From an uncultured Bryobacteraceae bacterium (lineage in GTDB: Bacteria > Acidobacteriota > Terriglobia > Bryobacterales > Bryobacteraceae): a stretch of DNA of 64,000 nt. Under the pieces are notes generated by a model. It was not told where the DNA came from and ran no database searches. It saw only the letters and a program-made list of their open reading frames with translations. The DNA lies in NCBI GenBank assembly GCA_937920635.1, contig CAKZUE010000065.1:1-64000 (forward strand), written 5' to 3'. Positions 1 through 64,000 of this stretch are shown one piece after another. How positions within the stretch are numbered: the first letter of the stretch is position 1; each line of letters opens with the position of its first letter. The translations under genes were made by a program, and so were the position numbers.

Positions 1-761
1 GCTTCTCGCACCACGTCTCGGGCATGTCCATCGACGATGCCTCGACGATCACCCTGGTGGATCGGGCCGCTTCAGTTCCATCCGGCAGCCGCGCCGCCTT
101 CCGAACCATCGCGGAGGGCGGCGCCGCCTCGACGAAAGCGCCCGCCGAGAGTGGAGTGGCCGCCTTTTTCACCCGGCATGGCGATATCTTCTACATGACA
201 ACGGATGGCGCCGTCTGGAGGGCGGGCGAACGGTCGCCAAGACTTGCGCTGATCGCGGACAAAGCAGAGTTCCAACAGCATCTGATCCTGCCTTCGGCTG
301 TCAGTTTCTTCCCGTTGCCCGGGGAGAGAGTCGGCGCCGTGGCGAAGACTTCCGCAACGTTGTACGTGGGGTCCCTTGAACGCGGAACCTCAGAGCGCGT
401 GACAATGGCTTGTCCGGAATTGGCCCGAGCGAAACAGACGTATGCTTTGATTGCCGAGCAGGCCAAGCAGCACTTGCCCGAGGCGAAGCATTTCGCCAAT
501 CCGGCACCCGCATTGGCGAGCACGGCGGACGAGGAGGGGCGCATCTACACGCTGGTGTCCCCATATTCACTCAAGACTGGCGCGACCGTCGTGCAAAGCG
601 ACACGGACGGACGCCAGGCAGCGTCGCTGCGCTTTCCGCTCACCGTCTTTCCAGATGCCAGGTTCGGCCCTTCTTTCCTCGCTGTCAGGCAGGGAACGCT
701 GTATGTGGCGGCGCCGGATGGGAAGGTTGCTGCATTCGCGCTGAGGGGGGAGACGCGATGA
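1..761 (+). CDS. Propeller-like hypothetical protein, 5' end outside window
   Basis: The frame is open from the left edge (codons in phase from base 3) to a TGA at 759-761, so the real start lies upstream; the first internal ATG is at 24. The 252 visible residues contain short strand-turn-strand units such as GDIFYMTTDGAVWRAG, ATLYVGSLERGT and GTLYVAAPDGKVAAF, which resemble blades of a beta-propeller. No catalytic motif or named family was recognised. The stop overlaps the ATG of the next gene (ATGA), so the two are translationally coupled and probably act together, perhaps as a large secreted subunit and a small Cys-rich partner. That partnership is inferred from position only. Because the N-terminus is missing, export cannot be judged. 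Confidence 0.6.
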   Translation, partial: FSHHVSGMSIDDASTITLVDRAASVPSGSRAAFRTIAEGGAASTKAPAESGVAAFFTRHGDIFYMTTDGAVWRAGERSPRLALIADKAEFQQHLILPSAVSFFPLPGERVGAVAKTSATLYVGSLERGTSERVTMACPELARAKQTYALIAEQAKQHLPEAKHFANPAPALASTADEEGRIYTLVSPYSLKTGATVVQSDTDGRQAASLRFPLTVFPDARFGPSFLAVRQGTLYVAAPDGKVAAFALRGETR

Positions 762-973
762 GGACGAAGGCGCTTCGATTTGTGGCGCTGCTGGCTTTCA
801 GCCTGCTGCCTGCTCCAAGTCTCGATCAGTTGCCAGAGTGCAGCTATGTCTTCATGTTTTGCACTACCTGCCACAGGAATCAGTGCTGGTGCTCGAGTCA
901 CAGTTACGTGGGCGCCTTTGGTGGCACCAACACGTACTACAACTGCAATACGACAACCACGGAATGTGAATGA
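758..973 (+). CDS. Small Cys-rich secreted protein ending at an in-frame TGA
   Basis: A 71-residue product starting at an ATG that overlaps the upstream stop. Residues 1 to about 22 (MRTKALRFVALLAFSLLPAP) are a basic start plus hydrophobic core, a good Sec signal peptide, so the product should reach the periplasm or outside. The short mature part has seven Cys, including C35-x2-C38, C43-W-C45, C63 and C70, suited to disulfides or metal binding. No family is recognised. The frame ends in TGA at 971-973 but continues in phase for 34 more codons with five further Cys, so this may be a truncated version of a 106-codon gene, or the TGA may be read through. GC content is visibly lower than in neighbouring genes. 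Confidence 0.55.
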   Translation: MRTKALRFVALLAFSLLPAPSLDQLPECSYVFMFCTTCHRNQCWCSSHSYVGAFGGTNTYYNCNTTTTECE

Positions 974-1078
974 TGCGGCACGACGGGACCGTGCTGGTGG
1001 ATTGACGCAACCATTCACTCCTGGTGTGGCGATTTCGGTTACCACCACACCGCCTATCTGTGTTGCGATCAGTACTGA
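974..1078 (+). other. In-frame Cys-rich continuation after the TGA at 971-973
   Basis: Read in the same phase as the 758-973 gene, these bases encode 34 residues (CGTTGPCWWIDATIHSWCGD, then 14 more with a CC pair near the end) before a second TGA at 1076-1078. The Cys and aromatic content matches the upstream part and not random GC-rich sequence, so the two segments look like one protein divided by a single TGA. The TGA could encode selenocysteine, be read as Cys or Trp by a suppressor, or be a recent nonsense mutation or base error. From sequence alone these cannot be separated. Confidence 0.45.
976..996 (+). other. Hairpin directly after the in-frame TGA
   Basis: Bases 976-982 (CGGCACG) pair with 990-996 (CGTGCTG) to give seven pairs including one G-U, closing a 7-base loop ACGGGAC. 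The stem begins two bases after the TGA. A structure here could stimulate readthrough, but the loop lies only about 9 bases from the TGA, closer than in usual bacterial SECIS elements, and hairpins are common at this GC content. Confidence 0.3.
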
Positions 1079-1143
1079 TCCGGTTTGCGGCCAGCCGGAG
1101 GCAGTAGCGGGGTGCGTTGGGCCGGCCTCGGCACCAGAGGTGA

Positions 1144-1149
1144 TAAGAT
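1144..1149 (+). promoter_or_regulatory. -10-like box TAAGAT, leaderless arrangement
   Basis: TAAGAT ends 7 nt before the ATG at 1157. At that distance transcription would begin at or next to the start codon. No Shine-Dalgarno sequence lies between, and no good -35 is visible. Confidence 0.45.
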
Positions 1150-1156
1150 CCCTCCG

Positions 1157-2407
1157 ATGAGGAATGCGTGGCCGGCAGCGTTGTGGCTTTGTGCGGCGCT
1201 GGCGCAGACGGGCGGTTGGAAGGTGTGGAGCGCGCGCGAGGAGCTGAGACCGGACACCGCGCGCGAGGGCGAGTGGCTCGTCGTTCGAGGAGGAGGCCGG
1301 CCGGAAAGCTACGGCGGCTGGGTGCGGCGTGTAGACGGCATCCGCGGCGGCGTGTGGTACCGCTTCACCGCTGAATACCGGGCCTCCGGCATCGCCGCTG
1401 AGAACTGGCAGGTGGTGGCGCGCGTGGACTGGCTCGACGCAAAGGGCAGCCGCGCGGGCCAACCGGAGTACGCGGCATGGCTGGAGCGGCAGGCGGACGT
1501 GACGCAGATCTCCGTGTCGGCGCCCGCGCCTTCCAGTGCGGTGGCGGCGCGGCTTGAACTGCTCCTGGCCAATGCCCCGGCGGGAGAAGTCCGCTGGCGC
1601 AACGCGCGGCTCGAAGAGATCCCCGCCCCCGCCCCGCGCCGCATCCGCGTGGCGGCCGTAAACCTGAAGCCGGAGCGCACGGCTGGCGCCGCCGAGAGCG
1701 TGGAGCAGTTCATCCGCCTGGTGGATGAGCGGGTGGAGGGGCGCGCGGACCTGATTGTCTTGCCAGAGGGCATCAGCGTTGTAGGCACGGGCAAGTCTTA
1801 TGTGGAGGTCGCTGAGAGCGTGCCGGGGCCAACGACGGAAAGGCTCGGCGATCTGGCGCGGCGCAGGAAGGCGTGGGTGGCCGCCGGCCTGTACGAGCGG
1901 GACGGCCGGGCCGTGTACAACACCGCCGTGCTGCTGGACCGCGAGGGGCGCGTGGCGGGCAAGTACCGCAAGGTGTATCTGCCGCGCGAGGAGGTCGAGC
2001 GCGGCCTTACCCCGGGCAGCGCCTACCCCGTGTTTGAGACCGACTTCGGGCGCGTGGGGCTGATGATCTGCTACGACGTCTTCTTCCCCGATCCGGCCCG
2101 GGCGCTGGCGGCGCAGGGCGCCGACGTGATCGTGCTGCCGATATGGGGCGGCGACGAGACGCTGGCCGCCGCGCGCGCTATCGAAAACCAAGTGTTCCTC
2201 GTGGCCTCCGGCTACGATCATCCGACTTACATCATGGATCCCGATGGCAGGCGCGTCGCCCAGGCGCCGCATCGCGGCGAGGTGGCAGTGGCTGAAATCG
2301 ATCTCTCGCGCCGCTATACCGACCCCTGGCTCGGCGACATGCGCACGCGGCGGCTGAAAGAAATCCGGCTCGACGTGCCCGTGCCGCTGCCCGGACGGCT
2401 GCGATGA
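1157..2407 (+). CDS. Secreted carbon-nitrogen (nitrilase-family) hydrolase
   Basis: A 416-residue nitrilase-superfamily amidohydrolase, a family that cleaves C-N bonds in amides or nitriles through a Glu-Lys-Cys triad. All three are visible: E204 in LPEG, K272 in KYRKVYLP and C305 in MICYDVFFP. Residues 1-17 form a signal peptide; residues about 20-155 form a separate beta-rich module resembling a carbohydrate-binding or jelly-roll domain (GGWVRRVDGIRGGVWYRFTA); the hydrolase domain runs from about 163 to 400. The natural substrate is unknown; export plus a possible binding module suggests an extracellular amide. I chose the ATG at 1157 because it begins the signal peptide and lies 7 nt after TAAGAT; an in-frame TTG at 1085 adds residues with no support. 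Confidence 0.85.
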   Translation: MRNAWPAALWLCAALAQTGGWKVWSAREELRPDTAREGEWLVVRGGGRPESYGGWVRRVDGIRGGVWYRFTAEYRASGIAAENWQVVARVDWLDAKGSRAGQPEYAAWLERQADVTQISVSAPAPSSAVAARLELLLANAPAGEVRWRNARLEEIPAPAPRRIRVAAVNLKPERTAGAAESVEQFIRLVDERVEGRADLIVLPEGISVVGTGKSYVEVAESVPGPTTERLGDLARRRKAWVAAGLYERDGRAVYNTAVLLDREGRVAGKYRKVYLPREEVERGLTPGSAYPVFETDFGRVGLMICYDVFFPDPARALAAQGADVIVLPIWGGDETLAAARAIENQVFLVASGYDHPTYIMDPDGRRVAQAPHRGEVAVAEIDLSRRYTDPWLGDMRTRRLKEIRLDVPVPLPGRLR

Positions 2408-2421
2408 CCGCCGCGCGGCGG

Positions 2422-2427
2422 TAGAAT
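2422..2427 (+). promoter_or_regulatory. -10-like box TAGAAT, leaderless arrangement
   Basis: TAGAAT lies 9 nt before the ATG at 2437 in the 29-bp gap between the two hydrolase genes. No Shine-Dalgarno sequence is present. It suggests that the second hydrolase has its own transcript. Confidence 0.45.
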
Positions 2428-2436
2428 CGGCTCGTC

Positions 2437-4245
2437 ATGACCGGACTCCTGCTGCTGCTGGCCTTTGCGCAGCCTCCTGCGGAACTGCGCGCGAAAATGC
2501 TCGAACTGATCGGCGGCCTGCCGGAGGTGCGCACGCCGCTCAACGCGCGCGTGACCGGCGTGCTGGAGCGGCCAGGGTATCGCGTGGAGAAACTGCTGTT
2601 CGATTCGCTGCCCGGTTTTCATGTCACGGCCAACCTGTATGTGCCCGCGGGCAGGCCCGGGCCCTTTCCGGCGGTGCTCGGCACGGCGGGCCACAGCGAG
2701 TATGGAAAGGCGGCCGCAACGTATCAGCGGGCGTGGATTTCGCTCGCGCGCCGGGGCTATGTGGTGCTCGCCTATGATCCGCCGGGACAGGGAGAGCGGA
2801 TTGAGTATTTCGACGCGGAGATGAACCGCCCGCGGCTGCGGCCGGGCGGGGTCGAAGAGCACATCATGGCCGGGCTGCAATGCCTGCTGGTGGGACATTC
2901 CATCGCCCGCTATTTCGTCTGGGACGGCATCCGCGCCTTCGATTACCTGACAACACGGCCCGAGGTGGATGCGGGGCGGATCGGCGTGGCGGGCAACTCC
3001 GGCGGAGGCACGCAGGCGGCCTATCTGGCGGTGTTCGAGCCGCGGCTGGCGGCGGCGGTCAGCTCCTGTTACATCACGCGGTGGAAGGAACTCTGGGACG
3101 GGCCCGGCCCGCAGGACGCCGAACAGGTCTGGCCCGGATTTCTGGCCGCCCGGCTCGATTTCGTCGATTTTATCCGCTCCTTTGCGCCGAAACCTTTCCT
3201 GATTTCCTCTGCAATCCGCGACTATTTCCCTATTGCGGGCGCGCGGGCCACTTATCAGGCGGCCTCGGAATACTACCGCCAGATCGATGCGCCGGGCCGG
3301 GTCGAGTTCTTCGAATACGACGACACGCACGGCTGGTCGAAGCCCCGCCGCGAAGCGATGGTGCGCTTCTTGGATCGGCACTTGCGCGGCGTGGAGGAGC
3401 CTTATCAGGAGCCGGAATCCGACACCGAGCCCGAATCCCGCCTGTGGGTGACGCCCACCGGTTATCTGGCCAACTCCATCGGCAGCGAAACGGTGTTCAC
3501 GCTGAACCGCGCCGTCGCGGCTCAGATGTATCCGCGGCGGCGGGCGTTGTCCATCCGCAATCCCGATGAACTGCGGGCGCTCGTCCGCGAGCGGCTCCGT
3601 CTGGATGCCGCTCCGCCAGCCGCGCCTGCGCGCAGCGGCGGCAAAGCAGGCATCGTAACGGCGGGTGTCCCGAAGGCGGACGCCGAGGACCTGCGGCGCG
3701 CAGGCTGGGCGGTGAAAGAGGCGGATCTGGGCGCTCTGCCCGAAGGCCGCGGCGGCTATTCCCCCGCCTATCAGGCAGCGGCGCGCGAATGGCTGTACGG
3801 GCGGAGCCTGGTCAGCCGTCATGTGGAAGCCGTGCTGCGCGCGGCTGCGGAACTCAAAAGCGATCCCGCGGCGGATCCGAAGCGCGTGTTTGTTTACGGG
3901 CGCGGCGCTGCCGGAGTGGCGGCGCTGATCGCCGCGGCTCTCGACGAGCAGGTGGCGGGAGTTGTGGTGGAGCAGACGATCACGAGCTGGTACGCAGCGA
4001 CGCAGGCCAAACTGCACGAAGGCACGGCGGAGATCGTGGTTCCCGGTGTCCTGCGCGATTTCGACCTGCCCGATCTCGTCAATCTCATCGCCCCGCGCCC
4101 CATCTGGCTCGCCGGTCCGCGCACGCCCGGCGGCGGGCGCTCCGATGCCGCCGAGTATCCGCGGGCGTGGGTGCGCGTGGTGGAGCGGGGCGAGGACTGG
4201 CCGGCTGGAAAGTGGCTAAGCTCGTTGTTCGAGACGGTGCGGTGA
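2437..4245 (+). CDS. Secreted alpha/beta-hydrolase, acetyl-xylan-esterase type
   Basis: A 602-residue exported alpha/beta hydrolase. Residues 1-12 (MTGLLLLLAFAQ) are a short signal sequence. The nucleophile elbow GNSGGG places the catalytic Ser at 188, the strand before it reads RIGVAG, and an oxyanion-type segment YDPPGQGER lies near 113; a DTHGWSKPRRE segment near 300 supplies the likely His. The first 320 residues match the acetyl-xylan esterase/dienelactone-hydrolase-like group common in Acidobacteriota and Planctomycetes, which deacylate plant polymers. The C-terminal 250 residues look like a second, degenerate hydrolase half (VFVYGRGAAGVAAL, where the nucleophile is not Ser) and may be structural. 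Substrate specificity is not determined. Confidence 0.75.
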   Translation: MTGLLLLLAFAQPPAELRAKMLELIGGLPEVRTPLNARVTGVLERPGYRVEKLLFDSLPGFHVTANLYVPAGRPGPFPAVLGTAGHSEYGKAAATYQRAWISLARRGYVVLAYDPPGQGERIEYFDAEMNRPRLRPGGVEEHIMAGLQCLLVGHSIARYFVWDGIRAFDYLTTRPEVDAGRIGVAGNSGGGTQAAYLAVFEPRLAAAVSSCYITRWKELWDGPGPQDAEQVWPGFLAARLDFVDFIRSFAPKPFLISSAIRDYFPIAGARATYQAASEYYRQIDAPGRVEFFEYDDTHGWSKPRREAMVRFLDRHLRGVEEPYQEPESDTEPESRLWVTPTGYLANSIGSETVFTLNRAVAAQMYPRRRALSIRNPDELRALVRERLRLDAAPPAAPARSGGKAGIVTAGVPKADAEDLRRAGWAVKEADLGALPEGRGGYSPAYQAAAREWLYGRSLVSRHVEAVLRAAAELKSDPAADPKRVFVYGRGAAGVAALIAAALDEQVAGVVVEQTITSWYAATQAKLHEGTAEIVVPGVLRDFDLPDLVNLIAPRPIWLAGPRTPGGGRSDAAEYPRAWVRVVERGEDWPAGKWLSSLFETVR

Positions 4246-4304
4246 AAGCGTCGGGACTTGATGGAGCACAATCGTCCGCAATCAGATTTTTCGCTCTGTT
4301 TGTC

Positions 4305-4333
4305 TTGCAATTGGCGCGCGTTCGTACTATGAT
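4305..4333 (+). promoter_or_regulatory. Sigma-70-type promoter for the PEP-CTERM gene
   Basis: TTGCAA at 4305-4310 and TATGAT at 4328-4333 are 17 bp apart, close to the vegetative consensus. The leader to the ATG at 4369 is about 30 nt and contains a strong Shine-Dalgarno AAGGAGGAG at 4352-4360, 8 nt before the start. This contrasts with the leaderless-looking genes nearby. Confidence 0.6.
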
Positions 4334-4368
4334 TCCCAGGACTGCTGATTCAAGGAGGAGATGCCTTC

Positions 4369-4899
4369 ATGTTCATCCGTGTCCTGCCGTTGATAGCCCT
4401 GGCGCTTGGCTGCGGGATCGCTCCGGCGGTTATCATCCACAACGAAGTTGAGCCCAACGACTCCTGGGCGGCGGCGAATCTGATCGCGGCTCATTCCGGA
4501 GTTTTCTCCTTCGTCGGCTCGCGGGTCGGGAATGCTTCCGCCGACTATTTCCGGTTCCCGGTTCTCGCCGGGGATACTCTGACAGCGACGGTGTGCTGCT
4601 CCGGGGATCCGATGCTGGCACTTTTTAATCCCTCGGGATCGATGGTCGCTTACAACGACGACTGGAACGGGCTGATGCCCTATCTGTCCTACACGATTCC
4701 CGCCACCGGCATGTGGACGATTGCCGTGACGGGATTTCCTGACTTTGGCTTCAGCGGCGGCGGGAGCTCCGGGTGGACGTACACGGCCACAATAACCATG
4801 CAGCGCGCCGCTAGCTATGAGATCCCCGAGCCGGGCACATGGGGGCTGCTGGCAGCGGGGCTCACGGGCATCCTCGCCTTCCGCCGCGTTCGCCGCTGA
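4369..4899 (+). CDS. PEP-CTERM sorted surface protein with PPC-like domain
   Basis: A 176-residue exported protein. Residues 1-20 form a signal peptide. The segment NEVEPNDSWAAANLI followed by a beta-rich region (DYFRFPVLAGDTLTATV, AYNDDWNG, GMWTIAVTG) matches bacterial pre-peptidase C-terminal (PPC) domains. The C-terminus is a textbook PEP-CTERM signal: the PEP motif in EIPEPGTWG, a hydrophobic helix (LLAAGLTGILAF) and a basic tail RRVRR. Such proteins are cleaved by an exosortase and usually released with exopolysaccharide; no exosortase lies in this window. The gene is a single unit with its own promoter and strong Shine-Dalgarno site and is convergent with the VWA gene downstream. Confidence 0.85.
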   Translation: MFIRVLPLIALALGCGIAPAVIIHNEVEPNDSWAAANLIAAHSGVFSFVGSRVGNASADYFRFPVLAGDTLTATVCCSGDPMLALFNPSGSMVAYNDDWNGLMPYLSYTIPATGMWTIAVTGFPDFGFSGGGSSGWTYTATITMQRAASYEIPEPGTWGLLAAGLTGILAFRRVRR

Positions 4900-4914
4900 C
4901 GCCGGCGCCCACGG

Positions 4915-6204
4915 TCAAGGCTTCTTCTTCGGCTTCGCTTCCGCCGCAGCCTTGGCCTGCTCGATGTCCGCTTCCGTGGCTTCGCGCCAGCCGCCCGTGC
5001 TTTGTTTCGGCTTGCCTGACGCGGAGACCGGCTCTGTGGGCGCGGGCACGCCGAGGCGTGGATCGGGACCTCGGGAGCCGTAGGTCTCATCGGAAGACCG
5101 CCGCCGGATCTGAGGCGGGCGCGATTCAGCGGGCGTCTCCTCGGCAGTGGGCTCAACCCGCGGGGATTCAGCGCCGTCACTGTCCCCCGATGAGACCGCA
5201 TCCGGCGGAGGGGGCGCCCAGTCCGCAGGCACCACGTATTGGCTCCGGTACTTGAGTTGCGCGCCGGGATGGCGCCTCGCGGCATCACGCGAAAGCTCCA
5301 CCGAGATGGCGCGCCGCTGCCCCACTTTGGCGTCGGCAGGAACGGAGAAGAAGAGCGAATACCGCTGCCGCAGGCTTTCGAGCGTCTCCTGCAAGGCGGA
5401 GGCGTGCTCGACGGGCAGGCTGTCGCCGCCGGACTCGCGGGCGATCTCCGGCGTGCCAGCCGATTGCGTGTGCGGGCGCATCGAGCCGGGGGTGCGCCCG
5501 GGATAGCGCGGTCCCAGGATGATGTCGCCCCAGCCGGGTCGGCGTGACGCACGGCCTGTGCCTAAAGCATCCGGCGCGATCAGCGCGCTCAGCACGGCAT
5601 CGGCGTCTTCCAGCGCGCGCAACACGCGCTGCTCATTGCGGTCCCGCTCCGTCTGATCATCGGTCAGAATGACGATGGCGCGGCGCGCATCGCGGCGGCC
5701 TGTGGATTGCACATACCGCGCCGCATCGAGAAGCGCGCGTGTGATGTCGGTGCCGCCGTTGAACCGCTCCTCTTCCACCACCGCATCCAGCCCGTCAGCC
5801 ACCACCTCGAGCGAATCGCTCCAGCCCAGCCGCATCCGCGAGCGCCGGTCGAACACCATGATCGCTCCGCGGTCGCCTGGCGCCAGCGTCCGTAGCGCGG
5901 TGCGCGAAGCGCGCGCGATCCGCGCCACGTGCGGCTTCATGCTCACGCTGACGTCGATCAGGAACAGCACGTCCAGCGGCATCTCCTCCGCGGCAAAGCT
6001 GCGGACGGGCTGCTGGCGGCGGTTGTCGAAGAGAACAAAGTCCCTTGCCGTCAGCCCCGGGATCGAACGCCGGTCCGCGCCGCTGACCAGCACGTCGACG
6101 CGCACCAGGCTCACATCGGAGCGGAAAACGAACGTCTCCTGCTCCTGCTGCGCCTGTGTTAGGGGCGCGGCGGCCAGTGCCAGAGCCAGGATCGCGCGCC
6201 GCAT
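4915..6204 (-). CDS. VWFA-related protein, acidobacterial type, intact MIDAS
   Basis: A 429-residue exported protein with a von Willebrand factor A domain. Residues 1-20 are a signal peptide ending in QAQ. The N-terminal region (FVFRSDVSLVRVDVLVSGADR, with DFVLFDN) is the beta-segment typical of the VWFA-related acidobacterial family. The metal-ion-dependent adhesion site is complete: DVSVS at 84-88, Thr in GGTDITRA and Asp in LTDDQ. From about 330 the chain becomes Pro/Glu/Arg-rich and ends with a Lys-rich tail, probably disordered. The family is abundant in Acidobacteriota but its function is unknown; binding of a protein or other ligand in the periplasm or at the surface is inferred. ATG 6204 is preferred to GTG 6210 because AAGGTG lies just upstream. 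Confidence 0.85.
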   Translation of the reverse strand: MRRAILALALAAAPLTQAQQEQETFVFRSDVSLVRVDVLVSGADRRSIPGLTARDFVLFDNRRQQPVRSFAAEEMPLDVLFLIDVSVSMKPHVARIARASRTALRTLAPGDRGAIMVFDRRSRMRLGWSDSLEVVADGLDAVVEEERFNGGTDITRALLDAARYVQSTGRRDARRAIVILTDDQTERDRNEQRVLRALEDADAVLSALIAPDALGTGRASRRPGWGDIILGPRYPGRTPGSMRPHTQSAGTPEIARESGGDSLPVEHASALQETLESLRQRYSLFFSVPADAKVGQRRAISVELSRDAARRHPGAQLKYRSQYVVPADWAPPPPDAVSSGDSDGAESPRVEPTAEETPAESRPPQIRRRSSDETYGSRGPDPRLGVPAPTEPVSASGKPKQSTGGWREATEADIEQAKAAAEAKPKKKP

Positions 6205-6261
6205 CTTCACACCTTTCCGACGCTGCCGCGACAGCAGGCGTTGCAGGCCGCCCTCAGAATC

Positions 6262-8082
6262 TCACGGATTCACCCACGCGGCAAGCCGGGCTTTCTGCTC
6301 CTCGCTCGCGTCCGGCCGGACCTCCAGCGTCCAGGATTCCGGCGTCCGCGCTTCCAGCGGCAGCCGCAACGTCATCAGTTGATCCCGCCGCGCGATGAGG
6401 ACTTCCACGGTGGTTCCGGGCTTGAAGTTTTCGAGCATCGACGGCCACTGCTCGGCGCGCACGCGGAAACCGTTCACGGCAAGAATCTCGTCGTCCACAT
6501 TGAAGCCGGCGTCATAGGCTGGTGTGCCGCGGCGCAGCCCGGAGATCACGATCCGGCCCGGCGTGTTTGCACTTGTGCTGATGCCGGTCACCAACTGCGG
6601 GCGTCCCTGCGGCGGGCGGAACCGAAGCCCGTACCAGTCCAGCATCTCGCTGTAATCCAGCTCCTCCGTGGTCTCCAGCACGCGCCGGAACCATTCCGAA
6701 AGATCCTCGCCCGCCACCTCGCTGCACACGGCGCGGAACTCCTGCGGCGTGTAGCCGTGCGCGCCTCCGTAACGCTGATACGCAAGCCGCATCGCATCAT
6801 CGAGCGAGCGCCGCCCTCCCGTCAGCTTGCGGATCTTCGCGTCGAGCAGCAGCCCGATCACCTGGCCTTTCGTGTAATAGCTGATGGTTGTGTTCGACGA
6901 GTTCTCCGTCGTGCGGTAGAGGCCGATCCAGGCGTCGAAACTCGCCTGTTCGACCGGCGTCACCAGCCGCCCGGGCGTCGCCTGCAACTGGCCGATCGCC
7001 TGGGACATCGCCTGGAGCAACTGCTGCTGGGTGGACAGCTTGGCGCGCGCCAGCGCCAGCGGCCCGTAGTAAGACGTCACGCCCTCGGCCAGCCACAGGC
7101 TTCGCGTATAGTTCTCGTTCTCGTAATCGAACGGCCCCAGCTCGACGGGCCGCAGCCGCTTCACGTTCCAGAGGTGAAAATACTCGTGGCTCACCAGGCC
7201 CAGCCAGCCCAGCCGCGTAGGCCTTCTCACGCGCGGCGCGGAAGGATCGGGCGCGGCGGGCGGCGTCTCCTGCGTGTTTCCGTACGCCCAGCGGCTCGTG
7301 TTCATCCACGTGGAATTGCGGTGTTCGAGACCGCCGCCCGCACCGGTCAGCAGGTTGAAGAAGACGTATTTCTCATACGGAAGCCCGCCGAACATCCGCG
7401 CGTACACTTCGACGATCTTCGCCACGTCGCGCGCCGACGCCGGCCCGTCCCACCACGGTCCTTCGCCCTCATTGACGAGGTAATGCTTCTTGCCCGCTGC
7501 CGTGAACTCGTGGATGGGCGCGTTGCCGGCATAGATCGGGCAGTCCGCCAGCTCGTCGAAGTCTTCGGCGATCCACGAGTGCGGCGCCGGGCCCTCTTTC
7601 ATGCCGCTGATCGACTTCGTCCATGCCGCGGGAAGCTCCAGCCGAACCTCGTGCCGCCGCTTCCCGCCGCCCGTCAGCGTCATAAACGTTGGAGCGCCGT
7701 TCAGCATGGCGAACGACGAGTCCACCCAGTTGCCCTGCACGCTCATCTCGCGCGCGTAGACGCGATAGGACACCTCAATGGAAGCGGCGCTGCCGGTCTG
7801 CACCTTCCAGCGGTTCTTGCGCGTCTTTTCCCAGCGCAGCGCGCGCCCCTGCGCGTCGCGCGCGCGGAAGTCCTCCACGAAGCGCGCGTACTCCCGTACC
7901 AGATACGAACCCGGCGTCCACACGGCCATATAGAGTTCGACCTCGGGCGCGCCCGCAGGCGCCTGCGCGGTGACCTCTACGTAGTGCGTGTGCGGCTGCG
8001 GGAACCGCACCGTGTACCGTAAAGGCTCCTGCGCCCCCAGCGGAGCGCAGATCAGAGCAAAAAACAGCAGGATTCTCTTCAT
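6262..8082 (-). CDS. M61-family metallopeptidase with PDZ domain
   Basis: A 606-residue exported peptidase of family M61 (glycyl aminopeptidase type). Residues 1-18 are a signal peptide (MKRILLFFALICAPLGAQ). The zinc-binding motif HEYFH is at 299-303, followed by LWNVKRLRP, a family hallmark; GGLEHRNST at about 250 is the GxEHxxS segment of the family. A PDZ domain occupies about 500-590 (GTPAYDAGFNVDDEILAVNG). M61 enzymes remove N-terminal Gly or Ala or act more broadly as periplasmic peptidases. It lies head to head with trmFO, 24 bp between starts, and shares with it a short AT-richer promoter patch. Length and architecture are normal for the family. Confidence 0.92.
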   Translation of the reverse strand: MKRILLFFALICAPLGAQEPLRYTVRFPQPHTHYVEVTAQAPAGAPEVELYMAVWTPGSYLVREYARFVEDFRARDAQGRALRWEKTRKNRWKVQTGSAASIEVSYRVYAREMSVQGNWVDSSFAMLNGAPTFMTLTGGGKRRHEVRLELPAAWTKSISGMKEGPAPHSWIAEDFDELADCPIYAGNAPIHEFTAAGKKHYLVNEGEGPWWDGPASARDVAKIVEVYARMFGGLPYEKYVFFNLLTGAGGGLEHRNSTWMNTSRWAYGNTQETPPAAPDPSAPRVRRPTRLGWLGLVSHEYFHLWNVKRLRPVELGPFDYENENYTRSLWLAEGVTSYYGPLALARAKLSTQQQLLQAMSQAIGQLQATPGRLVTPVEQASFDAWIGLYRTTENSSNTTISYYTKGQVIGLLLDAKIRKLTGGRRSLDDAMRLAYQRYGGAHGYTPQEFRAVCSEVAGEDLSEWFRRVLETTEELDYSEMLDWYGLRFRPPQGRPQLVTGISTSANTPGRIVISGLRRGTPAYDAGFNVDDEILAVNGFRVRAEQWPSMLENFKPGTTVEVLIARRDQLMTLRLPLEARTPESWTLEVRPDASEEQKARLAAWVNP

Positions 8083-8091
8083 GGCGGACCT

Positions 8092-8097
8092 TACAAT
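8092..8097 (+). promoter_or_regulatory. -10-like box TACAAT before trmFO
   Basis: TACAAT lies 9 nt before the TTG start of trmFO at 8107. On the other strand TAAGGT (8093-8088) lies 5 nt before the ATG of the M61 peptidase, so the divergent genes may share overlapping -10 elements. Confidence 0.4.
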
Positions 8098-8106
8098 GGA
8101 GATGGA

Positions 8107-9462
8107 TTGGGATCAAAACCCGTCATTCATGTTTTGGGCGGCGGCCTGGCCGGAACGGAAGCCGCGTGGCAGATCGCGCGCGCCGGACTTGATTGCATCC
8201 TATACGAAATGCGCCCGATGCGGCAGACGGAGGCCCACAGGACCGGCGATCTGGCGGAGCTGGTCTGCTCCAATTCGCTGAAGAGCGATGCCGAAAACAC
8301 CGCCTCCTGGCTCCTGAAGGAAGAACTCCGCCGGCTCGGCTCGCTCGGCATGCAGGCGGCGGAACAGGCGCGGGTGCCGGGCGGACACGCGCTCACCGTG
8401 GACCGCGAACTCTTCGCCCGCGGCATCACCGGGGCGATTCTTGCCGAACCGCGAATCCGGCTGGTCCGTGAAGAAGTCCGCCAGATCCCACTGGATGGTA
8501 TCGTGATCGTCGCCACCGGACCGCTCACCTCGGGCGCGCTCGCCGAGGACATTGCGCGCCACACGGGCAGCGAGGGCTTGTACTTCTACGATTCCATCAG
8601 CCCCATCGTCGATGCCGCCACCATCGACCGCGGCAAGGTCTTCGCCGCCTCGCGTTATGGCAAATCGCTCGACGGCGGCGACGATTACCTGAACTGCCCG
8701 CTGAACCGGGACGAATACGAAGCCTTTGTGGATGCCGTGCTGAGCGCCGAGCCGGCGGACGCGCACATCGAGCAGGACCGCGCCCTGCGCGCCGGCAAGG
8801 TTCCTTTTTTCGAAGCCTGCCTGCCCATTGAAGAGCTCGCCCGCCGCGGGCGCGACACGCTGCGCTTCGGTCCGATGAAGCCCGTGGGGCTTGTCGATCC
8901 CCGCACCGGGCGCCGTCCGTACGCGGTGGTGCAGCTCCGGCAGGAAGACCTGCGCGCGGGCAGCTACAATCTGGTCGGCTTCCAGAACTACATGAAGTTC
9001 GGCGAGCAGAAGCGCGTGTTCCGCATGATCCCGGGCCTCGAACACGCCGAGTTCCTCCGCTTCGGGCAGATCCACCGCAACACTTACATCCACGCGCCGG
9101 CGCTGCTCGACGCGACGCTGCGGTTGAAACAGGAACCAAGAATTTTGTTTGGCGGGCAGATCAGCGGCGTGGAGGGATACGTGGAATCGATCGCCACGGG
9201 ATTGCTGGCCGGGCGCGCCGCCGCCGCGATGGCGCGCGGCGAAGAGCCGCGCCCCATGCCGCGCGAGACCGCCCTTGGCTCGCTCGCGCACTACGTCTCC
9301 CACGCCCGCGGCGGCGCGTATCAGCCCGCCAACATCGCTTTTGATCTGCTGCCGGAGCTGGATGAAGAGACACGGCGGCGGCTGGGCAAGGACCGCAAGG
9401 CGCGCCATGCCGAACTCTGCCGCCGCGCGCTGGAGGCGCTGGAACGCCATGAGCGAGCTTGA
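8107..9462 (+). CDS. trmFO: TrmFO, folate-dependent tRNA U54 methyltransferase
   Basis: A 451-residue FAD protein that makes ribothymidine at position 54 of tRNA using methylene-tetrahydrofolate. The FAD-binding segment VLGGGLAGTEAAW is at 9-21; YEMRPMRQTEAH and the family signature ELVCSNSLKSD follow; NYMKFGEQKRVF and GGQISGVEGYVESIATG are also typical of TrmFO. The frame has no ATG before the conserved N-terminus; the start must be TTG 8107, which has TACAAT 9 nt upstream and a weak GGAG. The 3' end overlaps xerC by 14 nt. The trmFO-xerC neighbour order is also known in Bacillus (trmFO-codV), although hslVU does not follow here. Confidence 0.95.
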   Translation: MGSKPVIHVLGGGLAGTEAAWQIARAGLDCILYEMRPMRQTEAHRTGDLAELVCSNSLKSDAENTASWLLKEELRRLGSLGMQAAEQARVPGGHALTVDRELFARGITGAILAEPRIRLVREEVRQIPLDGIVIVATGPLTSGALAEDIARHTGSEGLYFYDSISPIVDAATIDRGKVFAASRYGKSLDGGDDYLNCPLNRDEYEAFVDAVLSAEPADAHIEQDRALRAGKVPFFEACLPIEELARRGRDTLRFGPMKPVGLVDPRTGRRPYAVVQLRQEDLRAGSYNLVGFQNYMKFGEQKRVFRMIPGLEHAEFLRFGQIHRNTYIHAPALLDATLRLKQEPRILFGGQISGVEGYVESIATGLLAGRAAAAMARGEEPRPMPRETALGSLAHYVSHARGGAYQPANIAFDLLPELDEETRRRLGKDRKARHAELCRRALEALERHERA

Positions 9463-10345
9463 ACGCTGGATCGGGGACTACCTGGGCGAACTGCGGCGCC
9501 AGAACGCCTCGGAGATGACGCTGGCCACCTACGGCGTGGACCTGCGGCAGTTCCTCGAGTACTTCTCGCGCGGTGGACTCACGCCGCCCCCGCCGGCGGA
9601 ATTCGACGTGCTGGAGCTGCGCGAGTGGCTCGCGCACCTCTACGAGCTGGGGCTCGACAAGACAACCATCCGCCGCAAGCTAGCCGCCGTGCGCAGCCTC
9701 TTCGAGCACTGCCTGCGCCGCGGCGTGGTTCAGGTGAACAAGGCGAAGCTGCTGGCCACGCCGCGGCTGCCCAAACGCCTGCCCGTGGTGCCAACCGAAG
9801 AGCAGACCAACTCGCTGATCGACGCGGTGGCGGAGGGCAAGCTCGAACGCCCGTATCCGGAGCGCGATCTGGCCCTGCTCGAAGTGCTTTACGGGTGCGG
9901 CGTCCGCATCAGCGAACTGGAAGGGATGAACGTCGACGACCTCGACCTCCGCGAGGGCTGGCTGCGCGTGCGCGGCAAACGCAAGAAGGAGCGGCAGGTG
10001 CCGATTCCCGCGCGCGCCCTGGAAGCGCTGCGCCGCTATATCGACTGCCGCCGCGCCGCGCCCCGCGAGAAAGCCGTGTTCGTCAATCATCGCGGCAGGC
10101 GGCTGACGGCGCGAGGAGCGCACAAGATCCTCCGCCTCTACGCCGTGGCGCTCGCCGGCGACTCGTCCATTCACCCGCACTCGCTGCGCCATGCCTACGC
10201 CACGCACCTGCTGAACGCCGGCGCGGACCTGCGGGCGATCCAGGAGCTGCTGGGGCACGCATCGCTTTCCACCACGCAGAAGTACACGCAGGTCTCGCTG
10301 CGCGAGCTGATGGAGGTCTACGATAAGGCGCATCCGCGGGCCTGA
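9449..10345 (+). CDS. xerC: Tyrosine recombinase XerC
   Basis: A 298-residue tyrosine recombinase that resolves chromosome dimers at dif with a XerD partner. The N-terminal SAM-like DNA-binding domain covers about 1-105; the catalytic domain shows R153 in GVRISE, K177 in RGKRKK, H244 and R247 in HSLRHAYATHLL, H270 in LLGHASLSTTQ and nucleophile Y279 in QKYT. Length and spacing are those of XerC/XerD rather than phage integrases, and no attachment site or cargo is nearby. The ATG at 9449 lies inside the end of trmFO, implying translational coupling. XerC is favoured over XerD because of the trmFO neighbour; the window offers no second copy for comparison. Confidence 0.88.
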   Translation: MSELERWIGDYLGELRRQNASEMTLATYGVDLRQFLEYFSRGGLTPPPPAEFDVLELREWLAHLYELGLDKTTIRRKLAAVRSLFEHCLRRGVVQVNKAKLLATPRLPKRLPVVPTEEQTNSLIDAVAEGKLERPYPERDLALLEVLYGCGVRISELEGMNVDDLDLREGWLRVRGKRKKERQVPIPARALEALRRYIDCRRAAPREKAVFVNHRGRRLTARGAHKILRLYAVALAGDSSIHPHSLRHAYATHLLNAGADLRAIQELLGHASLSTTQKYTQVSLRELMEVYDKAHPRA

Positions 10346-10456
10346 CAGGCATTCGCCTTAGAACCCGAGTCCCAGTACCTGCCGAAGTAAGATTGGGAGT
10401 CCGGTTCCGTTGTGCCCGGGCGGGCGCGGGCCGGACACTGGAAGCAGACATCCGAG

Positions 10457-11980
10457 ATGCAGCGCGTGGAGCATCAATTCTGGAAACGCGCGGAGGTGGC
10501 GCGGCTGCTCGAGCTGGTGGAAGCCGAGCGCCGCTACTTCCAGGAGATCCTCGCCGCGCTGCCGGTTGCCGTCGCGGTAGTGGGCCGCGACGGGGCGTTG
10601 CGCGCGGCCAATGCGGCGTTCCAGGCGGTGTTCGAACTGGGGCCGGAAGATGCAGCCCGCAGAAGCGTGCAGGATTTGTTCCCCGGTTCGCCTGTATTGG
10701 ACTGGATTCGCGAGGTTCTGGACACGGGCGTTCCCGTGGAGGACTGCGAGCTGATGACCGGAGACGGAGAGGAGGCGCGGCACTTCCGCCTGATGCTGGA
10801 TGCGGCGCCCGCCTGGCAGCAGGAGCAGCGCGAGGAAGCATTGCTGACGGTGCTCGAAATCGGGCGGGAAGAGGATGCCTCGGAACCGGACGAGGAGCCG
10901 CTGGTGGAGACGCCACGCTCTGCCGCGGCTCCGCCTCCGGCTGCGCCGGACGTGATCGAACGCGCCAAGCGCGCGGCGATCGAGCGGCTGAGCGCGCGCG
11001 TGGCGCATGTCGCCAACAATCTGCTGATGATCATCGGCGGGTACGGCGAGGAGATTCTGGAAAGCTTGCCGGAAGGCGATGTGCACCGCGCGGGGATGGC
11101 GGAGATCCTGCGGGCCGCGGAACGGCTGGGGCGGATCACGCGGGATCTGAACGCGCTGACCGTGGCGCGGGACTATCCGGCGGAGCCTTTTGATCTGGCC
11201 GAATGGGTGCGGGAGCGCGCTCCGGCATGGACCGGGTGGCGCGTGGATGTCGAGATGCCCGAGCCGGGCTTGCGCACGCTGGCTTCGGCGGAATTGCTCG
11301 ACCAGATCGTCAGTGAAGCGGCGCGTTATCTGCGGCACTGTTTGGGCGAAGACGCCCGGCTGAGGTTGCGCGCAGCGGCGCGGGGCGCGGATCGGATTCA
11401 ACTGAGGATCGAGTGGGCGGACGCGGACTTGAGCGAAGAGGCGCGGGAGCGCTTTTTCGAGCCGTTTTCTGGCGAAAAGGCGGGCACGGATCCGCCCGCC
11501 GGCATCGCTGCGCACGTCAAAAGTTGGGAGAAGCTGGGCGGAACCATGGCGCTGGAAGAAAGGGCGTTCGTGGTCGAATGTCCGCGCGCGCCGGGTGCTC
11601 CGCCGCCGGAAAACACGGTCCTTCTGGTGGATGACGAGCGGGGCATCCGCTCGCTGATTGCGCGCGCTCTCGAGCGCGAAGGGTTCAGCGTGGCGCAGGC
11701 GGGCTCGGCGCAGGAGGCGCTGGAGGCGTGCGGGGAGCGCGGCGAAGCGCCCGCGGTGCTGGTCACGGATCTGACCATGCCCGGCATTTCAGGCAAAGAA
11801 CTCGCCGATCGCCTGCGGATGCGCTGGCCGGATTTGCGCGTGTTATTCATTTCCGGATACACGGAGCAGCAGGACCTCGCGGCGGCGGGAGGCGGCGCAT
11901 TCGATGAGAAGACGCGTTACCTGCAAAAGCCGTTTACAATGGCGGCGCTTCTGGGACACGTCAAGTCGCTCCTCGACTGA
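10457..11980 (+). CDS. PAS/histidine-kinase-like protein fused to a receiver, ATPase core degenerate
   Basis: A 507-residue signalling protein. Residues about 25-135 resemble a PAS sensor (AALPVAVAVVGRDGALRAAN). The H-box-like sequence AHVANNLL puts H184 at the phosphoacceptor position of hybrid kinases that carry HDFNNLL. The following ATPase region (240-375) keeps an F-box-like RFFEPFSGEK but lacks recognisable N, DxGxG and GTGLGL motifs, so kinase activity is doubtful. Residues 386-507 are a complete receiver: D392/D393, phosphoacceptor D438 in VTDLTMPG, Ser in ISGY and K491 in LQKPF. It may act as a phosphorelay or sink protein. Start: ATG 10457 or in-frame GTG 10412; TAAGAT at 10388-10393 precedes both. 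Confidence 0.72.
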   Translation: MQRVEHQFWKRAEVARLLELVEAERRYFQEILAALPVAVAVVGRDGALRAANAAFQAVFELGPEDAARRSVQDLFPGSPVLDWIREVLDTGVPVEDCELMTGDGEEARHFRLMLDAAPAWQQEQREEALLTVLEIGREEDASEPDEEPLVETPRSAAAPPPAAPDVIERAKRAAIERLSARVAHVANNLLMIIGGYGEEILESLPEGDVHRAGMAEILRAAERLGRITRDLNALTVARDYPAEPFDLAEWVRERAPAWTGWRVDVEMPEPGLRTLASAELLDQIVSEAARYLRHCLGEDARLRLRAAARGADRIQLRIEWADADLSEEARERFFEPFSGEKAGTDPPAGIAAHVKSWEKLGGTMALEERAFVVECPRAPGAPPPENTVLLVDDERGIRSLIARALEREGFSVAQAGSAQEALEACGERGEAPAVLVTDLTMPGISGKELADRLRMRWPDLRVLFISGYTEQQDLAAAGGGAFDEKTRYLQKPFTMAALLGHVKSLLD

Positions 11981-12100
11981 CTACACCGGCTCCCGGAATC
12001 AAGCCTCTCTGAAGATGTTCGCCAGCACTCTTCCGCCCAAGAGGCGAGCTACTTCGCCGGGCTGAAAATCCGCCGTGGCGTTTTGCCGGCCGTCGCCAGG

Positions 12101-12886
12101 TCAGTGATGCGCTGCCTTTCCCAGATGGCATCCTGCTGTCAGTGCCGCCACTTCCGCTGCCGATGGCGTCTTGCCCGCAACCCGCGCGGCACGGGCGAGC
12201 TGCTCGGAATAGCTGACGCGTTCAAAATGCAGCGGGACCGAAAAGAGCTTCGCATCGGGCTCGCCGGGCATGACGGAGATGGCCATCAGCTCGCTCACAT
12301 CTGTGACTCTGCCCGAGGCATCGAGGAACTCCGCCACGCGCCGGAGTTCGACACAGCCGAGTGCCAGACTGGCCCACGCCGTGATCCTCCGCGGTCCCGA
12401 CTGCCGCGTCTCGGCGACGACGGGGGAGCCGAGCCACTTTTCGTTCCGCGCCGCGAAGGATCTTTGACGCTCCCCGGTGAAATCTTGCGTGCAGTTGGAG
12501 CGTGCGGTGAGAAGCGGCAACTGTTCGGAAAAGACCACCGCGGTTCTGATGGCCGTGATCACGGAGAGACCTTCGTCGATTCGCAGGCGGTCGCCGTTGG
12601 AAAAAGCGCCCTCCCGGACATGGCTGCTGACTCCGTTGCCGTTTGTGAAATAGACGATTGTCTCCGTCACGGTGGATAAATCCCCCCGAATCGCAAAGAT
12701 CCGGCGGGAAGCCAGGACCGGCGTCTTGCCCGGCACGGAAAGCCGCTCTTCGTACTGCGCAGTGAGAGGCTGTGCATCCAGCCGGACGGAAGAAAGCCGC
12801 ACCTGCTGAGCCGTCTGCGCGGCCGGCCACGGGGCGCTGGCCACTGGAATCAATGCGAGAACCGGGAAAAGCAGACGTGCAAGCAT
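12101..12886 (-). CDS. Secreted hypothetical protein paired with a Cys-rich protein
   Basis: A 261-residue protein with a signal peptide (MLARLLFPVLALIPVASA) and no recognised domain. The mature chain is mostly beta-strand-like (TAQYEERLSVPGKTPVL, RIFAIRGDLSTVTETIVYF) with three Cys (NCTQDF, LGCVEL, AGCHLG). It starts 12 bp after the stop of the Cys-rich gene, with a strong Shine-Dalgarno AAGGAGGG that overlaps that stop codon, so the two are one transcription unit. The pairing recalls the pair at the left edge of the window, where a larger protein precedes a Cys-rich one. Function is unknown; a role as partner or carrier of the Cys-rich peptide is inferred from adjacency. Confidence 0.65.
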   Translation of the reverse strand: MLARLLFPVLALIPVASAPWPAAQTAQQVRLSSVRLDAQPLTAQYEERLSVPGKTPVLASRRIFAIRGDLSTVTETIVYFTNGNGVSSHVREGAFSNGDRLRIDEGLSVITAIRTAVVFSEQLPLLTARSNCTQDFTGERQRSFAARNEKWLGSPVVAETRQSGPRRITAWASLALGCVELRRVAEFLDASGRVTDVSELMAISVMPGEPDAKLFSVPLHFERVSYSEQLARAARVAGKTPSAAEVAALTAGCHLGKAAHH

Positions 12887-12898
12887 TTTGTGCCCTCC

Positions 12899-13270
12899 TT
12901 AGGCGTCCCCAAGCGCATAATCACAGGGGCAAAGGGGAAGGCCATAACAACTGTCAATGAATGGATCATTGAAGTAGAGTCCAGTGCAGGATGAACAATA
13001 TGTGTCTGGCCGGGGGCAGCAGGACATACGCTGAAGGACTCCCGGCGACACCTCCACCCAAATTGGGATGCACATGTCACACATCCGCCAGATGCACGGC
13101 GTGCTGTTCTGGCCGACCTGGCATTGATGGGAGAACCGTGTGCCCCACTGAGATTGTCCACCATTCCCGCATGTTTTGCAGCAATCGAGGGGCCTTTGCG
13201 CAGGAAACGGTTTTACAGTGATCCATGCAAGAGCGGAAATCGCAAGCAAAAGCTTGCCAGCCATTTGCAT
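12899..13270 (-). CDS. Cys-rich secreted protein, 14 Cys
   Basis: About 123 residues. A signal peptide (MAGKLLLAISALAWITV, ending near PFPAQ) precedes a mature chain of roughly 97 residues with 14 Cys: CCKTC, HQC, PC, MCDMC, CC, YCSSC, DSC and LCPC. Such density implies several disulfides or a metal cluster; no family is recognised. ATG 13270 is used (ATG 13264 is also possible); TATGCT at 13287-13282 lies 11 nt upstream, and TTGACA at 13306-13301 is only 13 bp further, too close for a normal -35. The gene is co-directional with the 261-residue secreted protein. Base composition is nearer 50-55% GC than its neighbours, as in the other Cys-rich gene. Confidence 0.6.
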   Translation of the reverse strand: MQMAGKLLLAISALAWITVKPFPAQRPLDCCKTCGNGGQSQWGTRFSHQCQVGQNSTPCIWRMCDMCIPIWVEVSPGVLQRMSCCPRPDTYCSSCTGLYFNDPFIDSCYGLPLCPCDYALGDA

Positions 13271-13367
13271 TTCATGCGCCGAGCATACCCCCCCGCGCGA
13301 TGTCAATCTCAAACAAAAGGCGAAACAGGCCGGCTTGCATTGTCCACCGGGCTGGGAGATTGGCGCT

Positions 13368-14255
13368 CTACTGATTCAAACTGTCGAGGATATTTAGGAA
13401 AATTCTGGCGGAGCGGTCGAGATTCTCGATCGATCCGCCGCCGCGCAGCGGGCTGCACATTTCGTACGCGACTGGCCCCCGGTAGCCGCCCTCGCGCAGC
13501 CCGGCGAGAAAGGCGCGGTAATTGATGATGCCCTCTCCCATGGGCACGGCCAGCGTCGCCGGCGTCAAGGACTCGAAATTCACCTGTGCCGGCTGATAGC
13601 GGAAGCGCGGCCGGATCTGATAATCAGCGGCGGTCGTGTGAACGGTGTAGGGGGCCATGATGCGGGCGGCGGCTTCGACATTGTCGCCCTGCAAGGCGGG
13701 CGTCCAGGCATCAAAACAGGCCTTGCAGTGCGGGTGATCCACGGTATCGAGCAAATCCCGCAGCGAGAGGTAATGCGACGCGCAATCGTGATGATTTTGA
13801 ACGCCGAGGATGACGTCGTATTTCGCCGCGCGGTCTGCGGCTTCACGCAGAATCCCGGCCAGGCGATGCTGCGCGAATTCCGGGTGCTCGTAGGCGGTGA
13901 AGATGCGGACCACCGGCGCGCCCAGGTCCGCGGCGCGGCGGCAGAGAGCTTCGATGTGGCTCAATTGCATCTCGATCAGAGGAATGTCGGGCCGTTCGGC
14001 GCCCGCGGAAAAGTTGTTGTATCCGGCGACAACCGCGCAGTGCAGCCCGAGCGCATCCATGCGCTCGCGCAGCCGCAAACACTCTTCGCGCCCGTAATCA
14101 AGGACAGACAGGTGCGGCCGTTTCGCCATCAACATCACACCGCGGAAGCCGAGTTCGGCGGCTTTGACAAGAAACTCATCCAGGCTCAGCCGGGCTTGGC
14201 CGGGCCATACGCCAGCATAGGAGACGGAGTGGAGAACGGGCTCGAAGGCGGACAT
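13368..14255 (-). CDS. Sugar phosphate isomerase/epimerase-like TIM barrel
   Basis: A 295-residue cytosolic protein of the xylose-isomerase-like TIM-barrel superfamily (AP_endonuc_2 fold). Characteristic segments are LGFRGVMLMAKRP near the N-terminus, APVVRIFTAYEHPE, ILGVQNHHDC (metal-ligand region), CKACFDAWTPAL and the C-terminal YRGPVAYEMCSPL with a metal-binding Glu. The family includes sugar isomerases, epimerases and inosose dehydratases; the reaction is not determined. It is divergent from the YihY gene, with only 29 bp between starts. It has AAGGAAA as a Shine-Dalgarno site and TACTAT (14277-14272) about 16 nt upstream of the ATG. Confidence 0.8.
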   Translation of the reverse strand: MSAFEPVLHSVSYAGVWPGQARLSLDEFLVKAAELGFRGVMLMAKRPHLSVLDYGREECLRLRERMDALGLHCAVVAGYNNFSAGAERPDIPLIEMQLSHIEALCRRAADLGAPVVRIFTAYEHPEFAQHRLAGILREAADRAAKYDVILGVQNHHDCASHYLSLRDLLDTVDHPHCKACFDAWTPALQGDNVEAAARIMAPYTVHTTAADYQIRPRFRYQPAQVNFESLTPATLAVPMGEGIINYRAFLAGLREGGYRGPVAYEMCSPLRGGGSIENLDRSARIFLNILDSLNQ

Positions 14256-14271
14256 GGGATTTCCTTGATGG

Positions 14272-14278
14272 ATAGTAT
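14272..14278. promoter_or_regulatory. Shared -10 core for two divergent genes
   Basis: ATAGTAT reads TAGTAT (14273-14278) on the top strand, 6 nt before the GTG start of yihY at 14285, and TACTAT (14277-14272) on the bottom strand, 16 nt before the isomerase ATG. One AT-rich heptamer could therefore serve both directions, making the two transcripts mutually exclusive at any moment. Confidence 0.45.
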
Positions 14279-14284
14279 CGAACT

Positions 14285-15181
14285 GTGACCTCCTTTTTCC
14301 GGCAACTCGCCGCGGAAGTCCGCACGGCGTTCGCGGAGCTGAAAGCCGATGCCCGGCAGATCGGCCATTACATGCTGTCGACTGAATCGCACGTCTATGC
14401 GTTCGCCGTCGCCGCCAACGTGCTGCTGTCGTTCTGGCCCTTCATGCTGGTGCTGATCGCGCTGTTCCGCAACGTGATGGGCTGGCCGGCGGCGGTGACG
14501 GCGCTATACGCGACGATCCAGGACTTTTTCGCCGGCGCGACGGGCGAGTTTCTCGCTTACAACCTGGAGATGGTCACGCAGTGGCGCTACCGCGTGGAAT
14601 GGCTGTCGATGCTGTTGCTGCTGTTTACGGCGAACGGCATCTTTCTGCCGCTGGAAGTGGCGCTGAACCGGGCGTGGGGCGTGAAGGAGAACCGCAGCCT
14701 GCTGAAGAACCAGATCGTGAGCATGGGGCTGATCTTCGCCTGCGGCTTTCTGGCGCTGCTGTCGGCGGCTCTCACGGGCGCGGGGGTGCAGGTGTGGGAG
14801 GCGTTTTTCGGAAAGACGGGCACGAGCGCGCCGTGGGCGATCAAGATGATCGCCAAGGCGGCTTCATTGCCGGTGACCATCCTGGCGCTGTTCCTGATCT
14901 ACGCTTATTTGCCAAACATGAGGGTGCCGCGGCGGGCGATTCTGCCGCGCGTGGTGGTGGTCGGCCTGTGCCTGGAACTGCTCAAATGGATCAACTTGGC
15001 CATCTGGCCGTGGCTGTTCCGCAAGTTCGACCGCGAGTTCGGCGTCTTCAAACATTCCGTTACGATTTTGACGTGGAGCTTCCTGGCGGCGATGGTGGTT
15101 TTGGCCGGGGCGGAGTGGGTTTCGTGGCGCACGCGCCAGACCGGGGCGGAAAAACCGCTTGAGTCCGCGGCCGGGCCGTGA
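14285..15181 (+). CDS. YihY/BrkB-family inner membrane protein
   Basis: A 298-residue integral membrane protein of the YihY (BrkB-like, formerly RNase BN misnamed) family. Six hydrophobic segments are visible, including VYAFAVAANVLLSFWPFMLV, WLSMLLLLFTANGIFLPLEV, IVSMGLIFACGFLALLSAAL, PVTILALFLIYAYLPN and the C-terminal SVTILTWSFLAAMVVLAGA. The LPLEVALNRAWGV and IYAYLPN(x)R segments are family hallmarks. The function of the family is not settled; export or permeability roles have been proposed. The start is GTG at 14285, set by TAGTAT ending 6 nt upstream with no Shine-Dalgarno site, a leaderless layout. It stands alone, 15 bp ahead of the zinc-ribbon gene. Confidence 0.85.
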   Translation: MTSFFRQLAAEVRTAFAELKADARQIGHYMLSTESHVYAFAVAANVLLSFWPFMLVLIALFRNVMGWPAAVTALYATIQDFFAGATGEFLAYNLEMVTQWRYRVEWLSMLLLLFTANGIFLPLEVALNRAWGVKENRSLLKNQIVSMGLIFACGFLALLSAALTGAGVQVWEAFFGKTGTSAPWAIKMIAKAASLPVTILALFLIYAYLPNMRVPRRAILPRVVVVGLCLELLKWINLAIWPWLFRKFDREFGVFKHSVTILTWSFLAAMVVLAGAEWVSWRTRQTGAEKPLESAAGP

Positions 15182-15196
15182 TTCAATAGATCCACT

Positions 15197-15727
15197 ATGC
15201 CTTACTGTGCCAATTGCGGCTCGCCCGTCGAGGGCGCCTTTTGCCCGAACTGCGGCCAACCGATTGGGCAGGCTTCTGGAGGAGGATACCCGCCGCCGGC
15301 AGGAGGAGCGCCTCAGGGAAGCTACCAACAGGGCGGTTATCCCCCGCCCGGCTATGGCGCCGCGCCTGTGCAGGCTGGATTGAGCGACAACGCCGCCGGA
15401 GCGCTCTGCTACCTGGCTGGACTGATCACCGGAATCATCTTTCTGGTGGTTGAGCCGTATAGCAGAAACCGGAACGTGCGCTTCCATGCCTTCCAGTCGA
15501 TCTTTTTCAACATCGCGTGGATCGCGATCTGGATCGTCGAGATGATCATCAGCGGGGTGCTGACGGCGATCCCCGTGCTCGGCTGGATGCTCGGCTTGGT
15601 GCTGGCGATGGCCATTGCGCTCGGCGGACTGATCCTGTGGCTGCTGCTGATGTGGAAGGCGTACAACGGCGACCGGCTGGTGCTGCCGGTGATCGGTCCG
15701 ATGGCGGAGAAGCAGGCGCAGAGCTGA
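15197..15727 (+). CDS. Zinc-ribbon membrane protein, DUF4870-like
   Basis: A 176-residue protein with a zinc-ribbon at the very N-terminus (CANCGSPVEGAFCPNCGQ, four Cys at the metal positions), a flexible Gly/Pro/Tyr-rich linker (residues about 25-60) and a DUF4870-like membrane domain with three or four hydrophobic segments (ALCYLAGLITGIIFLVV, SIFFNIAWIAIWIVEMII, AIPVLGWMLGLVLAMAIALG). Proteins of this layout are widespread in Acidobacteriota and of unknown role. It follows yihY by 15 bp and may be co-transcribed with it, although TTCAAT 9 nt before the ATG could give a separate start. Confidence 0.8.
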   Translation: MPYCANCGSPVEGAFCPNCGQPIGQASGGGYPPPAGGAPQGSYQQGGYPPPGYGAAPVQAGLSDNAAGALCYLAGLITGIIFLVVEPYSRNRNVRFHAFQSIFFNIAWIAIWIVEMIISGVLTAIPVLGWMLGLVLAMAIALGGLILWLLLMWKAYNGDRLVLPVIGPMAEKQAQS

Positions 15728-15796
15728 ACCTCCGGCCGAATGGCGGCGCGAAAGCCAGCGTGGAACCCCAAGCGTGCAGTGTCCGTCCATTCTAGA

Positions 15797-15802
15797 TAGA
15801 AT
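15797..15802 (+). promoter_or_regulatory. -10-like box TAGAAT before the Tat oxidoreductase gene
   Basis: TAGAAT lies inside TCTAGATAGAAT (15791-15802), about 64 nt before the ATG at 15867. This is one of the few candidate promoters in the window that would give a longer leader; no clear Shine-Dalgarno site is present before the ATG. Confidence 0.35.
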
Positions 15803-15866
15803 GTGGGCGGGATCTGATTCCGCCGATCCGCGCTATTCCTATTTCCGCACCCAGAGGTTGACGTTC

Positions 15867-17282
15867 ATGGCCGAACCCAAGGAGATTACCCGCCGCGACG
15901 CCATCAAGACGGCGGGCGCCGTCGCTGTCGCCGGCGCCGCCATCACGAAACTGGAGGGCGCGCCCGCCATCCTCAAAGCGCGCGCCGCCGCAGACCCGGT
16001 CAAATACGGCATGGTGGGCACCGGCAGCCGCGGCACGTACCTGCTGAAACACCTCAAGGGCATTGACACCGGCGCCTGCGTCGCCATCTGCGACATCAGC
16101 GATGACGCGCTGGACAAGGCTCAGAAAACGATCGGCGGCAATCCCCGCCGCTACAAGGACTACCGGGAACTGCTCTCGGACAAGGAAGTGGAAGCGGTGT
16201 TCGTGACCACGCCGCTGTTTGCTCACTTCCCTGTTACGCGCGACGCGCTCGAAGCGGGCAAGCACGTCTTCTGCGAGAAGAGCCTCGTGTTCAAGCCGGA
16301 AGAGGTCCACGCCCTGAAGGCGCTGGCGCACTCGAAGCCGAAGCAGGTGCTCCAGGTCGGCTTGCAGCGCCGCTACAGCGCCATGTATCAGGCGGCTCGG
16401 CAGATGATTGAAAAAGGGCTGCTGGGCGAAGTGGGCTTTGTGCAGGCGCAATGGCACCGCAACCCCGGCTGGAAGATGAAGAAGGGCGTGCCGAATGAGC
16501 GCATGGCCAACTGGCGCCTCTTCCGCGAGTATTCCGGCGGGCTGGTGGCCGAGCTGGCATCGCACCAGATCGACGTCGCCGACTGGATGCTGGGCATGAC
16601 GCCGGAAGCCGTGATGGGACTCGGCGCGCTCGATTACATGAAGGACGGCCGCGACATCTTCGACAACGTGCAGCTCATCTACAAATACCCGAAGGGCCGG
16701 CGGCTGGTTTGGACCAGCGTCCCCTGCTCGACCCACTGGCCGGGCGTGGGCGGCGCGCGGACCGAGATGGGCGAGATCATCGAGGGCACGCACGGCACCA
16801 TCCACATCACCATCGGCGATGACAACAACCGGCCCATCGGCATGTGGTTCCGCGAACCCAATCCGCCCTCCAAGGCCGAAGAGGCCAAGAAGGCCGCCAA
16901 GAAAGAGGAATTCAAGGCAGGCGCCACCATGGTGGCCGCCGCCGGGTCGCGCCCGCTCCCCATCCTGCTCAGCAAGGACCTGATGACGGGCAAGGAAAGC
17001 TTCCTCGAGAAAGAACTGAAATACGCCCGGCTCTGGCTCTACCAGAAAGGAATTCTGGTTCCCGAGGAAGAGAAGAACCCGGTGGACACGGCACTGGAAG
17101 CCTTCTTCCACGACACGCGCACCGGCGGCCGTCCGAAGGCGGATCTCGAGATAGGCCTGCAAGACTCGATTGCGGTGATTCTCTCCAACCTCGCCCTCGA
17201 CGAAGGGCGCATGGTGTACTTCAACGAAATCGAAAACATGGGCAAGCCCGGCGCGCCCGCGCGCCCGGCGCGCCGCGGCTGA
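15867..17282 (+). CDS. Tat-exported Gfo/Idh/MocA oxidoreductase
   Basis: A 471-residue NAD(P)-dependent oxidoreductase of the Gfo/Idh/MocA family. The N-terminus ITRRDAIKTAGAVAVAGAA is a twin-arginine signal, so the folded, cofactor-loaded enzyme is exported. The Rossmann motif GMVGTGSRGTYLL follows at about 52-64; the catalytic EKP motif is modified to EKSLV in HVFCEKSLV. Family members oxidise or rearrange sugars and cyclitols; exported forms are frequent in Bryobacteraceae and Planctomycetes, where they probably act on sugars released outside the cytoplasm. The ATG at 15867 was chosen because it begins the Tat signal. The gene stands alone and is followed by a strong hairpin terminator. 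Confidence 0.85.
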   Translation: MAEPKEITRRDAIKTAGAVAVAGAAITKLEGAPAILKARAAADPVKYGMVGTGSRGTYLLKHLKGIDTGACVAICDISDDALDKAQKTIGGNPRRYKDYRELLSDKEVEAVFVTTPLFAHFPVTRDALEAGKHVFCEKSLVFKPEEVHALKALAHSKPKQVLQVGLQRRYSAMYQAARQMIEKGLLGEVGFVQAQWHRNPGWKMKKGVPNERMANWRLFREYSGGLVAELASHQIDVADWMLGMTPEAVMGLGALDYMKDGRDIFDNVQLIYKYPKGRRLVWTSVPCSTHWPGVGGARTEMGEIIEGTHGTIHITIGDDNNRPIGMWFREPNPPSKAEEAKKAAKKEEFKAGATMVAAAGSRPLPILLSKDLMTGKESFLEKELKYARLWLYQKGILVPEEEKNPVDTALEAFFHDTRTGGRPKADLEIGLQDSIAVILSNLALDEGRMVYFNEIENMGKPGAPARPARRG

Positions 17283-17302
17283 TCGCTTTTTCTGTGCCGG
17301 AC

Positions 17303-17334
17303 AGGGCCGTGCTCCCTCCTGGGGGCGCGGCCCT
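17303..17334 (+). terminator. Hairpin terminator between convergent oxidoreductase genes
   Basis: AGGGCCGTGCTCCC (17303-17316) pairs with GGGGGCGCGGCCCT (17321-17334) over 14 bases with two G-U pairs and a 4-base loop TCCT, followed by TCTCT. The U-run is short but the stem is long. It lies between the ends of two convergent Gfo/Idh/MocA genes and could stop transcription from the left one. Confidence 0.6.
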
Positions 17335-17338
17335 TTCT

Positions 17339-18358
17339 CTATGCGCCCCCGGCGGTGACGGATTCCACGCGGCCGCTTTCCGCCGCCCTGCGGATGGCTT
17401 CGATCACCGCCATGGTGTGCAGCGAGTCCTCCAGCGGCACAGGCACCTCGCGCTCCCTCAGCACGGCTCGCGAAAACTCATCCGCCTGGATCGTGTACTG
17501 ATCGCAGACCGGCAGTTCCTCCACTTTTCGCGAGGCGCCTGACAGGTCGCTGCCGTCGTCGACAAAGATGCGGCACGGGCGGTCCGGCGGCGCATTGAAC
17601 GGGATCTCCACTTCGATGCGCGCTTTCTCCCCGAACACGGCGAACCGCTGTGCGGGCGCCAGTTGCGTGGCGCAGGTGAACACGCAGGTACCCGAGCGGA
17701 ACTCAAGCCACGCCGCGCAATAACGGTCGACGCCGAATTCAGGGTCGAACTCCAGCGAGCCGCTGACGCGCAGCGGCTCCTCGCCGAACAGGAACCGCGA
17801 AAGAAAGATGGGATAGCAGCCGATGTCCATCAATCCGCCGCCGCCCCACGCAGACACGTTCCGCACGTTCGCCGGGTCGCGGTTGAAGTAGCTGAACCAT
17901 GCCTGGATCTGCCGCAAACGGCCGATGGCGCCGCTTTGGACAAGCTCTTTCACGCGCAGCCATTGCGGGTGCGTCCGCACCATGAACGCCTCGCCGGCGC
18001 ACAGTCCTGTCCGGTTGCGCGTTTCGATCAGCGTGCGCACTTCTTCCACCGACAGCCCGAGCGGCTTCTCGCACAGGACGTGCTTGCCGGCTTCGAGGGC
18101 GCGGACAGACCACGGCACATGCAGATGGTTGGGCAGCGGGTTGTAGATGACGTCGATCTCCGGGTCCGCGAGCAGCTCCTCGTACGATCCGTAGGAGCGT
18201 TCCAGTCCCAGCGACCGCGCCACGCCGCGGGCTTTTTCCCGGTCGCGCGACGCGATGGCCGCCGCCTCGCACCGCTGGCTGCGGCGCATGGCCGGAATCA
18301 CTTTCTGGACGGCGATCTTCGCCGCCCCGAGGATGCCCCAGCGGAGCTTGCGCGGCAT
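17339..18358 (-). CDS. Cytoplasmic Gfo/Idh/MocA oxidoreductase
   Basis: A 339-residue NAD(P)-dependent oxidoreductase without a signal peptide. The Rossmann motif WGILGAAKIAVQKVIPAM is at 7-24, and the canonical catalytic motif CEKPLGLSVEE (Lys in EKP) is intact, followed by a beta-sheet C-terminal domain (WGGGGLMDIGCYPI). The sequence is closest to trans-dihydrodiol or glucose-fructose-oxidoreductase-like members; the substrate is unknown. It starts 6 bp after the downstream half of the YeeE/YedE transporter, so it is probably the last gene of that operon, an unexpected pairing of sulfur-compound transport and sugar oxidation that may be only incidental. Confidence 0.85.
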   Translation of the reverse strand: MPRKLRWGILGAAKIAVQKVIPAMRRSQRCEAAAIASRDREKARGVARSLGLERSYGSYEELLADPEIDVIYNPLPNHLHVPWSVRALEAGKHVLCEKPLGLSVEEVRTLIETRNRTGLCAGEAFMVRTHPQWLRVKELVQSGAIGRLRQIQAWFSYFNRDPANVRNVSAWGGGGLMDIGCYPIFLSRFLFGEEPLRVSGSLEFDPEFGVDRYCAAWLEFRSGTCVFTCATQLAPAQRFAVFGEKARIEVEIPFNAPPDRPCRIFVDDGSDLSGASRKVEELPVCDQYTIQADEFSRAVLREREVPVPLEDSLHTMAVIEAIRRAAESGRVESVTAGGA

Positions 18359-18364
18359 GGCGGC

Positions 18365-18907
18365 TCAGGACTCGGCGCGCCGGTCCAGCCAGCGGAAGAA
18401 GAACCAGGCGAACAGCGCGAGCGCGCCGAACCACACGGCCGCCGGCACGCCCGTCAGTTGCGGCAGCGTCACCGGACCGAGATCGACAGGCGCTCTCAGC
18501 GCGCGCGTGCAGGCCACGTCGAATTCCGAGTAGACGGCAGCGCCGATCGTCATGCCCAGCAGACCCCACCAGGCATCGCGCTTGCCTTCGCCCGCGGCTG
18601 CCACCGCGGTGCCCGGGCAATAGCCGAGGAACACCATCGCCGGCCCGAAGATCAGCGCCCCCACGATGATCGACAGCAGGTGCGCCGGCTTGACGCTCAG
18701 CTCGACCCAGCCCGCGGCGAGCATCGCGTAGACGCCGGCGCCGCCCACCAGGATCGCCGTCATCATCACCTTCATCACCGTGAAGTCGCGCAGCAGAAAC
18801 TGGCTCACGATGACGCGGCGGTCCGACACCCGGCCCTTCTGGAGGAAGAACCCGAACAGAAAGCCTGTCAGAAGGCCGAGCAACAGGCGCGGCAACGGTT
18901 CAAACAT
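18365..18907 (-). CDS. YeeE/YedE-type transporter, second half (DUF6691-like)
   Basis: A 180-residue membrane protein with about five hydrophobic segments and the signature GYCPGTAVAAAGEG, in which the Cys is thought to handle sulfur compounds in the YeeE/YedE family (thiosulfate uptake, or sulfur trafficking with Sox or rhodanese proteins). In many bacteria the transporter is split into two half-length genes, as here: this protein carries the GYCPGT half and the upstream 18911-19405 gene the GCTSGNG half. The two are separated by 3 bp and must be co-translated. No rhodanese or sulfurtransferase gene is adjacent. Confidence 0.85.
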   Translation of the reverse strand: MFEPLPRLLLGLLTGFLFGFFLQKGRVSDRRVIVSQFLLRDFTVMKVMMTAILVGGAGVYAMLAAGWVELSVKPAHLLSIIVGALIFGPAMVFLGYCPGTAVAAAGEGKRDAWWGLLGMTIGAAVYSEFDVACTRALRAPVDLGPVTLPQLTGVPAAVWFGALALFAWFFFRWLDRRAES

Positions 18908-18910
18908 GGC

Positions 18911-19405
18911 TTAGCGGACCTCCTTCTTGAAGAGCAGCGCCGTGGCGACGCCGGAGGCGAAGATCGAGAGGAAGAACACCCACCCCGACAGCGCCAGTTG
19001 CAGCGAGCCGGAGATGCCGTTGCCGCTGGTGCAGCCGTTGGCGATGCGCGCCCCGATCATCAGGAAGAACCCGCCGAGCACCGCCTCTGCGATGCGCCGC
19101 CCGGATGGCCTTTCGCTGCTGGCGATGCTGCCCAGACGCCCGGCTGCCAGCGCGCCGAGCGCCACGCCGATCACCAGGAAAAACTCCCAGTCGAACAGCG
19201 GCTTCAGCTTCGCCAGATAAGGAGTCGCCTCCACATGAGCCGGAGCGAAGATGCCCTCAATCCACGCAACCAGCCGCACGAAGGCGGAAGAGATGCCCAG
19301 CGGGCGCCGCGCCGTCAGAAACGCGAACCAGCTCAGCACGCCGATCGCCGCGCCCACGGCGTAAGGTGACCAGGAGGCCCGTTTCAGTGCTTGCACAGCC
19401 AACAT
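18911..19405 (-). CDS. YeeE/YedE-type transporter, first half
   Basis: A 164-residue membrane protein, first half of the split sulfur-compound transporter. The family signature GCTSGNGISG with its conserved Cys is near residue 125, and four to five hydrophobic segments are visible (YAVGAAIGVLSWFAFL, FFLVIGVALGALAAG, GWVFFLSIFASGVATALLF). ATG 19405 is used. It lies within TAGAATG: TAGAAT (19408-19403) overlaps this ATG, and a GTG at 19396 lies 7 nt downstream of that box, so a leaderless start at 19396 is a real alternative. It leads the operon with the second half and a Gfo/Idh/MocA gene. Confidence 0.82.
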   Translation of the reverse strand: MLAVQALKRASWSPYAVGAAIGVLSWFAFLTARRPLGISSAFVRLVAWIEGIFAPAHVEATPYLAKLKPLFDWEFFLVIGVALGALAAGRLGSIASSERPSGRRIAEAVLGGFFLMIGARIANGCTSGNGISGSLQLALSGWVFFLSIFASGVATALLFKKEVR

Positions 19406-19463
19406 TCTATCGTGCGAACGGTAAAAGCAATGGGGACACTCTCGAAAATCGAAAAACGAAACC

Positions 19464-19489
19464 GGGGGGACAGTCCCGCCCGGGCGGGA
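19464..19489. repeat. Nested palindromes in a 356-bp gene-free stretch
   Basis: In the gap 19406-19761 I see no gene. It contains GGGAC-A-GTCCC (19467-19477) running into the perfect 16-bp palindrome TCCCGCCCGGGCGGGA (19474-19489), then GTTTTCC. CTCGAAAATCG occurs twice (19441-19451, 19526-19536). The look is that of REP-like or RAYT-associated palindromes, but no transposase is present and only one unit is seen. Confidence 0.35.
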
Positions 19490-19732
19490 GTTTTCCGTGA
19501 TCCGCCCCGCGCTGCGGCCGCTGCCTCGAAAATCGCCCAGCAACCAATTGCAAGGAAACCACGTTCGCTGTTGATTTCACTCCATAGGGCGAGGTGGCAG
19601 GGGCGTGCCAACTTTCATCCATGCTGATGTCCCGCAGGGTCATGGCGGTTCGCTCCCGCGGCCTCCGGCCGCTGCGCTCGCGGCACTGAACCGCGCCTGC
19701 CCATCTGCTTGTCCCACCCCGCCCCGCAATGA

Positions 19733-19738
19733 TAGATT
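19733..19738 (+). promoter_or_regulatory. -10-like box TAGATT before the sugar transporter gene
   Basis: TAGATT lies 23 nt before the ATG at 19762, predicting a leader of about 17 nt. It overlaps the codons of the upstream in-frame ATG at 19729, which argues that translation begins at 19762. Confidence 0.4.
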
Positions 19739-19761
19739 TGCCCCTGACCCGTCTCATCCCC

Positions 19762-21090
19762 ATGCGACTCAACGCCACCCTCGTCAAGTCCACCGTCGTC
19801 GCCGCCCTCGGCGGGCTCCTGTTCGGCTTCGACACCGCCGTCATCGCCGGCGCCACCAGCGCGCTGGAGAAGCTCTTTTCCCTCTCCCCCGCCATGCTCG
19901 GCTTCACCGTCGCCAGCGCGCTCTACGGCACCATCATCGGCGCCATGTTCGCCGGCATCCCCGGCGACCGCTATGGCCGCCGCGCCAGCCTGCGCCTGCT
20001 CGCCGTCTTCTACTTCGTCTCCGCTCTCGGCTGCGCGCTCGCCTGGAACTGGACCTCGTTCGTTGTCTCGCGGTTCCTCGCCGGTCTCGCCATCGGCGGC
20101 TCTTCCGTGCTCGGTCCCATGTATATCGCCGAAATCGCCCCCGCCCGCTGGCGCGGCCGCCTCGTTGGCTTCTTCCAGTTCAATATCGTCTTCGGAATTC
20201 TGCTCGCCTATTTCTCCAATTACCTGATCGGCCTCGCCGGCTTCGGCGACGCCGAATGGCGCTGGAAACTCGGCGTCGCCGCCGCCCCCGCCGCGCTCTT
20301 CCTGCTGATGCTTTATACGATCCCCGAAAGCCCCCGCTGGCTTGTCAAGAAACAGCGCGTCCCGGAAGCCGGCGATGTGCTGCGCCGCAACGGCGAGCCT
20401 GAATGGGAAAAAGAGCTCGCCGAGATCGTGGCTTCCATCGATGCCGAACACGGCCACGCCGACGAACCGCTCTTCCAGCGCAAATACCGCCTGCCCGTCT
20501 TTCTCGCCATCGCCATCGGCATGTTCAACCAGTTGAGCGGCATCAACGCCATCCTGTATTACCTCAACGACATCTTCGCCCGCGCCGGCTTCGACAAAGT
20601 CTCCGGCGACCTGCAAGCCGTCGCCGTCGGCTTCACCAACCTCGCCGCCACCATCATCGCCATGAGCGTCATCGACAGGATTGGCCGCAAGAGCATGCTG
20701 CTCGCCGGCAGCGTGGGCTGCGCCGCCAGCCTCGCCGGCGTCGCCTGGATCTTCTCCACCCACGCGCACCAGCACCTGCTCGTCTGGCTGCTGGTCGCCT
20801 TCATCGCCTTTTTCGCCTTCTCGCAGGGCGCCGTCATCTGGGTCTACCTGAGCGAAATCTTCCCCACCCGCGTCCGCGCCAAAGGCCAAAGCCTCGGCAG
20901 CTTCACCCACTGGGCGATGAACGCCGTCATCAGCGGCATCTTCCCCGTCATCGCCGCCTCTTCCGGCGCCGCGCCCTTCGTGCTGTTCTCCGTCATGATG
21001 GCCGTGCAGTTCTTCGTCGTTCTGGCGCTGTTCCCCGAAACCAAAGGCCACACTCTCGAAGAGATGCAGCACAAGCTCGGCATCGCCTGA
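19762..21090 (+). CDS. MFS sugar transporter (sugar porter family)
   Basis: A 442-residue twelve-helix transporter of the sugar porter family, probably a proton-coupled hexose or pentose importer. All family motifs are visible: GGLLFGFDTAVIAGA in helix 1, GDRYGRR in the loop after helix 2, the helix 4 start RFLAGLAIGG, APARWRGRLV, PESPRWLV at the end of the N-half, QLSGINAILYY in helix 7, DRIGRK, and PETKG at the C-terminus. The substrate is not determined. The neighbouring DUF1080 protein could release the sugar it imports. The gene has C-rich third codon positions, unlike genes after 32 kb, which fits the strand-composition switch noted as a finding. Confidence 0.9.
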   Translation: MRLNATLVKSTVVAALGGLLFGFDTAVIAGATSALEKLFSLSPAMLGFTVASALYGTIIGAMFAGIPGDRYGRRASLRLLAVFYFVSALGCALAWNWTSFVVSRFLAGLAIGGSSVLGPMYIAEIAPARWRGRLVGFFQFNIVFGILLAYFSNYLIGLAGFGDAEWRWKLGVAAAPAALFLLMLYTIPESPRWLVKKQRVPEAGDVLRRNGEPEWEKELAEIVASIDAEHGHADEPLFQRKYRLPVFLAIAIGMFNQLSGINAILYYLNDIFARAGFDKVSGDLQAVAVGFTNLAATIIAMSVIDRIGRKSMLLAGSVGCAASLAGVAWIFSTHAHQHLLVWLLVAFIAFFAFSQGAVIWVYLSEIFPTRVRAKGQSLGSFTHWAMNAVISGIFPVIAASSGAAPFVLFSVMMAVQFFVVLALFPETKGHTLEEMQHKLGIA

Positions 21091-21117
21091 CGCGGGCGCG
21101 CGCCGCGCGCACTGTGA

Positions 21118-21123
21118 TAGATT
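21118..21123 (+). promoter_or_regulatory. -10-like box TAGATT, leaderless arrangement
   Basis: TAGATT ends 9 nt before the ATG at 21133, with no Shine-Dalgarno sequence between. It predicts a separate leaderless transcript for the DUF1080 gene. Confidence 0.45.
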
Positions 21124-21132
21124 GCTCGCGTC

Positions 21133-21768
21133 ATGCTGCTTCGCGCAATTCTGCTCTCCGTACTTGTCTGTGCCTCTTGCGCCGCCGCCGATTGGATCGA
21201 CCTCACGCCGCCCGACACGCCCCTCGGCAAAGAAGTGCCGGGCTGGACCCGCGTCCCCATTCCGCCGGTCGGACCCGTCGACAACACTCCTCAATGGCAG
21301 GTCGATGCGGCTGCGAAGACCATCCTCTGCACCGGCAAGGGCGGACACGAGTGGCTCCGCTATGACAGGGAGTTCGGCGATTTCGTCCTCGAACTCGAGT
21401 GGCGCTTCACGCCGATACCGGGCGAGACGAAGTACAACAGCGGCATCGGCGTCCGCCTCTCGCGCTTCGGCGAAATCTGGTACCAGGCTCAGACCGGCCT
21501 CGCCGGCGGCTACCTGTTCGGCGTCAATCTCGTCAACGGCGAATTGACCCGCGTCATGCTCCGCGATCAGATGACGGAAAACCGCGTCAAGCCCGCCGGC
21601 GAATGGAACCGCTACGAGATCCGCGCCGAGGGCGGCACGATCACGCTCTCCGTCAACGGCGCCGTGGTCAACACGTTCACCGGCGCCGCGCTGCGCAAGG
21701 GCTACATCGGACTCGAAGCCGAAGGCTTTGAAATCGCCTTCCGCAACATCCGCATCCGCCCGCTGTAA
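21133..21768 (+). CDS. Secreted DUF1080 protein (3-keto-disaccharide hydrolase-like)
   Basis: A 211-residue exported protein. Residues 1-18 are a signal peptide (MLLRAILLSVLVCASCAA). The mature chain is one DUF1080 domain, a concanavalin/LamG-like beta sandwich: FGDFVLELEWRF, YNSGIGVRL, GEWNRYEIRAEGGTITLSVN and GYIGLEAEGFEIAFRNIRIRPL are the usual family strands. Some members hydrolyse 3-keto-glycosides made by Gfo/Idh/MocA oxidoreductases; others only bind carbohydrate. Given two such oxidoreductases within 6 kb, an exported keto-glycoside pathway is a reasonable but unproven inference. It follows the sugar transporter by 42 bp. Confidence 0.85.
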   Translation: MLLRAILLSVLVCASCAAADWIDLTPPDTPLGKEVPGWTRVPIPPVGPVDNTPQWQVDAAAKTILCTGKGGHEWLRYDREFGDFVLELEWRFTPIPGETKYNSGIGVRLSRFGEIWYQAQTGLAGGYLFGVNLVNGELTRVMLRDQMTENRVKPAGEWNRYEIRAEGGTITLSVNGAVVNTFTGAALRKGYIGLEAEGFEIAFRNIRIRPL

Positions 21769-21783
21769 ACTGCGCTCGCCGGC

Positions 21784-23082
21784 TCAGAACCCCGGCGCCT
21801 TCCACGCGATCTCGCCGCCCACCACCGTCACGATCGGCCCGCCGCGGAACGTGCGCCCGCTGAACGGCGTGTTCGCGCTCTTCGAGAGCGATTTCTTCAC
21901 GTCGTACGTCCACGGATACTCGGGGTGGAAAATCGTGACGTCGCCCGCGTAGCCCGGCTTCAACGCGCCGCGCGCCTGCCCGCCCTTCCACCCGATCACC
22001 CGCGCCGGCTCGCTCGTAAACAGCGCAATCAGCCGGTTGAGCGAAACCCGCCCCGTGTGCACCAGCACTTCCAGGGCGATCCCCAGCGCCGTCTCCAGCC
22101 CGATGATGCCGAACGGGCAGCGCTCGAACTCCTGCATCTTGTCGTCGCCCGCGTGCGGCGCGTGGTCCGTGGCCAGGCAATCCACCGTGCCGTGGATGAC
22201 GCCTTCGATCACCGCCTCCACATGCTCGGGCCCGCGCAGCGGCGGCTTCATCTTGTAATTGGAATCGTACGGCCGCATATGGCCCGTGTGCAGCGCGATG
22301 TGATGCGGCGTGGCCTCGCACGTCACCGGCAGCCCGCGCCGCCGCGCGAACTCCACCATCGCCACCGCGTTCTTCGTCGAAATGTGCGCCACATGGTAGC
22401 GCGCGCCGGTCAGCTCGGCCAGCAGGATGTCCCGCGCCACCATCACGTCTTCCGCCGCCGCCGGAATCCCCCTCAGCCCCAGCCGCACGCTGTCGGCGCA
22501 CTCGTGCATGTCGCCGCCGGCCGACAAATGCAGGTCCTCGCAGTGCTGGATCACCGGAATGTCCAGCGCCCGCGCCGTCTCCATCGCCCGCCGCATCACC
22601 CGCGCGTTCATCACCGGGCGCCCGTCGTCGCTGATGGCCACCGCGCCCGCCGCCGCCATCGAGCCGATCGACGCCAGCTCCTCTCCCTCGCTGCCCTTCG
22701 TGATCGCGCCGATCGGAAACACGTTCACCACCGCCTCGCGCCGCGCCTTCTCCACAATGTAGGTGGTCACCGTCGCCGAATCGTTCACCGGATTCGTGTT
22801 CGGCATGCAGCACACCGTGGTGAAGCCGCCCGCCGCCGCCGCGCGCGAGCCCGTGGCGATGGTTTCGGCGTGCGTGAATCCCGGCTCGCGCAGATGCACG
22901 TGGATGTCGATGAAGCCCGGCGCCACCACCAGCCCCGCCGCGTCCAGCGTGTCCGCGCCCGGCGCCGTCAGATCCGGCCCCACCGCGGCGATGCGCCCGT
23001 CTTCGATCAGCACGTCGGCCACGCCGTCGTGGCCCGATGCCGGGCAGATCACCCTGCCATTGCGGATCAGCAGTCGTTTCAC
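21784..23082 (-). CDS. pyrC: Dihydroorotase
   Basis: A 432-residue amidohydrolase that closes carbamoyl-aspartate to dihydroorotate in pyrimidine synthesis. The metal-binding HxH is in DIHVHLREPG near residues 59-68, preceded by GLVVAPGFID; CMPNTNPVND, the Asp-containing ISDDGRPV, VIQHCED, YHVAHISTKNAV and the final metal-ligand Asp in LATDHAPH are all present. This is class I dihydroorotase (longer form, as in Bacillus PyrC). Its ATG overlaps the end of pyrB by 4 bp, so the two are translationally coupled; class I enzymes often associate physically with aspartate transcarbamoylase. Confidence 0.95.
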   Translation of the reverse strand: MKRLLIRNGRVICPASGHDGVADVLIEDGRIAAVGPDLTAPGADTLDAAGLVVAPGFIDIHVHLREPGFTHAETIATGSRAAAAGGFTTVCCMPNTNPVNDSATVTTYIVEKARREAVVNVFPIGAITKGSEGEELASIGSMAAAGAVAISDDGRPVMNARVMRRAMETARALDIPVIQHCEDLHLSAGGDMHECADSVRLGLRGIPAAAEDVMVARDILLAELTGARYHVAHISTKNAVAMVEFARRRGLPVTCEATPHHIALHTGHMRPYDSNYKMKPPLRGPEHVEAVIEGVIHGTVDCLATDHAPHAGDDKMQEFERCPFGIIGLETALGIALEVLVHTGRVSLNRLIALFTSEPARVIGWKGGQARGALKPGYAGDVTIFHPEYPWTYDVKKSLSKSANTPFSGRTFRGGPIVTVVGGEIAWKAPGF

Positions 23083-23990
23083 GGCAACAGCACCCTCTCG
23101 AGCACAGCCATGCGCACCGGCACGCCGTTCTCCACCTGGTTCAGGATCATCGACCGCTGCGAGTCCGCCACCTCCGACGAGATCTCCCGCCCGCGGTTCA
23201 TCGGCCCCGGGTGCATCACGATCACGTCAGGATGCGCCAGATCCACGTGCTCCTGCCGCAGCCCGTAAAAGCGGAAGTACTCGCCCGCCTGCATCTGCGG
23301 CTCGTGGATCCTCTCCAGTTGCACGCGCAGCATCATGATCACGTTCGCCCCGCGCACCGCGCGCCGCATGTCGTATTCGATCTCGACGCCCCTGGCCATC
23401 GCCGCCATCTCGCGCGGCAGCAGCGCCGGCGGACCGCACAGCACGACGCTGGCGCCGAACTTGGACAGCAGAAAAATGTTGGACCGCGCCACCCGGCTGT
23501 GCAGGATGTCGCCGATGATCACCACCCGCAGCCCCTCCAGCCTCCCGCAGCGGTCCAGAATCGTGCGCGCATCCAGCAGCGCCTGCGTCGGATGCTCGTG
23601 CGTGCCGTCGCCCGCGTTCACGATCGGTGTCGACAGGTGCCGCGCCAGAAAGTGCGGCGCGCCCGACGCCTGATGCCGCATCACGATCACCGACGGCCGC
23701 ATCGCCGAGAGCGTGTTCAGCGTGTCCACCAGGCTCTCGCCTTTCGCCACGCTCGACCCCGCGGCCGTGATGGACAGCGTGTCCGCGCCCAGCCGGTGCG
23801 CGGCGATCTCGAAACTCGACCGCGTCCGCGTCGAGTTCTCGAAAAACGCGTTCACCACCATCATGCCCGTGCAGGTGTTCACCCGCGCGAACGTCGGCCC
23901 GCCATGCGGCTGGAACGCCACGGCGCGGTTCAGGATGCGCTCGATTTCCGTGCGGTCCAGGTCTTCAATCCCCAGCAGGCTGCGGCCCAT
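23079..23990 (-). CDS. pyrB: Aspartate carbamoyltransferase catalytic chain
   Basis: A 303-residue enzyme that condenses carbamoyl phosphate and aspartate. The carbamoyl-phosphate site FENSTRTRSSFEIAAHRLGA is near 50-69, the 80s-loop is GSSVAKGESLVDT, and HPTQALLD and the C-terminal HPGPMNRG, which binds aspartate, are intact. No pyrI regulatory gene is present, in keeping with the Bacillus-like arrangement pyrR-pyrB-pyrC. It begins 11 bp after pyrR and overlaps pyrC by 4 bp, forming a three-gene operon. Confidence 0.95.
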   Translation of the reverse strand: MGRSLLGIEDLDRTEIERILNRAVAFQPHGGPTFARVNTCTGMMVVNAFFENSTRTRSSFEIAAHRLGADTLSITAAGSSVAKGESLVDTLNTLSAMRPSVIVMRHQASGAPHFLARHLSTPIVNAGDGTHEHPTQALLDARTILDRCGRLEGLRVVIIGDILHSRVARSNIFLLSKFGASVVLCGPPALLPREMAAMARGVEIEYDMRRAVRGANVIMMLRVQLERIHEPQMQAGEYFRFYGLRQEHVDLAHPDVIVMHPGPMNRGREISSEVADSQRSMILNQVENGVPVRMAVLERVLLP

Positions 23991-24001
23991 GGCGCGCCTC
24001 C

Positions 24002-24553
24002 TCAGCCGGCCTTCTCCACCAGCATCACTTTTTCGACGCCGTCGATCTCCTGGAACTTCACCTCGATGATCTCCCGCGAGGAGGTGGGCACCTTGCGGCC
24101 AATGAACTGCGCCTCGATGGGCAACTCGCGGTGCCCGCGGTCGATCAGCACCAGCAGTTGCACGCGCGCCGGACGGCCGTGCTCGAACAACGCGTCCAGC
24201 GCCGCCCGCACCGTGCGGCCCGTGTAGAGCACATCGTCCATCAGGATCACGTCTTTGCCCGTGACCGGAAAGTCGATCTGCGTGCCGCTGACCACCGGCT
24301 TCGGCCCCACGGTGGAGAGATCGTCGCGGTACAGCGTGATGTCGATGGCCCCGACGGGGACCTTGATATTTTCGAGCGCCTCGATTTTACGGGCAATGCG
24401 CTCGGCCATCGGCACGCCGCGCCGCCGGATGCCGATGAAGGCCAGGTTCGCCGGATCGGCCGTCTTCTCCAGCACCTCGTGCGCCAGCCGCACCAGCGTG
24501 CGGTCCATCTCGGAGGCGCTCATCAATTGGGCTTTTTCACGCGTTGCGCTCAT
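24002..24553 (-). CDS. pyrR: PyrR, bifunctional pyr regulator and uracil phosphoribosyltransferase
   Basis: A 183-residue protein of the PRTase type I family. The PRPP-binding loop VILMDDVLYTGRT is intact and the C-terminal GHRELPIEAQFIGRKVPTS is the PyrR signature. In Bacillus PyrR binds leader RNA to attenuate the operon; it also has uracil phosphoribosyltransferase activity. Here TACACT (24567-24562) sits 8 nt before the ATG, so the predicted mRNA has no leader in which an attenuator could fold, and none is visible between pyrR and pyrB (11 bp). The protein may act mainly as a phosphoribosyltransferase, or on another site. It leads the pyrR-pyrB-pyrC operon. Confidence 0.93.
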   Translation of the reverse strand: MSATREKAQLMSASEMDRTLVRLAHEVLEKTADPANLAFIGIRRRGVPMAERIARKIEALENIKVPVGAIDITLYRDDLSTVGPKPVVSGTQIDFPVTGKDVILMDDVLYTGRTVRAALDALFEHGRPARVQLLVLIDRGHRELPIEAQFIGRKVPTSSREIIEVKFQEIDGVEKVMLVEKAG

Positions 24554-24561
24554 CGGAGTTC

Positions 24562-24567
24562 AGTGTA
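24562..24567 (-). promoter_or_regulatory. -10-like box TACACT before pyrR, leaderless arrangement
   Basis: On the bottom strand TACACT ends 8 nt before the pyrR ATG at 24553. There is no Shine-Dalgarno site and no room for a PyrR-type attenuator. Confidence 0.45.
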
Positions 24568-24573
24568 CTAATT

Positions 24574-24912
24574 TCAGTGCCGCCGCATCCGGTCGCGCAC
24601 GCGCTTCGAGATGCGCTCCAGCTCTTCCAGGTCTTTCAGTGCCCTGATAGAAAGCACGTGGCCCTTGCTCTGCTCGAGTTCCTCCTGCACCGAGTCGAGA
24701 ATCTTGCGCATCCGCTCGAGATCTTTCAGGTTAGCTTCGTGGTTGGCTTTGATCACTGCCTCCGACCACAACCGCCCGTCCGGCAGCTTTTTCGGTTCCT
24801 CTCTTTCCGGCGGAGGAGCGGGCAACTGCTGCGCGCCCAGCGCCGCCGCCAGCGCGATCAGGGGCGCCAGAAGCCGCCTGCTAGACTGAACTCTGATGAA
24901 GGACGTTGGCAT
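24574..24912 (-). CDS. Small exported coiled-coil protein
   Basis: A 112-residue protein with a signal peptide (QSSRRLLAPLIALAAALGAQ, residues about 9-28), a Pro-rich segment (LPAPPPEREEP) and then a charged heptad-like helix through the C-terminus (NLKDLERMRKILDSVQEELE, ALKDLEELERISKRVRDRMR). No family is recognised. It ends 20 bp before the pyrR start and may run into the pyr operon. Its ATG at 24912 lies inside the 5' end of hom on the other strand (17-bp head-to-head overlap). Longer in-frame extensions lie fully antisense to hom and are not credible. Similar exported coiled-coil proteins occur at 48.0-48.9 and 60.6-61.2 kb. Confidence 0.6.
   Translation of the reverse strand: MPTSFIRVQSSRRLLAPLIALAAALGAQQLPAPPPEREEPKKLPDGRLWSEAVIKANHEANLKDLERMRKILDSVQEELEQSKGHVLSIRALKDLEELERISKRVRDRMRRH
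24882..24887 (+). promoter_or_regulatory. -10-like box TAGACT before hom, leaderless arrangement
   Basis: TAGACT ends 8 nt before the ATG of hom at 24896 with no Shine-Dalgarno site. It lies within the signal-peptide codons of the divergent small gene. Confidence 0.45.
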
Positions 24913-26200
24913 CGGCATGATCGGCCTCGGCAATGTGGGAGGGGGGACACTTTCCATTCTCGCGGAAAACTCGGCCGAGATCGCCCGCAAGCTCGGCTTC
25001 GGGCTGCGCGTGGTCGCCGTGTGCAGCCGCAACCCGGCTGCGCATGCGCTGCCTGCGGGACTCGCGCCGGCTCTCATCACCAGCGACTGGCGCGAGGTGG
25101 TGGCGCACCCGGATGTCGAAATTGTTGCCGAACTCGTCGGCGGCACAACGGTCGCCGCCGAGATCGTCGAAGCCGCTCTCGACGCCGGCAAGAGCGTGGT
25201 GACGGCGAACAAAGAACTGGTGGCGCTGCGCGGACCCGAACTATGGCAGCGGGCGGAAGCGCGCGGCGCGGCGCTGGCCATGGAAGCCAGCGTCTGCGGC
25301 GGCATTCCCATCCACGCCGTGCTGCGCGAGGGCATCGCCGGAGACCGCGTCGAAGCGCTGTTCGGCATTCTCAACGGAACCAGCAATTACATCCTCACCG
25401 AAATCGAACAGCGCGGCGCGTCCTTTGGCGATGTGCTGGCCGAAGCGCAGCGGCTCGGATACGCCGAAGCCGATCCCGCGGCGGATGTGGACGGCTACGA
25501 CGCGCGGTCGAAGCTCGTGCTGCTCACCGCGTTGGCTTTTGGCGTGCGCCTTGCGCCGTCGTCGGTCCCCACCGAGGGAATCCGCCGCATCTCTCCAATT
25601 GATTTCGCCTATGCGCGGCAGCTTGGCTCGACCATCCGGCTGCTATGCGCGGCGCGGCGTGACGCCGGGGGTCTGTTCGTCAGCGTGCGCCCGTCGCTGC
25701 TGCCGCTGAAAACGATCATGGCCGGCGTGCGCGGCGCCTACAACGCCGTGTGGGTGCGCGGCGCCTTCGGCGCGGACACGTTCTACTATGGCCGCGGCGC
25801 GGGCCCGCTGCCGACCGGCGTCGCCGTGGTGAGCGACCTGATGCGCGTCGCGCGCGAATTGCGCCCGGCGCCGGCGCACCGCGTGCCGCCGTTTGCGGCG
25901 CGCACGCTCGAAGACGCCGAGCCGCTGCCCATCGGCCGCCAGGTGCGGCCCTGGTACTTGCGCTTCCGCATCAAGGACCGCCCGGGCATCATCCGGGATC
26001 TTTCCACGATCCTCGCCCGCCACGACATCTCCATCGACGCCGTGCTGCAACTGCCGGAACAGGACAAGCAGGACCTGCCGTTCGTCATCACGCTGGAAGC
26101 CGCGCCGGAGGCCGCCGTGCGCGCCGCGCTGGAAGAGATGGCCGCGCTCGAGTTCATGGTCGAACCGCCCCTGGCCCTGCCCATCGAAAAGGCCGTCTGA
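24896..26200 (+). CDS. hom: Homoserine dehydrogenase with ACT domain
   Basis: A 434-residue enzyme that reduces aspartate semialdehyde to homoserine in the threonine/methionine/isoleucine branch. The NAD(P) site GMIGLGNVGGGTL is at 7-19; TANKELVA and the catalytic-domain signature NGTSNYILTE with EADPAADVDGYDARSKL follow; Lys in RSKL is the expected catalytic residue. Residues about 355-434 form an ACT domain (RFRIKDRPGIIRDLSTILAR), the usual site of threonine feedback. It is convergent with a second homoserine-dehydrogenase-like gene that has no ACT domain. No thrB, thrC or aspartokinase gene is adjacent. Confidence 0.95.
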   Translation: MKDVGIGMIGLGNVGGGTLSILAENSAEIARKLGFGLRVVAVCSRNPAAHALPAGLAPALITSDWREVVAHPDVEIVAELVGGTTVAAEIVEAALDAGKSVVTANKELVALRGPELWQRAEARGAALAMEASVCGGIPIHAVLREGIAGDRVEALFGILNGTSNYILTEIEQRGASFGDVLAEAQRLGYAEADPAADVDGYDARSKLVLLTALAFGVRLAPSSVPTEGIRRISPIDFAYARQLGSTIRLLCAARRDAGGLFVSVRPSLLPLKTIMAGVRGAYNAVWVRGAFGADTFYYGRGAGPLPTGVAVVSDLMRVARELRPAPAHRVPPFAARTLEDAEPLPIGRQVRPWYLRFRIKDRPGIIRDLSTILARHDISIDAVLQLPEQDKQDLPFVITLEAAPEAAVRAALEEMAALEFMVEPPLALPIEKAV

Positions 26201-26369
26201 GGCGTGTGAGGCGCCGCGCCACCGGGATTCCGTGCCGCGCCACCTCAAGGTTCCCCCCTGGCCTTGGCCGGGGGCTGCCCGTGTAGCGGTGCTGCGGTGG
26301 TGGTGGGCGTTGCGGCAGTGTGGGCCGCTTGGTCGCGCCTCCGGCGCTCCCGCGCGGCTCCTTGCGGGG

Positions 26370-27332
26370 TCACAGGCTGCGCGCGATGTCCACCAGATCG
26401 GCGAATACCCCGTAGGCCGTCTGTTGCAGCCCCGGATTCAGGCTGAACACGCCGAGATCGCCCATCGTGTCCGTGTGCAGCACGAGCACGTTCGATGTGC
26501 CGCGCACCTGCGCGAGCAGATCGTCCGCATCGAGCACCTCGGCGCGCACGCGCAGCGTGACGCCCGCGGCGGTGCGCCTGCCGCGGCTCACCAGCACGAT
26601 GCGCTTGCCCGCGCGCTCGGCTTCAGCCACCTTTTCCGGTGTGAGCCGTCCGATGCCCCGCCGGTTCACCGCGGCGGGCGTGGTGCGCGCGTCCATCAGC
26701 ACGTTGGCCAGGGCGGCGGCTTTGCAGGCGCTGTCCCAGCCGTCGATGTCGAACCAGGGATCGGCTTCGGTGACGCCTAGCCGGCGCGCCTCTTCGATCC
26801 CTTCTTCGAGCGCCGCGCCGCGCCGCATCGCGTCGAGAATCACCTGCGTGGTCGAGTTCAGCACGCCCGCAAATCCAAGCACCCGTGTGCCCGGCAGGCA
26901 GTGCCGCGCCAGGTTGAACACGGGCGCGCCGTCCATCACCGCGGACTCAAAGCGGAACTCGGCCCCCGCGCGGAGCGCTTCCGCGGCAAGGTCCGCGTAG
27001 CAGCAGGCGATAGGGCCCTTGTTGGCCGTCACCACGTGCATGCCGCGCGCGAACGCGGCGCGGATGTGGCTCGCGGCGGGTTCGCCGTCTTCCGGGTTCA
27101 GCGTGGTCAGCTCGACCAGAATCTCGGCGCGGGAGCGGTCGAGAAACTCTTCCGCGCCCGCCGCCGGAGGGCCGAAGACGGGTTCCTCCGGCAGCCCGTG
27201 CAGATCGTAAGCCGTGCCGTGGCGCAGCGTGTGCGCGGCGACGATGCGGAAGGGATACACATGGCGCTCGAGCGCGATCAGGCGCGCCAGCGCGCGCGCC
27301 ACTCTGCCGTAGCCAAGAATTGCGACTCTCAA
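26370..27332 (-). CDS. Second homoserine-dehydrogenase-like protein, no ACT domain
   Basis: A 320-residue NAD(P)-binding protein of the homoserine dehydrogenase family. The Rossmann motif ILGYGRVARALARL is at 5-18, VVTANKGPIA matches TANKE of Hom with Gly for Glu, and LNSTTQVILDAM corresponds to NGTSNYIL; EADPWFDIDGWDSACKA keeps the Asp/Lys catalytic segment. There is no ACT domain, so it would not be threonine-inhibited in the usual way. It may be a feedback-insensitive isozyme or act on a related substrate. It overlaps the end of the DUF4139 gene by 4 bp, so the two are coupled. The 169-bp gap to hom holds no gene. Confidence 0.8.
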   Translation of the reverse strand: MRVAILGYGRVARALARLIALERHVYPFRIVAAHTLRHGTAYDLHGLPEEPVFGPPAAGAEEFLDRSRAEILVELTTLNPEDGEPAASHIRAAFARGMHVVTANKGPIACCYADLAAEALRAGAEFRFESAVMDGAPVFNLARHCLPGTRVLGFAGVLNSTTQVILDAMRRGAALEEGIEEARRLGVTEADPWFDIDGWDSACKAAALANVLMDARTTPAAVNRRGIGRLTPEKVAEAERAGKRIVLVSRGRRTAAGVTLRVRAEVLDADDLLAQVRGTSNVLVLHTDTMGDLGVFSLNPGLQQTAYGVFADLVDIARSL

Positions 27333-29305
27333 AACTCGAGCTTCTCGATCAGGGCGTTCAGTTCATTTTCCAGCGTAGCCCTGCGGCGGCTCAGCTCGCT
27401 CATGCGGTCGCGGAGCTGCGCGATGCGGACGTCGCCTTTGGCCAGCTCAGCCGCATAGCGGTTGACCATCTCCTGTTGCCCCGCCACATTGCGCAGCGTG
27501 TTGATGTTCTGCCGCAGCCGGTCCTGCTCGCTGCCGAGTTCGCGCAGTTCGGCCTCGGCGCGGCGCAGTTCGGAATCCGTTTCGGCGATCTCGCGCTTCT
27601 TGGCAGCGATGGCTTCGAGCTGCTGCCGCGCGGCGGCGCTGAGCGCGCGGTTCCGGACGTAACTGACGAGGATGTCCGGCGTGAGCGACGTGACCGCGGT
27701 GGAGCTTTCCACCTCGTGCTCTTCCACGGCGGCGAGCTTCGCGCCGCCCTGCGCGGGCAGCGCCACGGAGAAGCGGTAGGAAGCGGGCGTGGTCTCGTCC
27801 GCTTTCGGCTTCAGCAGCTTCCACTGCGGCGATGCGGCGTGCTCGATGAGCAGCGTCTTCTCCTTCGCGTCGGCGTTGGAGACCGTGTAAACGGTGGTGC
27901 GCTGGATGGCGGTGCGCGTGGTGAGCACGCCGCGGCTGGCTTTGAGGCTGCGGATGGTCTCTTCGCCCGACTCATAGTTGGTGGTGACGCGCACCGCCTG
28001 ATCGACGGCGTAGCTGACGAGGCGCTTCTCGCCGCTCTTGAGCACCTCCATCATCGCCTCGCCGGAATAGCCGGAGGAGTGGTAGACGGTGATGGGCCCG
28101 CCGTCGAGCGTCTTGCCGGTGGAGTTGGTGAGTTCAGCGGCATGGCGCGGGTTGAGCTGCGAGCGGTCGGCGTAAATCAGCAGCTTGCGCGCCGCGATTT
28201 TGCCCTGGAAGAAGGGCAGCAGCAGCGACTCGCCGGCGCGGGCGTTGACGGGCGCGGAGAAGCTGTACTCGAACAGCTCGCCCGCCTCGCGCGCTTCGGC
28301 GGCTGGCTCGACGGAGCTCATCTCCATCTCCATGGGGGGGGGAGCGGCGGCGAAGGCGGCATCGGGCTTGTCCACCCTGCCCCGGATGGGGGACATCATC
28401 TTGCGTGAGGCGGCCACGCCGGCTTTTCCTTCCGCCGTCATGGCGCCCGCATGCACCTGCGGCGCGGCGGGCTCGATGCCGGGCAGATCAACCTCTTTGC
28501 GCTGGACGTAACGGGCTTCGAGCAGCCGGGTGAGAAAAGAAACCGGCTTGCCGCTGACGACGCTCAGCGCCACCTGGTTCCAATCCTCGCCGGTCGCGTT
28601 TTCGACGATCGCCCAGCCTTCCAGGGTGGCTTCGCCCGGGTCGGGCAGCAGCAGGCGATAGGTGGATTTCCAGACCGGAGCGGGGGCGAGGTAGCGCGCG
28701 GTCACGCGCCGTTCGCCGGAACCGGCCAGGTCGATGAAGACGATGCGGCGGTCCGGAGCGAGCTCTTTCGCCATGCGCGCCAGCGCATCGGAGAGCTGCT
28801 TCTGAATCCGCTCCTCGGCGAACTTGATGCCGGAAGCGGCATCCAGGTCATAGACGGCGAACGCGCCGGAATCCAACAAAAGCGTCAGTTCCTGTTTTTG
28901 CCCCTGGTTGGGCAGGGGAGCCAGACGGCCGGAGACGATGACGCCGGAGACGGGGCTGCCCTGATACTGCATCTGGAGGCGAGCGCCGCGCCACTGGTCG
29001 AGCAGGGCCACGAGGGGCTGCTGCGCGTTGATCTGAACCGGCGGAGGCAGAGCGCCGGGCTGCTGAGGGTCCTTGAATTCATACCGCACCCGCGCCACGC
29101 CGCCCGGGGCGTCGAGGACGAGCGATTTCAGCACGTCGTCGACTTCGGCGGCGCGGAAATCAAGCGCCGCCGTCTCGCCGGGCTTCACGGCGCCGGAGCG
29201 CTCGTAAAAGGCGACGCCGTTCTTGTACACGACGACGCGCTTCACCGGCAGCGGCGCTGCCTGCAAAAGGCCCGCGGCGAGCAGGGCCGAAACAGTAGAC
29301 ATCAT
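27329..29305 (-). CDS. Exported DUF4139 protein with C-terminal coiled coil
   Basis: A 658-residue exported protein. Residues 1-16 are a signal peptide. LPVKRVVVYKNGVAFYERSG near the N-terminus resembles the start of mucoidy-inhibitor (MuiA)/DUF4140-DUF4139 proteins; the central beta-rich part (WKSTYRLLLPDPGEATLEGW, ENATGEDWNQVALSVVSGKP) is the DUF4139 core. Residues about 565-655 are a long charged coiled coil (IAAKKREIAETDSELRRAEA). In family members the coiled coil is usually near the N-terminus, so its C-terminal place here is somewhat unusual. Function is unknown. It has a strong Shine-Dalgarno site (AGAGGAGGAA) and TATCAT (29329-29324) 18 nt before the ATG. Confidence 0.78.
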   Translation of the reverse strand: MMSTVSALLAAGLLQAAPLPVKRVVVYKNGVAFYERSGAVKPGETAALDFRAAEVDDVLKSLVLDAPGGVARVRYEFKDPQQPGALPPPVQINAQQPLVALLDQWRGARLQMQYQGSPVSGVIVSGRLAPLPNQGQKQELTLLLDSGAFAVYDLDAASGIKFAEERIQKQLSDALARMAKELAPDRRIVFIDLAGSGERRVTARYLAPAPVWKSTYRLLLPDPGEATLEGWAIVENATGEDWNQVALSVVSGKPVSFLTRLLEARYVQRKEVDLPGIEPAAPQVHAGAMTAEGKAGVAASRKMMSPIRGRVDKPDAAFAAAPPPMEMEMSSVEPAAEAREAGELFEYSFSAPVNARAGESLLLPFFQGKIAARKLLIYADRSQLNPRHAAELTNSTGKTLDGGPITVYHSSGYSGEAMMEVLKSGEKRLVSYAVDQAVRVTTNYESGEETIRSLKASRGVLTTRTAIQRTTVYTVSNADAKEKTLLIEHAASPQWKLLKPKADETTPASYRFSVALPAQGGAKLAAVEEHEVESSTAVTSLTPDILVSYVRNRALSAAARQQLEAIAAKKREIAETDSELRRAEAELRELGSEQDRLRQNINTLRNVAGQQEMVNRYAAELAKGDVRIAQLRDRMSELSRRRATLENELNALIEKLEF

Positions 29306-29354
29306 GCGGTTCCTCCTCTGGTCATGATAAGGTCAAGAACACGCCGGAGCGACC

Positions 29355-29735
29355 ATGGCCATCCTGCTGGTGGACGACGAAAAGCCGCTGCTTGCGCTGC
29401 TTCAGCGGTTTCTGGAGCGGGCCGGCTACCGTGTAGACGTGTCGGAGACGGGTTTCGGTGCGCTGGAAAAGTGCCGCGCGGCGCCGTGCCCGTACTCGGT
29501 GGTGGTGCTGGACCTGAAGCTGCCGGACATCTCCGGCGCGGAGCTGCTGCCCATGCTGTTGGAAGCCGCGCCTTCGCTCCAGGTGATCATCTCGAGCGGA
29601 ACGCCGTTCAGCCCGTCGGCGCTGCCCGAGCCGCTGCGGCCGAGGGTGGAGGCGCTGCTGAAGCCGTTTCTGCCGAAGGAGCTGCTGGAGGCGGTGGAGC
29701 GGCTGGCTCCGCGGGGGCGCGGCGCCTCAGTCTAG
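29355..29735 (+). CDS. Single-domain response regulator
   Basis: A 126-residue stand-alone receiver domain. D7/D8 in LLVDDEK bind Mg, D53 in VVLDLKLPD is the phosphoacceptor, Ser in IISSGTP takes the switch position and K103 in LLKPF is conserved. There is no output domain, so it probably relays or sequesters phosphate, or binds a partner as CheY does. No kinase is adjacent; the degenerate kinase-receiver at 10.5-12 kb is the only other such protein in the window. Its last 9 bp overlap the convergent hypothetical gene. Confidence 0.9.
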   Translation: MAILLVDDEKPLLALLQRFLERAGYRVDVSETGFGALEKCRAAPCPYSVVVLDLKLPDISGAELLPMLLEAAPSLQVIISSGTPFSPSALPEPLRPRVEALLKPFLPKELLEAVERLAPRGRGASV

Positions 29736-30281
29736 CAGCGCCTTGAGCCGCTCGGCGAAGTTCTCCTCGTCCTCGGTCCACAGCAGCCGGCGCTCGGCGA
29801 TCAGCTCGTTCTCGAGGTCCGTGGCCAGGTGCAGCACGCTGCGGATGTTGGACTGCACGGGGCGGAGGGCGTCGCTCGAGGGTGCGGGAAGATAGAGGCG
29901 CTGCGGCCCGAGATCGAGGCGGAGATGCTCGCCGAGCGGCGCTTCGAATTGCGGCCCGAAGATCTCGAGGTAGACGCGGGAGGGCTTCAGCTCCCAATCG
30001 CCGGTCCACTGGTAGATGTCCCAGCGCATCTCGACCTGGATGGCGATGTCATCGTGCAGGTGCTCCTGCACGCGGGAGGCGGCCGCCTGCGGGTCAAGGT
30101 TGCCATCGTATGGCTCCTCCAGCAGCGGGGCTTCGCGGAAGGCGAGCGGGATGATGCGGAAGACGCCGCCGGGCAGCAGGCGCGACTGCGGGAAGACGGC
30201 GATGGCCTTCTTCAGATACAGCGGCAGCCCGACGGGGGCGAAGTTCTTGAGCCACAGGGACAGGAACAGCGGATCGTGCAT
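29727..30281 (-). CDS. Conserved-looking hypothetical protein downstream of glgB
   Basis: A 184-residue cytosolic protein with no signal peptide, membrane segment or recognised domain. It is rich in aromatic and acidic residues (EMRWDIYQWTGDWELKPSRV, YLEIFGPQFEAPLG) and ends with a charged helix (ENELIAERRLLWTEDEENFA). It begins 6 bp after the glgB stop, so it is almost certainly co-transcribed with glgB and may take part in glycogen metabolism or its control; that is inferred only from position. The last 9 bp overlap the convergent receiver gene. Confidence 0.7.
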   Translation of the reverse strand: MHDPLFLSLWLKNFAPVGLPLYLKKAIAVFPQSRLLPGGVFRIIPLAFREAPLLEEPYDGNLDPQAAASRVQEHLHDDIAIQVEMRWDIYQWTGDWELKPSRVYLEIFGPQFEAPLGEHLRLDLGPQRLYLPAPSSDALRPVQSNIRSVLHLATDLENELIAERRLLWTEDEENFAERLKALLD

Positions 30282-30287
30282 GGCGGA

Positions 30288-32456
<2,169 letters not shown>

Positions 32457-32461
32457 GCGGC

Positions 32462-32468
32462 TATTATG
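32462..32468. promoter_or_regulatory. Shared bidirectional -10 core between glgB and the deaminase gene
   Basis: TATTAT (32462-32467) on the top strand ends 8 nt before the ATG at 32476, and CATAAT (32468-32463) on the bottom strand ends 6 nt before the glgB ATG at 32456. Only 19 bp separate the two start codons, so no conventional leader or ribosome site fits in either direction. Confidence 0.55.
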
Positions 32469-32475
32469 GCAATTC

Positions 32476-33405
32476 ATGGACCTCAGGTCACTGGCGAAGG
32501 CCGAATTGCACCTGCACCTGGAAGGGGCGGCGGAGCCGGAGACGCTCTGCGAGTGTTCGCCGGGGCTGACGCCGGAGGAAGCGCGGGCGCGGATGCGGTT
32601 TGCGAACTTCGATGAATTTCTCCAGGCGTTCAAGTGGGTTCACACGCGGCTGCGGAGGCCGGAACATTTCGCGCTGGTTTTGAAGCGGCTGCTTGAGCGG
32701 CTTGCGGGAGAAGGCGTGCGCTATGCGGAGATCAATGTGAGCGCGGGCGTGATCCTGTGGCGCGGGCTGCCGCTGGACGAGTTCTTCACGGCGATCGCGG
32801 AGGAAGCGGAACGGGGCCCGCTGCCGGTGCGGTTCATATTTGACGCGGTGCGGCAGTTCGGCCGCGCGCACGTTGAAGCGGTGGCGGAGGCGGCGGTGCG
32901 GTGGAAGGAGCGGGGCGTTGCCGGGTTCGGGATTGGGGGCGATGAAGCGCGCGGTCCGGCGCGGCTGTACAGAGAGGTGTTCGATTTTGTGCGCGCCCGC
33001 GGGCTGGCGGCAGTGCCGCACGGCGGCGAGACGGCGGGGCCGGAGAGCGTGTGGGAGGCGCTCGAGTGCGGGGCGCGGCGGATCGGGCACGGGATCCGCG
33101 CGGCGGAGGATGCGGCGCTGCTCGAGGAGCTGCGCAGGCGGGACGTGGCGCTGGAGGTCTGCATCACGAGCAATGTGCGCACAGGCGCGGTGCGGTCCAT
33201 GGCGGAGCATCCGGTGCGGCGGCTGTTCGAGGCGGGCGTGCCGGTGGTGCTGAACACGGACGATCCGGCGCTGTTCGCCACGACGCTGGTGCGCGAGTAC
33301 GAGCTGGCGCGGGACGTGTTCGGGTTCACGGAAGAGGATCTGCGGCAGGTGGCGCGGAACAGCTTCCGCTACGCGCTGGCGGCGTCGGAGCCGCCGCCGC
33401 TCTGA
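32476..33405 (+). CDS. add: Adenosine-deaminase-family amidohydrolase
   Basis: A 309-residue metal-dependent deaminase. Metal-ligand His are in [18 protein letters not shown] is the substrate loop, [16 protein letters not shown] holds the next His and catalytic Glu, RRIGHGIRA another His, and [11 protein letters not shown] the catalytic Asp. The chain is shorter than human ADA and matches bacterial Add-like proteins; adenine deaminase or aminodeoxyfutalosine deaminase of menaquinone synthesis cannot be excluded from sequence. The ATG at 32476 directly precedes the conserved start and follows TATTAT by 8 nt. Its 3' end overlaps the convergent cysE by 37 bp. Confidence 0.85.
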
Positions 33406-34043
33406 GAGAGCTTTTGGGAGAGCTCGCGGACGATGGTTTCCAGTTGTTCGACGCGCTGGGCGAGCTGCTCGATGGCCTGTCCCTCGGGGTCGGGAAGCTT
33501 GGCGTGCTCGAGCACTTCTTCATTGTCGAGACGGCTGCGGACGATGCGGCCGGGGACGCCGACGACGGTGGAGTGATCGGGGACGGACTTGAGCACCACC
33601 GAGCCGGCGCCGATGCGGACGTGGTTGCCGATGGTGATGTTGCCGAGCACCTTGGCGCCGCTGCCGATGACCACGTTGTTGCCGAGGGTAGGGTGGCGCT
33701 TGCCCTTTTCTTTTCCCGTGCCGCCGAGAGTGACGCCCTGATAGAGGAGGCAGTCGTCGCCGACAATGGCGGTCTCGCCGATGACGACGCCCATGCCGTG
33801 GTCGATGAAAAAGCGGCGTCCGATCTGCGCGCCGGGGTGGATTTCAATGCCCGTGAGCGAGCGGGAGAGCTGGCTGACGAGGCGCGCGAGGGTGGTGAAG
33901 CCGGCTTTGTAGAGCCTGTGCGCGAGCCGGTGGAGGAGGATGGCATGGAATCCGGGATAGCAGAACAGGATCTCGATGACATTCCTGGCCGCGGGGTCTT
34001 CGCGGAAGATCGTGTCGATCTGTTCCCGGATGGTGCGAAACAT
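33369..34043 (-). CDS. cysE: Serine O-acetyltransferase
   Basis: A 224-residue left-handed beta-helix enzyme that acetylates serine for cysteine synthesis. The N-terminal helical part has [18 protein letters not shown]; the hexapeptide repeats follow, with the family motif [20 protein letters not shown] holding the active His, then [18 protein letters not shown] and [19 protein letters not shown]. It is the short bacterial form. The C-terminus adds a coiled coil ([20 protein letters not shown]) absent from minimal enzymes. ATG 34043 was chosen from homology; upstream in-frame sequence only translates the palindromic repeats. The 3' end overlaps the convergent deaminase gene by 37 bp. No cysK is adjacent. 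Confidence 0.93.
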
Positions 34044-34081
34044 CGTTTGATTACCAATTATGCGCTGTTTCAGGGGCAGAC

Positions 34082-34339
34082 GCGCAGCCATCGCCAAAGG
34101 GCGATGGGAATAGGGTTGGGGATCGTGCAACAAAGCGCAGCCATCGCCCAGGGGCGATGGGAAACAAGGGGGGAGGGCGATGGGAACAGGGCTGGGGATC
34201 GTGCAACGAAGCGCAGCCATCGCCAAAGGGCGATGGGAACAGGGCTGGGGATCGTGCAACGAAGCGCAGCCATCGCCCAGGGGCGATGGGAAACAAGAGG
34301 GGGAGGGCGATGGGAAGAGGGCGGGGGCGCAGGCGGGCT
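34082..34339. repeat. Duplicated array of palindromic repeats between cysE and lactate permease
   Basis: The 332-bp gap 34044-34375 holds no gene. It is filled by four units that each begin GCGCAGCCATCGCC: 34082-34134 (53 bp), 34135-34210 (76 bp), 34211-34263 (53 bp) and 34264 to about 34339. Units 1+2 and 3+4 form two near-identical copies of a composite of about 129 bp. Every unit contains a hairpin CCATCGCC-NNN-GGGCGATGG, and GGGCGATGGGAA occurs six times. Differences between copies are single bases. There are no unique spacers, so it is not a CRISPR array. Confidence 0.9.
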
Positions 34340-34375
34340 TTGATATGATGATGCCGCTTTCTCCAGGATCCTGAA

Positions 34376-36022
34376 ATGCAGATCTGGACGCAGAACTACG
34401 ATCCCCTTGGCAACACGGTGCTGTCGACGATGGCTGCGGCGGTTCCGGTGACGGTGCTGTTTTATCTGCTGGCGGTGCGCAAGATCAAGGCGCATCTGGC
34501 GGCGCTGTACGCACTGATCGCGGCGATGGTGATGGCGGCGGCGGTCTTCCGCATGCCCGTACACATGGTGGCGGGCGCGGCGGCGCATGGGGCGGTATAC
34601 GCGGCGCTGTGGATTGCGTGGGTGGTGGTGGGCGCGGTGTTCGTCTACGACCTGACGGTGCAGAGCGGGCACTTCGAAACGATCAAGGGATCAATCGGGG
34701 CGATCACGGACGACCGGCGGGTGCAGATGCTGCTGATCGCGTTCTGCTTCGGCGCGGTGTTGGAAGGCGCGGGCGGCGGCGGGGCGCCGGTGGCGGTGAC
34801 GGCGGCGATGATGATCGGGCTGGGGTTCCGCCCGTTTGAGACAGCGGTGGTGTGTCTGATGGCGAACACGGCGCCGGTGGCGTGGGGCGGGATGGGGAAT
34901 CCGGTGCGCGCGCTGGCGGCGGTGACGGGGCTGCCGGAGAGCGACCTGAGCGCGACGATGGGGCGGATCCTGCCGCCGGTGGCGGCGTTGCTGCCGTTCT
35001 ATCTGGTGCGGACGATGGTGGGGTGGCGGGAGACGTTCCAGGTTTGGCCGGCGTGCCTGGCGGCGGGGCTGTCGTTTGCGGGCATCCAGTTTGTCTGGTC
35101 GAATTACGTGGATCCGAATCTGGTGGACATCATGAGCGGGATGGGGGCGATCCTGTTTTGTGCAGTGTTTTTCAGGTACTGGAAGCCGAAACAGGAGTTC
35201 CATTTCCCGGAAGAGAGAGACAAGCCGCGCCCGGAGAAGCGCAGCTACACGGCGCGGGAAGTGGTGCACGCGTGGTCGCCGTTCGCGCTGATCGCGCTGT
35301 TCGTGGTGGCGTGGGGCATACCGGCGGTGAAGGCGGTGATCGCGCAGACGAGCTACAAGACTCCTGTGCCGGGGCTGCATCAGATGGTGCTGCGCACGGC
35401 GCCGGTGGTGGAGAAAGACGTGCTGGACACGGCGGTGTTCAGTTTCGACTGGCTGGCAAGCGTGGGGACGGCGACGGTGCTGGCAGGACTGGTGGCGGGA
35501 CCGGTGCTGGGGCTTTCGATGGCGACGACGCTGCGGGTGTTCCGCGGGACGATGTACCGGATGCGGTTCAGCTTTCTGGCCATTCTCTGCATGATCTGCA
35601 TGGCTTATGTGATCCGGTACTGCGGAATGGACGCCGTGCTGGGGCTGGCGATGACGCACACGGGGGTGCTGTATCCGATCTTTGGAACGTTCATCGGATG
35701 GATCGGCGTGGCGCTGAGCGGGACGGACGCGGGCTCGAATGCGTTGTTCGGGAATCTCCAGGTGGTGACGGCGACGAAGCTGGGGCTGGACCCGGTGTTG
35801 ATGGCGGCGGCGAATTCGACCGGCGGGGTGATGGGCAAGATGGTGGCGGCGCAGTCGCTGATCATCGCGTGCGTGGCGGCGGGAATTGAAGGCAGGGAAG
35901 GCGATCTGTTCCGCGCAGTGGCGAAGCACGGGCTGCTGCTGACGCTGGTGATCGGACTGTTGGTGATGCTGTACGCGTACGTGCTGCCGGGCGTGGTGGC
36001 GCACAACCACAAGTTCTGGTGA
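34376..36022 (+). CDS. lctP: L-lactate permease
   Basis: A 548-residue inner-membrane transporter of the LctP/LldP family (lactate:H+ symport; also glycolate). About twelve to fourteen hydrophobic segments are present, with family segments [53 protein letters not shown] and [12 protein letters not shown] near the C-terminal half, and [25 protein letters not shown] (34344-34349) and AGGA (34365-34368) give it a short normal leader, directly after the palindromic array. The genes that follow (exported RraA-like protein and Tat enolase-family enzyme) suggest uptake of a hydroxy acid produced outside the cytoplasm. Confidence 0.92.
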
Positions 36023-36090
36023 GAGCGGCGCCGCGGCAGTGGCGGCGCTGCAAGTGTCGATGTAGAGAGAGTGACGGGAGGCCTGAAGGA

Positions 36091-37005
36091 ATGAAGAAGA
36101 TGGTGTTGGCGCTGGGCGCGGCGGTTCTTTTGTTGCAGAGCGCTGCCGGACAGCTCGGGATGTTCTCCAATCAGCAGCGGATCGACATCACGCGCGAATG
36201 GAAAGGGGAGCGTTTTCCGGACGGACGTCCGAAGGTGCCGGATGAGGTGCTGGACCGGCTGAAGCTGACGACGGCGGAAGAAGCGTGGGGAACGCTGCGC
36301 AGGCTGGGGTACAACAACCAGTTCGAGGGCTACTGGAAGACCGTGAACGTGGATGATCCCACGGGCGACCGGCTGGTGGGGCGGGCGGTGACGGCGGTGT
36401 TCATGCCGAAGCGTCCGGACATGGACAACTACATCCTGGATATGGGGAAGAAAGAGAACCGCGTCGGCCGGGGGCAGAACTCCTGGGTGATCGACACGCT
36501 GGTGAAGCGCGACGTGATGGTGGTGGACCTGTTCGGCAAGATCAAGGACGGCACGATCATCGGCGACAATCTCGGCACATCGATCTGGACGAAGACGGGG
36601 ACGGGGCTGGTGGTGGACGGCTCCGTGCGGGACGTGAGCGGACTGATGGAAATCAAGGGATTCAAGATCTTCTGCCGGGGGTTCGATCCGTCGGCGATTG
36701 CCGAAGTGACGCTGATGGGAATCAATGTGCCGGTGCGGATCGGGCAGGCGACGGTGCTGCCGGGCGACGTTGTCTTGAGCGACCCGGAGGGCATCACGTT
36801 CATTCCGGCGCATCTGGCGGCGTTAGTGGCCGATGAGAGCGAGCTGACGCGGCTGCGGGACGAGTGGGGCCATCAGATGCTGCGCGAGCAGAAGTACACG
36901 CCTGGGCAGATCGACACAAGGTGGACGCCGCAGATGATTGAGGAGTTCAACAAGTGGGCCGAGGCGAAGGGTTCCAAGGTCCGGATGCCGAAACGCGAAC
37001 AGTGA
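36091..37005 (+). CDS. Exported RraA-family protein
   Basis: A 304-residue protein of the RraA family (HMG/CHA-aldolase and oxaloacetate-decarboxylase-like; often mislabelled demethylmenaquinone methyltransferase). Residues 1-19 are a signal peptide (MKKMVLALGAAVLLLQSAAG), unusual since most RraA proteins are cytosolic. Core motifs include VGRAVTAVFMP, LFGKIKDGTIIGDNLGTSIW (substrate loop), GLVVDGSVRD and VLPGDVVLSDPEGI. Aldol cleavage or decarboxylation of a keto acid in the periplasm is inferred. ATG 36091 is preceded by CTGAAGGA. Between lctP and this gene a GC-rich hairpin (36026-36050) lacks a U-run. The Tat enolase gene follows 14 bp later. Confidence 0.82.
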   Translation: MKKMVLALGAAVLLLQSAAGQLGMFSNQQRIDITREWKGERFPDGRPKVPDEVLDRLKLTTAEEAWGTLRRLGYNNQFEGYWKTVNVDDPTGDRLVGRAVTAVFMPKRPDMDNYILDMGKKENRVGRGQNSWVIDTLVKRDVMVVDLFGKIKDGTIIGDNLGTSIWTKTGTGLVVDGSVRDVSGLMEIKGFKIFCRGFDPSAIAEVTLMGINVPVRIGQATVLPGDVVLSDPEGITFIPAHLAALVADESELTRLRDEWGHQMLREQKYTPGQIDTRWTPQMIEEFNKWAEAKGSKVRMPKREQ

Positions 37006-37019
37006 GGGAAGGAGCAGCC

Positions 37020-38396
37020 ATGAAGAGAGAGACGAAGAAGTGGTGGCAGAACCGGCGCGGCGCGAGCCGGCGCGGATTTCTGAAGACAGCGGCAGGAGTG
37101 GCGGCGGCGGGGTTCTGGGCCGAGGATACGATCCAGGCGTATCAGAACACGGTGAACACGAACTCGAAGCCGTCGGCGCTGCGGATCACGGACCTGCGCT
37201 TTGCGCACATTACGGGCGCGCCGATGCGGGCGCCGATCATCCGGATCGACACCAACCAGGGGATCTCGGGCTATGGCGAGGTGCGCGACGGGGCGAGCGT
37301 GACGTACGCGCTGATGCTGAAGTCGCGGATTCTGGGAGAGAACCCGTGCAACGTGGACAAGGTGTTCCGCAAGATCAAGCAGTTCGGGTTCCACGCGCGG
37401 CAGGCGGGCGGCGTGTGCGGAGTGGAGATGGCGCTGTGGGATCTGGCGGGCAAGGCGTACAACGTGCCGGCGTATCAGTTGCTGGGGGGCAAGTTCCGCG
37501 ACCGCATCCGGCTGTACGCGGACACGACGGAGTCGCATGATCCAAAGGTGTATGGCGAGCGGCTGAAGCAGCGCAAGGAGCAGGGCTTCACCTGGCTCAA
37601 GATGGACCTGGGCATCGACCTGGTGGAGAAGGTGCCGGGAGCGATCACGGCGCCGGCGGGGGTGACACAGCGCTCTTCCGTGTGGACGAAGCATATGTTC
37701 ACGGGCATCGAACTGACCGAGAAGGGCATCGGGCTCATGGCGGATTATGTGGCGCAGGTGCGGGATGTGGTGGGCTACGACATTCCGCTGGCGGCGGACC
37801 ACTTCGGGCACATCGGCGTGAACTCGTGCATCCGGCTGGGCAAGGCGCTGGAGAAGTACAACCTGGCGTGGCTGGAGGACATGATTCCGTGGACGGAGAC
37901 GGAGCTGTGGAAGCAGATCACGCTGGCGGTGGACATTCCGACGCTGACAGGCGAGGACATTTACCTCAAAGAGCCGTTCATCGAGCTGGCGAAGAACCAT
38001 GCCGTGGACATACTGCACCCGGATCTGGCATCGTCGGGCGGGCTGCTGGAAACGAAGAAGATCGGCGACGCGGTGATGGAGCACGGGCACGCGATGGCGA
38101 TGCACTTTGCCGGCACGCCGATTTCGTTCATGGCGAACGTGCACTGCGCGGCGGCGACGGAGAATTTCCTGGTGCTCGAGCACCATTCCGTCGATGTGCC
38201 GTGGTGGTCGAACCTGGTGACGGGCAACGAGCAGCCGCTGTACGAGAAGGGCTTCGCGGTGGTGCCGGAGAAGCCGGGGCTGGGCGTGGAGCCGAATCCG
38301 GACGAGGTGAAGAAGCGCCTGGCGCCGGGCACCGGGTACTTCGAGCCGACCGAGAACTGGAACAACGAGCGGAGCTGGGACCGGCTGTATAGCTGA
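37020..38396 (+). CDS. Tat-exported enolase-superfamily (mandelate racemase type) enzyme
   Basis: A 458-residue enzyme of the mandelate racemase/muconate lactonizing group. Residues 14-35 carry a twin-arginine signal (GASRRGFLKTAAGVAAAGF). The capping domain includes GISGYGEVRDG and GVEMALWDLAGKA; the barrel has WLKMDLG, and the three metal ligands are the Asp in LAADHFG, the Glu in WLEDM and the Glu in LTGEDI. Such enzymes dehydrate or racemise sugar acids; the substrate is unknown. It starts 14 bp after the RraA-like gene with a GGAG ribosome site, so dehydration of an acid sugar and aldol cleavage of the product would be a logical pair, both outside the cytoplasm. Confidence 0.87.
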   Translation: MKRETKKWWQNRRGASRRGFLKTAAGVAAAGFWAEDTIQAYQNTVNTNSKPSALRITDLRFAHITGAPMRAPIIRIDTNQGISGYGEVRDGASVTYALMLKSRILGENPCNVDKVFRKIKQFGFHARQAGGVCGVEMALWDLAGKAYNVPAYQLLGGKFRDRIRLYADTTESHDPKVYGERLKQRKEQGFTWLKMDLGIDLVEKVPGAITAPAGVTQRSSVWTKHMFTGIELTEKGIGLMADYVAQVRDVVGYDIPLAADHFGHIGVNSCIRLGKALEKYNLAWLEDMIPWTETELWKQITLAVDIPTLTGEDIYLKEPFIELAKNHAVDILHPDLASSGGLLETKKIGDAVMEHGHAMAMHFAGTPISFMANVHCAAATENFLVLEHHSVDVPWWSNLVTGNEQPLYEKGFAVVPEKPGLGVEPNPDEVKKRLAPGTGYFEPTENWNNERSWDRLYS

Positions 38397-38676
38397 CTGG
38401 TTGAAGCCAACCCGCCGGCGCAGCGAGAAGCCGCGGCTGTCGCCGCAGGCGAAGCGGGCCGAAGACCCGCGGGAAAGACAGCCTCTGGCTGAAGCCGGAA
38501 GGAATGCGCCCATGGATCGCTTGCTTCGTCCGCAACCCTGCCGGATTCCGGACTTGGTGCGCGGGACAGAAGCGCGGTGACGCGGCCATCTTGCGCGGTA
38601 GAACCTGCGGCGCGGGAGGCGCGTCTCCCGGGGGCGTGTGATGTAAGCTGGCAGATCAGAGGAGACCCAGATCTGC

Positions 38677-39405
38677 ATGCCTGATTGGGATTCGTTCCGG
38701 CTGGCCCGGCTTCCTTTTGCGCTGAAGCTGGCGCTGAGCTGCTTTCTGGTGACGGTGGGGACCGGCTATCTGGTGGCGGGGGTGAACCTGTATCTCACCT
38801 ATCATCTGACGGACGGCGAGCCGGGGCTTGGCATTGGCGACCTGCGGCGGGCGTTCTATGGCAACCGCGAGAACACAAAGCTGGCGAGCAAGATCGACGG
38901 GGGCAGCATGGCGCAGTTCCTGCCGCGCGCAGGCGACAGGGAGAAGATCCTCTCATGGATTCAGGACGGGGCGGCGGAGGATGGCTATCACGCAACCGTG
39001 AAGCCGATCCTCGCGCAGAACTGCGTGCGCTGCCACAATCCGAACGGGCTGCAGCGGTTCACGCCGCTGACGTCTTACGAAGAGGTGATGGTGGTGACGC
39101 AGATCGACCGCGGGGAGCCGCCCCAGTTGTGGGCGCGGGTGGCGCACACGCACATCCAGTCGATCGGGCTGATCTTCCTGGTGCTGGCGGGGATCTTCTC
39201 GTTGACGCAGACGCCGCAGTGGGTCAAGACTGCCGTGATTGTGCTGCCGTTCGCGGTCCTGCTGGCGGACTTCGGGCTGCGGTATCTGATCAAGTACGCG
39301 CCGGGGCTGGTGTACGGGATGGCCGTCTCGGGCGCGCTGATGGGGGCGCTGTTCGCGGTGCTGATCCTCGTGCCGCTTTACGAGATGTGGCTGAGGAAAC
39401 AGTAA
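38677..39405 (+). CDS. Membrane protein with a single c-type haem motif
   Basis: A 242-residue inner-membrane protein. One hydrophobic helix near the N-terminus (LALSCFLVTVGTGYLVAGVN) is followed by a periplasmic domain with one haem c motif, CVRCH, in ILAQNCVRCHNPNGLQRFTP, then three to four more helices (SIGLIFLVLAGIFSLTQ, TAVIVLPFAVLLADFGLRYL, LVYGMAVSGALMGALFAVLI). It is like planctomycete/acidobacterial 'cytochrome c domain' membrane proteins but no named family fits. It probably carries electrons at the periplasmic face. TAAGCT (38644-38649) and AGAGGAG (38658-38664) precede the start. The 280-bp gap 38397-38676 shows only a small GGGAG...CTCCC hairpin. Confidence 0.7.
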   Translation: MPDWDSFRLARLPFALKLALSCFLVTVGTGYLVAGVNLYLTYHLTDGEPGLGIGDLRRAFYGNRENTKLASKIDGGSMAQFLPRAGDREKILSWIQDGAAEDGYHATVKPILAQNCVRCHNPNGLQRFTPLTSYEEVMVVTQIDRGEPPQLWARVAHTHIQSIGLIFLVLAGIFSLTQTPQWVKTAVIVLPFAVLLADFGLRYLIKYAPGLVYGMAVSGALMGALFAVLILVPLYEMWLRKQ

Positions 39406-39408
39406 CGG

Positions 39409-41772
39409 CTACATCCAGACCAGAGCGCAGAGCTGGACCTGGACGGAGGTCTTCTGCGGCTTGAGCCGGAGCGTTTCGAAAGCCTCTTCGCCATACTGCG
39501 GAAGCGAGTCCACCTCGCGCTGAAACTCGGCCGAGAGCTCATTGATTTGGGCCTGGACGCTCTCGACCGTCTCCGCGGCCATGGCGACGTCGCTGCGTTC
39601 CTTGCCGAGGCGGGTGGCGGCGCGGGCGGCGGTGCCGAGGCGGCCGACATTGGAAGCGCTGATCGTCTTGCGGCCGCCGAACATGCCCAGGAACGATGTG
39701 ACAACGGAAATCCCCATGTTGAGGGTCTGCGCGGTGGCCTGTTGCTTCTCCTGGGCGACCTTCATTTCCGCGCGGCGCCTGCGCTCTTCAAGCGTGCGGA
39801 GTTTGGGCGCGTACTTCGCCTCGAGCTTCGCGACCTGCTGGTCGCGCAGCTCGCGCGCCGCCTGCTGGACGCGGATGCGGAAGTCGCGCTCGCTCTCGCC
39901 GGGGCGGGCGACGAGTCCGGTGGAGGGGCTGCGGAGGAGCTCGAGGGCGCGGTTCTGATAGAGCCAGAGCGCGAAGTCCTTCTGCCATTGCGCATAGTTC
40001 TTTGGTTGCGCGGCTGCCGCGGGCAGAGGGGCGAATTCGGCCCCCTCGGCCGGCCTTTGCTGAAGGTCTTCGAGGCGGAGTTCGGACTCTTCGGCTTTCG
40101 ACCAGTCGACCGGCGCCGGACCGTCCGTGATGGGACAGGAGAGGGTGGCTTTTTCGACGGCATCGATGCCGAGTTTTTTGTCCGAGTACTGCAATTGCGC
40201 AACGCCGAGCAGGCGGGGCTCGTACTGAAGAACGCCGCCGCTCAATGGCGCGAAGTACTGGGGCACGCCGGGCGGGACGACAGGCGGGGCGGAGGATGGC
40301 TGGATGGGGCGCGCTGACACGGTGACGCTGGCCGCGGCCATGGGGCGCATGATTCCGGGCGCTTCCGCCGTGGGCGGCGCCTGCTGTTTGAGGCGGCGCA
40401 GCTCGGCGCGCGACATGGGGCCGCGGAGGTAGCTGAGCGTCCAGCGCGTCTGGAAGAGCACGGGCTGATCGAGGTGGACGTTGTTCATGAGGAAGACGCG
40501 GTTGCCGAGACCGGCGATCAGGCGCTCCATGTCCTGGCGGTTGAAGCTCGCGCCGGAGGCGGCGGAAGCGCCTTCGAGCCCTTCGAGCACACGGGCCTTG
40601 TCGCGCTCGGTCTGGAGGCGGCCGATGAACCAGGTGCCGGCGTTGGAGAGCCCCTTGTAGTCGAGATCGACGGGATTCTGCGTGGCCAGCACGACGCCGA
40701 GCCCGAAGGCGCGCGCCTGCTTGAGCAGCGTGAGCAGAGGCTGTTTCGATGGGGGATTGGCGACGGGCGGGAAATAGCCGAAGATCTCGTCCATGTAGAA
40801 CAGCGCGCGGAGGCTGGAAGAGCCGCTCTGGCGGCGGACCCAGGCCAGGAGCTGGTTGAGCAACAGCGAGACAAAGAACATGCGCTCCGAATCGTTCAGG
40901 TGCGCGATGGAGAAGATGCTGATGCGCGGCTTGCCGGCGGGGGTCCAGAGGAGCGCGTCGATGTCGAGCGGCACGCCCTCCCGCCAGGCTTCGAAGCCCG
41001 GAGCGGCGAGCAGGTTGTTGAGCGCCATGGCGAGCGCGAAGCGGTCTTTGGAGGGGTAGAAGGACTCAATGTCGAGCACGCCAAGCCGCGCGAAGGGCGG
41101 CTGCTGGACCTGCTGGATGAGCGCGCCGAGATCGAGGTTGCGGCCTTCGCGCCAGGCGGCGTCGAGGATGGCGGACAGCAGGACGTGCTCGCGCGACTGG
41201 ACGGGATCGGCATTGATGCCGGCGAGCGCGAGCAGCGAGGTGGCAGTGCCGGAGACGCGGTCGCGGAGGGCTTCGCGGTCGTCGAGCTCTTCCGGCGAGG
41301 GGGCGTCGAATGACTTGAGGACAGAGACGGGGATGCCCGCGTCGGAGCCCGGCGTGTAGACGGCGCACTCGCAGGCATCGCGCAGGCGGACGATGCGGGC
41401 GGGGTCCTGATCCCACTGCGCGAGTCCGTTGCGCCATTTCCCGGCTTCAGCGGCAGCGAAGGCGGCGGGATCCATGCCCTTGTTGCGCGCTTCGTCGGCG
41501 TTGATCCACGGGGCGAACTCTTCGGGGGAGAGATTCGGGAAGGTGAGCAGGAGATTGGCGAGGTCGCCCTTGGGGTCGACGACGATGGCGGGGATGGAGT
41601 CGATGGCGGCTTCTTCGAGGAGACCGATGCAGAGACCGGTCTTGCCGGAGCCGGTCATGCCCACGCAGACGGCATGGGTGGTGAGGTCTTTGCTCCGGTA
41701 CAGGAAGGTTTCTCCTCCGGGCTGGAGCCTGCCGAGATAGAAGGCGCCGAGCTTTTCGTAGTCAGGCAGCAT
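39409..41772 (-). CDS. HerA-like ATPase (DUF853 type) with long C-terminal extension
   Basis: A 787-residue P-loop ATPase of the HerA/FtsK-like class. Walker A is VGMTGSGKTGL (38-45 core), VVDPKGDLANLLLTFP follows, Walker B is ALFYMDEIFGY, and ATQNPVDLDYK and the Arg-rich FIGRLQTERDKARVLEGLEG match HerA C-terminal domains. After about residue 470 a Pro-rich linker leads to a coiled-coil region (LRTLEERRRRAEMKVAQEKQ) and a Gly-rich hydrophobic patch (LNMGISVVTSFLGMFGG), possibly membrane-associated. HerA-type ATPases move DNA or act in anti-phage complexes; no nuclease gene is adjacent. Start ATG 41772 directly precedes LPDYEKLGAFYLG. It is the last gene of the SPFH-RHH-HerA operon. Confidence 0.8.
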   Translation of the reverse strand: MLPDYEKLGAFYLGRLQPGGETFLYRSKDLTTHAVCVGMTGSGKTGLCIGLLEEAAIDSIPAIVVDPKGDLANLLLTFPNLSPEEFAPWINADEARNKGMDPAAFAAAEAGKWRNGLAQWDQDPARIVRLRDACECAVYTPGSDAGIPVSVLKSFDAPSPEELDDREALRDRVSGTATSLLALAGINADPVQSREHVLLSAILDAAWREGRNLDLGALIQQVQQPPFARLGVLDIESFYPSKDRFALAMALNNLLAAPGFEAWREGVPLDIDALLWTPAGKPRISIFSIAHLNDSERMFFVSLLLNQLLAWVRRQSGSSSLRALFYMDEIFGYFPPVANPPSKQPLLTLLKQARAFGLGVVLATQNPVDLDYKGLSNAGTWFIGRLQTERDKARVLEGLEGASAASGASFNRQDMERLIAGLGNRVFLMNNVHLDQPVLFQTRWTLSYLRGPMSRAELRRLKQQAPPTAEAPGIMRPMAAASVTVSARPIQPSSAPPVVPPGVPQYFAPLSGGVLQYEPRLLGVAQLQYSDKKLGIDAVEKATLSCPITDGPAPVDWSKAEESELRLEDLQQRPAEGAEFAPLPAAAAQPKNYAQWQKDFALWLYQNRALELLRSPSTGLVARPGESERDFRIRVQQAARELRDQQVAKLEAKYAPKLRTLEERRRRAEMKVAQEKQQATAQTLNMGISVVTSFLGMFGGRKTISASNVGRLGTAARAATRLGKERSDVAMAAETVESVQAQINELSAEFQREVDSLPQYGEEAFETLRLKPQKTSVQVQLCALVWM

Positions 41773-41783
41773 GTCAGGCCATT

Positions 41784-41963
41784 TTAGGACGATTTGCCGC
41801 CGGCTGGCTTGTCGTCCTTGAGGCGGCGCTGTTCGCGGAGCGCCTTGCGCAGGAGGAACTCGATCTGGGCGTTGAGGGAGCGCAGGTCGTCGTCGGCCCA
41901 TTTTTTCAGGGCGTCGAGCACCTCGCCGTCGATTCGAAGAAGGAAAGACCTGCGCTCCGCCAT
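41784..41963 (-). CDS. 59-residue Arc-like ribbon-helix-helix protein
   Basis: A 59-residue protein starting at ATG 41963 and ending TAA at 41784-41786. ERRSFLLRIDGEVLDALKKW forms the RHH beta-strand (SFLLRI) and first helix; ADDDLRSLNAQIEFLLRKAL is the turn and second helix with the RSLNAQIE pattern of Arc-type repressors; the tail is basic (REQRRLKDDKPAGGKSS). RHH proteins bind DNA as dimers and usually repress their own operon. It lies 15 bp after the SPFH gene and 11 bp before the HerA-like gene. A TGATATCA palindrome over the operon's -10 box is a candidate operator. Related small RHH genes commonly neighbour SPFH genes. Confidence 0.88.
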   Translation of the reverse strand: MAERRSFLLRIDGEVLDALKKWADDDLRSLNAQIEFLLRKALREQRRLKDDKPAGGKSS

Positions 41964-41978
41964 CGTTGCCGGTTCCGC

Positions 41979-42860
41979 TTACTGGTAGATGGTGCCGGTG
42001 TTGAGCACGGGCTGCGCGGCGGCTTCGCCGCAAAGCACGACCAGGAGGTTCTGCACCATGGCGGCGCGCTGCTCGCCGTCGAGCTGGATGACGTTCTTGG
42101 CGGCGAGCATCTCGAGCGCCATCTCGACCATGCCGACGGCGCCCTCGACGATCTTCTGGCGGGCGGCGATGACGGCGGACGCCTGCTGGCGGCGCAGCAT
42201 GGCAGCGGCGATCTCCGGAGCGTAGGCGAGATAGCTGATGCGGGCTTCGACGACCTCGACGCCGGCGACGGCGAGGCGGTCCTGGATCTCGTCCTTGAGC
42301 CGCGCGGCGACTTCCGACGTGCTGCCGCGCAGGGAGACCTGGTGTTCCTCGTGGGCGTCGTACGGATAGGCGGATGCCATGTTGCGGACGGCGGCTTCGC
42401 TCTGGACGTGCACGTAGTTCTCGTAGCTGTCCACCTGGAAGATCGCCTCGGCGGTGTCGACGACCTTCCAGACGACGACCGCGGCGATTTCGATGGGGTT
42501 GCCGTCGTGGTCGTTGACTTTCATCTTCGACGTCTCGAAGTTGCGTACGCGCAGCGATACGGGCCTCTTCGCATAGAAAGGATTGGCGAAGCGCAGTCCC
42601 GGAGCGTTCACCGTGCCGATGTAGCGGCCAAACAGCGTCAGCACCACGCCCTGATTGGGCTGAACGGTGAAAAAGCCCGCCCAGCAGAGGGTGTCGAGGA
42701 GAAGGACGGCGATCCAGAAGGCGATCCAGACGCCGCGCATGCCAAGCGGCGCCTCTTTCGCCGCCCAGATGATCCCGGCGATCGAGATGACGAAGATTGC
42801 CAATACGAGCAGCAGAACGGGGATGCCGTTCCACGCTTCGATGACGCGCTCTTTCAGCAT
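41979..42860 (-). CDS. SPFH (band 7/stomatin-like) membrane protein
   Basis: A 293-residue protein. Two hydrophobic segments near the N-terminus (PVLLLVLAIFVISIAGIIWA, GVWIAFWIAVLLLDTLCWAG) anchor it; the SPFH domain follows (TVQPNQGVVLTLFGRYIGTV, GLRFANPFYAKRPVSLRVRN, VWKVVDTAEAIFQVDSYENY), then a helical region VEVVEARISYLAYAPEIAAA. SPFH proteins oligomerise into membrane scaffolds that gather or shield other proteins. ATG 42860 has a GGAGG site just upstream; an in-frame start at 42908 would precede it without support. First gene of the SPFH-RHH-HerA unit, with a canonical promoter. Confidence 0.92.
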   Translation of the reverse strand: MLKERVIEAWNGIPVLLLVLAIFVISIAGIIWAAKEAPLGMRGVWIAFWIAVLLLDTLCWAGFFTVQPNQGVVLTLFGRYIGTVNAPGLRFANPFYAKRPVSLRVRNFETSKMKVNDHDGNPIEIAAVVVWKVVDTAEAIFQVDSYENYVHVQSEAAVRNMASAYPYDAHEEHQVSLRGSTSEVAARLKDEIQDRLAVAGVEVVEARISYLAYAPEIAAAMLRRQQASAVIAARQKIVEGAVGMVEMALEMLAAKNVIQLDGEQRAAMVQNLLVVLCGEAAAQPVLNTGTIYQ

Positions 42861-42909
42861 GGAATGATCCTCCAGTCTTTCGGCGAGGCCGGCAGGCCTC
42901 GCTAGCACT

Positions 42910-42937
42910 ATGATATCACTTTGCTACTGCCTGTCAA
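42910..42937 (-). promoter_or_regulatory. Canonical promoter of the SPFH-RHH-HerA operon with overlapping palindrome
   Basis: On the bottom strand TTGACA (42937-42932) and TATCAT (42915-42910) are 16 bp apart, the best sigma-70 match in the window. The perfect palindrome TGATATCA (42911-42918) overlaps the -10, a suitable place for autorepression by the RHH protein encoded downstream. Confidence 0.65.
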
Positions 42938-43095
42938 GAAAAATGCGCAGGCTTGCGCGGCGAATGTGACCGGAGTCATGGAGCAATGGGCAGGCCCGGG
43001 GCTTAGATAAGGAAGGCCGGGCCGGACAATCCGGGCCGCCGGCGGCCTCCAGGGCCGAAGCGAGGACCACAGAGATGGCCGCGCGGCCGGCCCGA

Positions 43096-43107
43096 TTCTA
43101 AATAGAA
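43096..43107. promoter_or_regulatory. TTCTAAATAGAA dyad upstream of the NO reductase gene
   Basis: TTCTA-AA-TAGAA is a perfect inverted repeat ending 29 nt before the ATG at 43137. It covers possible -10 sequence (TAGAAG, 43103-43108). An NO- or redox-sensing repressor could bind here; no regulator gene is adjacent and the motif does not match a consensus I can name. Confidence 0.35.
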
Positions 43108-43136
43108 GCTGCGGCCGTTTTCGAAGGAGCAGTGCA

Positions 43137-45344
43137 ATGAAACGGTTGTGGATTGCGTTTGGCGCAGTGATCGTGATTTCGTTTTCGATCCTGGGATGGA
43201 TCGGGACGCGCATTTATCAGGAGATGCCGCCAATTCCGGACCGCGTGGTGACGCGGGACGGGCGGGTGGTGATCGCAAGCGGCGAGGTGGGGCAGGGGCA
43301 GAACATCTGGCAGACGATGGGCGGGATGGAAGTGGGATCGGTGTGGGGGCACGGCAGCTATGTGGCGCCGGACTGGACGGCGGACTCGCTGCGGCGGGAG
43401 CTGGAGTTCGTGCTGAACGAGTGGGCGCGGAGCGAGCACGGCAAGCCCTACAAGGAGCTGGACGCGGAGCGGCAAGCCGCGCTGCGGGGGCGGCTGGAGC
43501 AGATGTTCCGGACCAACACGTACGATGCGGGTTCGCGGACGATCGTGATCGACGAGGTGCGGGCGCGGGCGTTTGAAGCGAACGTGGCTCATTACCAGAA
43601 GCTGTTCGCCGAAGGCGAGCCGGCGTATGCGATTCCGAAAGGCGCCGTGCCGGATCCGGAGCGGGCGCGGAAGCTGGCAGCGTTTTTCTGGTGGACGGCG
43701 TGGTCGGCGTCGACGAACCGTCCGGGGGACACGATCTCGTACACGCACAACTGGCCGCACGAGCCGCTGGTGGGCAACCGCCCCACGGGCGAGAGCGTGA
43801 TGTGGACGGGCGTGAGCATTCTGATGCTGCTGGGCGGGATCTGCGCGATGGTGTGGTGGTACGCGTCGCAGCCAAAGGAGGCGCCGATCGAACGTCCGGC
43901 GGCGGATCCGCTGCTGCCGCTGAAGGCGACGCCGTCGCAGCGGGCGACGCTCAAATACTTCTGGGTGGTGGCGCTGCTGATTCTGGCGCAGATCCTGCTG
44001 GGCGTGGTGACGGCGCACTACGGAGTGGAGGGGGACGGTTTTTACGGAATCCCGCTGTCGAAGTGGCTGCCGTACAGCGTGACGCGGACGTGGCACATTC
44101 AGCTCGGCATCTTCTGGATCGCGACGTCGTGGCTGGCGGCGGGGCTGTACATTGGCCCGCTGGTCTCCGGGCACGAGCCGAAGCATCAGGCGCTGGGCGT
44201 GAACGTGCTGTTCGCGGCGCTGCTGGTGATCGTGGTGGGATCGCTGGCAGGCGAATGGATGAGCGTGCACAACCGGCTGACGGACGCGCAGGCATTTCTG
44301 TGGGGGCATCAGGGATACGAGTATGTGGACCTGGGGCGCGTGTGGCAGATCCTGCTGCTCGTGGGTCTGTTCATCTGGCTGTTCCTGGTGATCCGCAGCG
44401 TAAAGCCGGCGCTGAAGAACGCGGGGGACCAGAAGCCGCTGCTGACGATCTTTCTGATGAGCGCGGGCGCGATCGGCCTGTTCTACGGGGCGGGGATCAT
44501 GTGGGGGCAGCACTCGCATCTGTCGATGGTGGAGTACTGGCGGTGGTGGGTGGTGCACCTGTGGGTGGAAGGGTTCTTTGAAGTCTTCGCGACGGCGGTG
44601 ATCGCGTTCTTCTTCGCGCGGCTGGGGCTGGTGAGGCCGAAGCTGGCGGCGGAGGCGGCGCTGCTGTCGGCGACGATCTACCTGGCGGGGGGCATCATCG
44701 GCACGTGCCACCACCTGTACTTCACGGGCACGCCGACGGTGGCGCTGGCGTGGGGCTCGGTGTTCAGCGCGCTGGAGGTGGTGCCGCTGACGATGGTGGC
44801 TTTCGGGGCGCTGGACGATCTGCGGCGCGGGAAGGCGACCGAGTGGGCGCGGCGCTACCGGTGGCCGATTTACTACTTCGTGGCGGTGGCGTTCTGGAAC
44901 ATGCTGGGCGCGGGGCTGTTCGGCTTCATGATCAATCCGCCGATCGCGCTGTACTTCATGCAGGGGCTGAACACGACGCCGGTGCACGGGCACGCGGCTC
45001 TGTTCGGCGTGTACGGCATGCTGGGCATCGGACTGATGCTGGTGTGCCTGCGGGCGATGGGGCAGCGCGAGGAGTGGAACGACCGGACGATGAAGTTCGC
45101 CTTCTGGGCGATGAACGGCGGGCTGTTCGCGATGACGGTGTTCAGCCTGCTGCCGGTGGGGCTGTTGCAGACGTGGGCGAGCGTGAGCCAGAGCTACTGG
45201 TATGCGCGCAGCATGGAGTTCCTGCAAACGCCGCTGATGCAAACGCTGCGGTGGATGCGGGCGCCGGGCGACACGGTGTTCGCCATCGGCGCGGTGGCGC
45301 TGGTGTGGTTCGTGCTGAAGATCCGCCCGGCGGAGCAGGAGTAA
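43137..45344 (+). CDS. norZ: Quinol-dependent nitric oxide reductase
   Basis: A 735-residue single-subunit NO reductase (qNOR), which reduces NO to nitrous oxide with electrons from quinol. The N-terminal periplasmic domain is the NorC-like region fused to NorB but without a haem c CxxCH motif, as expected for qNOR (GQNIWQTMGGMEVGSVWGHG). The catalytic part has about fourteen helices with the His ligands in TRTWHIQLGIFW, HLWVEGFFEVFA, GTCHHLYFTGTP and TPVHGHAALFGVYG. It stands alone without norC or norD, so detoxification of NO is more likely than full denitrification. The ribosome site AAGGAGC is near. Start ATG 43137. Confidence 0.93.
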   Translation: MKRLWIAFGAVIVISFSILGWIGTRIYQEMPPIPDRVVTRDGRVVIASGEVGQGQNIWQTMGGMEVGSVWGHGSYVAPDWTADSLRRELEFVLNEWARSEHGKPYKELDAERQAALRGRLEQMFRTNTYDAGSRTIVIDEVRARAFEANVAHYQKLFAEGEPAYAIPKGAVPDPERARKLAAFFWWTAWSASTNRPGDTISYTHNWPHEPLVGNRPTGESVMWTGVSILMLLGGICAMVWWYASQPKEAPIERPAADPLLPLKATPSQRATLKYFWVVALLILAQILLGVVTAHYGVEGDGFYGIPLSKWLPYSVTRTWHIQLGIFWIATSWLAAGLYIGPLVSGHEPKHQALGVNVLFAALLVIVVGSLAGEWMSVHNRLTDAQAFLWGHQGYEYVDLGRVWQILLLVGLFIWLFLVIRSVKPALKNAGDQKPLLTIFLMSAGAIGLFYGAGIMWGQHSHLSMVEYWRWWVVHLWVEGFFEVFATAVIAFFFARLGLVRPKLAAEAALLSATIYLAGGIIGTCHHLYFTGTPTVALAWGSVFSALEVVPLTMVAFGALDDLRRGKATEWARRYRWPIYYFVAVAFWNMLGAGLFGFMINPPIALYFMQGLNTTPVHGHAALFGVYGMLGIGLMLVCLRAMGQREEWNDRTMKFAFWAMNGGLFAMTVFSLLPVGLLQTWASVSQSYWYARSMEFLQTPLMQTLRWMRAPGDTVFAIGAVALVWFVLKIRPAEQE

Positions 45345-45369
45345 AGCGAAAGGGCGCGGGGGGGGAGGC

Positions 45370-47994
45370 TCAGTCCTCGTTCCCCGCGCCTGCCGCAACT
45401 TCGGCGGCAGTTTCCTGCCAGCGGCAGGCGTCGCGAAAGTCGCAGTACTGGCACAGATCGGGGACGGATGGCTGGACCTCGATGCGTCCGGACTGGAATT
45501 GTTCGATGGCCCGCTGTGTCTTCTCGAGCGCGGCGGCGATGCTTTCCCGGGACTCCTCGGAGCCGGTCTTGCCGATGAGCTTCGACTTGTCTTTCAGGGC
45601 GACGTAGCCGAGCGTTTGTGGGCGGAGGTTCTCCTGCCGCGACAACGCTTCGGCGTAGAGTTCCACCTGGACGGCAATCTCCTCCCGCATCCTGATGGAT
45701 TGCGCGCCGGAGTACTTGAAGTCGTACACCCTGCATGCGCCTTCAGGGGAGACGTCGACGCGGTCGGCGCGGCCGTCGATTTCGACGCCCAAAACGTTCA
45801 GGCGGCATTCTGTTTCGAGCTGAGCCTGCCAGTCCGTCTGGGCAAGCTCGCTGGCGGCGTACGCGGCGAGATGGCGCTTCATGGCGGCGCGGTTGAGCAG
45901 GGTCTGATGCGTCTCGGCGAGGCCGTTGCGGCGCAGTTGACATTCCCAGAACTCGTCCGTGATGGTTTCGATCGAGCGGCCGCCCTTGTGCCAATCCGAC
46001 AAGATCTGGTGGGCGAGATTGCCGAGGAAGCGCGCGTCGAGCCTCTCCGAGGGCAGGGGAGGAAGGGGTTCAAGTTTTAGGATGGACTGCGCGAAGAACT
46101 GGAAGGGGCACTGCAAGTAGGACTCGATGGAGGTGGCGCTGACGGAAGCCCGGATGGCGCGGACGGCGTTGAGGGCATCGTCGGACTGGAGGGCGGGGGG
46201 CGGGGCGGGCTGGGCGGGGCGCGAGGGGCGCATGAGGAAGCGGCGGGCTGGAACGGCGGGCGTGGTTTCGCCGATCATGCCGTCGAGGAGAAAGGAGCGG
46301 AGGTTGGCTTCGCCTGCCTCGTTGCGCTCAGGCCAGGAGAGGATCAGCCGCTTCGTCGCGCGGGTGCGGGCGATCTCGAAGTGGAAGCGTTCTTCCTCTT
46401 CGAGTTCGGCGCGGGTGCGGACGGGGAAACCCTGCTGGCGGAGAGCGATGCGGATCTCATCCGGCAAGATGGGATCGGGGGAGGAGCGGCGGGGGAATTC
46501 GCCTTCGAGCAGCCCGCAGACGAAGACGAGGGGGATCTCCCACTGGCGGGCTTCCTGCACATCGAGCAGGTGGACGACGTCGCGGCGGGGGTCTTCGGGG
46601 TAGATGCGGGCTTCCCTGAGTCCGTCTTCGAGGCAGTCCCAATACGCGGCGAAGGAGAGCGGCTCGTCGGGCAGCAGGGGGGTGAGGGAATCGGCGGCGG
46701 CAGTGATGGCGCGGAAAGCAGCGGACTGGAGGCGGAGGCTGGCGAGCTGTGACACGGAAAGCTCTCCCGCGGCAGGTGGCGGCTCGAGCAGGGAGGCAAC
46801 CTCGGGAAGGCGGCGCGCCCATTCGCGCGGAGTGCAGGGATCGGCGGTCCAGGATTCAAAGGGGGCGAGGAGATGCGCTGCGGCGCGCAAGTGCTCCCCG
46901 AGAGCCGCGAGCCCCTGGAAGGGAAGCTTCCCCATGGCCTTCCGCCACGGCGCGCCCTGCACCTCGCGGGCGGCGCGGCAGAGGGGATGGCGGAGAAAGG
47001 CGAGCGTGGTTTCGCCGTCCCACCGGCTACAGACGGCGGCGGCGAAGCGCTGGAAGAAAACGCCGGCGGGCTCGCGCAGGACGGAGCGGCCGAAGTAGGC
47101 GCGCGCGGGGATGCCGAGGCGGCCGAAGGTGCGTTCGAGCAGGGCGAGGTAGTTCTCCTCGCTGCGGGTGATGACGGCCATTTCGCGCCAGGGGCGGCCG
47201 TTGTTGTGTTCGCCGAGAATCTGGAGGGCGATCTCTTCGGCTTCGCGCTCGCGCGAGCTGGCCTGGATGCGAACGATCTCCGGCTGGGTGCGGCGGACGG
47301 GGAGGCGCTCGATGCGGGCGCCGGCGCGCTGGAGCTGTTCGACGATGGGGGCGGCGCCCGGCCACTCGGGGAGCGTGAGCGTGACGGAGGCGTGCCTGCC
47401 GAGCGCTTCGAGAAGAGCCAGTTCGGCTTTGGAGAAAAGCGTAAAGCCGTCGAGCCAGAGATGCGAGACTCCGGCGCCGCGTTCGCGCGCACTCTCAGCA
47501 GCTTTCGCCAGCAAGTGCGCGCGGAGATGCAGACCGGCGCTCCCCAGAGCCCGCTCGATGGCTTCGTAGAGTTCGCCGAACTGCGCGTTGAAACGGTGAT
47601 CGAGGCTGATGAGCGAACTCCATTGAAGTGCGCCGCAGCCGGAGTTGGCGAGTTCTTCGATGGCCGCGGCGATGGCGGCAGGCAGTCCGGGGGCGTCGCG
47701 CAGCAGCGGGTAGAGTTGCGGGAGCTGTTCGAGTTCCTGAGAGGCGAGCAGGGCGAGGGCGCTGGAGTCAGCGGTCTGGATGCCGGGGGCGAGGGTGGCG
47801 GCGAAGCGCGAGAGCGTGGTGATCCACGAAGGGGGGACGGGTTCGCCGCGGCGGGCGAGATCGTGCTGGAGGTGCCGCGCCATGGTGGCGGTGGGGACGA
47901 TGAGGCGGGCGGGGCCGTTGCGCGCGGCGGCAGAGAATTCGCCGAGCACTTGCGTGGTTTTGCCGGAGCCGGGCGGGCCGAGCAGGAGCCTCAT
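45370..47994 (-). CDS. AddB-like helicase-nuclease with PD-(D/E)XK and Fe-S cysteines
   Basis: An 874-residue protein of the AddB/RexB-like group. Walker A is LLGPPGSGKTTQ at the N-terminus, followed by UvrD-like helicase remnants. The C-terminal RecB-type nuclease (PD-(D/E)XK) shows EIDGRADRVD and VYDFKYSG. Four Cys typical of AddB iron-sulfur clusters are visible: one in YLQCPFQFF and three in LCQYCDFRDAC. AddB works with AddA in resection of DNA ends; no addA gene lies in this window, so the partner is elsewhere or the protein acts alone. ATG 47994 is chosen because TACCCT (48006-48001) lies 6 nt upstream. Confidence 0.85.
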   Translation of the reverse strand: MRLLLGPPGSGKTTQVLGEFSAAARNGPARLIVPTATMARHLQHDLARRGEPVPPSWITTLSRFAATLAPGIQTADSSALALLASQELEQLPQLYPLLRDAPGLPAAIAAAIEELANSGCGALQWSSLISLDHRFNAQFGELYEAIERALGSAGLHLRAHLLAKAAESARERGAGVSHLWLDGFTLFSKAELALLEALGRHASVTLTLPEWPGAAPIVEQLQRAGARIERLPVRRTQPEIVRIQASSREREAEEIALQILGEHNNGRPWREMAVITRSEENYLALLERTFGRLGIPARAYFGRSVLREPAGVFFQRFAAAVCSRWDGETTLAFLRHPLCRAAREVQGAPWRKAMGKLPFQGLAALGEHLRAAAHLLAPFESWTADPCTPREWARRLPEVASLLEPPPAAGELSVSQLASLRLQSAAFRAITAAADSLTPLLPDEPLSFAAYWDCLEDGLREARIYPEDPRRDVVHLLDVQEARQWEIPLVFVCGLLEGEFPRRSSPDPILPDEIRIALRQQGFPVRTRAELEEEERFHFEIARTRATKRLILSWPERNEAGEANLRSFLLDGMIGETTPAVPARRFLMRPSRPAQPAPPPALQSDDALNAVRAIRASVSATSIESYLQCPFQFFAQSILKLEPLPPLPSERLDARFLGNLAHQILSDWHKGGRSIETITDEFWECQLRRNGLAETHQTLLNRAAMKRHLAAYAASELAQTDWQAQLETECRLNVLGVEIDGRADRVDVSPEGACRVYDFKYSGAQSIRMREEIAVQVELYAEALSRQENLRPQTLGYVALKDKSKLIGKTGSEESRESIAAALEKTQRAIEQFQSGRIEVQPSVPDLCQYCDFRDACRWQETAAEVAAGAGNED

Positions 47995-48000
47995 GCCGAC

Positions 48001-48006
48001 AGGGTA
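48001..48006 (-). promoter_or_regulatory. -10-like box TACCCT before the AddB-like gene
   Basis: On the bottom strand TACCCT ends 6 nt before the ATG at 47994. It is weaker than others in the window but at the same spacing. Confidence 0.35.
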
Positions 48007-48022
48007 CAACGGCGGAGGGGCG

Positions 48023-48853
48023 TCAGCGGGAGGCGAGCTTCTGCATGAGCTGCTGGCTTTGGGAGTTGAGGGTGGTGAGCTGGCGGAGGTCTTCTTCGGC
48101 GGCGAGGACGGCGGTCTGGATGCGGGAGAGATCGCCGATGGCGGCGGAGGGGTTGTCGCGCTGGGTGTCGAGGCGGACGGAGAGGGCGCGGAGCTGGTCA
48201 GTGATGTCGCGGTAGCGGCGCTGGAGGGAAGTGACGGTGTTTTCGCGGCGGCGGTTCAGTTCGATGAGGTCGGCGACGACGGGGGCGAAAGCGCCGGACT
48301 TCTGGCTGAGCGCCTGGAGCTCTTCGCGCGACTTGCGGAGCGAGGATTCAAGCTGGGCGATGCGGTCGTTCTTGGCTTTGATCTCGGCTTCCATGGCCTG
48401 GACGATGCGGCGCTGGTGGTCGAGGTCTTCGGTGAAGGCGGACTCGGCGGCGGCGAGGCGTTTGTTCTCGGCGGTGACGCGTTCGAGGGAGGCTTCGAGT
48501 TCGGCGATGCGGTTGCGGGCTTCGACGAGAGCGGACTGGGACTCGGTCAGGCGTGACTGGGCGGCGGCGAGTTCGCGGATGGCGGCGAGGCGGCGGGCGT
48601 CTTCGGCGGCGCGGGAGGAGGCAACGGGGGGAGGGGCGGCGATGCCGCGTTCGGCGAGCTGGCGGCGGAGCGAATCGTTTTCGAGCAGCAGCGCGTCGGC
48701 GCGCTCGCGTTCTTTCGCCGCTTCGGCCTTTGCCCGGTCGATTTCCTGCTGCAACTGCGCGCGGACCTGAAGGCGGGTGCGGAGAAGCCACGCGCCGGCG
48801 GCGAGCGAAAGCCCCAGCAGGACGGACAACGTCACCAGAGCGGGGTTCCGCAT
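48023..48853 (-). CDS. Membrane-anchored coiled-coil protein
   Basis: A 276-residue protein with one N-terminal transmembrane helix (ALVTLSVLLGLSLAAGAWLL) and an almost continuous coiled coil to the end (LQQEIDRAKAEAAKERERAD, RIAELEASLERVTAENKRLA, NDRIAQLESSLRKSREELQA). No enzyme or binding domain is recognised. Long periplasm-facing coiled coils of this type often act as spacers or scaffolds in the envelope. ATG 48853 follows TACGAT (48866-48861) by 7 nt, a leaderless layout, and excludes a Pro-rich in-frame extension. The gene lies between the VWA protein and the AddB-like gene, 28 bp before the latter. Confidence 0.75.
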   Translation of the reverse strand: MRNPALVTLSVLLGLSLAAGAWLLRTRLQVRAQLQQEIDRAKAEAAKERERADALLLENDSLRRQLAERGIAAPPPVASSRAAEDARRLAAIRELAAAQSRLTESQSALVEARNRIAELEASLERVTAENKRLAAAESAFTEDLDHQRRIVQAMEAEIKAKNDRIAQLESSLRKSREELQALSQKSGAFAPVVADLIELNRRRENTVTSLQRRYRDITDQLRALSVRLDTQRDNPSAAIGDLSRIQTAVLAAEEDLRQLTTLNSQSQQLMQKLASR

Positions 48854-48860
48854 ACGCTCA

Positions 48861-48866
48861 ATCGTA
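48861..48866 (-). promoter_or_regulatory. -10-like box TACGAT, leaderless arrangement
   Basis: On the bottom strand TACGAT ends 7 nt before the ATG at 48853, with no Shine-Dalgarno site between. Confidence 0.45.
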
Positions 48867-48909
48867 ACCGAACGGGGAGGCGGCGGCGAGGGCGGATGCG
48901 CCCCGGGCA

Positions 48910-49842
48910 TCAGTCATGGCTCCAGACCTGGGCGGTGAAGCGGGTGCGGTATTGCAGGTCGGCGCCGGGGGCGGAGAGCTGGAGGGTCACGTTTTTCGGC
49001 AGGCCTTCGGGCAGGCGGAGGTCGATGGAGAACATGGCGCGGATGCGCTGGAAGGCGGCGGCGACGGCGTCCGGGATCTCGGTGAGATTGCGGCAGAACC
49101 AGGCCTGGCCGCCGGTGGACTCGACGATCTGCTGGAGGCCGGTCTGATAGGCCTCGTTGAGGCGGTCGCGCAGGAAGGCGAGATGGACGGCGAAGACGGG
49201 CGCGTCGCTGGGGGAGAGGGCGGCGGCGAGGCGGGCGGATTTCTCGCGGACAAGGGCATCGGGGAAGCGGCGGGAGAGGTCGCGGGTGTCGCTGTAGTTG
49301 ATGACGGGGTTGGTGAAGTCTTCGCGGTAGTTGCCGATTTCGGAGTCGGTGATGTAGAGCACGGCGGCGCGAACCGGCGCCTTGTGGGCGAGGGAGGCGG
49401 CGAGGCGGGCGGCGGGGGTGACGGTTTCCAGGAAGCCGGCGCGGCCAGTGGTGGGCGCGTTCTGGATGGCGGCGATGGCGGCGGCGCGGTCCGGGGAAGG
49501 ATCGGCGAGCACGCGCAGGCCGTCCTGGGCGCTGAGGACGCCGGTCCAGGCGTTGGGCGGGAGCTGTTCGATGGCGGAGGCGGCAGCCTGGCGGGCGGCG
49601 CCGATGCGGGCGATGTCCTCGACCATATCGAGCACGAGCAGGAGGAGGAGATCGTCCTGCGGGGAGAGGATCCGCTCGATGACAGCCTGCCGGCCTTCCA
49701 CGGAGGCCTGAAGGCCCTCGGTGGAGCCGGAGGAGATCCACGCGGCGATGCGGCGGCGGCGGCCGCGGGGCGGGGCGGCGGACTTCGGCGGCGCCGCGGC
49801 GGCGGCGGAGGCGAGCAGGAGCAGGTGAAAGCGGCGCGTCAT
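48910..49842 (-). CDS. VWFA-related protein, acidobacterial type, MIDAS aspartate lost
   Basis: A 310-residue exported protein, shorter than the VWA protein at 4.9-6.2 kb. The signal peptide is MTRRFHLLLLASAAAAA. The A-domain start aligns as ISSGST where intact domains have DxSGS, so the metal-binding Asp is missing; VLYITDSEIGNYRED marks a later strand and the C-terminus (FSIDLRLPEGLPKNVTLQLS) is typical of the acidobacterial family. Metal-dependent ligand binding is doubtful. The ATG overlaps the stop of the TonB receptor gene (TGATG), so the two are coupled and may function together at the envelope. Confidence 0.78.
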   Translation of the reverse strand: MTRRFHLLLLASAAAAAPPKSAAPPRGRRRRIAAWISSGSTEGLQASVEGRQAVIERILSPQDDLLLLLVLDMVEDIARIGAARQAAASAIEQLPPNAWTGVLSAQDGLRVLADPSPDRAAAIAAIQNAPTTGRAGFLETVTPAARLAASLAHKAPVRAAVLYITDSEIGNYREDFTNPVINYSDTRDLSRRFPDALVREKSARLAAALSPSDAPVFAVHLAFLRDRLNEAYQTGLQQIVESTGGQAWFCRNLTEIPDAVAAAFQRIRAMFSIDLRLPEGLPKNVTLQLSAPGADLQYRTRFTAQVWSHD

Positions 49843-52640
49843 CAGAAGCTGAACCTCAGGCCGAGCTGCACGACGCGGCTGCCGCGCGAGCCGATGATGC
49901 GGCCGGCGTTGGCGTTGGGGGCGGAAGCCGGGCCGATGACGACGTCGGGGTCGGTCCAGTTGGCGTGGTTGATCCAGTTGAAGCCGGAGGCGGTGAATTC
50001 GACCGAGCGCTCCTGATCGATGGGGAAGCGCTTGGAGACGGAGAGGTCGTGGTTCTGGGAGATGGGGCCGCGGAGGAAGGGATGGGTGCGCGGGCCGGCG
50101 CCCATTTCAAAGTTCGGCGGATGGGCGAAGGCATCGGGATTGAACCAGAGCTCGGGGGAAGGGTTGGGGACGCGGGGATCGGCGCCGGGGATGGGGTTGA
50201 CGCGGACGGTGCGCAGTACGCCGCCGGTGTTGTTGAACTGGGCGCGGAGGGCGAGCGGCTCGCCGGAGGCGACGGTGGAGATGGCGGAGATGGACCAGTT
50301 GCCGGCGAGATAGCCGCGCCAATCGGAGTAGTTGAGCAGGGGCTTGCCGGCGCCGAGGGGCAGTTCGTACATGCAGGAAAAGGAGAGGCGGTGGGGGTTG
50401 TTCCAGGCGGTGAGGGCCCACTCGTTTTTGCGGTTGAACTGATCCTGGCGGCCGTAGGGGCCGGAGTAGTCGTCGAACTGGCGCGAGTATTCGTAGGAGG
50501 CGTTGAGGGAGAGGCCCTGGCCGGTGCGTTTCTCGGCGCGGAGGGAGACGGCCTCGCGGCGGTAGCGGCCGTCGGGCCACTGGGAGAAGACGTCGATTTC
50601 GAAGAACTGGGGGTAGGGGCGGAGGGCGCGGTTGAGGGCGAGGTCGTTGAGCTGTTCGCGCAAAGAGAGGAAATCGGGATGGACGGCGTTGAGGCGGACG
50701 GCATTGTTGCCGATGAAGATGTCGCGGCCCCAGGAGACGCCGGCGGCGCCGGTGAGAACGATGCCGCCTTTCACCTGGCGCTCGTAGCTGAGGCCGGCGG
50801 ACTGATAGCGGGGCAGGCGTCCGGAGGAGTCGAGGACGTTGGCGTCGGTGTCGTTGGCGGCGTCGGCGGTGAGATCGGGGACGGGGCGCGGCGGGGGCGG
50901 CATGCCGTTGCGGAGGTGGAAGGCGGGTTCGAGAAAGGCGTTGGGAGAGTAAAAATACGGGTGGCCGGTGAAGCCGCGGGTGCCCCACTGGGCGTTGTAG
51001 ATGGGGTAGCTCTGATAACTCATCCCGTAAGAGAGCCGGAGGACGGACTGGCGGTTGCCGCGGGGGTTCCAGGCGAGCGAGAAGTTGGGCTGGGGCTTGA
51101 CGACGGAGGGCTGGAAGGCGTGGCCGTAGCCGCCGCGGTTGGCGAAGACGAGCGCGCCGGGGCGGCCGTTGGCGGGGTTCGGGACGCTGAGGTCGACGAT
51201 GCTCTGGCGGTCGTAGCGCTCGACGCGGGGCGCGGCGGCGAGGAGGTTGAGCCCGAAGGAGAGGGTGAGATTGGGCCGGAGTTCCCAGACGTCCTGCACG
51301 GCGTTGGTCCAGGTCCAGTTGCGGAAGTAGGAGGGAGAGGGGACCAGAGCGAGGTCGGCGTGTTCGGGGCCGCCGAGGAGGAAGGAGGCGAAGGCGAGGC
51401 CGGTATTGACGATGCCGGGAAGGCTCGTGTAGCGCCACTGGAAGAAGTAGGCGCCCGAAGGGGCGTATGGAAGGAACGTGTTGACCTGGGCGCGGGAGAA
51501 CTGGCTGACGAGGCGCAGGCTGTGGCGGCCGCGCTTGTGGGAGAGGGCTTCGGTGAAGGTGAAGGAGTTGCGCGCGGTGCGGCCGGCGGGGGTGGTGCGG
51601 CCCATGTCGAGGTAGTTGGCCATGTCGAGGAAGGGGAAGCTCGAGTCCTCGACGCCGCCGAGGCCAAGGCGGGAAGGCCAGCCGGACTGGCCTGAAACGT
51701 TTTCAGAGATATTTGTTTGAGCTTCGACGGAGGCGGTGTTGACGGTTTTCGGGGACAGGGTGAGGACGTGCTCGATGGCGCCGCGGCGGTTCGAGAACTC
51801 GCGGTCGGCGGGGGCGGAGTCGGCGGGGCTGTTGATGAGGCGCGCGGCGCCGCTGAGGCCATTGGTGAAGGAATAGGAGACGGAGAGGCGGTGTTTTTCG
51901 AGGAAGGTGTGATCGACGCGGGCGATCATGCCGTCGGCGGTGTTGGTTTCCGGGGAGACGATGAAGTAGTTGTTGCGGAAGAAGGGGCCGGCGTCGGCGT
52001 TGGGCAGGGGGTAGTAAGGGAGCGTGTTGCGGGCGACGGGGTCGATGCGGGACTCGGGGATGCGGTTGGAAGGGAAGGGATCCTTGATGAACTCGAGGTT
52101 GCCGCGCGAGACGGGCAGCGAGCGGTCGTAGAGCGGGTTGGGGCGGACGGTGGCGGGATCGAAGATGGGTAGCGGGGCGCCGGAGGGGTCGACGGTGAGG
52201 CTGAAGTCGCCGCGGCGTTCGGGTTCGATGGCGACGGTGCGCAGGTAGCTGCGGGAGATGCGCTCGCGGACGCCTTCGTAGTTGAGCGAGAAAAAGGTCT
52301 TGCGGCCGCCGTGGTAGAGTCTGGGGATCTGGACGGGGCCGCTGACGCTGAAGCCGAACTGGTTGCGGCGGAGAAGATTCTTCTGGCCGCCGCGCTGGCG
52401 GATCTCGTGGGGGACGGCGTCGAGGATGTCGTTGCGGAGGTTGTGATAGAGGCGTCCGTGGAAGGCGCCGCGGGCGGCGCCGGGAGCAGAGACGGCGCGG
52501 CGGGGGCTATCGGGGCGCAGGCCCATCTCGCGCGTCAGCTTCCGGAATTCTTCCGCCGCCTGTTGGAGCGCCGGGCGCTCCGGCGCCTGCCCGCGCGCGA
52601 GGGCGGAGGCCAGAATCAGGGCGAGAATCGAGCTCCGCAT
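49842..52640 (-). CDS. TonB-dependent receptor, Oar-like, acidobacterial type
   Basis: A 932-residue outer-membrane protein. After a signal peptide (MRSSILALILASALARGQ) the chain has the strand pattern of acidobacterial Oar-like TonB receptors: NQFGFSVSGPVQIPRLYHGG, KTFFSLNYEGVRER, FPSNRIPESRIDPVARN, ARVDHTFLEKHRLSVSYSF and the C-terminal VVQLGLRFSF ending in Phe, needed for BamA assembly. Unlike many members (over 1000 residues) it has no clear N-terminal carboxypeptidase-like repeat and only a short plug-like part. It probably imports a large ligand or oligosaccharide; specificity is unknown. ATG 52640 is preferred to 52664 because TACACT (52659-52654) lies between them. Confidence 0.83.
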   Translation of the reverse strand: MRSSILALILASALARGQAPERPALQQAAEEFRKLTREMGLRPDSPRRAVSAPGAARGAFHGRLYHNLRNDILDAVPHEIRQRGGQKNLLRRNQFGFSVSGPVQIPRLYHGGRKTFFSLNYEGVRERISRSYLRTVAIEPERRGDFSLTVDPSGAPLPIFDPATVRPNPLYDRSLPVSRGNLEFIKDPFPSNRIPESRIDPVARNTLPYYPLPNADAGPFFRNNYFIVSPETNTADGMIARVDHTFLEKHRLSVSYSFTNGLSGAARLINSPADSAPADREFSNRRGAIEHVLTLSPKTVNTASVEAQTNISENVSGQSGWPSRLGLGGVEDSSFPFLDMANYLDMGRTTPAGRTARNSFTFTEALSHKRGRHSLRLVSQFSRAQVNTFLPYAPSGAYFFQWRYTSLPGIVNTGLAFASFLLGGPEHADLALVPSPSYFRNWTWTNAVQDVWELRPNLTLSFGLNLLAAAPRVERYDRQSIVDLSVPNPANGRPGALVFANRGGYGHAFQPSVVKPQPNFSLAWNPRGNRQSVLRLSYGMSYQSYPIYNAQWGTRGFTGHPYFYSPNAFLEPAFHLRNGMPPPPRPVPDLTADAANDTDANVLDSSGRLPRYQSAGLSYERQVKGGIVLTGAAGVSWGRDIFIGNNAVRLNAVHPDFLSLREQLNDLALNRALRPYPQFFEIDVFSQWPDGRYRREAVSLRAEKRTGQGLSLNASYEYSRQFDDYSGPYGRQDQFNRKNEWALTAWNNPHRLSFSCMYELPLGAGKPLLNYSDWRGYLAGNWSISAISTVASGEPLALRAQFNNTGGVLRTVRVNPIPGADPRVPNPSPELWFNPDAFAHPPNFEMGAGPRTHPFLRGPISQNHDLSVSKRFPIDQERSVEFTASGFNWINHANWTDPDVVIGPASAPNANAGRIIGSRGSRVVQLGLRFSF

Positions 52641-52653
52641 CCGCGTCACTTTC

Positions 52654-52659
52654 AGTGTA
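52654..52659 (-). promoter_or_regulatory. -10-like box TACACT before the TonB receptor gene
   Basis: On the bottom strand TACACT ends 13 nt before the ATG at 52640 and lies inside codons that would follow an ATG at 52664, so transcription from it can only serve the downstream start. Confidence 0.4.
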
Positions 52660-52703
52660 TCCATCCGCCGCGGCGCAGCGACGCAGGCGGCGGGGGAGTG
52701 CGC

Positions 52704-52709
52704 TATGCT
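52704..52709 (+). promoter_or_regulatory. -10-like box TATGCT before lpxD, leaderless arrangement
   Basis: TATGCT ends 8 nt before the lpxD ATG at 52718. No Shine-Dalgarno site is present. Confidence 0.45.
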
Positions 52710-52717
52710 GGCCGCAA

Positions 52718-53767
52718 ATGCGGTTGAAAGAACTGGCTTTGCGGCTTGGCTGCGAACTGCGCGCAGTGCAGGCGGATGACGGAGAAAAAGAGATCACGGG
52801 CGTGGCGGGGATGGAGCATGCGGGGCCGTCGGAGCTCACGTTTCTGGCCAATCCGAAGTACGCCCACAAGGTGAAGAGCACGCGGGCGGGGGCGATCCTG
52901 GTTTCAGCCGCAACGGGCGGGCTGCACATTCCGGCGCTCGTGAGCGAGAACCCGTATCTGGACTTTGCGCGGGCGCTGGAGCTGTTCTACCAGCCGCCCG
53001 CGCCGAAGCCGGGCGTTCATCCGACGGCGGTGATCGCGGAGACGGCGAAGATCGGCGAAGGCGTTTCGATCGGCGCGTGCGCGGTGATCGGGGAGCGCGT
53101 GAAGATCGGGCGGGGGACGGTGATCCATCCGCTGGTGGTGGTGTACGAAGGGGCGGAGATCGGCGAAGACTGCGTGCTGCACGCGCACAGCTCGGTGCGG
53201 GAGCACTGCCGGCTGGGCAACCGCGTGGTGCTGCAAAACGGAGTGGTGATCGGGGGCGACGGCTTCGGATTTGCAAAGAAGAAGGACGGGACGCATTACA
53301 AGATCGTGCAGTCTGGGCCGGCGGTGCTCGAAGACGACGTGGAGGTGCAGACGCTGAGTTCGGTGGACCGGGCGACGGTGGGGGAGACGCGGGTGAAGCG
53401 CGGGGCGAAGATCGATTCGCTGGTGCAGGTGGGGCATGCGTGCGTGGTGGGGGAGGACAACATCATCTGCGCGCAGACGGGGCTCGCTGGGTCGAGCGTG
53501 CTGGGGAAGAACGTGCTGCTGGCGGGGCAGGTGGGGGTGTCAGGGCATCTGACGATTCACGACAACGTGGTGGTGTACGCGCAGAGCGGCATTGGCGGGG
53601 ACGTGGAGGCGGGGAGCGTGGTGTCGGGCTCGCCGGCGTTCGACGCGGCGCAATGGCGGCGGGCGGTGACGGCGTTTCCGCGGCTGCCGGAGCTCCTCAG
53701 GACGGTGCGAGAATTGGAAAAGCGCCTTGCGGCGCTGGAAAGCCGCGAAGGAAAGGACGAGGAATGA
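52718..53767 (+). CDS. lpxD: UDP-3-O-acylglucosamine N-acyltransferase
   Basis: A 349-residue enzyme that adds the N-linked acyl chain in lipid A synthesis. The N-terminal LpxD domain (LKELALRLGCEL, EITGVAGMEHAGPSELTFLA) leads to a left-handed beta-helix of hexapeptides (VHPTAVIAETAKIGEGVSIG, VIGERVKIGRGTVIHPLVVV). The catalytic His is in LVQVGHACVVG, and the FGFAKKKDGTHYKI insertion is typical. A C-terminal helix (LPELLRTVRELEKRLAALES) trimerises. It implies an LPS-bearing outer membrane. The gene is not in an lpxA/fabZ cluster; it is coupled by ATGA overlap to a LOG-family gene. ATG 52718 follows TATGCT by 8 nt. Confidence 0.95.
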   Translation: MRLKELALRLGCELRAVQADDGEKEITGVAGMEHAGPSELTFLANPKYAHKVKSTRAGAILVSAATGGLHIPALVSENPYLDFARALELFYQPPAPKPGVHPTAVIAETAKIGEGVSIGACAVIGERVKIGRGTVIHPLVVVYEGAEIGEDCVLHAHSSVREHCRLGNRVVLQNGVVIGGDGFGFAKKKDGTHYKIVQSGPAVLEDDVEVQTLSSVDRATVGETRVKRGAKIDSLVQVGHACVVGEDNIICAQTGLAGSSVLGKNVLLAGQVGVSGHLTIHDNVVVYAQSGIGGDVEAGSVVSGSPAFDAAQWRRAVTAFPRLPELLRTVRELEKRLAALESREGKDEE

Positions 53768-54552
53768 GGAAAAGCCGCCACATGAACCGCGCGCCTCTGG
53801 CTTATAAAAACGAGGCGTTTCTGGATAGCTGGAACGGCCGGGCGATCCGGATTCTGGCGGAATATCTGGAGCCGCTGGACCGTTTCAGCCGGGAAAAGAT
53901 CCGCGATACGGTGGTGTTTTTCGGCTCGGCGCGGATCACGGAAGACGGCCCGCAGGGGCGGTATTATCAGGAGGCGCGGGAGTTCGCGCGGCTGATCACG
54001 CAGTGGTCGAACGCGCTGGAGCCGCCGACGCGGCGGTTTGTGGTGTGCACGGGAGGGGGGCCGGGGATCATGGAGGCGGCCAACCGGGGAGCGCGGGACG
54101 CGGGGGGCAAGTCGATCGGACTGAACATCGCGCTGCCGCACGAGCAGTATCCCAATCCGTACATTTCGCCGGAATTGAACTTCGAATTCAACTACTTTTT
54201 CATGCGGAAGTTCTGGTTTGCGTACCTGGCGAAGGCGCTGATCGTGTTTCCGGGAGGGTTCGGGACGCTGGACGAGCTGACCGAGCTGCTGACGCTGGCG
54301 CAGACGCAAAAGCTCGAAAAAAAGATCATGATCATGCTGTACGGGGCGGATTACTGGCGGGAGATCATCAACTTTGATGCGCTGGCGCGGCACGGGATGA
54401 TCAGCCCGGAGGACCTGGAGCTGATGGACTTTGTCGACGACGTGCACACGGCGCTGGACCATCTGAAGACGTTTCTCACGGAGAATTACCTGCAACCGGA
54501 GCAGATCCGGGCGGCGGAAGAGATGCCGGACATCGCCAAGTCGCGGCTGTAA
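53764..54552 (+). CDS. LOG-family protein (lysine-decarboxylase-like Rossmann fold)
   Basis: A 262-residue cytosolic protein of the LOG (lonely guy) family, whose studied members are phosphoribohydrolases acting on nucleoside monophosphates. The signatures GGGPGIMEAANRGA and PGGFGTLDELTE are intact, separated by the usual distance, with the conserved FFMRKFWFAYLAKALIVFPG between. The N-terminal 60 residues (YKNEAFLDSWNGRAIRILAE, VVFFGSARI) are those of the longer bacterial group. The stop of lpxD overlaps this ATG (ATGA). ATG 53782 is a possible later start. The link to lipid A synthesis is positional only. Confidence 0.88.
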   Translation: MRKSRHMNRAPLAYKNEAFLDSWNGRAIRILAEYLEPLDRFSREKIRDTVVFFGSARITEDGPQGRYYQEAREFARLITQWSNALEPPTRRFVVCTGGGPGIMEAANRGARDAGGKSIGLNIALPHEQYPNPYISPELNFEFNYFFMRKFWFAYLAKALIVFPGGFGTLDELTELLTLAQTQKLEKKIMIMLYGADYWREIINFDALARHGMISPEDLELMDFVDDVHTALDHLKTFLTENYLQPEQIRAAEEMPDIAKSRL

Positions 54553-54590
54553 AGGCGCGGCGGCAGTGGCGGCAGGCGGCGGCAAGCAGG

Positions 54591-54596
54591 TACGCT
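54591..54596 (+). promoter_or_regulatory. -10-like box TACGCT before the PP2C operon, leaderless arrangement
   Basis: TACGCT ends 8 nt before the ATG at 54605 in the 52-bp gap after the LOG gene. No Shine-Dalgarno site is visible. Confidence 0.45.
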
Positions 54597-54604
54597 GAAT
54601 CGGG

Positions 54605-56596
54605 ATGCCCTCCCCAGGCTGGCTGAAAACGCTGCGCTCCGCGGGCTGGCTGGAGCTGCTGTTCGCGGCGGCGGTGGCGGCGAGTCTGGCCGCGCAGTGG
54701 CTGGCGCCGGGGCGGGCGGGCACGGTGCTGCTGCAACTGGCGGCGTTCACACTGGGCTTTCTGCTGGCGTGGCGCCACGGGCTGCGGCTGGTGCGGCGGC
54801 TGATCTGGCGGCTGCGGAACCGGCTGATCGTCGCCTACGTGTTCATCGCGGTGGTGCCGATGCTGATGCTGGCGGTGTTGACGCTGGCAGGGGCGTGGGT
54901 GGTGTCGGGGCAGATTGCCGCGTATCTGCTGAGCGTGGAGATGGGGCGGCGGGTGAACTCGCTGGAGATGACGGCGCGGTCGCTCGAGCGGGCGGCGCCG
55001 CAGGTGCGGGTGGAGGCGGTGCGGCGGGCGGGGTTTTTCATCCGCGACCGGTTTCCCGGGGCGGAGATTCTGCTGAAGGATGAACAGGGGCGCGAGGTCC
55101 GGTACCCGGAGGACGCGCGGCTGCCGCATCCGCCGGAGGGGCACGGGGCGCGAGCCGGGCTGCTGATCCACGAGGGGCGGTTCCACCTGTGGGCGCACGC
55201 AGGCGGGGAGCGGTCCGAGGTGGTGATCGTGGTGCCGGTGACGCAGGCGTTCCTGCAAGGGCTGGCGCCGGGGCTGGGCGTGATTCAGTTGACGCCGTTT
55301 TCAATCGAGCCGGGCGGCGTGCGGGCGATGCAGGTTGCGCTGCACCCGCCGCTCGATGAGGAGACGCCGGCGGGGGGCATGATTCCAGAGCCGGTCAATG
55401 TGCTGGACCTGCCGCTGAAGTGGGGCGTCTCGATGCCGGCGGCGATCTGGGAAAAGCCGGAGCGGGAGGCGACGGTGTTTCTGGGAGCGGCCACCCGGAT
55501 CAGCGGACCGCTGCGGATCATGTTCAGCGTGGACACGAGCAGCAGCGGGCCGACGATGCTGGTGCTGTTCACGACGGCGCTGATCGTGTTCTTCATTGTG
55601 GAGATCAGCTCGATCTGGATCGGGGTGTCGCTGTCGCGGACGATCACCTCGGCGGTGAACGACCTGTACGAGGCGACGGTGCGGATCCGCGGCGGAGATC
55701 TGAGCCACCGGATTCTGGTGACGGGCAACGATCAACTGGCGGAGCTGGGCACGTCGTTCAACATCATGGCGGGCAACCTGGAGCGGCTGCTCCAGGCGGA
55801 GAAGGAGCGGCAGCGGTTGCAGGCGGAGCTGGAGATTGCGCGCGAGGTGCAGTCGCAACTGCTGCCGAAGCCGATCACGCGCTTCGGAACGCTGCATCTT
55901 GCATCCGTGTGCAACGCGGCGCGGATGGTTTCGGGCGACTATTTCGACTACCAGCCGGTGAGCGAAGGGCGGCTGGCGGTGGCGCTGGGCGACGTGGCGG
56001 GCAAGGGCATTTCGGCGGCGCTGCTGATGGCGACGCTGCAATCGGCGATGCGGAGCCAGTTGCGGCAGTGCATGGAGGCGGCGGAGGCTGCGGCAGCGGG
56101 GCTGGGGGGCGGCTACGGACCGCCGGCGGTTTCGACGGCGCGGCTGGTGTCGAACCTGAACCAGCAGCTCTACGCTTCGACGGCGCCGGAGAAGTACGCG
56201 ACGTTCTTCTTCAGCGTTTACGATGAGGGGACGTCGGAGCTGGTGTATACGAACGCGGGTCATCTGCCGCCGCTGCTGGTGCGCAACGGCGAGGTGACGC
56301 GGCTGGACACGAACGGGATGGTGGTGGGCTGCTTCGCCGGAGCGCGCTATGGCGAGAGCCGCCTGAAACTCGAGCCCGGCGATCTGCTGGTGTGCTACAC
56401 GGACGGCGTGACGGAGCCGGAGAACGCCTACGGGGAGATGTTCGGCGAGCCGCGGCTGTGCGCGCTGCTGGCCGAGCATGCGGGGATGGACGTGGAAGAG
56501 CTGGGGCGGCTGATCGAAGAACAGGTGGCGCGGTGGACGGAGTCGACCGAGCTGCAGGACGACTTCACCCTGCTGCTGTTGCGCAAGACGGAGTGA
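54605..56596 (+). CDS. Membrane sensor with HAMP and SpoIIE/PP2C phosphatase domain
   Basis: A 663-residue signalling protein. Hydrophobic segments near the N-terminus (ELLFAAAVAASLAAQWL, TVLLQLAAFTLGFLLAW, LIVAYVFIAVVPMLMLAVLT) and at about 315-335 (LVLFTTALIVFFIVEISSIW) flank a periplasmic sensor region. HAMP follows (LSRTITSAVNDLYEATVRIR, GGDLSHRI), then a coiled linker (QRLQAELEIAREVQSQLLPK) and the SpoIIE PP2C domain with metal-binding Asp in VSGDYFDY, GDVAGKGISAALLMA, YTNAGHLPPLL and YTDGVTEPEN. Such proteins dephosphorylate anti-anti-sigma-type (STAS) partners; none is adjacent. First gene of a five-gene run whose later members overlap. Confidence 0.92.
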   Translation: MPSPGWLKTLRSAGWLELLFAAAVAASLAAQWLAPGRAGTVLLQLAAFTLGFLLAWRHGLRLVRRLIWRLRNRLIVAYVFIAVVPMLMLAVLTLAGAWVVSGQIAAYLLSVEMGRRVNSLEMTARSLERAAPQVRVEAVRRAGFFIRDRFPGAEILLKDEQGREVRYPEDARLPHPPEGHGARAGLLIHEGRFHLWAHAGGERSEVVIVVPVTQAFLQGLAPGLGVIQLTPFSIEPGGVRAMQVALHPPLDEETPAGGMIPEPVNVLDLPLKWGVSMPAAIWEKPEREATVFLGAATRISGPLRIMFSVDTSSSGPTMLVLFTTALIVFFIVEISSIWIGVSLSRTITSAVNDLYEATVRIRGGDLSHRILVTGNDQLAELGTSFNIMAGNLERLLQAEKERQRLQAELEIAREVQSQLLPKPITRFGTLHLASVCNAARMVSGDYFDYQPVSEGRLAVALGDVAGKGISAALLMATLQSAMRSQLRQCMEAAEAAAAGLGGGYGPPAVSTARLVSNLNQQLYASTAPEKYATFFFSVYDEGTSELVYTNAGHLPPLLVRNGEVTRLDTNGMVVGCFAGARYGESRLKLEPGDLLVCYTDGVTEPENAYGEMFGEPRLCALLAEHAGMDVEELGRLIEEQVARWTESTELQDDFTLLLLRKTE

Positions 56597-56602
56597 GCGG
56601 AG

Positions 56603-57613
56603 ATGACGCACGGGCGGAGAGCGCTGGTCCTGATCGCCGCGGTGCTCGCCACGCTGAGCCTGGGGACGCTGGGGTTCGCCACCATCGCGGATTTTCCGCT
56701 GGTGGACGCCGTGTACATGGCGATCATGACGATGACCACGGTGGGCTACGGAGAGATCCATCCACTGAGCCGCGAGGCGCGGATCTTCAACTCCGTGTAC
56801 ATGGTGCTGAGCGTCAGCATGATGCTGTCAGTGATCGGCGTGATGACGCAGACGATCCTGGAGGCGCAGTTCCGCGATGCTTTCGACCGGAGAAGGATGA
56901 GGAAAATGATCGAATCGCTGCGGGGGCATTACATCGTGTGCGGGTACGGGCGGGTGGGACGGGGAGCTGCCGCCGAACTGAGAAAGAGCGGCGAGAAGGT
57001 GGTGGTGGTAGACCGGGACGAGAAGCGGCTGGAGCTGGCGAGGAAACAGGGGTGCGCAGCACTGGCGGGAGACGCGACGTCGGACGACTCGCTGCGGGAG
57101 GCGGGGATTGAACGGGCGGCGGGGCTGGTGGCGGCGCTGAGCACGGACGCGGACAATCTGTTTGTGGTGATGTCGGCGAAAGCGCTGAACGCCGGGCTGC
57201 GGGTGGCGGCGCGCGCTTCCGACGAACCCACGGAGCAGAAGCTGGTGCGCGCGGGGGCGGACGCGGTGCTGGCGCCGTACAAGACCGCCGGGGCGCAACT
57301 GGCGCTCTCGCTGCTGAAGCCGCACGTGCGGCAGTTTCTCGACTTTGCGCTGTCGACGCCGGAATGGGACGTGCGCATCGAGCAGGTGGCGGTGGATGCG
57401 GCGAGCGATCTGGTGGGAAAATCGCTGGCGGAGGCGCGCATCCGGGGCGAGATGCAGGTGGTCGTACTGGCGATCCGCCGCGCGGGCGGCGGGATGGAGT
57501 TCAACCCGCCGGCGGCGGCGGCGATCGAAGCCGGAGACTGCCTGGTGGTGATGGGCGAGGCCGAGCCGCTGCGCCGTTTTGAGATCCGCGCCGCCGGAGG
57601 CCGCGAGCAATGA
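56603..57613 (+). CDS. Potassium channel with two RCK-like domains
   Basis: A 336-residue K+ channel protein of the two-helix type with cytosolic RCK domains. TM1 covers about 6-28, the pore helix and selectivity filter TMTTVGYGEIH are at 44-53, TM2 about 63-86. RCK_N starts with HYIVCGYGRVGRGAAAEL (Rossmann) and continues with VVVVDRDEKRLELARKQG; RCK_C ends the chain (EQVAVDAASDLVGKSLAEAR). NAD or a nucleotide likely gates it. It starts 6 bp after the PP2C gene and its stop overlaps nnr (ATGA). Cell-envelope signalling plus K+ flux may be co-regulated, an inference from the operon. Confidence 0.9.
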   Translation: MTHGRRALVLIAAVLATLSLGTLGFATIADFPLVDAVYMAIMTMTTVGYGEIHPLSREARIFNSVYMVLSVSMMLSVIGVMTQTILEAQFRDAFDRRRMRKMIESLRGHYIVCGYGRVGRGAAAELRKSGEKVVVVDRDEKRLELARKQGCAALAGDATSDDSLREAGIERAAGLVAALSTDADNLFVVMSAKALNAGLRVAARASDEPTEQKLVRAGADAVLAPYKTAGAQLALSLLKPHVRQFLDFALSTPEWDVRIEQVAVDAASDLVGKSLAEARIRGEMQVVVLAIRRAGGGMEFNPPAAAAIEAGDCLVVMGEAEPLRRFEIRAAGGREQ

Positions 57614-59082
57614 AGATCCTGACAGCGGAACAGATGCGGGAGATCGACCGGCGCACGATCGAAGCGGGCGTGCCGTCGATCGTGTTGATGGAGAACGCGG
57701 CGTGCCGGTTTGTGGAGTTTCTGGAGCGCGAGTATGAGCCGCTCAGGCATCAGCGGATCGTGGTGATCTGCGGCAAGGGCAACAACGGCGGCGATGGGAT
57801 GGCGATCGCGCGGCAACTGCATCTGCGGTTCCGTCCGCGGGCGCTGGACGTGGTGCTGGCATGGGCGCCGGAGGAGCTGCGGGGCGACGCGGAGATCAAC
57901 TACCGGATGCTGAAGGCGCTGGGGGTGGCGGTGCACCGCGAGATCACGCCCCCGATGCGGGCGGCCACGCTGGTGATCGACGCGCTGCTGGGCACGGGGC
58001 TGAGCGGGCCGGCGCGGGGCGCGGCGCTGGACTTCATTCACGAGATGAACCGCGGATTTCCGCGCGCGGAGGTGGTGAGCGTGGACATGCCGTCGGGGCT
58101 GTGCGAAGACGGCGAGAGCGTGCTGCCGGCGCACACGGTGACGTTCACGGCGCCGAAGGTGGAGCAGGTGCTGCCGCCGCTCTGCGACCGGGTGGGGCGG
58201 CTGCACGTTGTGCCGATCGGGACGCCGGAGGCGATGCTGGAGCAGGACGCGGGACTGTGGCTGGAGCTGATCGAGCCGCGCCGGTTCCGGCGGCTGTTCG
58301 AGCCGCGGCCGCGCGGGGCGCACAAAGGGGACTTCGGCCATGTGCTGGTGATCGGCGGCTGGGAGGGCAAGGGCGGCGCGGCGGCGATGGCGGGCTGGGC
58401 GGCGCTGAAAGCGGGCGCGGGACTGGTGACGGTGGCGTGCGCGGAGGCGGAGCGGAGGACGGTGACGTCGCTGGCGCCGGAGCTGATGACGCAGGGGCTG
58501 GGCGAGGATCCGGGAGACAAAGACGTGATTGCGCTGGGGCCGGGGCTGGGGCGGGATCCGGAGATGGTGTCGCTGGCGCAGCGGCTGTTTGCGCAGTCGG
58601 CGCTGCCGATGGTGTTGGACGCCGACGGGCTGAACGCGCTGGCGCGGACGCCGGTGCGCGGCCCGGGGCCGTGGCGCGTGCTGACGCCGCATCCGGGCGA
58701 GATGGCGAGGCTGGCCGGATGCACAAGCGTGGACATTCAGGCGGACCGGGTGGGGGTGGCGCGGCGGTTCGCGGGCGAGCGCCATGTGGTGCTGGCGCTC
58801 AAAGGGCAGCGCACGCTGATCGCGCACCCCGACGGGCGGGTGCAGGTGAACCCGACGGGGACGCCGGCGATGGCGACCGCCGGTTCCGGCGACGTGCTGA
58901 CGGGCATGATCGCCGGGCTGCTGGCGCAATGGCCGGACCGCCGCGAAGAGGCGCTGATGGCGGCGGTGTGGCTGCACGGGCGGGCCGGCGAGCTGGCGGC
59001 GGAGGCGGCCACGGAGTGGTGCGTCACGGCGACGGACCTGATCCGATATCTGCCTGAAGCGATCCGGGAAGCGGCCGGATGA
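57610..59082 (+). CDS. nnr: Bifunctional NAD(P)H-hydrate epimerase/dehydratase
   Basis: A 490-residue fusion that repairs hydrated NAD(P)H. Residues 1 to about 220 are the epimerase (YjeF_N): TAEQMREIDRRTIEAG, ICGKGNNGGDGMAIAR and VSVDMPSGL. Residues about 235-485 are the ADP-dependent dehydratase (YjeF_C): GHVLVIGGWEGKGGAAAMAG, VLTPHPGEMARL, and the nucleotide-site motif TAGSGDVLTGMIAGLLAQ. The fused form is typical (E. coli YjeF/NnrDE). It overlaps the upstream channel gene and tsaE by 4 bp each; nnr-tsaE adjacency is widespread in bacteria. Confidence 0.95.
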   Translation: MKILTAEQMREIDRRTIEAGVPSIVLMENAACRFVEFLEREYEPLRHQRIVVICGKGNNGGDGMAIARQLHLRFRPRALDVVLAWAPEELRGDAEINYRMLKALGVAVHREITPPMRAATLVIDALLGTGLSGPARGAALDFIHEMNRGFPRAEVVSVDMPSGLCEDGESVLPAHTVTFTAPKVEQVLPPLCDRVGRLHVVPIGTPEAMLEQDAGLWLELIEPRRFRRLFEPRPRGAHKGDFGHVLVIGGWEGKGGAAAMAGWAALKAGAGLVTVACAEAERRTVTSLAPELMTQGLGEDPGDKDVIALGPGLGRDPEMVSLAQRLFAQSALPMVLDADGLNALARTPVRGPGPWRVLTPHPGEMARLAGCTSVDIQADRVGVARRFAGERHVVLALKGQRTLIAHPDGRVQVNPTGTPAMATAGSGDVLTGMIAGLLAQWPDRREEALMAAVWLHGRAGELAAEAATEWCVTATDLIRYLPEAIREAAG

Positions 59083-59507
59083 GGACGCGCACCTTCACTA
59101 CGAGAAGCGAGGAGGAGACGATCGCGCTGGCGGCGGATCTGGCGCGGGAGTGGACGCCGCCGCGGTGCGTGCTGCTGATTGGGAATCTGGGCGCGGGCAA
59201 GACGACGTTTGCCAAGGGCGTGGCGGAGGGGCTGGGCGCGGCGCCGGCGGAGGAGATCTCGAGCCCGACCTTCGCGCTGATTCACGAGCACGGCGAGGGG
59301 CTGCTGTATCACGTGGATCTGTACCGGCTGGAGACGGAAGCGGAGGTGGCTTCGCTGGGGCTGGAGGAGATTCTGGCGCGGCAGGCGGTGGTTCTGCTGG
59401 AATGGGCGGAGCGGTTTCCGCGGCTGCTGCCGGAGGAGCGGGTCGAAGTGGTGATCGAACCGAGGGAGGATGAATCGCGTTGGATTGTAGTGAAGGAGCT
59501 GCCGTGA
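59079..59507 (+). CDS. tsaE: TsaE, ATPase for tRNA t6A modification
   Basis: A 142-residue ATPase that supports the TsaB/TsaD complex in making threonylcarbamoyladenosine at position 37 of tRNAs. The P-loop GNLGAGKTTF is at 35-44; SSPTFALIHEH and LYHVDLYRLE, both family signatures, follow, and LLEWAERFPRLLP near the C-terminus is conserved. Length is normal (E. coli YjeE 153). It overlaps nnr by 4 bp and the AI-2E gene by a GTGA junction. No tsaB or tsaD gene is in the window. Confidence 0.95.
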   Translation: MRTRTFTTRSEEETIALAADLAREWTPPRCVLLIGNLGAGKTTFAKGVAEGLGAAPAEEISSPTFALIHEHGEGLLYHVDLYRLETEAEVASLGLEEILARQAVVLLEWAERFPRLLPEERVEVVIEPREDESRWIVVKELP

Positions 59508-60622
59508 GCGGCGCAGAGAAGAGCCGGAGCGGGCTGTATGCACTGGGCGCGCTGGCGATCCTGAGCGCCGTGTTGGTGGGGCTGATGCTGTGGCCGTTTG
59601 TGCGGCCGCTGGCCTTTGCGGCGGTGCTGGCGGTGGCCTTCGAGCCGCTGTATGAGAAGCTGCTGCGGTGGCTGCGCTCGTCCGCGGCGGCGGCTCTGAC
59701 GGCGACGCTGGTGATCCTGCTGCTGGTGCTGGCGCCGCTGGCGGTGATCGGGGTGAACGTGATTCAGGAAGCAGGCGGGTTATACCAGAGCCTGGCGAGG
59801 CACACTTCGGAGCAGGGCGGTTGGGCGGCGTGGCTGGCTTCACTGGTGGAGCAGCCGGTGCAGTGGACTGCGCAGAAGACGGGGCTGCCGGCGCCGGACG
59901 TGAAAGCGGCGCTGCTCGAGCAGGCGCAGACGGTGGTGAAGGTGCTGGGAAGCTGGGGCGCGGCGCTGCTGGCCAATATCACGGCGACGTTGGGCAATGC
60001 GCTTCTTTCAGTGTTCATTCTATTCTTCCTGTTCCTGGAGGGGCCGAAAATCCGGGACGGGTTCTACGCATGGTCGCCGCTGGAGCCGGAGAAAACGGCG
60101 GCGTTGCTGGCGGCGATCCGCGATTCGATCGTGGCGAACTTTCACGGGATGGCGGCGGTGGCGGTCTCACAGGGCGCGCTGACGTCGATTGGATTCCTGA
60201 TTGCAGGAGTTCCGGGGCCGGTTTTCGCAGGCGCGGCAGCGGGAGTATGCTCGCTGATTCCGGTGGTGGGCACGGCGCTGGTGTGGCTGCCGGCGGCGGC
60301 GATTCTGCTGTTTCAGGGCTCGTGGGGCAAGGCGCTGTTTCTGGTGTTGTGGGGCGCGGTGGTGGTGGGGATGTCGGACAATTTTGTGCGGCCGTGGGTG
60401 CTGAGCGGGCGCACGGGGATGAACGGGCTGGTGATCTTTTTCTCGCTGATGGGCGGGATGCAGGTGTTCGGGGCGATCGGGCTGTTTGCGGGGCCGGTGA
60501 TTGTGTCTGCGGCGGCGGCGGTGTTCCGGATGCTGCGGGAACAATACGCGGCGCCGCCGGTGGTCATTTCTTCGGCGGAGGCTGCGGCTCGCCCACCCGC
60601 CCCGGCTTCTCCCCCGGCTTGA
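59504..60622 (+). CDS. AI-2E/PerM-family membrane transporter
   Basis: A 372-residue membrane protein of the AI-2E (PerM) family. Helices include ALGALAILSAVLVGLMLWPF, LTATLVILLLVLAPLAVIGV, LGNALLSVFILFFLFLEGP, GALTSIGFLIAGVPGPVFAG, CSLIPVVGTALVWLPAAAIL and GLVIFFSLMGGMQVFGAIGL. SLIPVVG and GMQVFGAIGLFAGP are family motifs. Substrates vary; autoinducer-2 export is shown only for a few members, others transport ions or organic solutes. The start is GTG 59504, overlapping the tsaE stop (GTGA), with AAGGAG 7 nt upstream. The last 59 bp overlap the convergent coiled-coil gene. Confidence 0.87.
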   Translation: MSGAEKSRSGLYALGALAILSAVLVGLMLWPFVRPLAFAAVLAVAFEPLYEKLLRWLRSSAAAALTATLVILLLVLAPLAVIGVNVIQEAGGLYQSLARHTSEQGGWAAWLASLVEQPVQWTAQKTGLPAPDVKAALLEQAQTVVKVLGSWGAALLANITATLGNALLSVFILFFLFLEGPKIRDGFYAWSPLEPEKTAALLAAIRDSIVANFHGMAAVAVSQGALTSIGFLIAGVPGPVFAGAAAGVCSLIPVVGTALVWLPAAAILLFQGSWGKALFLVLWGAVVVGMSDNFVRPWVLSGRTGMNGLVIFFSLMGGMQVFGAIGLFAGPVIVSAAAAVFRMLREQYAAPPVVISSAEAAARPPAPASPPA

Positions 60623-61229
60623 GCAGCGTGGGTTTTTTCTTGCCGGGCGCGACGCCTTCCTTTTCCGATTCGATCCGCTTGCGCTCTTTTTCGAGTTCGG
60701 CCTTGCGCTCGGGCGCAAGCAGTTCCTCGCGCTCCTGGCGGAGCGCCTTTTCCTTGTCCTGGACGGAGAGCGTGCGCTCCTTGATGTCCTGTTCGTTCAT
60801 CTCGATGCTGTCGCGGAGGGTCTCGATCGCCTGTTCGAGGGCGAACTGATAGCGGGCGCGGTCGGGCTCGTCTCTTTCCGCCATGGATTCGAGTTTGGCC
60901 AGCAGCTCTTTCTGCGCGCTGACGACGCCGTCGAGCTTCTCGAGCGGCTTCTGGCGGCGGATGGCATCATCGATGTTCATGTCGATGGCTTCCATGATCT
61001 GGGTGACCTGCTCGAGGGTGTCGTGGATGAGGCCGCTGCGTCCGGTCTGGCGCTTGGCGAAGAGCTGCTCGAGCATGTCGACGCGCTGGCGGGCGAACTT
61101 CAGATAAAGCTGGAGGCGCGGCTCGGGCTCCTGCACGAGCCGGAGCTGCTCGACCTCATCGGGGGTGAGGAAATCGCGCTGCGCCATCGCAGGCAGGCAG
61201 GCGAGGATGAGCCAGAGAAGCCAACGCAT
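60564..61229 (-). CDS. Exported coiled-coil protein of the TPR operon
   Basis: A 221-residue protein with a signal peptide (MRWLLWLILACLPAMAQ), a helical charged core (PRLQLYLKFARQRVDMLEQL, LEKLDGVVSAQKELLAKLES) and a Lys/Glu-rich then Pro-rich tail (KKKPTLLKPGEKPGRVGEPQ). No family is recognised. It is the last of three exported proteins transcribed together (TPR, 146-residue and this one). Its last 59 bp overlap the convergent AI-2E gene, so one or both reading frames tolerate antisense coding; the Pro-rich tail is the part that overlaps. Confidence 0.72.
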   Translation of the reverse strand: MRWLLWLILACLPAMAQRDFLTPDEVEQLRLVQEPEPRLQLYLKFARQRVDMLEQLFAKRQTGRSGLIHDTLEQVTQIMEAIDMNIDDAIRRQKPLEKLDGVVSAQKELLAKLESMAERDEPDRARYQFALEQAIETLRDSIEMNEQDIKERTLSVQDKEKALRQEREELLAPERKAELEKERKRIESEKEGVAPGKKKPTLLKPGEKPGRVGEPQPPPKK

Positions 61230-61241
61230 ACGGAGACTCCT

Positions 61242-61682
61242 TTATCGGCCGGTCATGACACCGTGGAGAAACTGCTCGTGAATGGCGGCGAGGCGCTGGC
61301 GGACCTGTTCGATCCGTTCGCGTTCCTCGAAGCCGACGGCGAGGGAAAGTTCCTGGAGGCCTTTGTCGAACTCGCGCGTGCGCAGCTCGCCGCGCTTGTA
61401 CTGGCGGCTGAGCTTGCCGGGGCGGCGGCCGGTCGAGCGGAGCGCATCGAGCGCGAGTTCGGAAGCGGTATAGACGTCTTCGATGGCCGCCTCGAGGCTG
61501 GAACGCGCGCCGCCTTCGCGCACGAGCTTCCAGGCGTCCTTCAGGCGAGCCTCGCTGAATTTCAGCGCCTGATCGAACCGTTTGAAGGGATCGCGCTCGC
61601 CGCGCACGGACTCCATGGTGAGCGGCGGCGGAGGCGCCGCGAGCAGCAGGGCGGAAGCGAACAGACAGAGCCAGGGTCTCAC
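61242..61682 (-). CDS. Exported hypothetical helical protein
   Basis: A 146-residue protein with a signal peptide (MRPWLCLFASALLLAA) and a helical mature chain (RFDQALKFSEARLKDAWKLV, SLEAAIEDVYTASELALDAL, GFEERERIEQVRQRLAAIHE). No named domain. Its ATG overlaps the stop of the TPR gene by 4 bp (61679-61682), and the third gene follows 12 bp later. The helix-rich pattern and its coupling suggest a partner of the TPR protein in the periplasm; the function is not known. Confidence 0.75.
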   Translation of the reverse strand: MRPWLCLFASALLLAAPPPPLTMESVRGERDPFKRFDQALKFSEARLKDAWKLVREGGARSSLEAAIEDVYTASELALDALRSTGRRPGKLSRQYKRGELRTREFDKGLQELSLAVGFEERERIEQVRQRLAAIHEQFLHGVMTGR

Positions 61683-62794
61683 CGCCGCACCGCCTTTTCG
61701 AGGATTTTGACGCGCTGCCGCGCTTTGAACTCTTCGTCGGGATGAGCGCCGTTGCTCGAGGCGAGGAAGCGGCGGTAGCTGTCGAGCGCGGGGCCGGGCT
61801 GGTTCATCGCGTCGAGCATGGTAGCGCGGAAGTAGTCGTAAGCGGGGCTGGGGCCGTTGAGCTCGCGGGCGCGATCGAGCGCCGCCAGCGCGGGTTCGTA
61901 TTGCTTGAGGAGCATGAGGACGGCGGTCAACTCGTTCCAGGCTTCGCCGGAGCGGGGCGCGAGGCGCACGGCCTCCTGGAACTGCGGCGCGGCCTCCGGG
62001 TATTTTTTCTGGTCGCGGAGGAGGCGGCCATAGAAGAGGCGGAGGTCAGCGTTGCGCGGCTCCTGTTCGACGAGAGAGGCGGCGATGGCGGCGCTTTGCT
62101 CGAGCTGCTTGTTGCGCAGGTAGGCGGTGGCGAGGGCGTAGAGGACGGCGGGAGAGGGGCTTCTGGCGCGGGCGGCTTCGAGATGAAGGATGGCGTTGTC
62201 GAGGTCGCCGGCTTCGAGTTCGAGCACGCCGAGGCGCTCGAGCGCAGCGGGCTCATCGGGGAAGCGGGCATAGACGGCAGCGGCTTTCTGCTTCTCGCCC
62301 GCGCGCTGCCACGCTTCGGCGAGCGCAAAGGCGGTGTCGAGGTCCTGCGGCTGCTTCCGCGCGGCCTTTTCGAACGCCCCCGCGGCCTCCCGCCAGCGGC
62401 CCGAACCGGCGAGGGCGCGGCCGAGCAGGAAGGCGGCTTTGGGGTCATCGGGCTGCTCTTCGAGGCACTCTTCGAGCAGCGGGACAGCCTCGGCGGGCTG
62501 TTGGGCGCGGATGAGGAGATGCGCCAGGTTCAGCCGCGCGGGGCGGATATCGGGATCGATCTCGAGCACGCGGCGGAAGGCGGCGATGGCGCGCGAATCG
62601 TCGCCGGTTTCGGAGAGAGCGAGGCCGAGATGGAAGTGGATGGCGGCCGAATCGGGGGCCTTGCGGGCGGCCTCTTCGAGCAGCGGGAGGGCCTCGCGGG
62701 CGCGGCCTTCCTCGATGAGGCGCAGCGCTTCCGGGGGCGGCGCGGCAGGCGCCTGAAGGAAGAGCCATGCCAGCACGGGAAGGGCCCAGCTCAC
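61679..62794 (-). CDS. Exported TPR-repeat protein
   Basis: A 371-residue protein with a short hydrophobic N-terminus (ALPVLAWLFLQAPAAPP, signal or anchor) followed by about nine tetratricopeptide repeats, for example PDSAAIHFHLGLALSETGDD, DPDIRPARLNLAHLLIRAQQ, ALERLGVLELEAGDLDNAIL and SPAVLYALATAYLRNKQLEQ. TPR domains bind other proteins. Two exported helical proteins follow in the same unit. The start is GTG at 62794 with TACAAT (62806-62801) 6 nt upstream, the clearest leaderless GTG in the window. It is divergent from cyaY. Confidence 0.85.
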   Translation of the reverse strand: MSWALPVLAWLFLQAPAAPPPEALRLIEEGRAREALPLLEEAARKAPDSAAIHFHLGLALSETGDDSRAIAAFRRVLEIDPDIRPARLNLAHLLIRAQQPAEAVPLLEECLEEQPDDPKAAFLLGRALAGSGRWREAAGAFEKAARKQPQDLDTAFALAEAWQRAGEKQKAAAVYARFPDEPAALERLGVLELEAGDLDNAILHLEAARARSPSPAVLYALATAYLRNKQLEQSAAIAASLVEQEPRNADLRLFYGRLLRDQKKYPEAAPQFQEAVRLAPRSGEAWNELTAVLMLLKQYEPALAALDRARELNGPSPAYDYFRATMLDAMNQPGPALDSYRRFLASSNGAHPDEEFKARQRVKILEKAVRR

Positions 62795-62800
62795 GTTTCC

Positions 62801-62806
62801 ATTGTA
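62801..62806 (-). promoter_or_regulatory. -10-like box TACAAT before the TPR gene, leaderless GTG
   Basis: On the bottom strand TACAAT ends 6 nt before the GTG at 62794. No other start with a ribosome site is available for the gene. Confidence 0.5.
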
Positions 62807-62830
62807 TCGGCTGGACCGCGCCGCGCCCGC

Positions 62831-62836
62831 TACACT
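62831..62836 (+). promoter_or_regulatory. -10-like box TACACT before cyaY, leaderless arrangement
   Basis: TACACT ends 8 nt before the ATG at 62845, with no strong Shine-Dalgarno site between. Confidence 0.45.
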
Positions 62837-62844
62837 GGGAAGTG

Positions 62845-63162
62845 ATGCTCACCGAACAGGAGTTTTCCAAGGCGGCGGGAGACGCCATCGAGAGCCTGTA
62901 CCGGAAGCTGGCCGCGGCCAGCGACGAGTACGAATTCGATGTGGACATGAACGCGGGCGCGCTGTCGATCGAGTTCGAGGAGCCGCGCGAGCGGTTCGTC
63001 GTCAGCCCGAATTCGCCGGTGCGGCAAATCTGGGTGTCGGCGCACGTGAAGAGCTACAAGCTGGGCTGGAACGGCGCGGCGTTTGTGCTCGACGACGGGC
63101 GGACGCTCGAACAACTGATCGCGGACGCCATCCGCGTCCGGATCCCTGAGTTCACGCTGTAA
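62845..63162 (+). CDS. cyaY: CyaY/frataxin-like iron protein
   Basis: A 105-residue frataxin-family protein, which binds iron and modulates Fe-S cluster assembly. The acidic first helix (LTEQEFSKAAGDAIESLYRK), the strand run DVDMNAGALSIEFEE, FVVSPNSPVRQIWVSAH, the iron-linked surface and the final helix LEQLIADAIRVRIPEF all fit CyaY (E. coli 106 residues). The stop is immediately followed by the GTG start of hemW (TAAGTG), so the two are coupled. Frataxin-type proteins in Acidobacteriota are less studied than in Proteobacteria. No isc genes are nearby. Confidence 0.85.
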   Translation: MLTEQEFSKAAGDAIESLYRKLAAASDEYEFDVDMNAGALSIEFEEPRERFVVSPNSPVRQIWVSAHVKSYKLGWNGAAFVLDDGRTLEQLIADAIRVRIPEFTL

Positions 63163-64000
63163 GTGGCGGGCGTCTACATTTCCTGGCCGTTCTGTTCGCA
63201 GAAGTGCACGTACTGCAATTTCGCTTCGGGCGTGTACCCGGCCGGGCTTCAGGAGCGCTATCTGGAGCGGCTGCTGGAAGAGCTCCAAGGGCACGAGTGG
63301 CGCTGGACGCCGGAGACGGTGTATCTGGGCGGCGGAACGCCGGGCTCGATGGCGGCGGAGGAGCTGCGGGCGGTGCTGGAGCTTGTGCCGGGCAAGCCGT
63401 GGCGGGAGGCGACGCTGGAGGCGGCGCCGGGAGCGATTGCTGCGGAGGCGGTGCAGGCATGGTTGGGCTGCGGGGTCAACCGCGTGAGCCTGGGCGTGCA
63501 GAGTTTCATTGAAGAAGAGCTGCGGCGCACGGGGCGCAGGCATACGGCGGAGGGGGTGGCGCGGGACGTGGCGTTGCTGCGCGGCGCGGGAATCGGAAAC
63601 ATCAACGTGGACCTGATTGCGGGGCTGCCCGGTCAGACGGAGGCGGGGTGGCGCGCGTCGCTCGAATGGCTCGAGCGGCTGGAGCCGCCGCACGTGTCGG
63701 CATACATGCTGGAGGTGGACGAGGACTCGCGGCTGGGGCGGGAGCTGCTGGCCGGGGGAGCGCGGTTCGGAGCGGGCGCGGTGCCGGCGGAAGAAAAGAT
63801 CGCGGATTTTTACGAAATGGCGGTGGAATTTCTGGAAAAACGCGGGTGGCGGAGGTATGAAATCTCCAATTTTGCGAGGCCGGGATTCGAGTCGCTGCAC
63901 AATCTGAAGTACTGGCGGCTGGAGCCGTACGCGGGCTTCGGAGCGGACGCGCACTCGTTCGATGGGGAGTGGAGAACGGCGAACACGGACGACGTGCGCG
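63163..64000 (+). CDS. hemW: HemW, radical SAM haem chaperone, cut by the window edge
   Basis: The visible 279 codons begin at GTG 63163 and run past the right edge of the window; no stop is present. The N-terminus has the radical SAM cluster motif of HemW, FCSQKCTYCNF (CxxxCxxC), preceded by YISWP. YLGGGTPGSM, NRVSLGVQSF, NVDLIAGLPGQT, SAYMLEVDEDSRLGRELL, RYEISNFARPG and YWRLEPYAGFGADAHSF are all HemW segments. HemW binds haem and delivers it to respiratory proteins; it is often misnamed coproporphyrinogen III oxidase. It starts directly after the cyaY stop, tying haem delivery to an iron-handling gene. Confidence 0.92.
   Translation, partial: MAGVYISWPFCSQKCTYCNFASGVYPAGLQERYLERLLEELQGHEWRWTPETVYLGGGTPGSMAAEELRAVLELVPGKPWREATLEAAPGAIAAEAVQAWLGCGVNRVSLGVQSFIEEELRRTGRRHTAEGVARDVALLRGAGIGNINVDLIAGLPGQTEAGWRASLEWLERLEPPHVSAYMLEVDEDSRLGRELLAGGARFGAGAVPAEEKIADFYEMAVEFLEKRGWRRYEISNFARPGFESLHNLKYWRLEPYAGFGADAHSFDGEWRTANTDDVR

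Follow-up and report, generated by a model that had tools for sequence, protein, structure and literature searches.

A small Cys-rich gene near the beginning of the stretch of DNA analysed here (64,000 nucleotides, in the following called the window) contains an in-frame TGA behind which the coding pattern goes on. The question is whether this codon is decoded, possibly as selenocysteine (Sec), or whether it is a nonsense mutation or an error in the sequence. The window opens contig G000:C65, window position 1 being contig base 1, of a genome of 4.15 Mb in 91 contigs, and the host of the gene discussed here and of its upstream partner probably belongs to the bacterial family Bryobacteraceae.

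The Cys-rich gene and its neighbourhood

The Cys-rich ORF (758–970, forward strand) starts with an ATG at 758 and runs for 71 codons up to the TGA at 971–973. The frame continues in phase for 34 codons (974–1075) and ends at a second TGA at 1076–1078. Read without the internal stop, the secreted-type gene extends over 758–1078 and has 106 residues including the TGA. Seven Cys lie before the TGA and five behind it. The initial annotation had described exactly this arrangement, with 12 Cys in total, and both coordinates and counts were verified. The segment 758–817 encodes a probable signal peptide, as judged from the residues themselves without a predictor. The protein has no match in Pfam or NCBIfam, and the AlphaFold model of the read-through form has a mean pLDDT of 51.

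Directly upstream lies a secreted-type gene (3–761, forward strand), an ORF whose 5' part is missing at the contig start and whose stop overlaps the start codon of the Cys-rich gene (ATGA, 758–761). We call this gene propeller-like, a name taken only from sub-threshold Pfam matches (WDR3 propeller, 0.019; PQQ_2, 0.058; each in one of six members). Pfam offers no convincing match for either of the two genes.

The peptidase-like gene further downstream (2437–4242) is 86% identical to the metagenome-assembled genome (MAG) Arcobacter sp. SulCav_AS07-7_66_22 and 81% identical to the Bryobacteraceae MAG SKYG119. In the 13.7 kb of SKYG119 that were compared the neighbouring genes are present, and neither the propeller-like nor the Cys-rich gene has a match there. 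A MAG record titled Arcobacter sp. (L128) contains two pieces, about 8.7 kb altogether, with 82% DNA identity to the window; its title looks wrong. The region 4369–4899 encodes another small secreted-type protein, the end of which carries a putative PEP-CTERM-like tail.

Relatives of the Cys-rich gene

Sequence searches alone gave little. At E 0.001 no relative of the Cys-rich protein was found among 100 other genomes, and none was confirmed in a collection of genome contigs. Six peptide patterns detected no relative in viral contigs, and the propeller of the sister genome G004 and the Cys-rich protein of G194 had no match in plasmids. When the threshold was relaxed, 114 of 200 genomes from the bacterial family gave matches at E 5 or better, mostly unconvincing. 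Of 22 such loci that were read, one (L017, in genome G194) was retained as a relative aligning over the whole length, L032 proved to be part of the G156 gene mentioned below, and L041 (G021) resembles the first Cys block. The same resemblance was seen in L053 (G021) and L055 (G270), which were read apart from these 22. With both Cys-rich proteins as queries against 237 genomes, G117:C28 and G156 were added. Searches with the propeller-like gene in 61 and in 237 genomes, 26 of the latter being matched, led to the partners in G022, G117:C55, G033:C108, G168, G047, and G203.

Eight relatives could be aligned with the window protein. All of them follow a propeller-like gene of this kind, have no stop at this point, and end in a C-terminal CC motif, which in the window gene lies past the TGA, so that CC is found in nine of nine aligned sequences. 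The relatives are distant, the best identity being about 30–35%. The G194 protein (102 aa, no internal stop, encoded directly behind a propeller-like gene) aligns over its whole length across the window TGA and ends in YICCDIY as compared with YLCCDQY in the window. One other of the nine proteins matches Prok-RING_1 at 1.8e-4.

A profile was built from the eight relatives, leaving out the window protein. The 34 residues past the TGA scored 10.2 bits against it, a value reached by four of 500 shuffles of the same residues, and the full read-through protein scored 19.1 bits (HMMER bias 24, the protein being Cys-rich). The latter score was reached by one of 500 sequences when only the second half was shuffled and by none of 500 when both halves were. 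Translated in the two other frames, the DNA after the TGA gave -1.9 bits and nothing. The profile does depend in part on the window, since G194 and G117:C28 were found using the window protein; the other six members were located through the propeller-like gene in front of them. As the profile recognises the part behind the TGA only in its own frame, the first TGA interrupts the gene and the second is the stop at which it naturally ends. This bears out the view that both halves belong to a single protein, and together with the ORF and the whole-length relative it sets the extent of the gene. The final profile (A4) matched eight of 237 genomes of the bacterial family and five of 399 genomes drawn from the class, nearly all of which had served as its seeds, with an additional weak match in G294. 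Judged from sequence, the Cys-rich gene is a member of a family of small secreted-type Cys-rich proteins which, in this bacterial family, are encoded directly behind a propeller-like gene.

The codon at the position of the TGA

At the place aligned with the TGA the relatives have Trp (TGG, in G168 and in G033), Phe (TTT, G203), Leu (CTT, G022), and Thr (ACC, G047). These five residues were identical in two multiple alignments in which either Cys or Trp had been entered for the TGA. The G117:C28 protein shows a gap when Cys is entered and Ile when Trp is entered, G117:C55 shows a gap in both alignments, and G194 a gap in both but Ala in the pairwise alignment. Thus, none of the eight relatives has Cys or TGA at this place, contrary to what would be expected of a selenoprotein. 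The alignment is gappy in this stretch, and the column of the TGA is therefore likely, not certain.

Two marks of a pseudogene are found here: homologues without a stop carry a sense codon at this place, and the in-frame homology goes on past the stop. In our view the Cys-rich gene is interrupted by a nonsense mutation and is most likely a young pseudogene, a reading to which we assign a probability of roughly 0.7. The choice of stop codon is unremarkable. Eighteen of the 45 single-base routes to a stop in the frame give TGA, and TGA also ends the Cys-rich gene and five neighbouring ORFs (six of six examined), so the TGA needs no special cause. Points against the pseudogene include the following: the TGA lies in the gappy region of an alignment of distant relatives, the genome decodes UGA as Sec in another gene (SelD, see below), and the only other family member with a single lesion also has a TGA, as recoding would predict as well.

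Damage in the gene family and in the sister genome

Behind 34 propeller-like genes (35 rows, two being pieces of one gene) 13 partners of the CC type were recognised. Seven of them are open (G194, G117:C55, G033:C108, G168, G022, G047, and G203) and six are interrupted. Besides the window gene, the latter comprise G156 (TAG and a frameshift), G033:C92 (stops, start out of frame), G025 (several stops), and G119 (frameshift), the last two recognised by eye, as well as G117:C28. In the G117:C28 partner (L047:1474–1809) a TGA is situated inside the signal peptide and the frame is otherwise intact; the best SECIS-type candidate behind this TGA reached -5.9. Hence both partners with a single lesion have a TGA. 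Some of the lesions in the relatives may be assembly errors. A Cys-rich ORF behind a propeller in G033:C90 (L070), which has no CC ending, and a chimeric ORF of G004 stand outside the 13. Behind the 19 other propeller genes no partner was recognised within 600–900 bases by a Cys-density filter and by eye; for one of the 19, G239:C332, no bases were available.

The sister genome G004 holds a full gene of 350 aa that is 98% identical to the window propeller. The two genomes are 98.2% identical over window positions 1–778, the following genes 80%. From codon 8 of the Cys-rich gene onwards this close identity is lost and G004 continues with unrelated sequence, so that the Cys-rich gene is cut after codon 7 there. 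The junction is sharp and lies at the start of the Cys-rich gene, behind the nearly identical propeller. In G004 the seven codons that remain of the window gene are joined in frame to a different Cys-rich ORF of 124 aa (L010:3044–3415, minus strand). The two propellers differ by seven synonymous and six non-synonymous changes, corresponding to a dN/dS of about 0.30 from small counts. With an open propeller and a dN/dS of about 0.30, selection on the pair is not clearly absent, a point against the pseudogene; constraint may persist on the propeller but not on its Cys-rich partner.

The host genome contains a second propeller-like gene (G000:C22:15771–16667, L176), which is 92.5% identical over 2.7 kb to G033:C108 from another genus. 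No Cys-rich gene lies behind it, as the identity runs out where the propeller ends, a short distance ahead of the Cys-rich gene of G033; the adjoining ORF presumably encodes a protein resembling a sodium:solute symporter.

A single lesion with an intact frame downstream means either that the decay is recent or that the base is wrong. In the latter case the true base would give a sense codon and the gene would be whole. Such a base or assembly error would fit a lone lesion behind which everything is in frame and conserved, situated 971 bases from the start of a contig in a 91-contig assembly. Against it stand lesions of several kinds in other genomes of the family, even if some of these may be errors too, and the cut in the gene of G004. 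We consider an error unlikely, with a small but real chance of being the cause.

Possible leaky or programmed readthrough

The TGA might instead be read by ordinary near-cognate decoding, for example as Trp, which would yield a little full-length protein. Trp occurs at the aligned place in two relatives and the downstream frame is intact, as such readthrough would have it; against it, TGA is the terminator of all six ORFs mentioned above, and no tRNA with a UCA anticodon other than tRNA-Sec was seen in five genomes with a limited pattern. This pattern, TTCAA..GTTCGANTC, covers part of the tRNA variety and gave 14 matches in the five genomes, including one tRNA-Sec per genome. ARAGORN, applied to ten of the loci, called four tRNA-Sec, one tRNA-Ser (GGA), and one tRNA-Met (CAT, beside the match) and made no call at four; the remaining matches are the tRNA-Sec of the host itself, called separately, and three others. 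The initial annotation had suggested looking for UCA tRNAs; among the matches that ARAGORN called as tRNAs, tRNA-Sec was the only one with this anticodon. Readthrough of this kind appears improbable.

A general reassignment of UGA to Trp was rejected, as the Cys-rich gene and its five neighbours all end in TGA.

Selenocysteine machinery and the search for a SECIS element

The host genome contains a tRNA-Sec (75 bits) as well as SelB (348 bits), SelA (492 bits), and SelD (362 bits). The gene for SelD (G000:C17:59976–60881, L098) itself carries an in-frame TGA in five of five genomes of the genus. SelB and tRNA-Sec are above the cut-offs in 11 of 13 genomes each. Among 14 control genomes two passed for SelB, five for tRNA-Sec, two for SelD, and one for SelA, so that passing a cut-off is no proof by itself; the proof comes from the scores together with the UCA anticodon and from the TGA that SelD carries. 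For tRNA-Sec the claim is based on the high score and on ARAGORN, which calls the anticodon UCA. By its gene content, the host is predicted to make selenocysteine. With the machinery present and the TGA in SelD, Sec was a live option for the Cys-rich gene and needed testing. The initial annotation had proposed that a nonsense mutation would be marked by sense codons in homologues and by a genome devoid of Sec machinery; the former were found, whereas the complete set of SelA, SelB, SelD, and tRNA-Sec is there.

According to the passages of PMC13188914 that describe it, the model of the bacterial SECIS element has a loop of 3–9 nt with a G in the first two positions, 16–37 nt from the UGA, and an energy of -7.5 kcal/mol or better; the same passages state that some real elements fall outside the model. 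We scanned with our own coding of this model, demanding four unbroken pairs next to the loop. Behind the window TGA no candidate of -7.5 kcal/mol or better was found at the allowed positions; the two that were geometrically allowed had -6.5 and -2.7 kcal/mol. As a positive control SelD passed in all five genomes of the genus, with a GGT-loop hairpin. Of 400 TGAs sampled from the 1445 in the window, 251 passed as well. Since the model is this loose and misses some real elements, the failed scan is only moderate evidence.

The 7-bp hairpin that had been noticed two bases past the TGA exists as drawn (976–996): CGGCACG at 976–982 pairs with CGTGCTG at 990–996, seven pairs including one G-U, around the loop ACGGGAC at 983–989. 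It is not SECIS-like. Nor is it exceptional, as 47 of 200 dinucleotide shuffles of 971–1020 fold as well (z -0.70). The z values were -0.08 for 971–1030 and 0.00 for 968–1046; for 940–1040, 101 bases that begin before the TGA, z was -1.96, six of 200 shuffles being as low.

For the Cys-rich gene, Sec would mean that UGA is decoded in a C-E-U-C motif of a secreted, disulfide-rich protein, the first of a new selenoprotein family with a SECIS element of a kind that the current bacterial model does not cover. The genus does use Sec in SelD. The machinery scores, the TGA in SelD, the Cys-rich surroundings, and the open frame behind the TGA agree with this. The absence of Cys and TGA from the aligned place in all eight relatives, and of a SECIS-like hairpin at the required spacing, disagrees. 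The number of Cys is even in seven of the eight relatives (G022 has 13) and, at 12, also in the window protein without the TGA, whereas a Sec would make it odd. For calling a new selenoprotein family, PMC1088965 asks for at least two Cys homologues and two sequences bearing the same TGA; neither was found here. What stands of the Sec proposal is that the machinery is present and in use; as for this TGA, the sense codons, the lack of a SECIS-like hairpin, and the damage in the family make Sec very improbable, and the new family with it.

Least credible of all is that the product of 71 residues is what functions, the remainder being a remnant. Such a product would retain the signal peptide as well as the first block of Cys, but it would have an odd number of seven Cys and would be without the CC found in all nine aligned sequences.

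The probably nonsense-interrupted gene compared with known systems

In the favoured reading, that of a nonsense-interrupted gene, translation would halt at 971–973 and yield a product of 71 residues without the CC motif common to the eight relatives. Although the Sec machinery is there, the UGA would go undecoded for want of a SECIS-like hairpin behind it. We infer that the protein is a secreted one, that its production has ceased, and that selection on the Cys-rich gene is weak. As a side result, a pair of a propeller-like and a Cys-rich secreted-type gene emerges, the second gene of which is in many cases missing, interrupted, or truncated near its beginning.

For the search for selenoproteins the locus is a false lead: an in-frame TGA within a Cys-rich frame does not make a selenoprotein, even where the genome decodes Sec. 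The window gene shares with the SelD selenoprotein genes the in-frame TGA and a genome that contains SelA, SelB, SelD, and tRNA-Sec. They differ in what follows the TGA. In SelD of the genus the GGT loop is situated 20 nt behind it, whereas in the window the loop ACGGGAC lies at 9 nt and has no G in its first two positions. With bacterial pseudogenes that arose by a single nonsense mutation the window gene shares the in-frame stop, the conserved downstream half, and the sense codons in relatives; the difference is that the host here decodes UGA as Sec elsewhere, so that the TGA needs extra care.
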